Source: an uncultured Actinomycetes bacterium
GTDB taxonomy: Bacteria > Actinomycetota > Actinomycetes > Nanopelagicales > Nanopelagicaceae
NCBI GenBank assembly: GCA_903902965.1
Contig: CAIUXE010000016.1
Span: forward strand, 1-48,061
DNA length: 48,061 nucleotides
Direction of reading: 5' to 3'
In this document: positions 1-48,061 of the stretch, one piece after another
How positions within the stretch are numbered: position 1 is the stretch's first letter
How the letters are laid out: each line of letters opens with the position of its first letter
Program-made: the position numbers and the translations under genes
The notes under the pieces: model-generated
Database searches by the model: none
What the model saw: the letters and a program-made list of their open reading frames with translations, nothing else
What the model was told of the DNA's origin: nothing

Positions 1-1307
1 CTCTCAATCAATTTGCTATCGATCTGCTTGACCATTTCATCTGTATGACTAGCAGGAGGAATAACGATCGATTCAACTCCCCAACTAAGTGCCAGCACTC
101 GAGAAGTTCTAACATCTGGAGTTAAAGCCAACATTGGAATTGCAGAGCGAAGACGTGACATTCGTCTTGCTGAATCTCCACTTTGAGTGAAAGCAACCAA
201 GAATTTTGCACCAACCACTTCCCCTACTTCTGCCGCAGCTTTTGTAATCGCCCCGGCAGTTGTGTGTGGATTGTGACGAAGTGGTGCAACTGTATCTAAA
301 GCTTCTTCTTCAGTTTTAGCGATAATTCTTGCCATCATCTCAATAGTTTCAATCGGGAATTTTCCAACACTTGTTTCTCCTGAAAGCATTAAAGCATCTG
401 CGCCATCGAGTACTGCATTAGCGCAATCATTTACTTCGGCTCGCGTGGGGCGAGAATTTGTCATCATTGAATCCAGCATTTGCGTTGCAACAATTACAGG
501 TTTGGCATTTTCACGGGCGAGAATAATGCAACGTTTCTGCACCAATGGAACTTCTTCCATCGGAAGTTCGACACCCAAATCACCACGCGCGACCATGATT
601 GCATCAAAAGCGGCAACTATCTCTTCTAAATTTGCAACTGCTTGCGGTTTTTCAATTTTTGCGATTACTGGAATCCGAACCCCTGCGCTATCCATAATCT
701 GATGCACTCGTTTAATATCTGCCGCATCGCGAACAAATGAGAGTGCAATAAAATCTGCCCCCATACCTATAGCCCATACCAAATCTTCTTCATCTTTTTC
801 AGAAAGCGCCGGCACCGATACTGCAGCCCCTGGCAAATTCAAGCCTTTATTGTTACTTACCGTTCCGCCTTCTATAACAATAGTTTCTATTCTTGGTGCT
901 TTGACGGAAGTGACTTCCAAAGCCACTCGACCATCATCAATCAATATCCGATCCCCAACTTTGCAATCCCCTGCTAATCCCAAATATGTTGTAGAAGAGA
1001 TATTTTCGTCGCCCTCAAGGACTTCGGTTGTGATTGTAAATTTTGCACCTTTTGTAATTTCATGGGAACCATTTTTAAATTTGCCAAGTCTGATCTTTGG
1101 TCCTTGTAGATCCACAACAATTGCAACCGATACATCTGCCTTTGCGGCAGCTTCGCGCACCATCTCGAAGGTTTTTTCATGATCTTTACGAGCCCCATGA
1201 GAGAGGTTTAGTCGCGCCATATTCATACCGGCGGCGATCATCCGATCAATCATTACAGCGTCATCAGTGGCCGGTCCTAAAGTACAAACAATTTTGGCTC
1301 GACGCAT
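1..1307 (-). CDS. pyk: Pyruvate kinase, C-terminus cut by window edge
   Basis: Converts phosphoenolpyruvate and ADP to pyruvate and ATP, the last step of glycolysis, in the cytoplasm. Reading minus from ATG at 1307 gives about 435 residues without a stop, running off the left edge, so roughly the last 35-40 residues of a normal enzyme of about 475 are missing. Visible signatures are the N-terminal RRAKIVCTLGPAT, the ARLNLSHG active-site segment, the B-domain motif VVDLQGPKIRLG, the MVARGDLGVELP substrate-binding motif and a C-terminal-domain stretch FTQSGDSARRMSRLR. It lies 54 bp downstream of gltD on the same strand. A TAGAAT hexamer six bases before the ATG suggests its own leaderless transcript. 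Family assignment is secure. Confidence 0.97.
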   Translation of the reverse strand, partial: MRRAKIVCTLGPATDDAVMIDRMIAAGMNMARLNLSHGARKDHEKTFEMVREAAAKADVSVAIVVDLQGPKIRLGKFKNGSHEITKGAKFTITTEVLEGDENISSTTYLGLAGDCKVGDRILIDDGRVALEVTSVKAPRIETIVIEGGTVSNNKGLNLPGAAVSVPALSEKDEEDLVWAIGMGADFIALSFVRDAADIKRVHQIMDSAGVRIPVIAKIEKPQAVANLEEIVAAFDAIMVARGDLGVELPMEEVPLVQKRCIILARENAKPVIVATQMLDSMMTNSRPTRAEVNDCANAVLDGADALMLSGETSVGKFPIETIEMMARIIAKTEEEALDTVAPLRHNPHTTAGAITKAAAEVGEVVGAKFLVAFTQSGDSARRMSRLRSAIPMLALTPDVRTSRVLALSWGVESIVIPPASHTDEMVKQIDSKLIE

Positions 1308-1319
1308 GAGGCAATTCTA
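1308..1319 (-). promoter_or_regulatory. Candidate leaderless promoter (-10) of pyk
   Basis: Reading minus, TAGAAT (1319-1314; five of six matches to TATAAT) is followed by TGCCTC and then the pyk ATG. A start site 6-7 bases after the -10 falls on the ATG, and there is no Shine-Dalgarno sequence. Leaderless mRNAs are common in Actinobacteria. No convincing -35 is seen 17 bp upstream. Confidence 0.45.
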
Positions 1320-1361
1320 CTTGTTTACTACTATCTCGTTCTTTAAAAGAGTTAAATCCAG

Positions 1362-2819
1362 TTAAACAGTTAAAGATCGATCCGTAGGCTCGATTGGAGC
1401 AGGTAATTGAGTTCGTCCCATTAAGGATCGATCAACTGCTGCGGCTGCCGCACGACCCTCAGCGATTGCCCAGACTATGAGTGATTGACCACGACCAGCA
1501 TCACCGCAAACAAAGACGCCTTCAGAAGTGCTTTCGAAATTCTCATTTCGGGCAATATTTCCACGATTATCTAATTCAACCTCTAATTGAGTTACTAGAG
1601 GAGATTTTTCTACTCCAGTGAATCCCATTGCGAGGAAAACTAAATCAGCTGGAATCTCCCTTTCGGATCCTTCGACTTTTTCGAATTTTCCGTTTTTGAA
1701 CTCTGTTTCAACTAAACGTAATGCTTTTACATTTCCATTGTCATCACCAAGGAAAGATTCAGTTGAAACTGCAAATAAGCGCTCACCAGATTCTTCGTGT
1801 GCACTTGATACTCGATAAATCATTGGGTAGGTCGGCCAAGGTTGTGAAGATGGTCGCTCCCCTGTTGGGCGCGGCATGATCTCAAGTTGGGTAATGCTTG
1901 CGGCACCCTGACGAATCGCAGTTCCTAAACAATCTGCGCCAGTATCTCCACCGCCCAAAATGACAACATGCTTTCCAGTTGCATTTATCGGAGGTGGTCC
2001 ACTTAATTCATCTAGTCCTTGTTTGTTTCCCCAAGGTAGATATTCCATTGCTTGATGAATTCCATTTAGCTCGCGTCCTGGAACTGGAAGGTCACGCCAA
2101 TTAGTTGCGCCAATGGCAAGAACTACTGCATCATATTTTGTTCGTAGATCTGATCCAGTCATTTCGCCACCGACATCAACGCCAGGTCTAAATCTGGTTC
2201 CTTCGGCTTTCATCTGATCTAAACGTCGATCCAAAATATTTTTTTCCATTTTGAACTCTGGAATTCCATACCGTAGCAAGCCGCCAATTTTTTCAGCTCG
2301 CTCATAAACTGCAACGGTGTGACCGGCGCGAGTTAATTGTTGAGCAGCTGCCAATCCTGCAGGACCCGATCCAACGACCGCAACAGTTTTTCCAGTCAGG
2401 CGATCTGGAATCAGCGGCTTAACTGAACCGCTACCGAATGCTTCCTCGATAGTTCTTAGTTCTACCTGTTTAATTGTTACTGCATCAGAACTAATTGCGA
2501 CTACACAAGCAGTCTCGCATGGTGCTGGGCATAATCTGCCGGTAAATTCTGGAAAATTATTCGTTGCGTGCAAACGCTCGATAGCTTCTTCTTTTTCTCC
2601 GCGCCAGATTAAATCATTCCACTCTGGAATTAGATTTCCGAGTGGGCAGCCTTGATGACAAAACGGAATACCGCAATCCATGCAACGGCCAGCTTGTTTT
2701 TGTAAATCTTCAAAAGGTTGCTCTTCGTAAACCTCTTTCCAATCCCGAATCCGCACATCAACTGGACGTCTAGTTGGTGTTTGTCGATCGGTTTTCATAA
2801 AACCAGTTGGATTACCCAT
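1362..2819 (-). CDS. gltD: Glutamate synthase (NADPH) small subunit
   Basis: Supplies NADPH-derived electrons through FAD and iron-sulfur centres to the large subunit, which makes two glutamates from glutamine and 2-oxoglutarate. 485 residues, typical for GltD. The N-terminal Fe-S domain has Cys46, 49, 54 and 58 ([13 protein letters not shown]) and a second set Cys97, 101 and 105 (CPAPCETAC). A first Rossmann motif [10 protein letters not shown] lies near residue 150 for FAD, a second GGGDTGADC near 290 for NADPH, and [10 protein letters not shown] near the C-terminus closes the FAD site. The ATG overlaps the last 8 bases of gltB, so the subunits are probably translationally coupled. Confidence 0.97.
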
Positions 2820-5800
2820 GAGTTGCCTCCATTACATAAGTTTCACGTGGCAATCCTTCAGCTTCTGCACGATCCATTGCAGCAAGCACGCGAGCGTAAT
2901 CTCTTGGCATAACCATAGAGATGCGATCACTTCCAGATTTCCAATCATCCAATAGCTCTTTTGCAACTAATGAGCCAGTTTCGACAAAGTGATTTGAAAT
3001 TATTTTGCGCACTAGTTCTTTCTGAGATTCTGGCATCACAAGAACATCCACCATCTCTCCATTAACTAGTGCCGGATTCAAATCAAGAATAAATATTCTT
3101 CCACCGGACATACCTGCTGCGATATTTCTTCCAGTCTTTCCTAGAATAACAACAGCTCCACCGGTCATATATTCGCATGCATGATCACCAACGCCTTCAA
3201 CAACAGCAGTGGCACCTGAATTTCGAACGCAGAATCTTTCACCAACAACTCCACTGATGAAAATTTCGCCGAAAGTAGCTCCATACCCAATTACGTTACC
3301 GGCAATTACATTCTCATTTGCAGCAAAAGTCGCTTTCTCATCTGGCCGAACAACAACTTTGCCACCAGATAAACCTTTTCCGACATAGTCATTTGCATCA
3401 CCGTAAAGTCGGATTGATAATCCTTTGGGAATAAATGCACCAAGTGATTGTCCGGCTGAACCGTGAAGTGAGATATCAATAGTTCCCTCTGGCAATCCTG
3501 CGCCACCAAAACGTCGCGTAATTTCAGAACCGAGCATCGTTCCAACTGTACGGTTAACGTTTCTAACGGCCATCTCAATGCGAACTGGTGTTGAATTCTC
3601 GAGAGCTGGTGCTGCTAATTTAATTAACTCGTTATCCAGTGCTTTATCCAAGCCGTGATCCTGCGTGATCGAACTAAGTCTTGGACCAGCTGGCACATCT
3701 GCGAGAAGTGGCGAAAGGTCTAAACCGCTAGCTTTCCAATGATCTACGGCGGCTTTAGTTTCTAGCGCTTCTACTTGGCCGATTGCTTCTTTGAGAGTTC
3801 TGAATCCAAGAGATGCCAAAATCTCGCGAACCTCTTCAGCAATATATTCAAAGAATGTTTCCACAAACTCTGGTTTGCCAGTGAACTTCTCACGCAATTT
3901 TGGATTTTGCGTTGCTACGCCAACAGGACATGTATCTAGATGGCAAACTCGCATCATTACACACCCTGAAACAACTAATGGAGCAGTTGCAAAGCCATAC
4001 TCTTCTGCACCAAGCAATGCAGCAATAACAACATCGCGTCCAGTTTTAAGTTGCCCATCTGCCTGAACCACAATTCGATCACGCAAACCATTTAACATCA
4101 ATGTTTGTTGAGTTTCGGCAAGACCTAACTCCCATGGCGCTCCTGCGTGTTTTAAAGAAGTTAGTGGAGATGCTCCGGTTCCACCATCATGACCGGAAAT
4201 TAAGACAACATCGGCATGAGCCTTGCTAACTCCAGCAGCAACGGTACCTACTCCAACTTCGGCAACTAATTTCACGTGAATGCGCGCTTTATCATTTGCA
4301 TTTTTCAAGTCATGAATTAATTGAGCTAAATCTTCTATTGAGTAAATGTCATGATGTGGTGGAGGTGAAATCAATCCAACTCCAGGAGTTGAATATCTGG
4401 TTTTTGCAATCCACGGATAAACTTTTTGACCAGGAAGCTGTCCGCCTTCTCCTGGCTTAGCACCTTGTGCCATCTTGATCTGAATATCATCAGCGTTAAC
4501 AAGGTATTCACTTGTCACACCAAAACGTCCACTTGCAACCTGCTTAATTGCAGATCTCTTTGAATCACCATTGGCAATTTGAAGGTAGCGGTCTGGATCT
4601 TCTCCGCCTTCACCAGTGTTGGATTTTCCACCCAATCTATTCATGGCAATAGCTAGATTCTCATGTGCTTCTTTAGAAATTGAACCATAAGACATCGCAC
4701 CAGTTGAGAATCGCTTAACTATCTCTGAGATTGGCTCTACTTCGTCAATTGAAATAGCAGTTTTGTTTGAGCTTTTGAATGTAAATAGTCCACGCAAAGT
4801 CATTAAATCTTTAGTGCGAACATCAACCTTTGTGGTGTATTTCTTAAATAGTTCATACCGCTTGTTACGGGTTGAGTGCTGCAACAAGAATACGGTTTCA
4901 GGATCAAAAAGATGTGGCTCTCCATCTCTTCTCCACTGATACTCGCCACCAGTCAAAAGTTTCTTGGACCCTGGAACTTCACCACCGGGTGGATACGCAA
5001 TGTGATGTCGCGCAATCGCTTCATCAGCAACAGTTTCAAGATCAATTCCACCGAGGCGAGAAGTAGTTCCGGAGAAATACTCATCAATTAATTGATGTGA
5101 CAAACCGACTGCTTCAAAAACTTGAGCGCCCGTGTAAGAGGCGATGGTTGAGATTCCCATCTTTGACATAACTTTCAAGACACCCTTACCGAGTGCCTTG
5201 ATTAAATTCCGCACAGCTTTTTCTGGAGTAACTCCGCTAATTACACCTTGATGTACAAGATCTTCAACGCTTTCCATCGCAAGGTATGGATTAACTGCTG
5301 CTGCTCCATAACCAATCAAAAGTGCGACATGGTGAACCTCGCGCACATCTCCAGCTTCCACTACTAACCCAACTCGGGTTCGCGTTTTTTCGCGAATTAA
5401 ATGATGATGAATTGCTGAAGTTAGAAGCAACGAAGGAATAGGTGCGTTCTCAGAGTCTCCATCACGATCTGAAAGCACAATGATGTGTGCGCCATCTTTA
5501 ATTGCCTCACTGACTTCACGTCTAATCTCTTCAATTCGGGCACGTAATCCCTCGCCGCCCTCTGATACTTGAAATAATCCGCGAACGATATGAGACGCAA
5601 AACCTGCTTGGTTTCCATCTGCATTCACGTGAATGATTTTTGCCAATTCGTCATTATCTAAAACCGGAAATGGCAGTTGAATCTGTCGACAAGAAGCAGC
5701 TGATGGATCTAAGAGGTTATGTTCAGGACCAAGCGAGGCACCCAAGCTGGTCACTAACTCTTCACGGATGGCATCAAGTGGTGGGTTTGTTACTTGAGCA

Positions 5801-7332
5801 AAAATTTGGGCAAAATAATCAAAAAGTAATCTTGGTCGTTTAGATAAAACAGCTATTGGTGTATCCGAGCCCATTGATCCAAGTGGCTCAAGTCCAGATT
5901 TAGCCATTGGTGCCAAAATGATTCGCAACTCTTCTTCGGTGTAACCGAATGCGCGCTGTCTTCTTACTACTGATGAATGTGGATAAATAATATGTTCGCG
6001 AGCTGGCAAATCTTCTAGCCGCACCATTCCAGCATGTAACCAATCGCCATATGGAGCTGCACTTGCTAGGCCGTCTTTAATCTCTTCATCTTCAACAATG
6101 CGACCTTGTTCTATATCTACCAGGAACATGCGACCAGGTTGCAATCTTCCTTTGCGCACAACATCTTCGGGTTTGAAATCTAATACGCCTACCTCGCTCG
6201 CTAATACAACTAATCCATCTTTTGTCACCCAATACCTAGATGGACGTAAGCCGTTCCGATCTAGTACAGCGCCAATCTGATTTCCATCAGTGAAAGTTAC
6301 GCAGGCAGGTCCATCCCATGGCTCCATTAATGTTGAGTGGAATGAGTAGAAATCCCGTCTTTTCTGCGAAATAGTTGTGTTGTTTTCCCAAGCTTCAGGA
6401 ATCATCATCAGCATTGCATGTGGCAGTGAACGTCCACCTAGATATAGCAGTTCTAGAACTTCATCAAATGAGGCTGAGTCAGATCCACCTTCGGCAACAA
6501 TCGGAAATAACCGCTTCAAATCACCAGGAATAAGATCGCTTTCTAGCAAGCTTTCGCGGGCCTTCATCCAATTTCGATTTCCCTTAACAGTATTAATTTC
6601 ACCGTTATGTGCGATGTAACGATATGGGTGCGCAAGCGGCCATGATGGGAAAGTGTTTGTAGAAAAGCGTGAGTGGACTAACGCAAGCGGTGACTGCAAA
6701 CGTTCATCAGACAAGTCTGGGAAAAACTCTTCTAGTTGTCCAGTTGTAAGCATTCCTTTGTATACAAGAGTTCTGGAAGATAATGATGGGAAATAAACGG
6801 CTAACTCATGTTCAGCTCTTTTGCGCAACGCAAATGCTAAACGTTCGAGGACTAGCTCACTTTCATTTTTTAATCCTGATACAAAAAGTTGTTTAAAAAT
6901 TGGCATTACTGATTTAGCAGTGTTGCCGAGAATTGCAGAGTTAACTGGGACATCACGCCACCCAAGAATTTTTAAACCTTCTTCTTCTGCAATTTCTTCA
7001 ATGCGCGCAATCGGAGCATCAGATTCCAAAAATGCAATTCCAGCCGCGTAAGATCCGGCAGTGGGTAAATCAAATTGAGTAACAGAACGCAAAAATAAAT
7101 CTGGAATCTTTATAAGAATTCCAGCGCCGTCTCCACTATCTGGTTCAGCGCCTGATGCACCACGATGTTCTAAATTACGTAATGCTGTTAATCCCAGCGC
7201 AACAATTTCATGAGTCGCTTTCCCGGTGAGAGTGGCCACCATGGCAACACCACAAGAATCCCGCTCTTCATCAGGGTTATATAAACCCGATGCTGGTGGG
7301 AAATTCGAGAATTTGCTTTTCATGCTTGCCAT
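2812..7332 (-). CDS. gltB: Glutamate synthase large subunit
   Basis: Hydrolyses glutamine in an N-terminal Ntn amidotransferase domain, channels ammonia about 30 angstroms and reduces the imine of 2-oxoglutarate at FMN. 1506 residues, full length. Cys27 ([13 protein letters not shown]) is the expected N-terminal nucleophile, so residues 1-26 would be a cleaved propeptide. Next come the central domain, the FMN-binding synthase barrel ([30 protein letters not shown]) and the 3Fe-4S ligands Cys1124, Cys1130 and Cys1135 ([12 protein letters not shown]). The C-terminal GXGXG beta-helix is visible ([19 protein letters not shown]). Two ATGs, at 7332 and 7323, are both possible starts. The first gene of the gltBD pair; the 113-bp gap upstream holds a palindrome and a possible -10. 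Confidence 0.98.
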
Positions 7333-7355
7333 TAAATTTGCGCCTGACTTTCTGG

Positions 7356-7397
7356 ATTATTAACTAAAAGCTTCCGAAGCGGGACAGCGCTGGCCCG
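7356..7397 (-). promoter_or_regulatory. Possible gltB control region: palindrome plus AT-rich -10
   Basis: An 18-bp palindrome with one mismatched pair (core GGGACAGCGCTGGCCC, 7381-7396, extended by C/G at 7380/7397) lies about 50 bp before the gltB ATG. A TTAATAAT stretch (minus, 7363-7356) could be a -10. The palindrome sits where a -35 should be, an operator-like arrangement. No matching -35 is seen and no regulator can be named. Confidence 0.3.
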
Positions 7398-7410
7398 AGG
7401 ACAAAATCAT

Positions 7411-7429
7411 AGCCGGAAAATCTGCGGCT
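7411..7429 (-). terminator. Weak hairpin after the VIT gene
   Basis: AGCCG (7411-7415) and CGGCT (7425-7429) form a 5-bp stem with a 9-base loop, 17 bp downstream of the VIT-family stop codon. On the minus strand it is followed by a short ATGATTTTGT stretch rather than a clean T run, so termination would be weak at best. Confidence 0.25.
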
Positions 7430-7445
7430 TGAGAACTAAAAAACC

Positions 7446-8156
7446 TTACAAGATGGTTGTGTGTACTAACTGTCCAATTCCAGCGGTAACTGCCATTGCC
7501 AGTGATCCTCCGAGCAGAATTCGCACGGTTGGACGCAAAGGCCCAGTTCCAGCGATTTTTGCCCCAGCGATTCCAGCGATTATTAAACCAAACAAGGTTA
7601 TCGCCACGATTGTTGTTGTTCGCCCATTTGGGGTTGGCGCGAACATTCCCAGCATTGGAATAAATCCGCCGACCGTAAACGCTGCCGCTGACGCCAACGC
7701 AGCTTGAGTAGGCCGAGCCCGGGTCTTGTGATGTTGACCAAGCTCATCTCGCAAATGTGCGGCTAGAGCATCGTGATCATGCATCTGTTTGGCAACTTGC
7801 ATCGCTAAATCGTTTGATAATCCACGCTCAACATAAATTTCGGCCAGCTCTTCAAGTTCGCCATCTGGATCTAGTGCTAAGTGATCTGCCTCGATTTTTC
7901 GATCGGCATCTTCAATATCTGTTTGCGAACTAACTGAAACATATTCGCCCGCAGCCATGGACATAGCGCCGGCTGCAATCCCTGCAAATCCTGCAGTCAC
8001 AATTGCATTTGTGCCAGCTTGTGCCGCTGCTACGCCAATCATCAAGCTCGCAGTAGAAACTAAACCGTCATTGACTCCAAGAACCGCAGCCCGCAACCAA
8101 CCAGAACGGTGAGTTCGGTGCTCTAAATTTCTAGCGTACACATCTTGCAGTGGCAT
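7446..8156 (-). CDS. VIT1/CCC1 family membrane metal transporter
   Basis: Proteins of this family move Fe2+ or Mn2+ out of the cytosol; the metal cannot be told from sequence. 236 residues from ATG. The family signature is present: RAAVLGVNDGLVSTASLMIG near residues 23-42, then GAMSMAAGEYVSVSSQTD (about 63-80), which ends in an acidic cytosolic segment (DIEDADRKIEAD...ELEELAEIYVERG) forming the metal-binding helices. A PTQAALASAAAFTVGGFIP helix and two further membrane segments follow. About five membrane spans in all; no fused rubrerythrin domain. Sits 9 bp after lgt and before gltB, so probably in the lgt transcript. Not part of the usual actinobacterial neighbourhood as I know it. Confidence 0.9.
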   Translation of the reverse strand: MPLQDVYARNLEHRTHRSGWLRAAVLGVNDGLVSTASLMIGVAAAQAGTNAIVTAGFAGIAAGAMSMAAGEYVSVSSQTDIEDADRKIEADHLALDPDGELEELAEIYVERGLSNDLAMQVAKQMHDHDALAAHLRDELGQHHKTRARPTQAALASAAAFTVGGFIPMLGMFAPTPNGRTTTIVAITLFGLIIAGIAGAKIAGTGPLRPTVRILLGGSLAMAVTAGIGQLVHTTIL

Positions 8157-8165
8157 GTGGCTAGG

Positions 8166-8984
8166 TTATCTCTTTTGGCTCACTTTTCGCACCACAAACC
8201 ATGCGGTTGAGCCTGAGAAAATTATTAGTGAGGTCCAAAAATTTAACCGCATCCCTAATATTTGCGAACTCGAATCAATCCGCAACAGTTCTATTAATCC
8301 TCTCCCAAAGGTATACAAAGCTATGTAGGAGATAAATAAAGTACCAGCTTTAGCTCTTGTGAAAAACCCAGCCTTGTCAGTTTTGATTAATAGAAGTGCT
8401 ACCGCTACACACCAAATCGATTCATATAAAAATGTCGGGTGAAATGTTGCAAATGATTGATACCCACTTGGTCGATTTTCGAATGGGACTTGCAAAGCCC
8501 ATGGTGCAGTTAACGGCTTTCCAAAAAGTTCTATATTGAACCAGTTACCCCATCGTCCGATAGCTTGCGCAAGTAATACGCCAGGGGCAAGCGCATCAAG
8601 AAAAACACCAAAGGCGGGCAATTGCGGCTTACTCTTCGAAAGGGATTTGAATCCAAACCAAGCCCCAGCAGTGCCAAGTGAGATTGCGCCCCAAATTCCT
8701 AATCCCCCACGCCATATTGCTATTGCATCCAACGGTGAAGAGAAAGTGCCCCACGAAGTTAAAACGTGATAAATCCGGCCGCCAATAATTCCTGCCGGTA
8801 CTGCCCAAAACGCAATTGTTGCTACATCCCCAAGATCTCCACCGCGATTTACAAATCGCTTATCACCAACTCGAACCGCAATCACTATTCCAGCGATGAT
8901 GCAAAGTGCATAAAAATGTAAAGTTAAAGGTCCGATGTTTACTGCAGACAAATTGGGCGACGGAATCGCAGCCCAATTACTCAC
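8166..8984 (-). CDS. lgt: Prolipoprotein diacylglyceryl transferase
   Basis: Transfers diacylglycerol from phosphatidylglycerol to the lipobox cysteine of prolipoproteins, before LspA (also in this window) cleaves the signal peptide. Membrane protein with about seven spans. Key segments: IPSPNLSAVNIGPLTLHFYA at the N-terminus, GGRIYHVLTSW (catalytic-region His/Arg), AIGRWGNWFNIELFGKPL (the Lgt signature) and FHPTFLYESIW. I prefer the GTG at 8984, giving 272 residues beginning MSNWAAIPSP and starting 7 bp after the upstream stop. A TTG at 9011 would add nine residues and overlap the DsbA-like gene by 20 bp. Neither has a clear Shine-Dalgarno sequence. Confidence 0.95.
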   Translation of the reverse strand: MSNWAAIPSPNLSAVNIGPLTLHFYALCIIAGIVIAVRVGDKRFVNRGGDLGDVATIAFWAVPAGIIGGRIYHVLTSWGTFSSPLDAIAIWRGGLGIWGAISLGTAGAWFGFKSLSKSKPQLPAFGVFLDALAPGVLLAQAIGRWGNWFNIELFGKPLTAPWALQVPFENRPSGYQSFATFHPTFLYESIWCVAVALLLIKTDKAGFFTRAKAGTLFISYIALYTFGRGLIELLRIDSSSQILGMRLNFWTSLIIFSGSTAWFVVRKVSQKR

Positions 8985-8991
8985 AAGATTT

Positions 8992-9675
8992 TTACTTGAT
9001 GCCAGCTGCAACTAATAATTTCATAAAATCTGCAGCAGAATAGTAAGCGCCGCTAGCGCGATCAACTTCTTTTCCATTTATGAAAACAGTTGGAGTTGAA
9101 TTGATATTTTGCTTTGAGCCTTCGCTACCAACATTTCCAACCCAGTCGGCGTATTTACCTTTGTTTACACATGCTTCGAATTCAGCACCTGTAACGCCGG
9201 CTGCCGCAGCAGTTGCGATGACACCTTCATTGCTCCAGGCACCTGAATTTTCAGCTGGTTGATTTTTATACATCATTGCGTGGTACTCAAGAAATTTTCC
9301 TTGGTCTGCGGCACAAGCTGCGCCGTTTGCTGCATAAACTGATTCTGGGCCTAAAAATGAAAGTGGATGGAAAACAATTTTTGCTTTTTTCTCGACTGCA
9401 AGTGCTCTTAGCGCGTCACCGTTTGTGGCTTCAAAAGCTTTGCAACTTGGACATTGGAAATCTTCCCATACGTCAATTACAGGTTTCAGGTCACCGTTAA
9501 AAACTATCCCATAGCCATCTTTCACTGAAGCTGCGCTTGGGAGTACTGCCGTTTTTTTGCTCGTATTATTAAAAATAGAAATACCTGTACCTACGACAAC
9601 AACTAACGCCACCATTCCAATTACTAACCATCTAGTAATCGGATCACCTGAAGATTTGCCTTTGTTATTGACCAT
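8992..9675 (-). CDS. Membrane-anchored DsbA-like thioredoxin-fold protein
   Basis: Probably oxidises or isomerises disulfides of exported proteins. 227 residues from ATG 9675 (a TTG two codons earlier is less likely). An N-terminal membrane anchor spans about residues 16-36 (WLVIGMVALVVVVGTGISIF). The thioredoxin fold follows, with the redox motif Cys75-Pro-Ser-Cys78 in WEDFQCPSCKAFEA, and the cis-proline loop NSTPTVFINGKEV near the C-terminus. One extra cysteine pair (AAC...CVNKG) lies between. Directly downstream of a MauE-like gene with a 9-bp gap, which suggests MauE acts as the quinone-linked reoxidant. This is a DsbA-family oxidoreductase, not a cytochrome maturation protein as far as visible motifs tell. 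Confidence 0.88.
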   Translation of the reverse strand: MVNNKGKSSGDPITRWLVIGMVALVVVVGTGISIFNNTSKKTAVLPSAASVKDGYGIVFNGDLKPVIDVWEDFQCPSCKAFEATNGDALRALAVEKKAKIVFHPLSFLGPESVYAANGAACAADQGKFLEYHAMMYKNQPAENSGAWSNEGVIATAAAAGVTGAEFEACVNKGKYADWVGNVGSEGSKQNINSTPTVFINGKEVDRASGAYYSAADFMKLLVAAGIK

Positions 9676-9684
9676 TCTCAAATA

Positions 9685-10161
9685 CTACCTTGACGCCGGC
9701 TCTAAAGCCCACTTGGTGTGGGGACGTAAATATAAATAAACCGCCAAAAGGGTAAGTCCGAAATCACGCAATATTTCTTGCAAATACTTAGTCTCCCCCG
9801 GAGCCACCTGGCCACCGCCGCCAAAACATCCGCAATCAATAGACAAGCCACGAGCCCAAGCTGAAGCGATTGCCAATATAAATATAACCATTAGAGATCC
9901 TGCAAAAATTGCTGAGAGCCGAGTCGCGATTCCAAGAATTAATAAAATTCCTACACCTACTTCAAACCACGGCAATGTATAACCAAGGATGTTTGCAACG
10001 CTAATTGGTAATAGTTCGTATGCGCGCATTGCGGCCGCAGCTTTATATGGAGCCGTAACTTTCAACGCTCCCGCAACAAATATGACACCACCAAGAATTA
10101 AACGCACAAATAATCCAAGCCAATTGAGTCGAGTTTCTGTCAAAAAAGCCGGTAATTTCAT
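9685..10161 (-). CDS. MauE/DoxX-family redox membrane protein
   Basis: Four-helix membrane protein of 158 residues. Proteins of this family are thought to pass electrons between thiols and quinones for a partner thioredoxin-like protein. Helices are near 14-36 (FVRLILGGVIFVAGALKVT), 55-75, 80-103 and 130-147. A CGCFGGGG motif around residue 113 between helices 3 and 4 supplies the cysteine pair expected of the MauE branch. The ATG overlaps the trpA stop by 4 bp (ATGA), so the gene is coupled to the trp operon, followed by the DsbA-like gene. The function of the pair is inferred from family and order. Confidence 0.82.
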   Translation of the reverse strand: MKLPAFLTETRLNWLGLFVRLILGGVIFVAGALKVTAPYKAAAAMRAYELLPISVANILGYTLPWFEVGVGILLILGIATRLSAIFAGSLMVIFILAIASAWARGLSIDCGCFGGGGQVAPGETKYLQEILRDFGLTLLAVYLYLRPHTKWALEPASR

Positions 10162-10958
10162 CTCGCTTGTCTTATTCCTTCAGCCAAGCTTTTAGTCAAA
10201 ACCGCTAACTCTTTTAAACCAGTTTCAAAATCTGGTTGCTCAAGTAAGACTCTGATTAATGCAGACCCAACTATGACGCCGTCTGCATAAGAAGCAACTT
10301 CTTTTGCTTGCTCTGGAGTTGAGACTCCTAGGCCGACGCACACCGGAGTTTGTACCGATTCGCGAATCCGTGAAACTAAATCCTTTGCTGATGAAGAGAC
10401 ACTTGTTCTGGTTCCAGTTACTCCCATTAAACTTGCTGCATAAACAAATCCAGAACATGCTGATGCAACTTGGCTTAACCGTTCAGGCGCTGAACTCGGT
10501 GCAGCAACAAAAATGTTATTGATGCCGGCTCGATCACTTTCTCTAATCCAAGGATTGGCTTCTTCGAGCGAAAGATCTGGTGTAATCACGCCAGAACCAT
10601 TTGCAGACTTAATAGCATCGGCAAATTTAGAAATTCCATATTGTTCAATTGGATTCCAGTAAGTCATGACAACTGCAGGAACTTTTAGATTCGTTGTAAA
10701 ACCTAAAATTTCTAGAACTTCACTGGCACCCGTACCGTTTGCCAAAGCTATATCTGCTGCCTCTTGAATAATTGGGCCATCCATAATTGGATCGCTATAA
10801 GGAAAGCCGATTTCAACAATATCGACACCATTTTTTACTAAGACTTCAATTGCTGCCTTGCTTTTTTCTACGGTAGGAAAACCGGCTGGCAGGTAAGCAA
10901 TAAATGCAGCTCTATTTTCACTTTTTAACTGTGCGAGCCGTTCTGATAAATGGCTCAT
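10158..10958 (-). CDS. trpA: Tryptophan synthase alpha chain
   Basis: Cleaves indole-3-glycerol phosphate to indole and glyceraldehyde 3-phosphate; indole is channelled to TrpB. 266 residues, a TIM barrel. The catalytic residues fall at Glu49 and Asp60 (VEIGFPYSDPIMDGP), the same numbers as in the E. coli enzyme. The phosphate-binding glycine loops are visible in AASLMGVTGTRT and VCVGLGVSTPEQA. The ATG shares one base with the trpB stop (TAATG), and the stop overlaps the MauE-like start (ATGA). Confidence 0.98.
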   Translation of the reverse strand: MSHLSERLAQLKSENRAAFIAYLPAGFPTVEKSKAAIEVLVKNGVDIVEIGFPYSDPIMDGPIIQEAADIALANGTGASEVLEILGFTTNLKVPAVVMTYWNPIEQYGISKFADAIKSANGSGVITPDLSLEEANPWIRESDRAGINNIFVAAPSSAPERLSQVASACSGFVYAASLMGVTGTRTSVSSSAKDLVSRIRESVQTPVCVGLGVSTPEQAKEVASYADGVIVGSALIRVLLEQPDFETGLKELAVLTKSLAEGIRQAR

Positions 10959-12184
10959 TACATCTTCAGATTTTCGAAGTAATTTGCCGCAGTCTCAACA
11001 TCTTTATCGCCACGTCCACTTAGATTAATTAATAAGGTCGAATTAGGTCCTAACTCATTACCAACTTTCATTGCACCCGCTAAAGCATGTGCGGTTTCAA
11101 TCGCTGGAATGATTCCCTCAGTTCGAGAAAGAAGTGAAAAGGCTTCCATAGCTTCTTTATCGGTGATCGGCCGATACTCTGCTCTCCCAATGTCATGTAA
11201 GTATGAATGCTCTGGACCTACACCCGGATAATCAAGGCCGGCTGAAATTGAATGAGATTCACGGGTTTGTCCATTTTTATCTTGAAGCATGTAAGAACGT
11301 GCGCCATGCAATACGCCAGGTCTGCCACCGCTAATCGCACTTGCATGGCGTCCAGTTTCAATTCCATCGCCACCTGCTTCAAGTCCGATCAACCGTACGG
11401 AAGCGTCTTGAATGAATGGATAAAAAATTCCAATTGCATTTGAGCCGCCGCCGACACAAGCAAGAACAGCATCTGGAAGTTTTCCAGTTAATTCAAGTAC
11501 TTGAGCTCTGGCTTCATCGCCAATTATTCGATGGAAATCGCGAACCATAGTTGGAAACGGATGTGGTCCAGCAACTGTTCCTAAAATATAATGTGTGTCT
11601 GCAACATTTGTTACCCAATCCCGCATTGCCTCATTGATCGCATCTTTTAGAGTACGCGAACCTGAAGTAACCGGAACGACTTGTGCGCCAAGTAATTTCA
11701 TCCGTGCAACATTTAAAGCTTGACGCTTGGTGTCTTCTTCGCCCATATATACAACACATTCAAGTCCCATGAGCGCCGCAGCAGTTGCAGTTGCAACACC
11801 ATGTTGTCCTGCACCTGTTTCTGCAATGACTCGACTCTTTCCCATTCTTTTAGTTAAAAGAGCCTGACCTAAAACATTATTTATTTTATGTGAACCAGTG
11901 TGGTTTAAATCTTCTCTTTTTAAAATAATTCTTGCTCCACCGGCGTAAGCAGAAAATCGCTTGGCCTCTGTGATGATGCTTGGTCTTCCAGAGTAAGTGC
12001 GGTGGAGCTCATCCAGTTCAGCAATGAATGTTGGATCAGCTTGGGTTTGGATATGCATCTGGGCAAGCTCATCCAGAGCCGCCACTAATGCTTCCGGCAC
12101 AAAACGGCCGCCGTACTCTCCAAAGTGACCTAGCGGAAAGCTAGATAAATAGGTTGAATTCGCGGTTTCGGCTGTAGTGCTCAT
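10958..12184 (-). CDS. trpB: Tryptophan synthase beta chain
   Basis: PLP enzyme that condenses indole with serine to tryptophan. 408 residues, of the TrpB1 type that pairs with TrpA. Landmarks: [15 protein letters not shown] near residues 19-33, Lys100 in [16 protein letters not shown] forming the Schiff base, [13 protein letters not shown], the PLP phosphate loop [10 protein letters not shown], and [14 protein letters not shown]. Follows trpC by 2 bp. Confidence 0.98.
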
Positions 12185-12186
12185 GG

Positions 12187-13017
12187 CTATACCTTAGAGA
12201 TATCTGGGGTATCGGCGCGATTTATAAAATTCTGGATCATGTGTGCTGGGTCTCCGTCTTTCACGAGCGCCTCCCCCACCAATATCGCCTCGGCACCGCT
12301 ATTTCGATAAGAAATCACTTCGGCAACTGAGCTAATTCCTGATTCGGCTACCTTGATTTTTCCGGCCGGTATCGCCTTAGCTAACTTATCAAAGGCACCC
12401 AGGTCTATTTTCAAAGTAGTTAAATCACGAGCATTTACTCCAATGATTTCTGGATCTAGCAGTAGCGCCCGTTCAACTTCTTCAAGAGTGTGGGTTTCAA
12501 CCAATACTTGCATACCAAGAGATTTAGCAATTGCATAAAACTCGCTGAGTTGAAGATCAGATAATGCTGCAACGATTAGCAAAACAATATCTGCACCATG
12601 AGCTCTCGATTCAAAGATTTGATAATCATCGACCATGAAATCTTTACGCAAAATCGGAATATTAATGGCAGATCTGACTGTATTTAAATCTGCAAGTGAG
12701 CCACCAAATTTTCGTCCTTCAGTCAAGACACTAACTGCAGCAGCTCCTCCTGCTTGATATCTGCGAGCTAGATCTGCAGGATCTGAAATTTGTGCAAGTG
12801 CGCCTTTACTCGGCGATGATCTTTTTACTTCAGCGATTACTGAGAGTTGGGAACTTTTGAGTGATGGAAGTACGTCAATAGCCGGATTAACTTCAGAGAT
12901 TTTTGTCATTAACTCATTTAATTCAACTTGCTTTTTACGTTCTGCTAAATCTTCTCGTACACCTTCGATTATTTGGTCTAGTACGTTCAAAATTTTACCG
13001 TTTAGCTTTCTGGCCAT
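12187..13017 (-). CDS. trpC: Indole-3-glycerol phosphate synthase
   Basis: Closes the indole ring from CdRP, supplying TrpA. A monofunctional TIM barrel with no fused TrpF domain. The hallmark [13 protein letters not shown] gives Glu63 and Lys65. [12 protein letters not shown] supplies the general-acid lysine, [10 protein letters not shown] follows, and KVAESGISS the phosphate site. ATG at 13017 gives 276 residues but overlaps the upstream small membrane-protein gene by 23 bp. A TTG at 12990, just past that stop, would begin [11 protein letters not shown], which looks more like usual family N-termini. The start is therefore uncertain by nine codons. Confidence 0.96.
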
Positions 13018-13192
13018 ATCCCAGTTGACGAAGAACTAATCCTACAAATGGGGCTATGACAGTTACAACAATTCCAATTACCGCAACGTTTACATTCGCG
13101 ATGACAAAAGCCACGCTTGCAACAGTAGAGCCGACGATAGCCAAAATTGTTGTCACCCAGGCAGCGATGGTGTGGCCGTGATTGTTGTCCAT
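12995..13192 (-). CDS. HGxxPAAW-type small membrane protein of the trp region
   Basis: 65 residues from ATG, preceded by a strong AGGAGG Shine-Dalgarno sequence. The N-terminal NNHGHTIAAWVTTI matches the conserved His-Gly...Ala-Ala-Trp signature of an uncharacterised actinobacterial family typically found between trpE and trpC. Two membrane helices follow (about 12-32 and 35-54), then a basic tail [10 protein letters not shown]. The function is unknown; constant linkage to trp genes suggests a link with tryptophan synthesis or export, which is only inference. Overlaps the trpC ATG by 23 bp. Confidence 0.82.
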   Translation of the reverse strand: MDNNHGHTIAAWVTTILAIVGSTVASVAFVIANVNVAVIGIVVTVIAPFVGLVLRQLGYGQKAKR

Positions 13193-13208
13193 TTGGCTCC
13201 TCCTATTT

Positions 13209-13229
13209 GCTTCTTGCTGGCTTCTTGCT
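13209..13229 (-). repeat. Two direct copies of AGCAAGAAGC
   Basis: Reading minus, the 10-mer AGCAAGAAGC occurs twice, separated by one base, about 20 bp before the ATG of the HGxxPAAW gene and just after the stop of the 40-aa ORF. Could be a small binding site or chance purine-rich repetition. Confidence 0.5.
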
Positions 13230-13243
13230 TGCTTGGCTTAATT

Positions 13244-13366
13244 CTAGAGGGTTGGATCAACTCCCTTGTCCAAAGCGCGCCATGGATCTTGAACCGAACG
13301 CTCGTATTTGGCCGGAAGCTTTTTTGAACCACTTTTCCGCAAGACTCTAAAAATTCCTTTGAACAT
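13244..13366 (-). CDS. 40-aa ORF resembling the C-terminal tail of a trp-associated membrane protein
   Basis: ATG at 13366 to TAG gives 40 residues: a basic N-terminus (MFKGIFRVLRKSGSKKLPAK) and then YERSVQDPWRALDKGVDPTL. Actinobacteria commonly encode a trp-associated membrane protein (TIGR02234 family) between trpE and the HGxxPAAW gene. From memory, its last residues have a W-x-ALD-x-G-x-DPT pattern, as here. No membrane helices precede it. It is either a relic of that gene or a retained mini-protein. There is no clear Shine-Dalgarno sequence and it starts 20 bp after the trpE stop. Occupies most of the 193-bp trpE / HGxxPAAW gap. Confidence 0.5.
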   Translation of the reverse strand: MFKGIFRVLRKSGSKKLPAKYERSVQDPWRALDKGVDPTL

Positions 13367-13385
13367 CAACGAAAGAAATTTCAAT

Positions 13386-14867
13386 TTATTTCACTAAATT
13401 CTTGGCTGAAGCGATTGCTCCCAGGACCGCAGCGGCTTTGTTCAAGCACTCTGCATCTTCACTTTCCGGAATGGAATCTGCAACGATTCCGGCGCCGGCT
13501 TGCACATAAGCAATTCCGTCTCTGATAAGAGCTGTACGAATTGCTATCGCGGTATCAAGATTCCCGCTGAAGTCGAAGTATCCGATACATCCCCCATAGA
13601 GTCCACGTCTGGTGGGTTCCAATTTTTCGATAATTTCCATAGCGCGAGGTTTTGGCGCCCCTGACAAAGTGCCCGCTGGGAATACAGCCGCAAGAGCGTC
13701 GACAACTGATATCTCATCATTAAGTTCGCCCGTGACTGTTGAAACTATATGCATGACATGTGAATATCTTTCGACATTCATGAATTCGATTACCTCTACA
13801 GAACCAGCCTTACATACGCGGCCTAAATCATTGCGACCTAAATCGACAAGCATTAAATGTTCGGCACGTTCTTTAGGATCAGATATCAACTCATCGCCGA
13901 TCTCGATATCTTCTTCAGCGGTAGCGCCTCTATGTCTAGTGCCAGCAATTGGATGGATCATAGCTTTGCGATCTGAGATTTTTATCAATGCTTCTGGACT
14001 TGAACCAACAATATCTACGCCGTCATGAAATCTAATTAGGTACATGTATGGACTTGGATTGTGCAAACGCAACATTCGATAAACATCGATCGAACTTGCA
14101 TCACAAGGAGTGGAAAAACGTTGGGAAAGTACAACTTGGAATGCCTCACCAGATCTAATTTCTTCTTTAATTAATTCAACATTCTTTCTGAAATCCTCAG
14201 ACGAAGTGGCACGAACAAAATCTGCTTTACTTTTTTCACCGACAGTATCGACTAGCCCCACTAATGGAGTCGAAAGATCTTTATGCATTTTCTCAATGCG
14301 TTCAATTGCATTTTCCCAAGCTTCGTCGACTCGTTCACTGCTGCCATCCCAATTTATGGCATTTGCAACAAGCAAAACTGTTCCGTCAGTGTGATCGAAC
14401 ACTGCTAAATCTGAGATTAATTGAAAAGCCATTTCTGGTAGGTGAAGATCATCTTTGGCTAAGTTGGGCAGCTTCTCCATCCTTCTCACTGCGTCATAAC
14501 CAAGGTAACCAACTAACCCACTCGCAAGTGGAGGTAGTCCAGAAATCTCAGCGCTCTTTAAGTGAGAAGTCGTAATTCGCAATGCTTCAAGCGGGTCTAT
14601 ACCTTCTGGCGCGCCAGCTGGTTTAGTTCCTTTCCATACAGCCAAACCGTCTTCTTCAGTTAGCGTTGCTTGACTATTTACTCCAATAAATGAATATCGT
14701 GACCAAATTTTTCCATTCTCAGCGGATTCAAGTAAAAAAGTTCCGGGACGCTCTTGTGCTAACTTCCGATACAAAGATAAAGCTGTTTCGCCGTCGGCTA
14801 AAAGTTTCCGCGTTACTGGAATCACGTTATATTTTTTAGCTAATTCGCGAAAATCTTCTAACTTCAT
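13386..14867 (-). CDS. trpE: Anthranilate synthase component I
   Basis: Converts chorismate to anthranilate using ammonia from a TrpG subunit that is not in this window. 493 residues. The N-terminal allosteric tryptophan-binding segment FLLESAENGKIWSRYSFIG is present, so feedback inhibition is expected. The chorismate-binding domain shows QVVLSQRF, IAGTRHRGATAEED, DLGRNDLGRVCKAGSVEV, SHVMHIVSTV, FPAGTLSGAPKPRAMEII and YGGCIGYFDFSG. Follows hisI by 2 bp, joining the histidine and tryptophan genes in one transcript. A Trp-specific attenuator in front of trpE is not possible with this spacing. Confidence 0.97.
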   Translation of the reverse strand: MKLEDFRELAKKYNVIPVTRKLLADGETALSLYRKLAQERPGTFLLESAENGKIWSRYSFIGVNSQATLTEEDGLAVWKGTKPAGAPEGIDPLEALRITTSHLKSAEISGLPPLASGLVGYLGYDAVRRMEKLPNLAKDDLHLPEMAFQLISDLAVFDHTDGTVLLVANAINWDGSSERVDEAWENAIERIEKMHKDLSTPLVGLVDTVGEKSKADFVRATSSEDFRKNVELIKEEIRSGEAFQVVLSQRFSTPCDASSIDVYRMLRLHNPSPYMYLIRFHDGVDIVGSSPEALIKISDRKAMIHPIAGTRHRGATAEEDIEIGDELISDPKERAEHLMLVDLGRNDLGRVCKAGSVEVIEFMNVERYSHVMHIVSTVTGELNDEISVVDALAAVFPAGTLSGAPKPRAMEIIEKLEPTRRGLYGGCIGYFDFSGNLDTAIAIRTALIRDGIAYVQAGAGIVADSIPESEDAECLNKAAAVLGAIASAKNLVK

Positions 14868-14869
14868 TC

Positions 14870-15202
14870 TTAAATCTCAATCTCATTTGAGAAGCATGAA
14901 TGAGAACCGGTATGACAGGCCCCACCTTTTTGATGTACGCGAAGCAATATGGCATCTCCATCACAATCTACGGATGCAGAAACCACTTCCTGAGTATTTC
15001 CAGATGTGGAGCCTTTGACCCACAATTCATTTCTACTTCTGCTCCAATATGTTGCTTTGTGACTTTCTAAAGTTTTTTCTAGCGCCTGACGGTTCATCCA
15101 AGCCAACATTAAAACTTCATTGCTCTCATCTTCTTGAACAACAACAGCCACAAGACCATTTTCACGGTCAAGTAAGTTCGCTAGATCGGCAGAGATGTTC
15201 AT
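14870..15202 (-). CDS. hisI: Phosphoribosyl-AMP cyclohydrolase
   Basis: Opens the adenine ring of PR-AMP, the third step of histidine synthesis, using Zn2+ and Mg2+. Only the cyclohydrolase domain is present, 110 residues; the HisE pyrophosphatase must be elsewhere. Metal ligands are in [20 protein letters not shown] and [24 protein letters not shown] and [19 protein letters not shown] are family hallmarks. I place the start at ATG 15202 because GGGGGAG lies nine bases before it. An ATG at 15220 overlaps that Shine-Dalgarno sequence and would add six residues. Confidence 0.96.
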
Positions 15203-15245
15203 CCGGCTATTCTCCCCCATTTGTGGCTATTCGCGCATTTGCCCT

Positions 15246-16004
15246 TCATCGGATCAGATACCCAGCAGAGCGCAAGAAATCCTTAACATGCGAAATCCGA
15301 AAGACCCCAAAATGAAAAACACTCGCAGCTAGAAGAGCATCAGCTCCGGCATCAATTGCTCGCGAAAAATCTTCCAGGGCTCCTGCACCCCCGCTGGCAA
15401 TAAGTGGCGTTGAAACATGTGGTCGAAGAATCTGGATCATCTCTAAGTCATATCCGGCCCGAGTGCCGTCCGCATCCATGGAATTAAGCAAAATTTCCCC
15501 GACTCCTAAATCGCATGCTTGCTTCACCCATTCAATTGCATCAATTCCAGTGCCTTGCGTCCCACCGTGAGTTGTAAGTTCAAAACTGCTTGAAGTTGTG
15601 CCACGTCTGGCATCGACAGACAAAACAAGAACCTGGGCTCCAAACTGTTGGTTAATTTCACTTAATAATTCAGGTCTTTGAATTGCTGCAGTATTTACTG
15701 AAATTTTATCTGCACCGGCTCGCAATAATTTATCAACATCTGCAACTGTACGCACCCCGCCACCTACAGTTAATGGAATAAAAACTTGTTCAGCGGTGCT
15801 ACTGACGATGTCATAAGTAGTCTGCCGATTTCCTGTACTTGCACTGATGTCAAGAAAAGTTAATTCATCTGCACCTTCGAGGTCATAAACTCGGGCCATC
15901 TCAACTGGATCTCCAGCATCTTGCAGATTAGTAAAATTAATACCTTTTACAACTCTTCCATCAGTTACATCTAAACAAGGAATAATGCGTATCGAAGGAT
16001 TCAC
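15246..16004 (-). CDS. hisF: Imidazole glycerol phosphate synthase, cyclase subunit
   Basis: Joins PRFAR with ammonia from HisH to give IGP and AICAR. 252 residues, TIM barrel. The first catalytic aspartate is Asp12 in [15 protein letters not shown] and the second lies in LSVDARRG. Phosphate loops VGGGVRTV and [12 protein letters not shown] are present. Starts at GTG 16004, sharing one base with the priA stop (TAGTG); no ATG fits the family N-terminus. Confidence 0.97.
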
Positions 16005-16726
16005 TATTTGCTAACTTTCGCTAACGCTTCACTTAAAGTAAATGCACCTGCGTATAAAGCTTTACCAACAATTGCACCTTCCACACCTATCCCTGTTAAT
16101 TCTTTAAGAGCCTCAAGGTCGGCAAGTGATGAAACGCCGCCACTTGCGATAATTGGACGATTGGTCGCTGCTGCAACCTCTTTCAATAATGTGATATTTG
16201 GGCCCATCAAAGTTCCATCTTTAGCTACATCGGTCAACACATAACGTGCGCATCCATCACGATCTAATCTTTCGATCGTTTCAAAAAGATTTCCACCTTC
16301 GGTTGTCCATCCCCGTGCTGCAAGAGTATGACCACGGACATCAAGCCCTACGGCAATCTTTTCACCGTGCTTTGCAATAACTTGCGCAGTCCAATCTGGA
16401 TTTTCTAGCGCTGCTGTTCCTAGGTTTATCCGTGCACATCCTGTCGCCAATGCTCGTTCCAGGGATTCATCGTCACGAATTCCGCCAGAGAGTTCTACTT
16501 TTACATCTAAGGCACCGACAACTTCAGCAAGAAGCGTGGCGTTACTACCAATCCCAAAAGCTGCATCAAGGTCCACTAGGTGAATCCATTCGGCGCCAGC
16601 ATTTTGAAAGTCCAGCGCAGCATCGAGCGGGTTTCCGTATTTGGTTTCGTTTTCAAGAGCTCCCTGAACTAAACGAACCGCTTGGCCATCTTTAACGTCG
16701 ACCGCAGGTAAAAGTATTAAGCGCAT
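16004..16726 (-). CDS. priA: Bifunctional PriA: HisA / TrpF isomerase
   Basis: Catalyses the Amadori rearrangement of both ProFAR (histidine) and PRA (tryptophan). 240 residues from ATG 16726, matching the usual PriA N-terminus; a TTG at 16738 adds four residues without merit. Catalytic Asp10 ([10 protein letters not shown]) and Asp166 ([10 protein letters not shown]) are present, with Arg18 in AVRLVQG. The segment [10 protein letters not shown] places Arg138 and Trp140 where dual-substrate PriA has its Arg-Gly-Trp, unlike HisA-only enzymes. There is no trpF among the neighbouring trp genes, consistent with dual use. Overlaps the hisH end by 10 bp. Confidence 0.95.
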
Positions 16727-17340
16727 TTTGCTATCCAATTCTCAATCAATTTTGCACCAGCATCCCCAGATTTCTCAGGATGGAATTGCATAGCGCTAAG
16801 CGGTCCATTTTCAACTGCAGCAATAAACTTTCCCCCGTAATTACTCCAACTGATTTTTGCTTTTTTCAATGGTGAATGCGGATCTTCTTCCCACTCCTGA
16901 GCTGCAAATGAGTGCACGAAATAAAATCTTTCCTTTTCTACGCCAGCAAAGAGATCGCTCTCTGGAGCGACATCAACCAAATTCCAACCCATATGTGGGA
17001 GTTTTGGATCTTGCAACTTGGTGACGGTTCCATTCCACTGTCCTAAACCTGGAGTTACAACTCCGTGCTCGTTTCCAAAGGAAAAAAGAGTTTGTGCGCC
17101 TACACAAATACCCAATGTTTGTAAATTCTTAGTCATGCGAGCATCGATAATTGCATCCGCTCGATGTTTGATTAGACCTTGCATGCAAGATGCGAAAGCC
17201 CCGACTCCAGGAATAACTAAACCGTCAGCATTAATGCATTTTTGAAAATCATTAGTCACTTCAACTTGATCGCCATGTCTTGAAAATGCACGCTGAGCAG
17301 ATTTAATATTCCCAGAACCATAATCCAGAATTGCTATCAA
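16717..17340 (-). CDS. hisH: Imidazole glycerol phosphate synthase, glutaminase subunit
   Basis: Class I glutamine amidotransferase giving ammonia to HisF. 207 residues. Oxyanion strand [11 protein letters not shown] at the N-terminus, nucleophile Cys79 in [11 protein letters not shown], and the His/Glu dyad in [12 protein letters not shown]. Starts at TTG 17340, overlapping the hisB stop as TTGA. The N-terminus matches the family exactly, so this rare start looks genuine. Confidence 0.96.
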
Positions 17341-17921
17341 AGAACGCCCTTAGTTGATGGAACTCCTGCCACGCCATCAAGCCTGACCGCATCACGTAGT
17401 GCTCGAGCAACAGCTTTAAATTGCGCTTCCATGACGTGATGAGCATTCCGTCCTTCTAAGACTCGAATGTGTAATGCAATGTGCGCTTCCGCAATTAAGG
17501 ATTCCCAGATATGACGCGTCAAAGTGGTGTCGTAAGTGCCTATCAATTCAACGATTTCAGGTTGACGATGCACTAAGTACGGTCTTCCAGAAAGGTCAAC
17601 AGCTGCGGTAACTAAAACTTCATCAAGTGGCACTGTTGCATCACCAAATCTCCTGATACCAACTTTGTCGCCGAGTGCTTCGCGTAAAGCTTGGCCGAGT
17701 GCCAAGGAAGTATCTTCAACGGTGTGATGTGAATCAACATCAACATCGCCTTTAGTAATTACTTTCAGGTCAAATCCGCCATGCTTACCCAATTGATTAA
17801 GCATGTGATCGAAAAAGGGAACTCCGGTTTCTATTTCAATCACGCCAGTTCCATCCAACTCCAATTCAACATGAACTGAAGACTCCTTAGTGGCGCGTTT
17901 TACAATCGCTTTACGGCTCAT
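17337..17921 (-). CDS. hisB: Imidazoleglycerol-phosphate dehydratase
   Basis: Dehydrates IGP to imidazole acetol phosphate. 194 residues, the monofunctional form without a HolPase domain. Manganese-binding histidines are in FFDHMLNQLGKHGGFDL and DSHHTVEDTSLALGQAL near residues 35-80, repeated in HIWESLIAEAHIALHI and GRNAHHVMEAQFKAVARAL. ATGA overlap with hisC upstream. Confidence 0.97.
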   Translation of the reverse strand: MSRKAIVKRATKESSVHVELELDGTGVIEIETGVPFFDHMLNQLGKHGGFDLKVITKGDVDVDSHHTVEDTSLALGQALREALGDKVGIRRFGDATVPLDEVLVTAAVDLSGRPYLVHRQPEIVELIGTYDTTLTRHIWESLIAEAHIALHIRVLEGRNAHHVMEAQFKAVARALRDAVRLDGVAGVPSTKGVL

Positions 17922-19051
17922 TTTTCCCCTTTCAAGGTTCTAAGAATCTCACGAAGTGCTACTAAGAAGCGGTCATTTTCCTTTGGAGTCCCGATAGTCA
18001 CACGTAGGTGGCCGACTATTCCTACATCCCGGACTAACACACCAAGATCTACCAACTCTTGCCAAACTTTCTTCTCGTTTTCGACTGAAAAAAGCAAGAA
18101 ATTTGCCGAACTTGGAACCACATTTAAGCCAAGGGCCTGTAATTCTCCAACCACCTTATTTCGCTCAATTTTAAGTTGCTCAACCTCGGCTAGCAATTCC
18201 CCTTGAAATTCAAGTGCCACTTTGGCAAGTAGTTGTGTTGGAGTACTCAAGTGATATGGCAAGCGCACTAATTGAAGTGCTTCAATCACTTCTTTGGCTG
18301 CAGCCAAATATCCAACTCTGACTCCTGCAAATGAAAATGCTTTACTCATTGTGCGGATTACTACTAAATTCAAATAATCTCGTAGAAGTTCTATCGTAGA
18401 CGGTTGGTCCGAAAATTCTGCGTACGCTTCATCGATTATCGCCAATCCACCAACTTGAGCCGTTGCTTCAACAATCTTGCGGATATCAGAAATTTCGGTA
18501 CTAGTTCCAGTTGGATTATTTGGTGTGGTGATAAATACCAATTTAGGTTTTTCTTTTGAGATTTGAGTCAGAGCAGATGGGACATCAATATTGAAATCAC
18601 CTAAACGTGCACCCACGATCCAATTAGTACCAGTGCTTCTTGAGATATTTTCATGCATTGAATATGAAGGTGTGAACCCTAGAGAATTTACACCTGCTCC
18701 AGCGAATGCCAAGAAAAGAGTTTGGATAATTTCATTACTTCCATTTGCAGCCCAAATTTGATCCGCCTCTAGCTTCGCACCTGTTGTTGAATTTAGATAA
18801 TTTGCTAACTCTGTTCTAAGTTCAATTGCGTCTCTATCGGGGTACCGATTAAAATTTTCCGCAGAGCTCGCAATAGCCGCTGCTAGTTTTGCCACTAAAT
18901 CGGGTGACAAAGAAAATGGATTTTCATTTGTATTTAATTTAACCTCAAGTGGCAACTGTGGAGCGCCATAAGGTGACTGACCTTTTAGATCTTTACGTAA
19001 AGGCAGCCAATCTGGCCACACATGAGTATTTGCCCCGCTCTCACTGCTCAT
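17918..19051 (-). CDS. hisC: Histidinol-phosphate aminotransferase
   Basis: PLP class I/II aminotransferase making histidinol phosphate from imidazole acetol phosphate and glutamate. 377 residues. KLNTNENPF near residues 39-47, [13 protein letters not shown] for PLP phosphate, [18 protein letters not shown], and the Schiff-base lysine in [27 protein letters not shown] closes the substrate site. ATGA overlap with hisD. May also act on aromatic amino acids, as some family members do. Confidence 0.96.
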
Positions 19052-20382
19052 GAATCACCTTTAGCAAGAAATCGAGCACTCATCGCTTCTCCATGCGCTG
19101 GAAGATCTTCTGAATTCGCCAAAGTGATTACATTCTCAGCAATTTCGGTAAATGCTTGCGCGTTGTACTCGACAAAGTGGATGCCTCGCAAAAATGTTTG
19201 AACAGATAACCCACTTGAGTGACAAGCACATCCCCCAGTAGGTAATACATGGTTTGAGCCAGCCGAGTAATCACCTAACGAAACCGGAGTGTAAGGTCCA
19301 ATAAATACTGCGCCAGCATTGCGTATTGATTTAGCAACATTTACTGCATCATTAGTTTGGATTTCTAGGTGTTCAGCTCCATATGCATTTACTACTGCTA
19401 ATCCATCTTCAAGGTTTTTAACAATCACAATTGCTGATTGAATTCCATTAAGTGCGGTACTTATTCGTGCACTATGTTTAGTTTTCTTAACTCGTGACTC
19501 GAGTGCGATTTCAACATCATCGGCGAGTTTTACGCTAGTGGTTACCAAAACTGCTGCAGCAATCGTGTCGTGTTCAGCTTGACTAATTAAATCTGCGGCG
19601 ACGTTTACTGCTTTTGCTGATTCATCTGCAAGAACCATAATTTCAGTTGGTCCAGCTTCGGAATCTATGCCGATTACTCCACGCAAAGCTCTTTTTGCAG
19701 CTGCGACATAAATGTTTCCAGGACCAGTGACAATATCTACCGCTTCACAACCGGCACCATATGCAAACATTCCAATTGCTTGTGCTCCACCAACGGAATA
19801 AATCTCATCGACACCAAGAAGGGCACACGTTGCCAAAATTGTTGGGTGTGGAAATCCGCCAAAATCTTTTTGAGGAGGTGATGCAACTGCAAATGATTTC
19901 ACTCCTGCGATTTTGGCTGGAATTACATTCATCATCACACTACTTGGATATACAGCTTTCCCACCGGGAACATAAAGTCCAACTCGGTCTACTGGAATCC
20001 AACGTTCAAGCACATAGCCGCCAGCAACTACATCCGTTTGTTTTTCTGAACGCTTTTGATCTGTATGCACTTTTTCAATTCGCTTGATAGCTTCAATTAA
20101 AGCATCCTTGATTTTGGGATCTAATTCATCTAGCGCCTTCTGAATGACCTTTGCCGGAACCCGTAATTGTGGAATTTCTACGCCATCAATTTCAGCGGTA
20201 ACCGCGATTACTGCCTTTTCACCATCTTTTTTAATTCTCTCTAGGAGCGGCTTAACAGTCACAAGAGCGGCCTCGATATCCATCTCGGCTCGGGGCAGCA
20301 GATTGCGGAGATTGGCTCTACTGAAATCTTGGTTCTCAGTCAGATCAATTCTGCGGATCAATCGATCTGCCGGTGTGCTCAC
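19048..20382 (-). CDS. hisD: Histidinol dehydrogenase
   Basis: NAD- and Zn-dependent enzyme that oxidises histidinol to histidine in two steps. 444 residues. Landmarks: [75 protein letters not shown] and [12 protein letters not shown], which includes the zinc-binding and catalytic histidines. Starts at GTG 20382. First his gene of the run and only 53 bp from the dnaE stop. No promoter is obvious in that gap, so read-through from dnaE is possible. Confidence 0.97.
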
Positions 20383-20435
20383 CTGAGTACTCTACCGAAC
20401 CAATTCCCTTGGAGGCCGGAACAATTAAAGAATTA

Positions 20436-23400
20436 CTACACCAGACAAGCAGGGCCTAATAGTGCTTTTAAATCAGCACTCAAACTCGGAGAAACGCTCA
20501 CCCGTAAGCCGTCATCGATCTTCATGACAGTACTACTCGTTGGGCTATCTAGCCTGAGATGGACTTCAGTCGCCCCCGGATGAGAACGTAAAACTTCTTT
20601 CATGCGATCGATAATTGGCGGAGTGCATCTTGCGAATGGGAGCGAAACAATCAGCGGACCTCGACGTTCTTGCGATAAATCTGGAAGGGACAAATCCAGG
20701 GCCATGATTCGAGGTGTGTCTTCACGCCGATCCACCCTGCCCCGAACAACGACAACGACATCTTCCGAAAGTGCAGTTGCATGTTGAGAATAAGTGCTTG
20801 AAAAAAACATCACATCAATAGCACCAGCTAAATCCTCGATGGTAACGATTGCCCAAGATGCTCCAGCTTTAGTAACTTTTCGTTGAATTGCAGTTACCAA
20901 TCCACCGATTGTCACGATGTCGTCATGACCAACTTCATCACCTGAAATTTCACTGATAGGACGATCGACTAGTGCCGCTAATGTGGATTCAATTCCTAGC
21001 AACGGATGGTCAGAAACATAAAGTCCGAGCATCTCTCGCTCATGTGCAAGAAGAGTTGATTTATCCCACTCTTCAATCGGATACTTCAATTCCAATCCAG
21101 TAACTTCATCACCTGTGGTTGAGCCAAATAAGTCGTACTGACCAAGAGCTTCTGCGCGCTTTGCTTCAATGACGCTATCCAGCGCTTCTAAGTAGATTGC
21201 CATTAAGCCACGACGAGTATGGCCAAGAGAGTCAAATGCTCCGGCCTTAATTAGAGATTCGATAGTTTTTTTATTGCAAACATTTCCATCCACTTTAGCT
21301 AAGAAATCATCAAAGGAAGTGAACTTGCCTTTTTTAATGCGTGTAGCCGCAATAGATGCAACCACTCCTTCGCCCACATTTCTAACTGCTGCTAATCCAA
21401 ATCGGATATCTACTCCACGAGGTGTGTAGTCAGCATCAGATTCATTTACATCTGGAGCTAATACTTTGATTCCCATGCGTCGTGATTCATTTAAGTAAAG
21501 GGCGCTCTTGTCTTTGTCGTCTCCAACACTTGTCAGGAGAGCCGCCATGTACTCTGCAGGATAATTAGCTTTCAGATATCCAGTCCAATAAGAAACCATT
21601 CCATATCCAGCGCTATGTGCACGGTTAAATGCATAGTCAGAGAATGGAACCAAAATCTCCCAAAGCATTTCAATTGATTGATCTGAGTAACCACGTTCAC
21701 GCATTCCAGCTTGAAATGGGATGTACTCCTTATCAAGAATCTCTTTCTTTTTCTTTCCCATAGCTCTGCGCAGAAGATCTGCGCCACCGAGTGAGAATCC
21801 AGCTAATTTTTGCGCGATCGCCATAACCTGTTCTTGGTAAACGATTAACCCGTAAGTATCCCCCAGAATTTCCTGTAGCGGTTCGGCAAGCTCACGGTGA
21901 ATTGGCAATACTGGTTTTCTTTTATTTTTTCGATCTGCATAATCATTGTGAGCGTTAGCACCCATTGGTCCAGGTCGATATAACGCGATAACAGCCGAGA
22001 TATCTTCAAACGAATCTGGCGCAAGTGAGCGAAGTAAAGATCTCATTGGTCCACCATCGAGTTGGAATACTCCAAGAGTCTCACCACGAGCTAGAAGTTC
22101 AAAAGTTTTCTTATTATCCAAAGGTAATTCTTCTAATTTGAAAACTTCATCCCTGTTCAACTTAATATTTCGCAGGCAATCATCCAAAACCGTTAAGTTT
22201 CTTAATCCAAGGAAATCCATTTTGAGTAAACCAAGTGCTTCGCAGGCTCCCATATCAAATTGAGTGATAATGGATCCGTCAGCTTCACGTCTTTGAATTG
22301 GAATTACATCAAGTAGTGGCTCTTTACTTAAAATTACTCCGGCTGCGTGAACTCCCCACTGCCGCTTTAAGCCTTCAAGCCCCTTTGCGGTATCTATCAC
22401 GCGTTTTATGTCTGGATCTGCATCATACAAAGCACGTACTTCGCCAGCTTCTACATACCTATCATCATCTGGATTGAAAACTCCAGCAAGAGAAATCTCT
22501 TTGCCCATGACCGCCGGAGGAAGTGCTTTAGTTACGCGTTCTCCGATTGCGTACGGATACCCTAAAACTCTCGTTGCATCTTTAATAGATTGTTTAGCCT
22601 TAATAGTTCCGTAAGTAATAATTTGAGCAACTCGTTCTTCTCCGTACTTTTCGGTTGCGTACCTAATCATTTCGCTACGGTGGCGCTCATCAAAATCTAA
22701 ATCAATATCTGGCATTGAAATACGCTCTGGATTTAAGAAACGCTCAAAAAGTAAGCCATGTTTAATTGGATCAAGACCAGTTATCTCAAGCGCGTAAGCC
22801 ACCACAGAGCCGGCTGCCGAACCGCGGCCCGGACCGACGCGAATTCCCCGTTCATGTGCATGTCGGACTAAATCTGCGACAACTAAAAAGTAGCCCGGGA
22901 ATCCCATTTGGCACATGACCGAAACTTCAAACTCAGCTCTAGCTCTATGTTCTTCTGGCACTCCACCTGGAAAGCGAATTAATAAACCGCGCGCCACTTC
23001 TTTAGCTAACCAAGATTCTTCAGTTTCCCCTTTTGGTACTGGGAACTGAGGTAAGAGATTTTCACCTTCGCGGAAAGTTATTTCACATCGCTCGGCGATT
23101 AGTAAAGTATTGTCACAAGACTCAGGAATCTCTTTAAACAATTCACGCATCTGCGCTGCTGATTTTAGATAGAACTCTCCGTTTTCAAATTTAAATCTCT
23201 TGGGATCCGCCAATGTCGAACCTGACTGAACACATAATAATGCTTCATGCGCAACGCTATCTTTTTCATAGGTGTAGTGCAGATCATTAGTAGCCAGTAA
23301 TGGTAATTTCAAATCTTTGGATAATTTTATTAAATCTTCACGAACCCGGTTTTCGATTGAAATTCCATGATCCATCAATTCAAGGAAATAATTCTCTTTT

Positions 23401-23981
23401 CCAAAAATATCTTGATAGTCAGCAGCCGCACGTTTCGCCTCAGCGTAGGCACCCATTCTTAAGCGCGTTTGAATTTCACCACCAGGACAACCAGTAGTTG
23501 CTATCAACCCTGTTGAATATTGGGAAAGTAATTCACGATCCATTCGCGGTTTGTAGTAATAGCCTTCAAGGGATGCCAATGAAGATAATCTGAACAAATT
23601 ATGTAGTCCAACATTGTTTTCAGCCAAAATTGTCATATGGGTATAAGCGCCACCGCCAGATACATCGTCTTCGCCGCCTTCGGCCCACTTAACACGTTTG
23701 CGTTCGTGACGTGATCCCGGTGCAACGTAAGCCTCTATGCCGATGATTGGTTTTACTCCGGCATTTTGTGCTTCTTTGTAAAATTCATAAGCGCCAAACA
23801 AATTTCCATGGTCAGTGATGGCAATCGCAGGCGCCCCAGAAGCGGCTACCTCTTTAACTAACTCTTTTACACGCGCAGCGCCATCAAGCATTGAGTACTC
23901 ACTATGCACATGTAAATGCACAAATTGTTTTGATGGGTCTACCAATTCAGAGTTTTCAGACTGCTTTGCTGGAGTGCTCAC
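20436..23981 (-). CDS. dnaE: DNA polymerase III alpha subunit
   Basis: Replicative polymerase subunit, 1181 residues. The N-terminal PHP domain starts at FVHLHVHSEYSMLDGA near residue 24 and retains the histidines needed for metal-dependent proofreading in actinobacterial DnaE1. The polymerase active site has Asp425 and Asp427 in MPDIDLDFDERHR. GRGSAAGSVVAYAL, YRPGPMGANAHNDY, YQEQVMAIAQKLAGFSLGGA and AFNRAHSAGYG are further hallmarks. A helix-hairpin-helix region (IESLIKAGAFDSLG) and an OB-fold (VTIGGLVTAIQRKVTKAGAS) lie towards the C-terminus. Starts at GTG 23981, 11 bp after rluD, without a clear Shine-Dalgarno sequence. Confidence 0.97.
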   Translation of the reverse strand: MSTPAKQSENSELVDPSKQFVHLHVHSEYSMLDGAARVKELVKEVAASGAPAIAITDHGNLFGAYEFYKEAQNAGVKPIIGIEAYVAPGSRHERKRVKWAEGGEDDVSGGGAYTHMTILAENNVGLHNLFRLSSLASLEGYYYKPRMDRELLSQYSTGLIATTGCPGGEIQTRLRMGAYAEAKRAAADYQDIFGKENYFLELMDHGISIENRVREDLIKLSKDLKLPLLATNDLHYTYEKDSVAHEALLCVQSGSTLADPKRFKFENGEFYLKSAAQMRELFKEIPESCDNTLLIAERCEITFREGENLLPQFPVPKGETEESWLAKEVARGLLIRFPGGVPEEHRARAEFEVSVMCQMGFPGYFLVVADLVRHAHERGIRVGPGRGSAAGSVVAYALEITGLDPIKHGLLFERFLNPERISMPDIDLDFDERHRSEMIRYATEKYGEERVAQIITYGTIKAKQSIKDATRVLGYPYAIGERVTKALPPAVMGKEISLAGVFNPDDDRYVEAGEVRALYDADPDIKRVIDTAKGLEGLKRQWGVHAAGVILSKEPLLDVIPIQRREADGSIITQFDMGACEALGLLKMDFLGLRNLTVLDDCLRNIKLNRDEVFKLEELPLDNKKTFELLARGETLGVFQLDGGPMRSLLRSLAPDSFEDISAVIALYRPGPMGANAHNDYADRKNKRKPVLPIHRELAEPLQEILGDTYGLIVYQEQVMAIAQKLAGFSLGGADLLRRAMGKKKKEILDKEYIPFQAGMRERGYSDQSIEMLWEILVPFSDYAFNRAHSAGYGMVSYWTGYLKANYPAEYMAALLTSVGDDKDKSALYLNESRRMGIKVLAPDVNESDADYTPRGVDIRFGLAAVRNVGEGVVASIAATRIKKGKFTSFDDFLAKVDGNVCNKKTIESLIKAGAFDSLGHTRRGLMAIYLEALDSVIEAKRAEALGQYDLFGSTTGDEVTGLELKYPIEEWDKSTLLAHEREMLGLYVSDHPLLGIESTLAALVDRPISEISGDEVGHDDIVTIGGLVTAIQRKVTKAGASWAIVTIEDLAGAIDVMFFSSTYSQHATALSEDVVVVVRGRVDRREDTPRIMALDLSLPDLSQERRGPLIVSLPFARCTPPIIDRMKEVLRSHPGATEVHLRLDSPTSSTVMKIDDGLRVSVSPSLSADLKALLGPACLV

Positions 23982-23992
23982 GACGGTTGAGA

Positions 23993-24943
23993 TTATCGCT
24001 TTGGCGTCCCGGCAACCCGCAAAAGCCCAAGAGCGGCTTCCAAGTCGTCCGGATATTTAGAGGTAAATGTGACTGACTCCCCGCTTGCCGGGTGAGTGAA
24101 ATTCAATCGAACCGCGTGCAGCCACTGCCTGGTTAATCCCAGTCTGCTCGCCAGAGTCGGATCCGCCCCGTACATGAGATCTCCGACCAATGGATGTCGC
24201 AAAGCTGCGAAGTGGACTCTAATTTGGTGAGTGCGACCAGTTTCTAATTCAATCTCAACAAGTGTCGCCCCGGGGAAACCTTCAACAGTTTCATAGTGAG
24301 TGATGCTGGGTTTTCCATCTGCCACAACTGCAAATTTAAACTCTTCACGAGGGTGTCGATTTATAGGTGCATCAATTGTGCCTCGCGTTGGATCGGGATG
24401 ACCTTGCACAACTGCGTGATAAATTTTTGAAACTTCGCGGGCACGAAATTGTTCTTTAAGACTTGAATAAGCGTTCTCAGATTTTGCGACAACCATTAAG
24501 CCTGTAGTACCAACATCTAATCTATGAACTATTCCTTGTCTTTCAGCTGGTCCTGAAGTTGAAAGCGCTACTCCTCTACTGGCTAATACTCCGACAATTG
24601 TTGGGCCTGTCCATCCCACACTTGGGTGTGCGGCAACGCCAATTGGCTTGTCGATAATAAGCAGATCGCTATCTTCGTAAATAATTTCAAGGTCAGGAAC
24701 ATCGGTGGCAACTATTTCGAGAGGTACGCGAACGACAGTGCTGATGACTACTTCAATTAAATCTCCAGCACTTACACGATGAGATTTATTTACTTCTCGA
24801 CCATTGACACTTATGGCTCCGTTTTCAGCCATTTCTGCAACTGCCGTCCGTGAAAATCCCAACATTCGCGCAAGGGCACTATCTAAACGTTCACCATCAA
24901 CACCTTCAGGCGCAGTGACGCTTCTTACTTCAGTTTCACTCAT
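23993..24943 (-). CDS. rluD: RluD-family 23S rRNA pseudouridine synthase
   Basis: Isomerises uridines in large-subunit rRNA; the family usually targets helix 69. 316 residues from ATG 24943. An S4 RNA-binding domain spans about 17-75 (GERLDSALARMLGFSRTAVA), followed by the RluA-type catalytic domain with Asp143 in HRLDVGTTGLMVVAKS. RTHQIRVHFAALRHPLVGD is the conserved C-terminal motif. The start overlaps the lspA stop by 8 bp with GAAG just before it; a TTG two codons earlier is less likely. The exact target uridines cannot be deduced. Confidence 0.93.
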   Translation of the reverse strand: MSETEVRSVTAPEGVDGERLDSALARMLGFSRTAVAEMAENGAISVNGREVNKSHRVSAGDLIEVVISTVVRVPLEIVATDVPDLEIIYEDSDLLIIDKPIGVAAHPSVGWTGPTIVGVLASRGVALSTSGPAERQGIVHRLDVGTTGLMVVAKSENAYSSLKEQFRAREVSKIYHAVVQGHPDPTRGTIDAPINRHPREEFKFAVVADGKPSITHYETVEGFPGATLVEIELETGRTHQIRVHFAALRHPLVGDLMYGADPTLASRLGLTRQWLHAVRLNFTHPASGESVTFTSKYPDDLEAALGLLRVAGTPKR

Positions 24944-25424
24944 CTTCAACTACGACCGTTCGAATTGGAATATCGCGCCATGACAGGAAAATCATGAAAG
25001 CTACTGAGGTCACTATAAATGAATCTGCAACATTGAATAACGGCCAATTGGGCAATCTGATCCAATCAACAACTTCTCCTTGCATAAATCCCGGGGCTCT
25101 AAATAAACGATCTGCCAAATTTCCACAAATCCCACCTGTTAGTGAGCCAAAACCAAGTGCCCAGAGTGGATGGGAAATTTTTGGCACGTACCAAATAATT
25201 GCGACCAACGCTCCTATTGCTAGCAACGTTAAAAATATTGTCAGGCCAGTAAATGAACTAAATGCCGCTCCAGGATTTCGGGCAAATTCAAGTCGTAAGA
25301 AATTTCCTAGAATCGAGCGAGAGTTTTTTCCTTCAAGGGAGTGAGTTGCCCAAAACTTAGTTAACAAATCTAAGATAAAAATAAATAGGGCAGTTCCACC
25401 AACGATTTTTATCTTAGTGTTGAT
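24936..25424 (-). CDS. lspA: Lipoprotein signal peptidase II with an apparent ATC start
   Basis: Aspartyl membrane protease that removes prolipoprotein signal peptides after Lgt action. The body is unmistakable: RNPGAAFSSF, GNLADRLF with one catalytic Asp and LFNVADSFIV with the other. The only ATG/GTG/TTG start is TTG 25367, which begins inside the conserved D-x-x-TK motif and deletes the first membrane helix. The same frame stays open upstream and encodes that helix (GGTALFIFILDLLTKFWA), back to ATC at 25424, which shares its A with the TAA of the dksA-like gene (TAATC). AGAGGAAAG precedes it. From ATC the protein is 162 residues, normal for LspA, with catalytic Asp105 and Asp134. Either a rare ATC initiation codon or a base error at an original ATG. 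Confidence 0.9.
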   Translation of the reverse strand: MNTKIKIVGGTALFIFILDLLTKFWATHSLEGKNSRSILGNFLRLEFARNPGAAFSSFTGLTIFLTLLAIGALVAIIWYVPKISHPLWALGFGSLTGGICGNLADRLFRAPGFMQGEVVDWIRLPNWPLFNVADSFIVTSVAFMIFLSWRDIPIRTVVVEDE

Positions 25425-26272
25425 TAACGTCTTTCCTCTTTTTGCTTACAGATCATGCAAAGGGTGGCACGAGGGAATACTTGCAATCGCGCTTTGCCAA
25501 TTGCATTTCCACAATCTTCACACTTGCCATATGACCCAGCAGTTATTCGATCAAGTGCGTGTTCTGTTTGCATGACCATATCTCTTGCGTTGTATACAAG
25601 TGATATTTCATGTTCACGTTCAAAAGTTTTTGCACCTGCATCTGCTTGGTCATCCCCAGCACCATCTCCGGAATCTTGTAGTAAATCTTCTGCTTGTGCT
25701 TCAGCAAGTACGAGTTCGGCACGCAAGCGGACTAATTCTTTTGATAATTCAACTTTCATCTCTTTCAATTCGGAATTACTCCAAGGTGCTTCAGTTGCTG
25801 CCGCAACAAGCGGGGTAGGAATATCGCGCAAAGGTTTCAACGTCCCGGCTTTAGTTGTTCGCTTCTCAATTTTTGCAGGAGGTGGAAGCGTCAATCTTCT
25901 TTGGAATCCATCAGCGGCGGCCGTTGCTGCAGCATTTTTAGGTAAATTCTTAGGTGGCTCAACTACTGCAGGAACCGGATTATCTTTTTTAGGAAATGGT
26001 TTACCAGGAGCTTTTACTGCTGCCGCTTTTTTGGCTGGTGCAGGCGCTGCTTTTTTCACTGGCTTAGTTGGTTTCGCTGGGGCCTTTTTCACTGGTTTGA
26101 TTGGGGCCTTTTTTACAGCTTTTTTCACTGGTTTAGCCGCCGCTTTTTTGGCTGGAGCCTTTTTCACTGGTTTGGCTGGGGCCTTTTTCACTGGTTTGGC
26201 GGAGACCTTTTTTACAGCTTTTTTGGCTGATTTGGCTGATTTGGCTGGTTTGCTCTGCTTATTTGTGCCCAT
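25424..26272 (-). CDS. DksA/TraR-type zinc-finger protein with Lys/Ala/Pro-rich N-terminus
   Basis: 282 residues from ATG 26272; a TTG start at 26365 would add 31 unlikely residues. Residues 5-96 are almost only Lys, Ala, Pro and Val, with about five copies of KPVKKA, like histone H1 or mycobacterial DNA-binding tails. The C-terminal third holds a coiled helical segment (SELKEMKVELSKELVRLRAE) and a C4 zinc finger with Cys251, 254, 272 and 275 (CEDCGNAIG...CMICKQ) of the DksA/TraR class. Related proteins bind RNA polymerase through the secondary channel. The basic tail suggests additional DNA or RNA contact, which is inference. Upstream of lspA, as usual in Actinobacteria. Confidence 0.88.
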   Translation of the reverse strand: MGTNKQSKPAKSAKSAKKAVKKVSAKPVKKAPAKPVKKAPAKKAAAKPVKKAVKKAPIKPVKKAPAKPTKPVKKAAPAPAKKAAAVKAPGKPFPKKDNPVPAVVEPPKNLPKNAAATAAADGFQRRLTLPPPAKIEKRTTKAGTLKPLRDIPTPLVAAATEAPWSNSELKEMKVELSKELVRLRAELVLAEAQAEDLLQDSGDGAGDDQADAGAKTFEREHEISLVYNARDMVMQTEHALDRITAGSYGKCEDCGNAIGKARLQVFPRATLCMICKQKEERR

Positions 26273-26286
26273 GGCGGCACAGGCTA
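26273..26286 (-). promoter_or_regulatory. Candidate leaderless promoter (-10) of the dksA-like gene
   Basis: Minus-strand TAGCCT (26286-26281) followed by eight bases and ATG 26272. It fits the TAnnnT -10 of leaderless actinobacterial transcripts, and no Shine-Dalgarno sequence precedes this ATG. No good -35 is recognised. Confidence 0.3.
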
Positions 26287-26373
26287 GTCCTGTCTGGGCT
26301 ATTGAGCCATTACCAGCGGTTCGACTCGCTAGACTCCCCCCGATGCTGGCACTCACTAGCGTCAAACGTGTTG

Positions 26374-26582
26374 ATTAGGGCCATCACCCTGGGAACGTTC
26401 GGAAGATTTATCAGTAAATGGTGCAGCAGGTCAGCATCCTTTCTGATGAGGTAGAACCGGTTGAGTTAAGTGGTTTTCTGACCTGCGCGAGTGGGTTAGC
26501 GAACAAGGTGGGTGGTACCGCGCATCGCGAAAGTGAGCGTCCCTCCAGATAGATCGTGATTTAACTATCTTGGAGCTAGGAG
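26374..26582 (+). promoter_or_regulatory. ileS T-box riboswitch, translational type
   Basis: The 311 bp between the divergent dksA-like and ileS genes is mostly this leader. The conserved T-box sequence GGTGGTACCGCG lies at 26511-26522; its TGGT would pair with the 3' end (ACCA) of uncharged tRNA-Ile. A 9-bp perfect helix GCAGGTCAG / CTGACCTGC (26426-26434 / 26478-26486) and an ATTTA/TAAAT hairpin (26406-26419) give the upstream stems. CCCTCC (26540-26545) can pair with the GGAG/AGGAG ribosome-binding stretch just before ileS. No T-run terminator is present, so tRNA binding should free the ribosome site rather than prevent termination. Candidate AUC specifiers are 26410-26412 (followed by A) and 26436-26438; I cannot decide between them. 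Confidence 0.88.
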
Positions 26583-26586
26583 CTTG

Positions 26587-29500
26587 ATGAACGCGGAAAA
26601 AGGTAGATCTTCAGAGGGATCTGATTGCACGAGTTACACAGCACTGTCTGCTCAGATCGATTTACCATCAATGGAACATCAAATCCTCGATTTTTGGCGT
26701 ACCGGCAAAATTTTTGCCAAAAGCACCGCCGCTCGCGATATCCCCGGCGCTCGGGAATGGACTTTTTATGAAGGTCCTCCAACTGCAAATGGTTTACCTG
26801 GAACCCATCACATCGAAGCCCGCGTATTTAAAGATCTCTTCCCTCGTTTTCACACCATGAAAGGTGCATTTGTTCCGCGCTTTGCTGGTTGGGATTGTCA
26901 TGGATTGCCAGTCGAGCTCGCCGTTGAAAAAGAATTAGGTTTTACCGGGAAATCAGATATCGAAAAATTTGGTGTTGCCGAATTCAATGATAAATGTCGC
27001 ACATCGGTGCAACGTCACGTTGGATCTTTTGTTGAAATGACAGAACGCATGGGCTTTTGGGTTGATTTTGAAAAAGCTTATTGGACCATGTCACCCGAAT
27101 ATATAGACAGTGTTTGGTGGTCAATCAGCGAGATTTGGAAAAAAGGACTTTTAGTACAGGACCATCGCGTAGCTCCGTATTGCCCAAGGTGTGGCACCGG
27201 ATTATCCGACCATGAACTTGCACAAGGTTATGAAAACATCACAGACCCTTCTGTATTTGTTGCTTTCCCGATTACTTCCGGTCACTTAGCAGAGATTGAT
27301 GCCAAATTACTTGTCTGGACTACAACACCGTGGACCTTGGTTTCAAATACCGCAATCGCAGTCCATCCAGAAGTTAAATACCTAGTTGCAAAAACTGAAG
27401 AAAATGAAATTTATGTGGTGGCTGAGCCATTAGCTAAAATTCTTGGTGAGAATTTTCAAGTTATTGAAGAGATAACCGGAAAAGATTTAGAACATACGAA
27501 ATACCAGAGACCTTTCGACTTTGTTGAGATTCCAGACGCTCATTTTGTAGTTCTGGCCGATTATGTAACAACCGAAGATGGAACTGGCTTAGTCCATCAA
27601 TCCCCCGCATTTGGTGCCGACGACTTGATAGTTTGCCGGAAATATAATTTGCCGGTCGTAAATCCAATTGCCGGAGATGGAAAATTCCTAAGCGATATTC
27701 CAATTGTTGGCGGAATGTTTTTCAAAGATAGTGACAAAGTATTGGTCAAAGAGTTGAAAAAACTTGGAGTTCTCTACAAGCAACTTCAATATCAACACTC
27801 ATACCCACATTGCTGGCGCTGCCACACTCCATTGATGTACTACGCACAACCATCTTGGTACATCCGAACTACCGCAATCAAAGATGCATTGATGCGTGAA
27901 AACGCAAATACTGATTGGCATCCTGAAACCATCAAAAGTGGAAGATATGGCGATTGGCTAGAAAACAATATCGACTGGGCTTTATCTCGAAACCGTTATT
28001 GGGGCACTCCATTACCAATCTGGAGATGCGAAGAAGGCCACCTTGAATGTATTGGTTCTCGAAAAGAATTAAGTGCGCGAACTGGTAATGATTTAGATGA
28101 ATTAGACCCACACCGTCCTTTTGTTGATGATATTTATTTTGATTGCAAGCAGTGCGGTGGACAGATGAAACGCGTGCCTGAGGTCATCGACTGTTGGTAC
28201 GACTCAGGAGCAATGCCTTTTGCTCAATTAGGCTATCCGCACAAAGCTGGCTCTATAGAGGAGTTTGAAAAAACTTATCCCGCTGATTTCATCTGTGAAG
28301 CAATCGACCAGACTCGAGGTTGGTTCTACACAATGATGACCATAGGAACATTAGTTTTTGATAAATCCTCATACAAAACCGTGCTCTGTCTTGGACATAT
28401 TTTGGATAAAGATGGACGCAAGATGAGCAAGCATCTTGGAAACGTTTTAGAGCCAATGCCTTTGATGGATAAACATGGGGCTGACGCAGTGCGTTGGTAC
28501 ATGTTGGCCGCTGGCTCACCTTGGGCATCTCGACGCGTCGGTCATGATGCAATTTCCGACGTAGTCCGTAAAACTTTATTAACTTACTGGAATACCGTTT
28601 CTTTCCTAACTCTTTACGGAAAAGCCGCTGACTTCAAACCAACAGGATTGTTGAATTCTGAAAATACCCTTGATCGATGGATAATTTCACAACTCAATCG
28701 CACAATCGAGGAGTGCGATCGTTCCTTCACTGATTTTGATTCACAGAGCGCAGGTCGCGCTTTGGCAACATTTATTGATGAGTTATCAAATTGGTATGTC
28801 AGACGCTCTCGCCGCAGATTTTGGGATGGCGATGCTCAGGCATTGGAAACTTTGCACCATTGCATTAAATCTCTAACTTTAATTATGGCCCCAATGGTCC
28901 CATTCATCACTGAAAAAGTTTGGCAAGATGTTATTAAGGTCGTGCAGCCAGATGCAGTTGAGTCCGTTCACTTAGCTGATTGGCCGATTTTTAATGCAGA
29001 TGCAGTTGATCTTGCACTTGGAGATGCCGTTGCTGCAACTCGCAGATTAGTTGAGCTGGGTAGAGCCGCACGTGCTGAGTCTGGAGTAAAAATTCGTCAA
29101 CCTCTAGGACGTGCTCTCATCTCCGGCTTTGCCAGATTAAGTCACGAACTACAAAGTGAGATTGCCGATGAATTAAATGTCCATCGAATTGAAGATCTCT
29201 CAAGTGCAGACGGCGAACTTGTTGATTACTCGATTAAAGCAAATTTCCGAACACTCGGCACTAAATATGGTGCGAATGTGCAAGAGATTGCAACAGCTTT
29301 ATCGAAACTTAACGCCGCTGACGTTGTTGGCAAAGTGCGAAGTGGTCAAGCAGAAATTATTGGCGGAAATAATTCAAATTTCGAAGTAAATGAAGAGGAT
29401 CTAATCATTACTGAAACTCCACGCAGCGGATGGGCGGTTGCCTCTCATGATGGTGAAAGCGTTGCTCTTGATTTAACAATTACACCTGAGTTGGCGCGCG

Positions 29501-29736
29501 AAGGCGTGATTCGCGAAATCATTAGAGCTATTCAAGAGGAACGTAAAAATGCCGGCTTTGACGTCTCGGACCGGATTAAATTGATTTGGAATGGTTCGAC
29601 TGAAGTGAGTGATGCCCTAGAAGCAGGGTTAAAACTTATTTCCGAAGAAGTTCTTTCCTTGGAAGTTGAAAAGGATTCATCCTTAAAATTTGCTGATGGA
29701 GAGCTTGAACTTGGGCTGAAACTATTGCGGCTATAG
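26587..29736 (+). CDS. ileS: Isoleucyl-tRNA synthetase, type 2-like with GTHH signature
   Basis: Charges tRNA-Ile with isoleucine. 1049 residues from ATG 26587; AGGAG ends four bases before it, and TTG 26584 is unlikely. The catalytic signature that is normally HxGH reads Gly72-Thr-His-His75 in PTANGLPGTHHIEAR, a first/third position swap. The KMSKS loop is Lys612-Met-Ser-Lys615 (DGRKMSKHLGNVLEP). The CP1 editing domain is visible (LVWTTTPWTLVSNTAIAV, DGTGLVHQSPAFGADD). CPRCG and CKQCG are probable zinc sites. Overall sequence resembles long, eukaryote-like type 2 bacterial IleS, a class with reduced mupirocin sensitivity. The only plus-strand gene in the central 40 kb; it converges on yggT with a 6-bp overlap of the gene ends. 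Confidence 0.97.
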   Translation: MNAEKGRSSEGSDCTSYTALSAQIDLPSMEHQILDFWRTGKIFAKSTAARDIPGAREWTFYEGPPTANGLPGTHHIEARVFKDLFPRFHTMKGAFVPRFAGWDCHGLPVELAVEKELGFTGKSDIEKFGVAEFNDKCRTSVQRHVGSFVEMTERMGFWVDFEKAYWTMSPEYIDSVWWSISEIWKKGLLVQDHRVAPYCPRCGTGLSDHELAQGYENITDPSVFVAFPITSGHLAEIDAKLLVWTTTPWTLVSNTAIAVHPEVKYLVAKTEENEIYVVAEPLAKILGENFQVIEEITGKDLEHTKYQRPFDFVEIPDAHFVVLADYVTTEDGTGLVHQSPAFGADDLIVCRKYNLPVVNPIAGDGKFLSDIPIVGGMFFKDSDKVLVKELKKLGVLYKQLQYQHSYPHCWRCHTPLMYYAQPSWYIRTTAIKDALMRENANTDWHPETIKSGRYGDWLENNIDWALSRNRYWGTPLPIWRCEEGHLECIGSRKELSARTGNDLDELDPHRPFVDDIYFDCKQCGGQMKRVPEVIDCWYDSGAMPFAQLGYPHKAGSIEEFEKTYPADFICEAIDQTRGWFYTMMTIGTLVFDKSSYKTVLCLGHILDKDGRKMSKHLGNVLEPMPLMDKHGADAVRWYMLAAGSPWASRRVGHDAISDVVRKTLLTYWNTVSFLTLYGKAADFKPTGLLNSENTLDRWIISQLNRTIEECDRSFTDFDSQSAGRALATFIDELSNWYVRRSRRRFWDGDAQALETLHHCIKSLTLIMAPMVPFITEKVWQDVIKVVQPDAVESVHLADWPIFNADAVDLALGDAVAATRRLVELGRAARAESGVKIRQPLGRALISGFARLSHELQSEIADELNVHRIEDLSSADGELVDYSIKANFRTLGTKYGANVQEIATALSKLNAADVVGKVRSGQAEIIGGNNSNFEVNEEDLIITETPRSGWAVASHDGESVALDLTITPELAREGVIREIIRAIQEERKNAGFDVSDRIKLIWNGSTEVSDALEAGLKLISEEVLSLEVEKDSSLKFADGELELGLKLLRL

Positions 29737-30015
29737 CAGAACGACAAATCGCATTAAGAGTTGAACACCAAAAAATAGCAACACAAACGCTAAGTCAATA
29801 TTAATTGATCCCACACGTAGAGGTGGAATAAATTTGCGCACAAATACGAGTGGTTTTTCCGTAACCGTAAATATGAATTCGGCAAGTACTAATGCAATTC
29901 CTTTAGGGCGCCAGTTTCTGGCAAACATCTGAACATAATCCAAGACCAACCGCGCGATTAATGCGATTATGAATAATTGCAGAATTGAATATAAAACTAA
30001 GCCAAACGCTGCCAT
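29731..30015 (-). CDS. YggT family membrane protein
   Basis: 94 residues with an N-terminal helix (about 3-24) and a C-terminal helix (73-92), flanking the family motif PLVFVRKFIPPLRVGSINIDLAFV. Function is not firmly known; the family sits next to division genes in Gram-positives, and its loss affects osmotic tolerance in some species. ATG shares a base with the sepF stop (TAATG). In most Actinobacteria divIVA/wag31 follows; here ileS comes next on the opposite strand. Confidence 0.9.
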   Translation of the reverse strand: MAAFGLVLYSILQLFIIALIARLVLDYVQMFARNWRPKGIALVLAEFIFTVTEKPLVFVRKFIPPLRVGSINIDLAFVLLFFGVQLLMRFVVLL

Positions 30016-30545
30016 TAGCTTTGATTAAAGAAGCTCGCCTCTGCGGCAGCTACTTTCTCTTCAGGTGAAACTTTTACATTTGGTGGAGACAAAAGGAAAA
30101 CGCTTTTTGTTACTTTTTCAATTACCCCACGATGACCGAAAACTAATCCCGCTGCAAAATCAACCAACCGCTTTGCATCTGCATCATCCATGTCGGTTAA
30201 GTTCATAATGACAGGGGTGTAATCGCGGTAGTGCTCACCAATTGTGCGAGCATCGTTATAACTACGTGGGTGCAAAGTTACAATTTTTTCTACTGGCGCA
30301 TCTAGATCTAATGCGAGTGCAGGAGAATGAGTTGCATGAGTTGTCTGAGGTGCAGAATGTACTAACTCAACAGATCTACGTGAACTAGAAACAATATTTG
30401 ACATGTTTGACAAGCTTGGCATTACCGGACGTTGACGAGGTGCTGGTACAGCTTTAGCAACTGAAGGGGTGAAGTTTTCTTCGCCTTCACTTCCATCATC
30501 AACAAGTCCAAGGTACAGGGCCATTTTGCGTAGGGGACTCGACAT
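30015..30545 (-). CDS. sepF: Cell division protein SepF
   Basis: Membrane anchor of the FtsZ ring in Actinobacteria, which lack FtsA. 176 residues from ATG 30545 (MSSPLRKMALYLGLVDDGSE): the first residues form the amphipathic membrane-binding helix, a Pro/Ser-rich linker follows to about residue 85, and the globular FtsZ-binding domain (VEKIVTLHPRSYNDARTIGE, VIMNLTDMDDADAKRLVDFA, FLLSPPNVKVS) fills the rest. A TTG start at 30596 would put 17 residues before the amphipathic helix and overlap yggS, so it is rejected. Starts 19 bp after yggS. Confidence 0.94.
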   Translation of the reverse strand: MSSPLRKMALYLGLVDDGSEGEENFTPSVAKAVPAPRQRPVMPSLSNMSNIVSSSRRSVELVHSAPQTTHATHSPALALDLDAPVEKIVTLHPRSYNDARTIGEHYRDYTPVIMNLTDMDDADAKRLVDFAAGLVFGHRGVIEKVTKSVFLLSPPNVKVSPEEKVAAAEASFFNQS

Positions 30546-30564
30546 GCCTATAACGATACCGGCA

Positions 30565-31281
30565 CTAAGTGCGCGAACCGAGGATTGAACTGCCAACTCT
30601 TATATGTGTCGCACCTGCTGCAATAGCTGCCGCGAAATCACCGCTCATCCCGGCAGAGATCCAATTAGCATCCGGAAAAGCCCTTAGAAAAGTAGCGCTG
30701 ATGGTTTTAAGAGCACCAAAAGCCAAGTCAGGCGCTACATCCAAAGGTGCTACTGCCATCAATCCTTGAAGTTTCAACCCCGGATAATCCTTAACTTTTT
30801 CCCCTAGTTCAATCAACTCTTCCGGAGCCACTCCCCCGCGGTCTGGTCGAATCGGAAGATCTAATGAAAGTTGCAAGAGCAGCGAAATTGGCTTTTCTAA
30901 ATCAATAGATAATTGCTGTAACGAAGGTAAATATCTATCTTGATCAAGTGAATGAATAAAATTTGCCCAAGTAGCAATTGAACGCAACTTATTGCGTTGT
31001 AACTGTCCTTGGAAATGCCACTTGACCTCTTGCTCTTTATCCTCAATGTAATTATTGAACTCTTCAAATTTAGACTTAGCTTCTTGATCTCGATTTTCAC
31101 CGAAATTTCGAATTCCTAAATCATAAAGATGAACAAGATCACTTGCTGGAAAATTTTTTGTAACAGCGATTAAAGTTACTTCAGATCTTTCTCGATTACT
31201 ATTTTCTACTGCAAGGCGAATCTGGCTTTCTACAGCAGCTAAATTTTTAGCAATCTCATCACGTCTCGCACTACTAGACAT
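30565..31281 (-). CDS. yggS: YggS/PROSC family PLP-homeostasis protein
   Basis: PLP-binding TIM-barrel protein with no known catalytic activity that buffers pyridoxal phosphate. 238 residues. The PLP lysine is Lys42 in VTLIAVTKNFPASDL. NFGENRDQEAKSKFEEF, WHFQGQLQRNKLRSI, HSLDQDRYL, MAVAPLD, ISAGMSGDFAAAIAAGATHI and RVGSSILGSR are conserved segments. TAATG overlap with pgeF. Stable presence in the ftsZ-sepF gene string is typical of Gram-positives. Confidence 0.95.
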   Translation of the reverse strand: MSSSARRDEIAKNLAAVESQIRLAVENSNRERSEVTLIAVTKNFPASDLVHLYDLGIRNFGENRDQEAKSKFEEFNNYIEDKEQEVKWHFQGQLQRNKLRSIATWANFIHSLDQDRYLPSLQQLSIDLEKPISLLLQLSLDLPIRPDRGGVAPEELIELGEKVKDYPGLKLQGLMAVAPLDVAPDLAFGALKTISATFLRAFPDANWISAGMSGDFAAAIAAGATHIRVGSSILGSRT

Positions 31282-31970
31282 TAACGTCTTCCGTGCACCA
31301 CTACTCCGGCTTGGCGGCCGGTGAGCTTATCTCGACGATATGAGAAAAAAGACTGATCTTCGTGAGTGCAAACGCCGTTCCATTTTCCTGGAATTTGGGC
31401 AGTCGACAAAATAGAGATAATCGCTTTGGGAATATCAATACTTGGAGCTGATCTTCTAGTCTGGCTAGCGGCTATGGGCATAAAATCCTCGGCCTCATCA
31501 CGCATCTCCTCGGAAACTTCATAACATTTTCCACAAATAGTCGGGCCGATTTGAGCACTGATTCCAATCGCTCCCATGTCGCGCATTTGAGTAACTACTT
31601 TGTCCACAATATCTGCCAATAATCCTTTGCGACCAACATGTACGGCTGCTGAAACTTGCTTACTGGAAAGCAACAGTGGGGCACAATCAGCAAACATCAC
31701 AGCTAAACCGTAATTTAATTCCCTAGTTATCAATGCATCTGCTGTTGGTGAAACCGAAGGATCACTATCTTTATCAATTAGTGCAATTTCGGTTCCATGA
31801 ACTTGGTCCATGAAAAATAGTTTTGCAGGAGCAACTTCCACTTTTACAGCCAACGCTTCACGATTTTTTGCGACAGCAACAGGATCGTCCCCAACATTTG
31901 GTGACAAGTTAAAGGTCGCAAATGGAGCCGCACTAGCGCCACCATTTCTATCGGTGTAGTAAAACTTCAT
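31281..31970 (-). CDS. pgeF: Peptidoglycan editing factor / multicopper polyphenol oxidase-like
   Basis: YfiH/PgeF/LACC1 family, 229 residues. Family members remove misincorporated L-Ser from peptidoglycan precursors or act as purine nucleoside enzymes. Metal-site residues appear in order: His in MDQVHGTEI, Cys in MFADCAPLLL, His in AAVHVGRKGL, then CTHEDQSFFSYRRDKLTGRQ at the C-terminus. The usual HAGWRGL reads HVGRKGL here. Begins immediately after the ftsZ TAA with no gap. Confidence 0.92.
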   Translation of the reverse strand: MKFYYTDRNGGASAAPFATFNLSPNVGDDPVAVAKNREALAVKVEVAPAKLFFMDQVHGTEIALIDKDSDPSVSPTADALITRELNYGLAVMFADCAPLLLSSKQVSAAVHVGRKGLLADIVDKVVTQMRDMGAIGISAQIGPTICGKCYEVSEEMRDEAEDFMPIAASQTRRSAPSIDIPKAIISILSTAQIPGKWNGVCTHEDQSFFSYRRDKLTGRQAGVVVHGRR

Positions 31971-33113
31971 TTACTTAAGGAAATCTGGGATATCCAACTC
32001 TTCGACTGATCCGTCTTCTTCAAAGACAATCCGTTTGCGCTCACGAGGTGGAGCGGTGTTGAGGGAGGCGGCGACATCAATTGGATCACTCTTTTCATTA
32101 CTTGAGGATACCGCTACAGGAGGTGCTGTAGAAACACTTGGAGGAGGCGAGATTATTTTTGTAGGTTCTCCCCCTTCAAAGCCAGCAGCGATCACAGTTA
32201 CGCGCACTTCATCTCCTAATGCATCATCTATTACGGTTCCGTAAATAATATTTGCATCTGGATGCGCGGAGGCTGCTACTAATTCTGCAGCTTCACTGAT
32301 TTCAAACAAACCTAAGTCAGAACCACCGGCAATAGATAGAAGTACTCCATGAGCACCGTCTATTGAAGCTTCAAGTAGTGGGCTTGCTATGGCCATCTCG
32401 GCAGCACGAGTTGCACGTGCCTCGCCTCGAGCAGATCCAATACCCATTAATGCTGATCCAGCATCCTTCATAACGCTGCGCACATCTGCAAAATCTAAAT
32501 TTATCAAGCCAGGAGTAGTGATCAAATCTGTGATTCCTTGAACTCCGGCAAGAAGAACTTGATCGGCACTCTTAAATGCTTCAAGAGCAGTTATGTTGCG
32601 ATCAGAAATCGACAGAAGTCGATCATTTGGAATAACAATTAATGTATCAACTTCCGCACGCAACTCCGCAATTCCTTCATCTGCTTGAGAAGCACGGCGC
32701 TTGCCTTCAAAAGTAAATGGTCGAGTAACAACACCAACAGTTAGTGCTCCTAATTCCCTAGCAATTTTTGCGATGATCGGCGCACCGCCAGTTCCAGTTC
32801 CGCCACCTTCACCTGCAGTTACAAAAACCATATCTGCACCACGTAATACTTCTGTGATTTCATCAACATGATCTTGCGCAGCTTGTCTTCCAATATCAGG
32901 TGATGCACCTGCACCAAGTCCACGTGTTACTACACGTCCGATGTCTAATTTAACATCAGCATCACTCATCAATAAGGCTTGGGCATCAGTATTAATCGCA
33001 ATAAACTCAACACCTTTTAATCCAACATCAATCATGCGATTAACTGCATTCACTCCACCGCCACCAATTCCAACAACTTTGATGACCGCTAAATAATTTT
33101 GTGGTGTAGCCAC
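31971..33113 (-). CDS. ftsZ: Cell division protein FtsZ
   Basis: Tubulin-like GTPase that builds the division ring. 380 residues from GTG 33113, preceded by AGGGAGGGCG as ribosome site. [16 protein letters not shown] at residues 13-28, the tubulin signature GGGTGTG at 103-109, [10 protein letters not shown], and the catalytic T7-loop region [20 protein letters not shown]. The linker after about residue 315 is short and Pro/Ser rich. The C-terminal peptide [10 protein letters not shown] is the SepF/partner-binding tail. There is a 144-bp gap from ftsQ, the longest within the fts/mur string apart from the mraZ-rsmH gap, suggesting its own promoter. Confidence 0.98.
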
Positions 33114-33140
33114 TGAACGCCCTCCCTAACGAAACCTCAA

Positions 33141-33169
33141 TCTCTAGTTGAGAGTGAGTGAGTTCGCAA
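33141..33169 (-). promoter_or_regulatory. Candidate ftsZ promoter
   Basis: In the 144-bp ftsQ-ftsZ gap, minus-strand TTGCGA (33169-33164), 17 bases, then TAGAGA (33146-33141) makes a plausible but imperfect -35/-10 pair. It would give a short leader of about 20 bases including the AGGGAGGG ribosome site. The rest of the gap shows only short CTCACTC repeats and no strong hairpin. Confidence 0.3.
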
Positions 33170-33257
33170 AACCTGGCTGAAGGTAGGGGTGAATTGCTCT
33201 GTCTCCAAACACCTAGCAAATCTTTTTTTCTGTGTCGCGTATTTTTTCAAAAAGTAA

Positions 33258-33977
33258 TTATTTAACAGTTGGAGCTAAAGGTGATGAGATATCAAAATTC
33301 TTCACTCTTTTATTCTTAGGGTCTGCCAAAAGGGCACTCAAGACCTCCATTTTCAATTCTTGCTCTTGTGATCCACCCCAAATTATTCTTATCCCCTGGG
33401 TTAAATTGAAAGTAATTGAGTCTCGGGTATTGGCTTCGATGGAGATCACGCGATTTTGGATTTTCGTAGGAAGGCTATGGAAGACCAGCAAAGTTTGACT
33501 TAGTAGAGCCTTTGAAGTCGATGTTTTAATTATTGGAATCCCTCTTGGCACTCGACTAACTTTTGCGAAAGTAACTCCAGAAGAATCCCCTACGAAGTAG
33601 CCACCGCCAGGAGCAGTCACGGCGATCTCGATGTTTCGCATTGTCAGGTCAATAACCACAGTGCTTGGCAACTGACGATTAACTTTCACATCTAATATTT
33701 GTGGAAGTGTGAGTAGTTTTCTTTTTACAGCAGATGAATTAACGCGTGCAATTGGTTGCCCCATTTTTATTCCACTTAATTTAATAACTTCTTTTGCCGA
33801 AAAGTTAGAAAAATTAGAAAAGTTATAAACTTTTTGAGATTTTGTTATACCTGAAACTTTTATTTGATTTATTTTCATTAGCCCTGACCACCCCAATAGG
33901 TAAGCAAAAAGCGCTACCAAAAGTACAGTGGAAGTGAAATATACTTTTTTACGATTCATCTGAAGTTGCTGCTTCAT
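33258..33977 (-). CDS. ftsQ: Cell division protein FtsQ
   Basis: Bitopic membrane protein of the FtsQLB complex that links early and late divisome. 239 residues. One membrane helix lies near 12-33 (VYFTSTVLLVALFAYLLGWS), then a POTRA domain begins at KINQIKVSGITKSQ, and the beta domain has LPQILDVKVNRQLPSTVVI and RGIPIIKT. A tripeptide NFS is repeated three times at about residues 52-60, before KEVIKLSGIKMGQPI. ATG 33977 overlaps murC by 29 bp; ATG 33959 would shorten the protein by six residues and reduce the overlap to 11 bp. Confidence 0.93.
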   Translation of the reverse strand: MKQQLQMNRKKVYFTSTVLLVALFAYLLGWSGLMKINQIKVSGITKSQKVYNFSNFSNFSAKEVIKLSGIKMGQPIARVNSSAVKRKLLTLPQILDVKVNRQLPSTVVIDLTMRNIEIAVTAPGGGYFVGDSSGVTFAKVSRVPRGIPIIKTSTSKALLSQTLLVFHSLPTKIQNRVISIEANTRDSITFNLTQGIRIIWGGSQEQELKMEVLSALLADPKNKRVKNFDISSPLAPTVK

Positions 33978-35337
33978 CTAATCTCGCAACTATTTGCTTT
34001 CCAAGCGAGGTCACATCTCCGGCTCCCATAGTTATGATCAAATCCTTGGGCTTTGCAGCAGCTACAGCCATTTCGATAGCTGAGAGAATTGATGGCTCAA
34101 AATCAACCTTGGTTCCCAATTTCCGGATCTTCTCTGCGATTACTGAGCTACTAGCTCCTGGAATCGATTCCTCACCTGCACCATATATATCTAGCAAAAT
34201 CACCTGGTCGGCAGCTGCCAACGAAGTTGCAAATCCGTCAGCAAATGCCAGGGTTCGTGAGTATCGGTGTGGTTGGAAAATTACGATGATTTTGCCCTCT
34301 TCGACAACTTCCCTAGCTGTTGCAATGGTTGCGCTGACCTCTGTTGGATGGTGAGCATAATCGTCGTAAACCCTCACATTCGTAACGTTCCCTTTTAGTT
34401 CAAATCTGCGACGAACTCCATGAAATTTTGAAAGTCCTAATATTAATTGGTTTGGATTCAATTCCAAGGCCAAGCCGGCAGCTAGTGCTGCTGTTGCATT
34501 GAGAACATTATGCCTACCTGGAATATTCAAACTTACTTCGCCAAGAACAACTCCTTGCCAGGTAATTCTAAAAAAAGAACCTGTAGCGGATGTTGAAATA
34601 TGAGAAATTTTAACTTGTGCAGTATCTGATTCACCATAAGTTATTAGATTTAAAGATAACTCTTTAGCTGATTTCGCTAATTCAATTCCCCCGTCATCAT
34701 CTATGCAAATAACTAAAAAATTTTGTATGGATTTAATAAAATTTAAAAAGGTTTCGCGTAAATGTTCTTTCGAAGAGAAATGATCTACGTGGTCTATTTC
34801 CATATTTGTAATAATGGCACCGTGAGGGTTGTAGACTAAAAATGAGCTGTCTGATTCATCAGCCTCTGCGACGAAGATATCGCCACTACCATGATGTGAA
34901 TTGGCGTTAGAGTCATTTGGAGTACCACCAATTGCAAATGATGGATCGACTCCGCACTCTTGTATTGCCACGGCTAACATTGAAGTAGTTGTAGTTTTGC
35001 CATGGGTGCCAGCAACTGCTACCGACCTATAGCCTTTCATTAGTTCGCTTAATGATTGAGCTCTAGATAGGACTGGAATTCCAGATTGCAAAGCTGCCTT
35101 GAGCTCTGGATTACTTTCCTTAATGGCTGCAGACACAACTACTGTTTTTGCTAATGTAATATTATTTGAATTATGACCAATTTCAACTTTAGCGCCAAGT
35201 GCACGCAAGCTCGCAATAACAATTGAATCTTTTGCGTCAGACCCTGAAACTTGAATGCCTCTGTCCAAAAGTATTCTTGCAATAGCGCTCATCCCAGCAC
35301 CACCAATACCAATAAAATGTACGGGTTCATTTAGCAT
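33949..35337 (-). CDS. murC: UDP-N-acetylmuramate--L-alanine ligase
   Basis: Adds the first amino acid of the peptidoglycan stem. 462 residues from ATG 35337, which shares a base with the murG stop (TGATG). HFIGIGGAGMSAIARIL at the N-terminus binds UDP, the ATP loop is VAGTHGKTTTTSMLA, and EADESDSSFL and ITNMEIDHVDHF complete the central domain. VYDDYAHHPTEVSATIATAR and FQPHRYSRTLAF mark the C-terminal domain. Confidence 0.97.
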   Translation of the reverse strand: MLNEPVHFIGIGGAGMSAIARILLDRGIQVSGSDAKDSIVIASLRALGAKVEIGHNSNNITLAKTVVVSAAIKESNPELKAALQSGIPVLSRAQSLSELMKGYRSVAVAGTHGKTTTTSMLAVAIQECGVDPSFAIGGTPNDSNANSHHGSGDIFVAEADESDSSFLVYNPHGAIITNMEIDHVDHFSSKEHLRETFLNFIKSIQNFLVICIDDDGGIELAKSAKELSLNLITYGESDTAQVKISHISTSATGSFFRITWQGVVLGEVSLNIPGRHNVLNATAALAAGLALELNPNQLILGLSKFHGVRRRFELKGNVTNVRVYDDYAHHPTEVSATIATAREVVEEGKIIVIFQPHRYSRTLAFADGFATSLAAADQVILLDIYGAGEESIPGASSSVIAEKIRKLGTKVDFEPSILSAIEMAVAAAKPKDLIITMGAGDVTSLGKQIVARLDEAATSDES

Positions 35338-36431
35338 CAAAATCCCTCTTTTCGAGAGCGAAAAATCTCATTATCAATTAGATCAACAAAATCAGAAGCA
35401 GCTGACAATTTACTACTCTTATTAGCAATAGCTAATCTAGATATTTCAGTAAATGATTTATTGACTTCTAAAATATTTGACAATAAATCTTGTGGGGTCA
35501 AATTTATATTTAGTAAAATTTTTGCGCTTCCATGGGTGACATATCTTTCAGCATTGGCTATCTGCTCGCCATTACCAATTGATAAGGGAATAAAAATGGT
35601 CGGTATTCCCATGGCCTCAATCTCTGCACATGTTCCTGCCCCAGCCCTAGCAACAATGATGTCAGCCGCTAAATATGCTAGCTCCATTTTCTCTAAATAA
35701 GGTATTTGCTTATATCCCGGATTTTCGCTTTCTGCTTTATTCCCGATTCCAACCAAATGTAAAATAGAGATTTTTTCTTCATTTAATTCAGCCCTAATTG
35801 CAGCTATTGCATCATTAATTTTCTGTGACCCCAGAGAACCGCCTATAACCAATAAAACTTTACTTTCAGGTGTGAAGCCAAATTCTTTGCGTGCTGCGGC
35901 TTTAGCCGAAACAAGTGCTTCTCCAGTTAATTTGGCCGCGTCGGTAATACTTTTTCGCATTGGAAAACCAACTATCTGTTGATCCTTCCAATTGCTTATA
36001 GGGTTGAAGACTGCAACAACTTTGGCCCATTTATGTCCTAGCCGATTAGCAAGGCCGGGCAAAGAGTTTGCTTCATGAAGTGCTATTGGGATACCAAGAA
36101 TTTTCGCAGAAACATAAACCGGAGTTGCGACATAACCTCCAAAACCTATGGCTAGAGTTGCATTTTTTAGCAAATAAAGAGATTTGACTACCGCTGCGCA
36201 AAAACGTGGAATAAAAAGCAATGAAGCTATCTTTAATGCACGTGGAAAATCTGCCTTAGGAATATATCTGAGTTCATAATTTTCAGTTGGAACAAGTTTT
36301 TCATCAGCGCCACCTTTTGAGCCGATAAAAATTATTTCAGCATCTCTAAATCTTCTCTTAAATTCATTTGCAACTGCCAAAGCCGGTAAAACATGACCTG
36401 CCGTTCCGCCTCCTGCAATTACTATTTTCAT
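35337..36431 (-). CDS. murG: UDP-GlcNAc transferase to lipid I
   Basis: Makes lipid II on the cytoplasmic face of the membrane. 364 residues, GT-B fold. Glycine loop GGGTAGHVLPALAVA at residues 7-21, IGFGGYVATPVYVSA, LHEANSLPGLANR, LVIGGSLGSQKIND and the UDP-GlcNAc site VARAGAGTCAEIEAMGIPTI followed by NAERYVTHGSA. ATGA overlap with ftsW, its functional partner in the next step. Confidence 0.97.
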   Translation of the reverse strand: MKIVIAGGGTAGHVLPALAVANEFKRRFRDAEIIFIGSKGGADEKLVPTENYELRYIPKADFPRALKIASLLFIPRFCAAVVKSLYLLKNATLAIGFGGYVATPVYVSAKILGIPIALHEANSLPGLANRLGHKWAKVVAVFNPISNWKDQQIVGFPMRKSITDAAKLTGEALVSAKAAARKEFGFTPESKVLLVIGGSLGSQKINDAIAAIRAELNEEKISILHLVGIGNKAESENPGYKQIPYLEKMELAYLAADIIVARAGAGTCAEIEAMGIPTIFIPLSIGNGEQIANAERYVTHGSAKILLNINLTPQDLLSNILEVNKSFTEISRLAIANKSSKLSAASDFVDLIDNEIFRSRKEGF

Positions 36432-37627
36432 TTGTTCCCTCGGTTGAAGGTAAACAAAGGTGGTCTTTTATCTAAAATCGCTTTTGCTCCTGGCTCACGT
36501 CTTGCGGCCCCAGCCAAGAAACCTAAAGCCATCATCGAACTAATTAAAGCTGATCCTCCGTATGAGATAAACGGCAGAGGAACACCAACAACCGGAAATA
36601 AGCCAATAACCGATGCAATATTTATGGATGCTTGAACACTGATCCATGCAACTATTCCTGCAACTGCATATCTACTAAATGGATCCTTGGACTTGATTGC
36701 AATATTTATTCCAGCCCAAATAAATGCAAGAAATGCTAACAAAACTAAGATTGTTCCAAATAAACCCATCTCTTCACCTATGACTGCAAAAATAAAATCA
36801 GTATGCGCTTCTGGACCAAGATTTCCCCATTTTTGGCGACTTCCGCCTAGGCCAACGCCAAAAATTCCACCAGATGCTAGAGCCATGATGCTGTGTGCTG
36901 GTTGCCAGCCTGAGCCATGATAATTACTAGCTGCAAAAGGATCTAGAAATGAACTAAGCCTTGCCAATCTAGATTGTTTTGTCATTAATGCTGCAAATAA
37001 AAATACTGCTCCAACAAAAGCTGTACCTAGGAGATGATGCAATTTCATTCCAGATAAAAATAGCAACGCCATGAATATTGCCGCCAGGATTAAAGTTGTT
37101 CCTAAATCTCCACCGATTAGTATTGGTGCAGTTATCAAGCCAAAGCCTAGGATCAAAGAATAAACAGCACGCTTTTGATCGATTTCACCTTTCTCAAGTC
37201 TGGCCAATATTTGAGCCGCCCAAATGGTGATCGCAAACTTCGCAATTTCACTTGGTTGAATTGTAAATAATCCAAGGTTTATCCAATTTCGATTTCCATT
37301 AATTTCAATTCCAATTCCAGGTACAAATACTGCAATTTCAAGTCCAAAAACCAAAAATAATAGAGTTGGGATTAAACGCTTCCAAGCTTTCGTCGGAATC
37401 TTGAAAGTCAACCACATTGGAATAATCCCGAGACAAAACCACATAAATTGTTTACCGGCAATTGAAAATGAAGATCCAGAAGTGAAATATGATCTAATTC
37501 CAGACGCTGACAAAACCATTATCAGCCCTAATACAATAAGCACCCCTGCTGAGCCAAGCAACCAATTATAAGCGGCGGTTGGATTCGAAAAAATATTATT
37601 TTTAACAGTCGTGTTGTTTTTCTTCAT
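36428..37627 (-). CDS. ftsW: Septal peptidoglycan glycosyltransferase FtsW
   Basis: SEDS-family polymerase of lipid II at the septum, acting with FtsI. 399 residues, about ten membrane helices. NRNWINLGLFTIQPSEIAKF is the conserved loop, SFLDPF and GLGGSRQKWGNLGPEAHTDF hold the catalytic aspartate, and GLFPVVGVPLPFISYGGSAL is the SEDS signature. ATGA overlap with murD. Could be called RodA from motifs alone, but position between murD and murG fixes it as FtsW. Confidence 0.95.
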   Translation of the reverse strand: MKKNNTTVKNNIFSNPTAAYNWLLGSAGVLIVLGLIMVLSASGIRSYFTSGSSFSIAGKQFMWFCLGIIPMWLTFKIPTKAWKRLIPTLLFLVFGLEIAVFVPGIGIEINGNRNWINLGLFTIQPSEIAKFAITIWAAQILARLEKGEIDQKRAVYSLILGFGLITAPILIGGDLGTTLILAAIFMALLFLSGMKLHHLLGTAFVGAVFLFAALMTKQSRLARLSSFLDPFAASNYHGSGWQPAHSIMALASGGIFGVGLGGSRQKWGNLGPEAHTDFIFAVIGEEMGLFGTILVLLAFLAFIWAGINIAIKSKDPFSRYAVAGIVAWISVQASINIASVIGLFPVVGVPLPFISYGGSALISSMMALGFLAGAARREPGAKAILDKRPPLFTFNRGNK

Positions 37628-39009
37628 TTTTTACTACCTATAAGCTCTTTTACCTTCGCAGCAAATAAATCTCCTCGATGCGCGTATGAAGTAAATTGAT
37701 CCATAGAAGCACAAGCCGGCGCCAACAGAACCACATCTCCATTTGCTGCCAACTCCATACTTTTTGAGATGAGATTCTCCATAAGTTGATCTGCTGAAAC
37801 ACCATCGATCAAAAATTTAGGAATTTCTGGTGCATATTTAGTAAGAGCGTCTGAAATCAACTCTCGATCTGTCCCAATAAGAAGTACTGCCTTTAACCTG
37901 CTTGCCTTATTTTTTACCAAATCTTCCATGTCTGCGCCCTTAGCCAACCCGCCTGCTAACCAAATTATTGATGTAAAGGCTGCTAACGAAGCATTGGCAG
38001 CATGTGGGTTAGTTGCTTTTGAGTCATTAATCCATCGAATGCCGTTTGAGTTAGCAATCTCTTCTATCCGATGATGCCCAGGAGCGAAATTCCTTAGCCC
38101 CTTTGCAATTGATTCTGAATCCACACCGCAACTACGAGCCAACGCCATCGCTGCCAAGGCATTTGCCACATTATGCGGAGCTTGTGGATTAATGTCAGAG
38201 AGTTCGGCCAATGCAACCGCCTCTTGGGGGTCATCTACAAAAGCGCGATCAACCAACAACTCCTCGACCACCCCAATTTCACCTGGGCGTGGAGCGTCCA
38301 GGGTGAATTTTACAATTTTTTGGTCGTTTTGAAATTCGATTCCATTCAAGTTTCGATCATCGCGATTAATTATGACCAGATTTGCACCATTAGTAATGCG
38401 TTTCTTTGCCGACAGATACTCATTAAATGAGCCATGCCAATCTAAATGGTCATCTGCAATATTTAAGATTGCTGCACTTTGAAGACGAAGATGCTCAGAC
38501 CAATGTAATTGGAAAGAAGAAAGTTCAATAATCAAATAATCAATATCCTCATCGCCTGTAACAACTTCTATAACTGTTTTGCCGATATTGCCGCAAGCCA
38601 CAGCGCGTTTTCCATCTGCCAAAAAGATTGCCTCAGTCATGCTGACAGTTGTCGTTTTTCCATTCGTACCTGTGAGACCTACCCAAATCTTTGGTTTTGC
38701 TTTTTTCTGATCAAGCCGCCATGCGTATTCAACTTCACTAATTACTTCACAACCTCTGCTTAACGCGCTTATTAAGACTGGGTGATTTGGCTTCCAGCCA
38801 GGAGAAGTAATGATTAATTTTGGCAAGATTTCAGGTTGAACAAAAGTTATATCAATATTTGAAATTAATTTAAGTTCATCTGCTTTACTTTTCATCGCTG
38901 CTGATGCATCTTCTTCGTAAACTAAAATACTTTTTCCTAATTTAGCTAACGCTTTAGCAGTAGCCGCTCCAGTTACGCCAAGTCCTGCAACCAAGATCTC
39001 GTGTTCCAT
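37624..39009 (-). CDS. murD: UDP-MurNAc-L-Ala--D-glutamate ligase
   Basis: Adds D-Glu to UDP-MurNAc-L-Ala. 461 residues. VAGLGVTGAATAKALA for UDP at residues 7-22, ATP loop GLTGTNGKTTTVSM, ELSSFQLHW and LNIADDHLDWHGSF in the middle domain, and GIRWINDSKATNPHAANASL with LAGGLAKGADMEDL at the C-terminus. Starts directly after the mraY TAA (TAAATG), so coupling is likely. Confidence 0.96.
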   Translation of the reverse strand: MEHEILVAGLGVTGAATAKALAKLGKSILVYEEDASAAMKSKADELKLISNIDITFVQPEILPKLIITSPGWKPNHPVLISALSRGCEVISEVEYAWRLDQKKAKPKIWVGLTGTNGKTTTVSMTEAIFLADGKRAVACGNIGKTVIEVVTGDEDIDYLIIELSSFQLHWSEHLRLQSAAILNIADDHLDWHGSFNEYLSAKKRITNGANLVIINRDDRNLNGIEFQNDQKIVKFTLDAPRPGEIGVVEELLVDRAFVDDPQEAVALAELSDINPQAPHNVANALAAMALARSCGVDSESIAKGLRNFAPGHHRIEEIANSNGIRWINDSKATNPHAANASLAAFTSIIWLAGGLAKGADMEDLVKNKASRLKAVLLIGTDRELISDALTKYAPEIPKFLIDGVSADQLMENLISKSMELAANGDVVLLAPACASMDQFTSYAHRGDLFAAKVKELIGSKK

Positions 39010-40068
39010 TTATCCAGCAACCCAATCAGCGTAGAACAACCCTAATCCAGCAGCAACACAAAGCCCTGCAATGATCCAAAAACGAATCACGATGGTTACT
39101 TCACCCCATCCCAACATTTCGAAATGATGCTGTAATGGCGCCATACGAAATAGGCGCTTCCCTTTGGTTGCTTTGAAATAACCAACTTGCAAAATTACTG
39201 ACATTGTAATTAAGGCAAATAAGCCACCAATAAGAATTAGTGACAGTTCTGTTCGCAATGTGACGGCTAATCCAGCAAGAGCGCCCCCTAAAGCAAGGGA
39301 TCCCGTATCTCCCATAAATATTTTTGCAGGGCTGGCATTCCACCAAAGAAATGCAAAAGTTGCACCTGCGAGTGCTGCCGATAACACTGCCAAATCCAGT
39401 GGGTCACGAACTTGATAACATTTCAACCCAGGAGATACTGCGCAACTTTGACCGAACTCCCAAACCCCAATTAAGACAAATGCTAAGAAGCTCATAACTG
39501 ACGCTCCCGTAGCAAGTCCATCTAATCCGTCAGTTAAATTCACTCCATTGCTTGTAGCAACAATCATTAGAAAAACCCAGATAACTACGGCAACTGCGCC
39601 TAATTTAAGCGAGGTATCTCTAACTGTAGACAAATGCAAAGAAACCGGTGTAAGTCCCGTGTCATCAGGAAAATTTAAACCTGCCCAAGCAAATGAAATT
39701 GCGAAAACACTTTGACCAAACATTTTGGATCTTGCACGCAATCCTAACGAACGTTGACGTGAAACTTTCAGCCAATCGTCTAAAAATCCTACAAAACCTA
39801 AACCAGCCATTAGTGCTAAAACTAGAACCGCAGAAACTGTAGGTTCCCTGCCTGTGAATAAATGTGAAATGAAATATGCAAAAATTACCGAAAATATAAT
39901 TACGGTGCCGCCCATGGTTGGGGTGCCACGCTTCGTGTGGTGAGTTGTTGGACCATCGTCTCTTATGAACTGCCCATAACTTTTCTTTACTAATAGTTTT
40001 ATTGCGAGAGGAGTGGCAAACAATGCAAATAAAAATGCAAGCGCACCTGAGAGAAGGATTCCTTTCAT
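39010..40068 (-). CDS. mraY: Phospho-MurNAc-pentapeptide transferase
   Basis: Integral membrane enzyme that forms lipid I from UDP-MurNAc-pentapeptide and undecaprenyl phosphate. 352 residues with about ten helices. Active-site aspartates in [17 protein letters not shown] and [31 protein letters not shown] as the third motif, and [14 protein letters not shown] with the conserved histidines. Follows murF by 6 bp. Confidence 0.97.
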
Positions 40069-40074
40069 CGGTGA

Positions 40075-41463
40075 CTAGCCGTCACTTTTCTCGACAGGCA
40101 ATTCATTTAAGTCCCAAATTAAAAGTTCGACTAATTTTTCTAACCCCTCAGCCCTAGAACCTTTGACAAGTATCACATCTCCAGCTTCACTTCCCCTTGC
40201 CATTTCCCTTGCGCTTTCGAGATTTTCAGCGAACAAAATTGCTGTTGAACCAAGATCGCTTTCGCCTAGGTATTCCCGCGTTCCAATGGCCACTAAATGG
40301 TCAATCTCTAAATTTATGGCTTTCTGACTCACTTCGAGATGCCCACTTTGAGAAAAATCTCCAAGCTCATGCATTTTCCCCAAGAAGGCCCAAGCTCGCC
40401 CTCCCCTTTCTTGGGCAAACAAACGCAATGCTTCAAGGGCTGCAAACATGCTTTCCGGATTAGCATTGTAAGAATCATTAATGATTAATCGTCCAGCAAT
40501 TTCATGTAATTCCATTCGCCATTTGCTAGAACTCTCGGCCGTTGAAAGTCCCGCACTAATTTTGTCGATTGGAACATTTAATGCAGTTGCAATAGCTGCA
40601 GCGGCCAATGCATTTGCAACTTGATGCCTACCTGCCTGTCGAAGTGCAACACTTTCACGTCCAAAGGAAGTTACTAAATCAAAATGAGCAAAACCCTCAC
40701 GGATTTCAATATCAGTAGCCCTAACATCATTGCTTGATTTTTCACCAAAAGTAATAACTTGGGCTTTTGTTAATTTTTTCATATTAATTGTAAAATCATC
40801 GTATGAACCCAAAATTGCAATCTTTGAGGGTTCTAAGTTAATTACCATTTCACTTTTCGCAGAAGCAATCATTTCTTGCGAACCAAAAATTCCGATATGT
40901 GCGCTTCCTACACCAAGCACAACACCTAAATCTGGAAGGAATGTGCGTTCCAATTTCGCGATATCCCCTAAATTTCTTGCTCCCATTTCTAAAATACAAA
41001 ATTTGGTATTTTCTTTGCACCTCAAAATTGTGATCGGTACACCCAAATCATTATTGAATGAAGATTTTGGTGCGATTGTTTCGCCAACCATCGATAGCAA
41101 ATAATTTGCTAAGTCTTTAGTGGTGGTTTTTCCATGAGATCCTGTTATGGCGATAACTTTCAATCCATTGATATTTTGCCGCACGTAAGCTGCTAATTTT
41201 GTGATTGCTTCGACAGCATCTTTTACTACTATGCAAGAATCGCCAACTTCCCGATTGCAAATTGCCACACCAGCGCCCTCTGAGAGAGCCTGAACCACAA
41301 AATCATGGCCATCTACATGCTCGCCTTGAAGAGCTAGAAATATTCCATTTTCAATAATATCTCGAGAATCAAAAAATGTTGATCCAGTAATTAATTTGTT
41401 TCCATCACCTATGACTTTTCCAGAAATTATTTCTGAAATTTGAGAGATTGTTAGTGGAATCAC
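40075..41463 (-). CDS. murF: UDP-MurNAc-tripeptide--D-Ala-D-Ala ligase
   Basis: Adds the D-Ala-D-Ala dipeptide to complete the UDP-pentapeptide. 462 residues from GTG 41463, overlapping the murE stop as GTGA. N-terminal domain with STFFDSRDIIENGIFLAL, ATP loop ITGSHGKTTTKDLANYLL, SSFNNDLGVPITIL, LEMGARNLGDIAKL, RLIINDSYNANPESMFAALE and FLGKMHELGDFS. Confidence 0.96.
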   Translation of the reverse strand: MIPLTISQISEIISGKVIGDGNKLITGSTFFDSRDIIENGIFLALQGEHVDGHDFVVQALSEGAGVAICNREVGDSCIVVKDAVEAITKLAAYVRQNINGLKVIAITGSHGKTTTKDLANYLLSMVGETIAPKSSFNNDLGVPITILRCKENTKFCILEMGARNLGDIAKLERTFLPDLGVVLGVGSAHIGIFGSQEMIASAKSEMVINLEPSKIAILGSYDDFTINMKKLTKAQVITFGEKSSNDVRATDIEIREGFAHFDLVTSFGRESVALRQAGRHQVANALAAAAIATALNVPIDKISAGLSTAESSSKWRMELHEIAGRLIINDSYNANPESMFAALEALRLFAQERGGRAWAFLGKMHELGDFSQSGHLEVSQKAINLEIDHLVAIGTREYLGESDLGSTAILFAENLESAREMARGSEAGDVILVKGSRAEGLEKLVELLIWDLNELPVEKSDG

Positions 41464-42950
41464 TTTGTACCCTTAATTGCATTTTGTAATTCGACTCTGT
41501 CGTCAAATGCGAAAACTTTTCCCATAATCTCTTGCCCGGTTTCATGACCTTTGCCAAGTATTAGCACGCAATCACTTTTCGAGGCTTTGGCTACTGCAAA
41601 CTTAATAGCTTCTTGCCTGTCAACTATTACAAAATGATTCTCTGTTAATTTAATATCTTTTTGCATCTGATTTAGAATCGAAAGCGGATCCTCGCTCCGC
41701 GGATTATCACTTGTGAAAACTGCTAGATCTGCTCCTGCAACTAAAGCATTGCCCATAAGGGAGCGTTTTGATGCATCTCTATCGCCACCGCATCCGAGTA
41801 CGGCAATGACTTTGCCTTGCGTAACACTTCGAACAGCTTTAAGTGCGCCACTAACCGCCTCTGGCGTATGTGCGTAATCAACTACTGCAGAGAAATTTTG
41901 ACCAACATCTATTGACTCCATTCTTCCTGGTGCGCCCTTTGCAGATTTAAGAGCATCCGCTGCAGATAATGGATCTATTCCACTTTCTACAGCAAGAGCA
42001 AGAGCCATTAAAATATTTGCACCATTGTAATCGCCAATTAGAGGAGTATCGATGGAAAGCAAAATTCCACCAGGTCCAGTAATTGTGAGCTGAACTTTTG
42101 ATCCCGCTGAGGAAGTTTCGACAATTTTCCAATTTGCTTGTTCATTGTGAGAAGAAATCGAGATTTTTTCTATTTCAGTTTCTTCAAATAATCGCTTGCC
42201 CCATGAATCATCAATATTAATGATTGCTTTTTCGGAAAAACCATATTTAAACAGCCGGCTTTTTGCTCGATAGTAATTTTCCATATTTTGATGAAAATCT
42301 AAGTGATCATGACTCAAATTTGTAAACGCCACAACGGAAAATTTAGTTCCGTCAACTCTGTTTAGAGCTAGAGCATGACTAGAAACTTCCATCACTACAT
42401 TTGAATTATGTCTTTCCCTCATGACGGCAAATATTGATTGTAATTCGGGAGCTTCTGGAGTTGTTCTGGCGGTGGGAAATATTTCATCACCAATACGTGT
42501 TTCAACAGTACCAATTAATCCAGAGGTCCTTTTATTGAAATCCCAAATTTGTTGCAAGAGATAGGACGTTGTCGTCTTGCCGTTTGTTCCCGTAATTCCA
42601 AAGATGCTTAATGCACTAGAAGGGTTTTTATAAAACTTATCAGCAATAATTCCCATCCAAAATCTTGGATTATCTACCCGAATAACTGGAACTCCAGTAT
42701 TTACCTCTGCTGATGTATCAGTAAGGACAGCAACTGCTCCATTTGCAACTGCCGAATCAATAAATTGACCACCGTGAACATTTTGTCCTGGAAGGGCTAT
42801 AAATAAGTCCCCAGGGCTCACATCGCTTGAATCTAGGGTGACCCCCTTTATTAACAGATTCTGTTTTTCCAACATAGCGTCTGAAGATCCAATTAGGTTT
42901 GTAATTTCACCTAACGAGAGTGAATATTCGGAAAGCAAATTGGATCTCAT
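41460..42950 (-). CDS. murE: UDP-MurNAc-dipeptide--meso-DAP ligase
   Basis: Adds the third stem-peptide residue. 496 residues from ATG 42950; a TTG at 42962 overlapping the ftsI stop would add four residues. ATP loop FGITGTNGKTTTSYLLQQIW, TTPEAPELQ, MEVSSHALALNRVDG, NLSHDHLDFHQNMENYYRAK, and VVDYAHTPEAVSGALKA. The specificity motif DNPRSEDP is the DNPR form associated with meso-diaminopimelate rather than lysine, so the wall is probably A1-gamma type. Confidence 0.96.
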   Translation of the reverse strand: MRSNLLSEYSLSLGEITNLIGSSDAMLEKQNLLIKGVTLDSSDVSPGDLFIALPGQNVHGGQFIDSAVANGAVAVLTDTSAEVNTGVPVIRVDNPRFWMGIIADKFYKNPSSALSIFGITGTNGKTTTSYLLQQIWDFNKRTSGLIGTVETRIGDEIFPTARTTPEAPELQSIFAVMRERHNSNVVMEVSSHALALNRVDGTKFSVVAFTNLSHDHLDFHQNMENYYRAKSRLFKYGFSEKAIINIDDSWGKRLFEETEIEKISISSHNEQANWKIVETSSAGSKVQLTITGPGGILLSIDTPLIGDYNGANILMALALAVESGIDPLSAADALKSAKGAPGRMESIDVGQNFSAVVDYAHTPEAVSGALKAVRSVTQGKVIAVLGCGGDRDASKRSLMGNALVAGADLAVFTSDNPRSEDPLSILNQMQKDIKLTENHFVIVDRQEAIKFAVAKASKSDCVLILGKGHETGQEIMGKVFAFDDRVELQNAIKGTK

Positions 42951-42958
42951 GCTAAGTC

Positions 42959-44758
42959 TCAATCCTTAACTGCTGCTGCGGCCGTAATTTTGTCACGCTT
43001 TTTTAGAGTTGCTAAATCCAATGGGAAAGGTTCATTCACATTCCCTGTTGGGGCTACTTGATAACTTTTGAGAGCATAAGAAATAACTTCTTTAAATATT
43101 GGACCACCTAAATATCCGCCCCAATGCATTCCTTTTGGATCCTGGATAGTTATGCTCATTACAAAACGTGGCTTATCTGCCGGAGCGAATCCAATAAAAG
43201 AGGCTGTATAACCGCTGTAGCAGCGGCACTTATCGTTAAATCTATTGGCAGTTCCCGTTTTTCCAGCAACTCGATATCCGGGAATTTGAGCGCTGGGTGC
43301 GGTTCCGCCTTCTGCTACAACACTTTCCATCATCAAACTTAAAGTCGTGGCAACTTCTTTATCAATTACTTTAATTCCAGAATTGTTAACCTTCGGCGTG
43401 TAATGGCCATTTTGATTACTAGTACCAGCAATGATGTGAGGGATTGCTCTAACTCCACCGTTTGCAATAGTCGCAAAAACACTTGTCGCTTGGATTGTTG
43501 TAAGTGAATAACCTTGTCCAAAAGCTACGGTTGGTGCAGTCGACCTTGACCATTTATTTACTGGGCTAAATATTCCAGGAGTTTCTCCAGGTAATCCCAT
43601 ATTTACATGTTGCCCAATTCCAAATTTAGTTAGGTAGGAATATAACGTGTCGTCACTCATCTTTTCGCCGATTTGAATAGTTCCTACGTTGCTGGATTTA
43701 GCCAAAATTCCAGTAGATGTTAATTTCCATTTGGGATGTGATTCATGATCGTGGAAAATTCGATCAGCTCTTTTAATCGTGTAAGGGATGGTAAAAACTG
43801 TGGTCGGATTTATTACTTTTTCCTGAAGTGCAGCAGCAAATGTCATTACTTTTCCAGTTGAACCTGGCTCATATGCTTCTTGAACCGCTGGAATCTGCAA
43901 CAGATTTGATTTAGTCACATTAAATTTATTTGGGTCAAATGTAGGTGCTGTAGCTAGTGCCAAAATTTCACCAGTTGCTGGATCCATCACAACCGCAGTG
44001 ATCGATTGCGCGCGAGTGCTTTTGGCAACACTTGCTATTGCATTCTCAGTAATCCATTGCAAATCTCTATCAATAGTTAACCGGATATTTGTGCCAGCTT
44101 TTGCCGGCACTAAAGATTGTCGTGCTGATGGGATTGATGGTCCTTTGCCGCTTGCATAAGTTAACACTCCATCGGTTCCACTTAGGACAGAGTTCATTGA
44201 AGCTTCAATACCCCCACCACCAACGCCTTGAGAATTCACAAATCCCAAAGTATTTGCCGAGAGAGATTTACCCGGATAATCTCTTTTAAATCCGCGTTGT
44301 GTAAAAAATCCACCAATTCTCTTTGACATTGGTTTACCCGAATTACTTTCTGCAATTACTTCTTTGATCTTGATCCACTGAGCCGGAGTTATATCTTTGG
44401 CTATGTAAACAAATTTTCTAGTACCAGTTAATCTACTTTCAATGGCGCTGACAGATGCATTAATAATTGGTGCGACCAATTTAGCGGTTACTTTAGGGTC
44501 TCCGATTAAATTTTGATCCACGACCAGATCTAACGCGTCGATGCTGCGAGCTAATACATTTCCGTTGCGATCAGTTATCTCGCCACGAGGGGCTGGCAAA
44601 TCCACGGTTTGATTCAATTCGCTGGCAGCTTGCTTAGCGCGACCCTGGGCATTTACGGCTTGGACATCAACTAATCTAACGAAAAAGGAAAGAAAGATAA
44701 TTAGCACTAGAAAAAATGAGATGCGCAATCTGCCTTGAGCCATACGCAGTGGACTCAT
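42959..44758 (-). CDS. ftsI: Penicillin-binding protein FtsI (class B transpeptidase)
   Basis: Septal cross-linking enzyme working with FtsW. 599 residues. A short cytoplasmic tail and one membrane helix (RISFFLVLIIFLSFFVRLVD, about 12-31) precede the pedestal domain, which starts at QTVDLPAPRGEITDRNGNVL. Transpeptidase triad: Ser300-Thr-Gly-Lys303 (YEPGSTGKVMTF), Ser355-Ser-Asn357 (AKSSNVGTIQ) and Lys500-Thr-Gly502 (VAGKTGTANRF). No PASTA domain is seen. ATGA overlap with ftsL. Confidence 0.97.
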   Translation of the reverse strand: MSPLRMAQGRLRISFFLVLIIFLSFFVRLVDVQAVNAQGRAKQAASELNQTVDLPAPRGEITDRNGNVLARSIDALDLVVDQNLIGDPKVTAKLVAPIINASVSAIESRLTGTRKFVYIAKDITPAQWIKIKEVIAESNSGKPMSKRIGGFFTQRGFKRDYPGKSLSANTLGFVNSQGVGGGGIEASMNSVLSGTDGVLTYASGKGPSIPSARQSLVPAKAGTNIRLTIDRDLQWITENAIASVAKSTRAQSITAVVMDPATGEILALATAPTFDPNKFNVTKSNLLQIPAVQEAYEPGSTGKVMTFAAALQEKVINPTTVFTIPYTIKRADRIFHDHESHPKWKLTSTGILAKSSNVGTIQIGEKMSDDTLYSYLTKFGIGQHVNMGLPGETPGIFSPVNKWSRSTAPTVAFGQGYSLTTIQATSVFATIANGGVRAIPHIIAGTSNQNGHYTPKVNNSGIKVIDKEVATTLSLMMESVVAEGGTAPSAQIPGYRVAGKTGTANRFNDKCRCYSGYTASFIGFAPADKPRFVMSITIQDPKGMHWGGYLGGPIFKEVISYALKSYQVAPTGNVNEPFPLDLATLKKRDKITAAAAVKD

Positions 44759-45201
44759 TCCTTTGCTCCTTTAACTTTTTTATCTTTACTTGTTAATTCA
44801 TTTACTTTTGGTTGATTTAGAATCAGGAAATCTGGGTTGCCACTAGGAACCATTCCTAGTAGTCGTGCTTTTTTCGCTAATGACTCAGGTGATGAGATCC
44901 GAGCCAAATTTTGAGTATTCGCTTCTTCAAGATCAGCTAAGTGAATTGCTTCGAATTTGAGTCGGTGCAACTTGATCGCATCTTGATTTAGCGCCAAATT
45001 AAGACCCATAACGGCAACTAATGTAAAAATCATCGCGCCGAAAATTATTGAATTGAATGCCGCTTTTGTTACTGACTTTCCTTCACTTGGGAGAAGGTCA
45101 GCAACCAGACGCAAAACTGGATCGGGCAATCTCTGCAGTCTAGGAATCGCGTTTGGTGAGATTTTTCGCGCTGGTGAGCTCTTAAGAGCGGTAATCGCCA
45201 T
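44755..45201 (-). CDS. ftsL: FtsL-like septum formation protein
   Basis: 148 residues, fast-evolving, identified mainly by position and topology: a basic cytoplasmic N-terminus with a Pro-rich stretch, one membrane helix near 46-70 (AAFNSIIFGAMIFTLVAVMG) and a helical extracytoplasmic segment (RLKFEAIHLADLEEANTQNL) that could form the coiled coil with an FtsB/DivIC partner. Ends in a Lys-rich tail. TAATG overlap with rsmH and ATGA overlap with ftsI. Confidence 0.85.
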   Translation of the reverse strand: MAITALKSSPARKISPNAIPRLQRLPDPVLRLVADLLPSEGKSVTKAAFNSIIFGAMIFTLVAVMGLNLALNQDAIKLHRLKFEAIHLADLEEANTQNLARISSPESLAKKARLLGMVPSGNPDFLILNQPKVNELTSKDKKVKGAKE

Positions 45202-46142
45202 TAGGCAGCCACTCCCCCAACTTTTTCAATTGCCCGCAAACGAACTGAGGTTGCGCGTGGGTTTTCAGAAATTTCTTGCTCTGATGCACTCTCACTTTGT
45301 CTAGTTAGCAAGCGGTAATCCGCTGGTGTTGGCTCAATCGGTAAACCGTGTGGAACTGAAGTTGTTGACACGGCAGTGAAGGACCTTTTAACAATGCGGT
45401 CTTCTAAGGAATGATAAGAAAGAACAACCATTCGACCATTTTGATTTAGAATATTTAAAGCAGCTGGAATTGCTCTTTCAAGTATTGAGATCTCATCATT
45501 GATAAAAATCCGCAACGCTTGAAAGGAACGTTTTGCAGGATGTCCACCAGTTCTACGAGTTGCAGCCGGAATGCTTTCGCGAATTACTTCGGCTAAACGA
45601 CTTGAATTTGTGAATAATTCAATTTCGCGTTCTTTGATTATTCGATCTGCAATTCGAGATGCAAATCGTTCTTCACCGTATTCACGGAAAATTCTTGCTA
45701 ATTCTTTACCGCCAAAAGTATTAACAACTTCAGCCGCTGTTACTCCATCTGTGGAATCCATGCGCATATCTAGCGGTGCATCTTGTGCGTAAGCGAATCC
45801 CCTTTCTGACTCATCAAGTTGCATTGATGAAACCCCTAAATCAAAAAGTATTCCGTCAACTCCGTTGTATCCAGCGGCAGCAATAACTTGTGGCATCTGA
45901 TCATAAATTGCGTGAACTAGTGTGATGCGTCCATCAAATTTTGCCAATCGAGTTTTAGCATGATCAATTGCGGTTAGATCGCGATCAATTCCAATTAAAT
46001 GAATATTTGGAAAGTGGGAAAGTAATTCGTATGAATGACCACCAGCACCAAGTGTTGCATCAACAACTAATGCGTTATTTTTTGTTAGCGCAGGAGAAAG
46101 CAGAGCAAGTGATCGCTCAAGTAATACTGGCTGATGTAACAC
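45201..46142 (-). CDS. rsmH: 16S rRNA m4C1402 methyltransferase
   Basis: N4-methylates C1402 in the ribosomal P site (formerly mraW). 313 residues from GTG 46142, preceded by AGAGGGGAG. HQPVLLERSLALL at the N-terminus, SAM motif VVDATLGAGGHSYELL, FDLGVSSMQLDESERGFAYA, PLDMRMD, TGGHPAKRSFQALRIFINDE and VVLSYHSLEDRIVKRSF. The 152-bp space before it contains a strong nested RNA structure. Confidence 0.97.
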   Translation of the reverse strand: MLHQPVLLERSLALLSPALTKNNALVVDATLGAGGHSYELLSHFPNIHLIGIDRDLTAIDHAKTRLAKFDGRITLVHAIYDQMPQVIAAAGYNGVDGILFDLGVSSMQLDESERGFAYAQDAPLDMRMDSTDGVTAAEVVNTFGGKELARIFREYGEERFASRIADRIIKEREIELFTNSSRLAEVIRESIPAATRRTGGHPAKRSFQALRIFINDEISILERAIPAALNILNQNGRMVVLSYHSLEDRIVKRSFTAVSTTSVPHGLPIEPTPADYRLLTRQSESASEQEISENPRATSVRLRAIEKVGGVAA

Positions 46143-46294
46143 TGCGCTCCCCTCTTTCTGGTCCTTCTAACTCCGCTTACTCCCTTGATCCACTAGCTCG
46201 AAACTTTGGACACCGCCGCCGGACGGATTGATCGGCGCCGGGGAAGGGGCGTCGATGCGCTATAGCTAGCCGCGGCAGTGACCGAAATTTCGAG
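46143..46294 (-). ncRNA. Structured leader RNA between mraZ and rsmH (mraW-motif-like)
   Basis: The transcript from the mraZ stop to the rsmH GTG can fold into three nested helices. The outer one is CTCGAAA / TTTCGAG (46294-46288 with 46203-46197). Inside it is CACTGCCGC / GCGGCGGTG, nine pairs including one G-U (46280-46272 with 46219-46211). Innermost is ATCGACGCC / GGCGCCGAT, eight of nine pairs (46256-46248 with 46239-46231) around an 8-base loop. The stretch is more GC-rich than its neighbourhood. A conserved cis-acting RNA called the mraW motif is described upstream of this gene in Actinobacteria. I propose this is that element or a relative, on position and structure only. Confidence 0.5.
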
Positions 46295-46726
46295 TTAGAA
46301 AAATCCTGGGAATACCTCCTCAGATACATCTGCGAATCCCTTTTCGCGATCTGCGAGGTAGGACTCCCAAGCGGTTGCATCCCAAATCTCAACGCGAGTA
46401 TTTGCGCCAATAACGACGCACTCTTTGTTGAGGTCGGCATAGGTACGAAGAGACGGGGGAATCGTCACTCGACCTTGCTTATCTGGAATCTCGTCATGTG
46501 CACCGGCAAACATCACGCGCATGTAATCGCGTGCAGATTTAGCGGTAACTGGGGCTTGGCCCATTGCTTCGGTAAGTGATGCAAACTCTTTTGCGGGCCA
46601 GACGTAAAGGCACCGCTCTTGTCCTTTGGTAATTACTAAGCCGGCAGCTAGTTCATCCCGAAAGCGGGCCGGAAGAATTACGCGTCCTTTTTCATCGAGG
46701 CGGGGTTGATAGGTGCCTAGAAACAC
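46295..46726 (-). CDS. mraZ: Transcriptional regulator MraZ
   Basis: Ring-forming AbrB-like DNA-binding protein that represses its own dcw operon. 143 residues from GTG 46726, with GGGGAG eight bases upstream. Two SpoVT/AbrB-like repeats each carry the DxxxR core: [15 protein letters not shown] near residue 11 and [16 protein letters not shown] near residue 82. First gene of the division cluster; its likely operator lies about 90 bp upstream. Confidence 0.97.
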
Positions 46727-46810
46727 TGGAATCTCCCCTTCTCCACTTTTTAAAAAGGTTTAGAACTCTTTACTCAAACCAACAGCGATAGAGCACAAAC
46801 TGCTGTATTA

Positions 46811-46850
46811 ATCCCCCACTTTACTCCACTTATCTCCACTGTCAACCACC
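46811..46850 (-). promoter_or_regulatory. mraZ promoter with 10-bp-phased MraZ-type boxes
   Basis: Minus strand: a perfect -35 TTGACA (46845-46840), 16 bases, then TAAAGT (46823-46818) as -10. Between and over these lie three direct repeats of AGTGG(A/G)G at exactly 10-bp steps, reading AGTGGAGATA, AGTGGAGTAA and AGTGGGGGAT (46840-46811). A weaker fourth, GGTGGTTGAC, begins at 46850. MraZ recognises short GTGG/TGGG-type direct repeats spaced by one helical turn, so these are very probably its autorepression sites. Confidence 0.75.
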
Positions 46851-46852
46851 TT

Positions 46853-46884
46853 CCCCCCTTCAACTCCCCCTTTCTCCCCACCCC
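46853..46884 (-). other. G-quadruplex motif upstream of the mraZ -35
   Basis: Minus strand reads G4, 1 base, G4, 5 bases, G5, 7 bases, G6, all within 32 bp and ending 7 bp before the TTGACA. This meets the usual G-quadruplex pattern with runs longer than the minimum. It lies on the non-template strand, upstream of the promoter. Confidence 0.6.
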
Positions 46885-46895
46885 TCCAACAGGTC

Positions 46896-46931
46896 ATCTG
46901 GCGGATCTGGCCGATCTGGCCGATCTGGCAC
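46896..46931 (+). repeat. Four tandem 9-bp repeats (ATCTGGCCG type)
   Basis: ATCTGGCGG, ATCTGGCCG, ATCTGGCCG and ATCTGGCAC follow one another without gaps between the divergent mraZ and flavin reductase promoters. The unit is one codon-triple long but lies outside any credible reading frame. Could be an operator array or a slippage-prone spacer. Confidence 0.8.
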
Positions 46932-46963
46932 GTATTGAGTTAGTGGTCCCAGCGCCTTCCCTC

Positions 46964-46975
46964 TACCGTTAGGTC
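46964..46975 (+). promoter_or_regulatory. Candidate leaderless promoter (-10) of the flavin reductase-like gene
   Basis: TACCGT (46964-46969) followed by TAGGTC and then ATG 46976, the same layout as at pyk. No Shine-Dalgarno sequence is present. TTGAGT at 46935-46940 is 23 bp away, too far for a standard -35. Confidence 0.35.
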
Positions 46976-47464
46976 ATGGCCAAAAATCTGGATCCAAAGA
47001 GTTTCCGAGCGCTTATGAGTGGCTGGATAACCGGGATTGCATTGGTGACCACAAAAGATGAAACAACTGGGAGAAACATTGGAATTGTCTGTAACTCGCT
47101 AACTTCGGTTTCGTTAGATCCGCTTTTGATTTCATGGTGTGTAGATAAAAAAACTAAATCATTTCCTGATTGGGAAAATGCAAAAGAATGGAATGTGCAT
47201 ATCTTGGCCGCGGGTCAAGAGCATTTAGTGCACAGGTTTACAGCTCAAGTTGCGGACCGCTTTGAAGGTTTAGATATTTCTTATACGGATTCTGGAATAC
47301 CGATTTTGCCAAATGTCGAGACTTACTTCACCTGTAAAACTTTTTCAAAACATGAAGCAGGTGACCATGTAATTTTGGTTGGTGAAGTAATTGATTATCA
47401 AGATTCAATCGCACAGCCTTTGACATTTTTCCGCGGAAAATTTCTACCCGGCCCACATGCTTAA
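46976..47464 (+). CDS. Flavin reductase-like FMN-binding split-barrel protein
   Basis: 162 residues. The fold is recognisable from SFRALMSGWITGIALVTTKD (N-terminal strands), NSLTSVSLDPLLISWCVDKKTKSF (flavin phosphate and isoalloxazine region) and a C-terminal DHVILVGEVIDYQ followed by PLTFFRGKF. Such proteins reduce FMN or FAD with NAD(P)H, often to feed a two-component monooxygenase, or simply carry FMN. No oxygenase partner is in the window, so the substrate is unknown. It lies divergent from mraZ and convergent with the DUF3040 gene, with a 10-bp gap between gene ends. Confidence 0.88.
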   Translation: MAKNLDPKSFRALMSGWITGIALVTTKDETTGRNIGIVCNSLTSVSLDPLLISWCVDKKTKSFPDWENAKEWNVHILAAGQEHLVHRFTAQVADRFEGLDISYTDSGIPILPNVETYFTCKTFSKHEAGDHVILVGEVIDYQDSIAQPLTFFRGKFLPGPHA

Positions 47465-47474
47465 TTAATCTGAG

Positions 47475-47852
47475 CTAATAACCAGAGTTATTATCGCCGG
47501 ATTGGCGCTTTTCCCACCGTTGCTCAAGTTTTGACATCCAAGATGATTTAGCGCCTTTGATTTTTCTACCTTTTCTAACGTCACTATTAGATGGTTGGCG
47601 AAACCCAGTTATCAATCTATAAATTCCTAATAATGCAATAACAAAACCAAGTACTCCGACCGGAATTGTTTGCGAAATTAATCCACCAAACAAAGTTGCA
47701 AAACCAATTAGTAGAAATGAAATGCTTACTAATGTGGACCTTGGCGTACGAGCACGCGCGCCAGTTAATGTTGAAACTAAACGAGGGTCATCTTTGGAAA
47801 GTTGCTCTTCCATTTGCGCAAGCAGCCGCTGTTCATGTTCTGACAGTGGCAT
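47475..47852 (-). CDS. DUF3040 small membrane protein
   Basis: 125 residues from ATG 47852, preceded by a GGGGGCGTGAG ribosome site; a TTG at 47873 is rejected. The N-terminal MPLSEHEQRLLAQMEEQLSK is the hallmark of the DUF3040 family of Actinobacteria. Two membrane helices follow (about 41-58 and 62-83) and then a basic, Ser-rich tail. The function is unknown. The family is regularly found between dinB and mraZ, as here, apart from the flavin reductase-like gene in the gap. Confidence 0.9.
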   Translation of the reverse strand: MPLSEHEQRLLAQMEEQLSKDDPRLVSTLTGARARTPRSTLVSISFLLIGFATLFGGLISQTIPVGVLGFVIALLGIYRLITGFRQPSNSDVRKGRKIKGAKSSWMSKLEQRWEKRQSGDNNSGY

Positions 47853-47905
47853 CTCACGCCCCCTTTCAATCAATATCTAACTCAACTACCCAAAATCATA
47901 GTAGG

Positions 47906-48061
47906 TCAACCTGAGCCCGGCAGATCTGGGGGTTTTAGGAGCCTGGCCGGAGCTACCGCTTCCCCACCAAACCGATCTCGAGCAGCATCAATGGCGAGTT
48001 CAACCTCACTCCACCCTTTATCCCGAGCCCCTAATTCAGGCTGGGCGGCCAAGGGCTGGCC
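47906..48061 (-). CDS. dinB: DNA polymerase IV, C-terminal end only
   Basis: The right edge holds the last 51 codons of a minus-strand gene ending in TGA at 47908-47906. The residues WSEVELAIDAARDRFGGEAV and the following APARLLKPP match the extreme C-terminus of actinobacterial Y-family DinB polymerases. The catalytic part lies beyond the window. Position before DUF3040 supports the call. Confidence 0.75.
   Translation of the reverse strand, partial: GQPLAAQPELGARDKGWSEVELAIDAARDRFGGEAVAPARLLKPPDLPGSG

Follow-up and report, generated by a model that had tools for sequence, protein, structure and literature searches.

The locus described here raises the question of whether an isoleucyl-tRNA synthetase (IleRS) in which the first class I signature motif reads GTHH instead of HxGH is a working housekeeping enzyme that would be insensitive to mupirocin, and whether such an enzyme is exceptional among its relatives. 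The window (the whole stretch of DNA that was analyzed, 48,061 nucleotides) contains the following features that bear on this question.

26362..26547, + strand: T-box leader like those of actinobacterial ileS genes; cmscan match to RF00230 with 32.4 bits and E 1.5e-5
26383..26385, + strand: probable specifier AUC (Ile) in the loop of a short stem I, followed by A; AUCA is kept in the aligned leaders
26510..26522, + strand: T-box core GGGUGGUACCGCG; Rfam alignment, conserved in the aligned leaders
26543..26575, + strand: candidate sequestor hairpin CUCCAGAUAG...CUAUCUUGGAG; minimum-energy fold, conserved in the genus
26587..29736, + strand: ileS, type 2 isoleucyl-tRNA synthetase, 1049 amino acids; matches to TIGR00392, Pfam and 8c8w
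26800..26811, + strand: GTHH signature motif, residues 72-75; read from the sequence, and aligned without gaps with HVGH/GVHH of PmIleRS2 and with GxHH in 115 rows
28420..28434, + strand: KMSKH (residues 612-616), the second signature loop of class I enzymes; alignment column

The ileS frame starts at ATG 26587, with TTG 26584 as an alternative start, and is open to 29736 with no internal stops. The encoded protein passes the curated IleRS model TIGR00392 (895 bits; cut-off 621.4) and contains PF00133, PF08264 and PF19302, i.e. the catalytic domain, the anticodon-binding domain and the C-terminal DUF5915. Among solved structures, it is closest to IleRS2 of Priestia megaterium (890 bits) and the Thermus thermophilus enzyme (873 bits), followed by eukaryotic cytoplasmic IleRS, whereas the type 1 enzymes score far lower (Staphylococcus aureus, 353 bits; P. 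megaterium IleRS1, 349 bits). The window IleRS is thus nearer to IleRS2 and the eukaryote-like enzymes than to IleRS1, and is of type 2, as originally predicted. It aligns with P. megaterium IleRS2 (8c8v, 8c9d and 8c8w) over residues 29-1030 with 882-890 bits, is similar in length and, by homology, probably also in fold; however, the wild-type P. megaterium enzyme has HVGH and KMSKS, while the window IleRS has GTHH and KMSKH. The acquired resistance proteins MupA and MupB are also type 2 IleRS and are similar at 812-831 bits, but the scores against their models (NF000257, 831 bits; NF000258, 812 bits) are far below the cut-off of 1900, which rules out membership in either family; moreover, in contrast to these acquired genes, the window ileS is a chromosomal housekeeping gene.

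The codons at 26800-26811, ggaacccatcac (GGA ACC CAT CAC), specify Gly-Thr-His-His, which are residues 72-75 when ATG 26587 is taken as the start. In pairwise alignments that are gap-free at the motif, PTANGLPGTHH of the window is matched with PTANGLPGVHH of the engineered GVHH mutant (8c8w) and with PTANGLPHVGH of P. megaterium IleRS2 (8c8v and 8c9d). We also aligned the window IleRS with 126 related loci, giving 127 rows, of which 118 are distinct at the C-terminus. Because these loci were picked by similarity or motif, the motif counts are not an estimate of frequency: 115 of the 127 rows have GxHH in the signature column (GTHH 96, GAHH 7, GVHH 6, GSHH 3, GIHH 2 and GLHH 1), and the remainder are seven HYGH rows, two HIGH rows, which represent one ValRS gene of the window's own genome that is present twice, and three truncated sequences. 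Codons and column alignment therefore agree with the predicted swap relative to HxGH, and the check proposed for it, i.e. that residues 72-75 occupy the HIGH column, gives a gap-free match in both the solved IleRS2 structures and the 127-row alignment. The same alignments exclude that a different HxGH occupies the signature column. As its first residue is Gly and its third and fourth are His, the window motif has the residues (G/A, His, His) by which GxHH IleRS2 enzymes are defined.

Such enzymes were described in 2023 by Brkic et al., whose set of 163 prokaryotic IleRS2 sequences had G/AxHH in 86 cases, distributed over two distinct clades, while no IleRS1 carried it (PMC10485003). In that study, the Streptomyces griseus IleRS2, which carries G/AxHH, has a Ki for mupirocin in the mM range, a Ki of 6.6 mM was measured for the Deinococcus radiodurans IleRS2 with ALHH, and exchanging the motif in IleRS2 in either direction shifts the Ki by 10^2-10^3-fold, the higher values being those with GxHH. 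The catalytic efficiency of a natural GxHH enzyme is undiminished, while in engineered mutants kcat is reduced by up to approximately tenfold (PMC10485003). The structural account given for these effects is that the motif in IleRS2 is shifted in such a way that the third His lies beside the adenine, takes the role of the catalytic imidazole and collides with mupirocin (PMC10485003). Applied to the window IleRS, a displaced tip of helix alpha-1 would leave room for a His at the third position, this His would provide the catalytic imidazole that normally comes from the first His of HxGH, and it would clash with bound mupirocin, so that the enzyme would be expected to be active and essentially mupirocin-insensitive with a Ki in the mM range. 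Like the S. griseus and D. radiodurans enzymes, it is of type 2 with residues 1 and 3 of HxGH exchanged, and S. griseus is also an actinobacterium; unlike them, it comes from a small-genome freshwater actinobacterium and has Thr as motif residue 2, whereas the enzymes assayed in PMC10485003 have ALHH and GVHH. The statement in the original prediction that a subset of type 2 IleS with GxHH tolerates extreme mupirocin concentrations while keeping activity is borne out by this work. Based on homology, we suggest that the window IleRS is catalytically competent and hyper-resistant to mupirocin, which supports the interpretation originally given to the swapped motif.

Is the motif unusual in this part of the bacterial tree? 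Using a degenerate DNA pattern for ANGxPGxHH, we found matches in 211 of 297 sampled genomes of the class (∼70%) and in 147 of 297 genomes of the phylum, counts that are approximately lower bounds because exact patterns miss variants; the reversed control pattern gave no match in the 297 class genomes. In the window's family, each of the 28 genomes sampled matched once and only once. The canonical pattern ANGxPHxGH matched in 89 of 297 class genomes, although a few of these matches may belong to other proteins, and in none of the 28 family genomes. Relatives carrying GxHH include Streptomyces, Micromonospora, Cutibacterium, Nocardioides, Aeromicrobium and Kineosporia. GxHH predominates in the class and is shared with the type of Streptomyces enzyme that has a Ki in the mM range, and is therefore not unusual here: in the window IleRS it is genuine but ordinary and inherited, neither new nor rare, and was published in 2023. 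As a separate observation, in one large-genome family (f18; G041, G079, G095, G123, G134, G153 and relatives) both GxHH and HxGH (HLGH) match, at different places, and the second match may be a second IleRS-like gene or a gene for another class I synthetase. Two GxHH matches per genome were found in G075 (GVHH twice) and G265 (GTHH and GEHH), which may reflect duplication of ileS, contamination or matching by chance.

These distributions bear on how the motif arose. GxHH is fixed throughout the family and in most of the class across very different habitats, which suggests inheritance over local antibiotic pressure, and nothing related to antibiotics is apparent among the ORFs around ileS. We see an even chance that GxHH is a neutral or ancestral variant of the IleRS2 lineage and that mupirocin insensitivity is a by-product rather than the trait for which it was selected in these lake bacteria. 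Against this stands the conclusion that GxHH arose in IleRS2 at least twice independently, a pattern that the authors interpret as a result of selection (PMC10485003). A neutral or ancestral variant would concern the origin of the motif only and is compatible with the window IleRS being a housekeeping GxHH enzyme.

The region upstream of ileS speaks to this housekeeping role. A 2005 study described translational T-boxes in front of ileS genes of Actinobacteria (PMC1262725), and the structure of the ileS T-box of Nocardia farcinica has been solved with tRNA (PMC10651847). The window leader resembles these translational T-boxes in its location upstream of ileS, its short stem I, a probable specifier, a conserved core and a candidate hairpin that would hide the Shine-Dalgarno sequence. 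It differs from them in that its score of 32.4 bits, obtained in a permissive scan, is below the RF00230 gathering score of 93, and an Rfam scan at the gathering threshold detected no T-box; a low score would be expected, since stem I is short in the ileS T-boxes of Actinobacteria. The E value together with the core at 26510-26522 upholds the predicted T-box. From its position in the leader, AUC is probably the specifier, and UGGU of the core would pair with the ACCA 3' end of uncharged tRNA-Ile. A GGAG at 26572-26575 lies inside the hairpin and a second AGGAG at 26578-26582 just 3' of it; by comparison to the published actinobacterial ileS T-box (PMC1262725), we regard the hairpin as a candidate Shine-Dalgarno sequestor that would stand in for a terminator. 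The minimum-energy fold of the leader, which lacks the T-box architecture, was used for this hairpin only. AUC and the following A, the core and the hairpin covering GGAG are all conserved in the genus. Altogether, homology points to translational control of ileS by uncharged tRNA-Ile. Of 121 related ileS genes, 71 are preceded by the core at a comparable position, including HYGH-bearing ones, and the T-box and GxHH are therefore not coupled. Approximately 40% of the related ileS genes (L012, L015, L017-L034 and others) do not have the core GGTGGTACCGC in the 600 bases that precede the motif; these include many Nanopelagicaceae-like genomes with the same GTHH enzyme, a pattern suggesting that the leader was lost repeatedly or that its core diverged.

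Because some bacteria hold IleRS1 and IleRS2 together (PMC10485003) and the window's own assembly (1.55 Mb) is 89% complete, the window ileS could in principle be a dispensable second copy that confers resistance, beside a normal ileS at another site in the genome. We consider this very improbable. In the 89%-complete assembly, a search for class I catalytic domains found no second ileS; apart from the window ileS, a single long match was obtained, an 870-residue ValRS frame, and the remainder are weaker and shorter. Four single-contig relatives that are 99-100% complete (G005, G013, G019 and G021) have one strong IleRS match each, the next best being ValRS with ∼30% identity and the remainder at the level of ValRS or LeuRS. 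Moreover, a T-box leader suits a housekeeping gene. As far as the incomplete assembly and the complete relatives tell, ileS appears to be the sole copy in the host, in line with its description as the only visible ileS. A sequencing or assembly error, a pseudogene or an otherwise inactive enzyme can be dismissed as having a negligible probability, because the frame is open, the motif is identical in four congeneric genomes and shared by all listed family members, two separate codons would have to change, and the remaining active site, including KMSKH, is intact.

The nearest IleRS proteins (94-95% identity) are from metagenome assemblies, including Candidatus Nanopelagicaceae bacterium isolate Baikal-deep, and kinship to freshwater actinobacteria of the Nanopelagicaceae type suggests that the host is free-living. 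We conclude that the window IleRS is in all likelihood the housekeeping type 2 enzyme of a Nanopelagicaceae-like freshwater actinobacterium, with GxHH inherited in the lineage, and that it would be active and mupirocin-insensitive.

The second signature loop is KMSKH rather than KMSKS in 101 of the 112 related GxHH rows that cover both motifs, while all three HYGH rows that cover this loop have KMSKS; a lineage effect and functional coupling account alike for the present data. We tentatively speculate, at rather less than even odds, that the whole freshwater actinobacterial lineage is intrinsically hyper-resistant to mupirocin by way of its sole ileS and that GxHH and KMSKH might be co-adapted ATP-binding loops.

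Our findings leave the understanding of the IleRS enzyme itself unchanged. What they add is that the host's class normally has the swapped motif, and that freshwater actinobacteria of the Nanopelagicaceae type join the organisms for which intrinsic insensitivity to mupirocin is expected; mupirocin might therefore serve as a selective agent for enriching these hard-to-culture bacteria.

Follow-up and report, generated by a model that had tools for sequence, protein, structure and literature searches.

A divergent mraW-type hairpin between mraZ and rsmH of Nanopelagicaceae, with a loop complementary to the Shine-Dalgarno sites of the two flanking genes

In a large bacterial class to which Mycobacterium and Corynebacterium belong, the mraW motif stands at the front of the dcw operon (division and cell wall). 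This motif was reported by Weinberg in 2010 (PMC2864571), is kept in Rfam as RF01746 and has been catalogued without a function since then. It has been detected as a transcript only in corynebacteria (PMC3890552, PMC5784534), and the element described here is a predicted RNA. The full-text literature that we searched, mostly without subscription papers, contains only catalogue mentions of the motif, with no mechanism and no published claim of a ligand. C-rich segments acting on G-rich sites of mRNAs are known from other systems. In Staphylococcus aureus, UCCCCUG in the icaR 3'-UTR pairs with the Shine-Dalgarno (SD) sequence of the same gene, UAGGGGG, and the pairing reduces translation and recruits RNase III (PMC3868564); in mycobacteria, the C-rich loops of 6C and B11 repress targets with G tracts (PMC10470900). 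We describe here a hairpin found in the window, by which we mean the whole analysed stretch of 48,061 nt, and compare it with these systems.

The locus and the structure of the hairpin

The mraZ gene (46295-46726) and the rsmH (mraW) gene for the 16S rRNA m4C1402 methyltransferase (45201-46142) are both on the minus strand, and the gap between them is exactly the 152 bp (46143-46294) given in the original prediction. The MraZ protein of the window has 99% identity to that of a Candidatus Nanopelagicaceae MAG from Lake Baikal, an acI freshwater actinobacterium, and the RsmH protein has 55–60% identity to RsmH of distant relatives. Some public records under the titles Fonsibacter, Bifidobacterium breve and Clavibacter also contain an mraZ with 80–90% identity to that of the window; these titles seem to reflect mislabelled MAGs or outdated names. 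The region upstream of mraZ contains three direct repeats with a 10-bp period, AGTGGAGATA-AGTGGAGTAA-AGTGGGGGAT (46815-46845, minus strand), which overlap a promoter-like TTGACA...TAAAGT and are present in most loci of the family; to judge from their sequence, they are likely to be the MraZ operator for autoregulation. We considered also the loop of the hairpin as a DNA-binding site of MraZ and rejected this, because GTGG repeats at 10-bp spacing are absent there and lie upstream of mraZ.

The hairpin as a whole occupies 46193-46298. It was assigned to the minus strand according to the orientation of the operon; the original prediction gave no strand, and counts of G-U against A-C were not decisive because the hairpin is almost palindromic. 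The predicted nested inverted repeats and 8-base loop could be located precisely. The 5' arm of P1, composed of the outer and middle helices (46298-46272), and its 3' arm (46219-46193) are 27 nt long and 81% complementary; the arms of the apical helix P2 (46256-46248 and 46239-46231) pair with one A.C mismatch and enclose the 8-nt loop CCUUCCCC (46240-46247), which is the candidate anti-SD; and the unpaired joint between P2 and the 3' arm of P1 (46220-46230) carries UCCGU, invariant in the family alignment. The minus-strand fold has an energy of -48.4 kcal/mol against -30.9 +/- 3.4 for shuffled sequences (z -5.1), and 0 of 200 shuffles folded as well. As had been predicted, the element starts at the end of mraZ, with its outer helix beginning inside the stop codon. 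The distance to the rsmH ribosome site, previously put at about 55 bases, should be corrected to about 40 nt, from the end of the helix at 46193 to the SD at 46152-46147. Three helices do exist, but they are not strictly coaxial as was proposed, because the middle and inner helices are separated by a small extra hairpin of 4 bp (46271-46257), which is specific to the window's genus. An alternative fold can also be drawn in which UUCUAACUC (46300-46292, at the mraZ stop) pairs perfectly with GAGUUAGAA (46173-46165, before the rsmH SD); we rejected it as a general feature because it is found only in part of this genus.

Rfam gave no match at gathering scores, mraW remaining below its cut-off of 50 bits. 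The covariance model of RF01746, by which the predicted mraW identity was to be checked, nevertheless aligns with the hairpin end to end (model positions 1-107) at 30.3 bits with a local E of 5e-4; the loop CUUCCCC(GG) is identical, and the position upstream of rsmH is as the motif requires. The same model has significant matches in 63 of 80 relatives, ten of them over the gathering cut-off, with scores up to about 40 bits in Nanopelagicaceae and over 50 in other families. We also built a family covariance model from 29 Nanopelagicaceae sequences; with it the element is recovered from 182 of 201 genomes of the family, those 29 sequences matching by construction, and from all 99 genomes of good quality. 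In the alignment of the 29 sequences, pairing is kept in 97.6% of cells, against 84.9% for shuffles and 31–56% for slid partners, and two-sided changes are present at 15 of 26 pairs, supplying the compensatory changes that had been proposed as a further check. The original prediction was to count as refuted by a lack of covariation together with a lack of a model match, and both results speak for it. Judged by sequence, the hairpin and the mraW motif are homologous, the hairpin belonging to a divergent branch missed by the curated model. In many family members a C tract (CCCCC) precedes UCCGU immediately and could be a second partner for G-rich SDs. A sequence that relatives carry in the P1 arm, CACCGCC, was considered as a mimic of 16S rRNA directed to RsmH and was rejected, being a 7-mer without conservation.

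Loop complementarity to the ribosome sites of mraZ and rsmH

In the window, both the rsmH SD (46147-46152) and the mraZ SD (46733-46738) read GGGGAG on the minus strand, and each is a 6-bp complement of the loop with one G-U. The rsmH SD of the family takes the forms GGGGAAG, GGGGGAG and GGGGAG, each of them a complement of the CUUCCCC loop; genera g9 and g14 and most of g17 are exceptions. Of the 83 distinct 5'UTR regions examined upstream of rsmH, 65 are predicted to form a duplex with the loop at -11.5 kcal/mol or lower; among the remaining family genes this holds for 17 of 738, and among controls whose SDs are equally strong for 11 of 74. The family loci share ancestry, so that Fisher values for these counts are not probabilities of independence. 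Controls were drawn from 20-kb stretches of family genomes. The bases after the GGGG run match the CUU of the loop in 65 of 74 rsmH SDs and in 14 of 82 controls, and the anti-SD of the ribosome does not need these following bases. We could not use mraZ as a neutral SD control, its SD being itself complementary to the loop.

A comparison of orthologous dcw-cluster genes between the window and 40 further genomes (41 Nanopelagicaceae loci in all) indicates that the complementarity in this family is specific to mraZ and rsmH: at least six contiguous loop-SD pairs are present for mraZ in 98% and for rsmH in 93% of loci, whereas the thirteen other cluster genes range from 0 to 22% (ftsZ 22%, mraY 20%, ftsL 14%, murC 11% and the rest at most 7%). 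The arrangement known from icaR, a C-rich motif complementary to SDs in the same predicted mRNA, is thus found here for two genes. In 74 family loci the loop is predicted to be unpaired with a probability over 0.99 and the SD with about 0.5, and the linker is A-rich. Because the loop is invariant, covariation between loop and SD cannot be demonstrated.

The window taken singly is less selective than the family. Among its 40 genes, mraZ and rsmH rank 4th and 6th for loop complementarity with their 6-bp matches, and they are outscored by ftsZ, a hisI-like gene and ftsL. The loop complementarity of ftsL (14%) is limited to the window's genus, and the candidate of an operon-wide target, suggested by ftsL and ftsZ in the window, was rejected because it is not conserved beyond this genus. 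The hisI-like gene and a hisB-like gene (14870-15202 and 17337-17921, minus strand) have SDs, GGGGGAG and AAAGGGG, with strong complementarity to the loop.

Outside Nanopelagicaceae, the rsmH SD has at least 6 bp to the loop in only 2–5% of loci, though the loop is kept, and a role of the loop in pairing with the rsmH SD throughout the class is therefore not supported. The mraZ SD is complementary in 47–80% of these loci, a value confounded by the very strong SD of mraZ. In many high-GC actinobacteria the RNA is separated from rsmH by a small ORF of about 50–70 codons that has an apparent membrane segment, and a conserved GAAGGGTCGA-ATG stretch precedes this ORF.

The loop in genomes with and without mraZ

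CUUCCCC was found within 420 nt of the mraZ stop in all 104 usable mraZ-bearing loci, including genomes without a significant Rfam match. MraZ itself was found in 0 of 81 genomes of one large-genome genus of the same class, probably Streptomyces; the same MraZ query matches 25 of 36 genomes of another sample. In the mraZ-less genus, CUUCCCC has been lost at 9 of 11 rsmH loci and kept at two. At most of the loci lacking CUUCCCC, the base helix GGCCUCCUCCCGCUC...GAGCGGGCGGGGACC persists and the loop is shortened to GACGCUUCCGGCGCC or a similar sequence; at three the full base helix is missing as well. Because a pattern search of a sample of about 80 genomes found the loop beside rsmH in about 16 mraZ-less genomes among the matches listed, the constraint on the loop is relaxed without mraZ but not abolished. 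This decay connects the loop with mraZ, not with rsmH. In the same genus a decayed MraZ operator and the P1 helix persist upstream of rsmH, and by their sequence these remnants resemble what the deletion of an intervening mraZ would leave.

Possible functions and comparison with known systems

The RNA, its conservation and covariation, the exposure of its loop and its gene-specific complementarity to SDs are computed results. On this basis we favour, with a probability of about one half, the reading that the loop acts as an anti-SD limiting translation of mraZ and/or rsmH, and we infer pairing in the cell, repression and a means by which the repression is relieved. Against this reading weigh the invariance of the loop, the lack of a complementary rsmH SD outside the family, the modest matches in the window, the exceptional genera, the shared ancestry of the family loci and the mraZ-less genomes that keep the loop. 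The long stem in the mraZ-rsmH transcript would present the exposed C-rich loop CUUCCCC, which may pair with the G-rich rsmH SD downstream or, alternatively, with the G-rich mraZ SD upstream in the same or another copy of the mRNA. With either pairing, fewer ribosomes would load on one of the genes or on both, and RNase III might attack the loop-SD duplex. The 5' arm of P1 has its first bases in the mraZ stop codon, and a ribosome that terminates there could conceivably melt P1 and thus couple the two genes. A wider reading, on which the odds are rather against us and which we put forward tentatively, is that the mraW motif is an anti-SD device throughout Actinomycetes, with the mraZ SD as ancestral partner in a 3'UTR-to-5'UTR feedback on MraZ, and that it was extended to rsmH in Nanopelagicaceae while the loop decayed once mraZ was lost.

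Conservation of the loop could instead reflect a site at which loop and stem bind a protein or ligand, such as RsmH, MraZ or a ribosomal factor, to regulate the operon, the G-rich SDs being a coincidence of strong ribosome sites. Such a site would agree with the further conserved unpaired bases UCCGU and with the retention of the loop in mraZ-bearing Actinomycetes irrespective of their rsmH SD. We regard it as less likely than an anti-SD loop, as the SD complementarity in the family is restricted to mraZ and rsmH and is greater than for SDs of equal strength. The long helix at a gene border, the strong covariation of the outer helix with free sequence and a 5' end mapped inside the motif in C. 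glutamicum (PMC3890552) would also suit an element for RNA processing or stability, i.e. an RNase III substrate or decay barrier which sets the mRNA levels of mraZ against rsmH. This appears improbable to us, since the loop would be incidental, leaving unexplained both its 7-nt invariance and its decay with persisting P1 in mraZ-less genomes.

Two further explanations fare worse. In C. glutamicum and C. diphtheriae, rsmH has a start site within the motif or downstream of it, as an internal rsmH promoter or other DNA element would have it, but changes preserving the pairs across 29 sequences and the lack of a promoter-like match in the mraZ-rsmH gap make this very improbable. We give still less credence to an intrinsic terminator or attenuator: a stable hairpin does stand between both genes, but it has no U tract and the gap contains 0 terminator-like sites.

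Returning to the anti-SD reading, the RNA is linked to MraZ dosage, not to a metabolite, by the match of its loop to the ribosome sites of just the two neighbouring genes and by the decay of this loop at most sampled loci of a genus that lost mraZ, and the question of the function of the mraW motif becomes addressable by a reporter experiment with two mutants. Both the SD-pairing hypothesis and the decay of the loop without mraZ appear to be unreported in the literature that we searched.

The present element resembles the described mraW motif in its location in the mraZ-rsmH gap, the full-length alignment with the model, the CUUCCCC loop and the long base helix. It differs in the sequence of this helix, GGYCAYYGCC / GGCRGUGNCC here and GGUCUCCACCC / GGGGACC in the motif, in the extra conserved UCCGU joint and in the complementarity of the rsmH SD to the loop. 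As in the 3'-UTR of icaR, a C-rich motif lies downstream of a regulator gene and is complementary to the G-rich SD of that gene; unlike icaR, the element is inside an operon, forms a structured and conserved hairpin, has two flanking targets and is known here from sequence alone. With 6C and B11 it shares a C-rich hairpin loop set against G tracts of mRNA 5'UTRs in Actinomycetes, but both of these are free sRNAs that act in trans and carry poly-C loops, while the element described here lies in cis.
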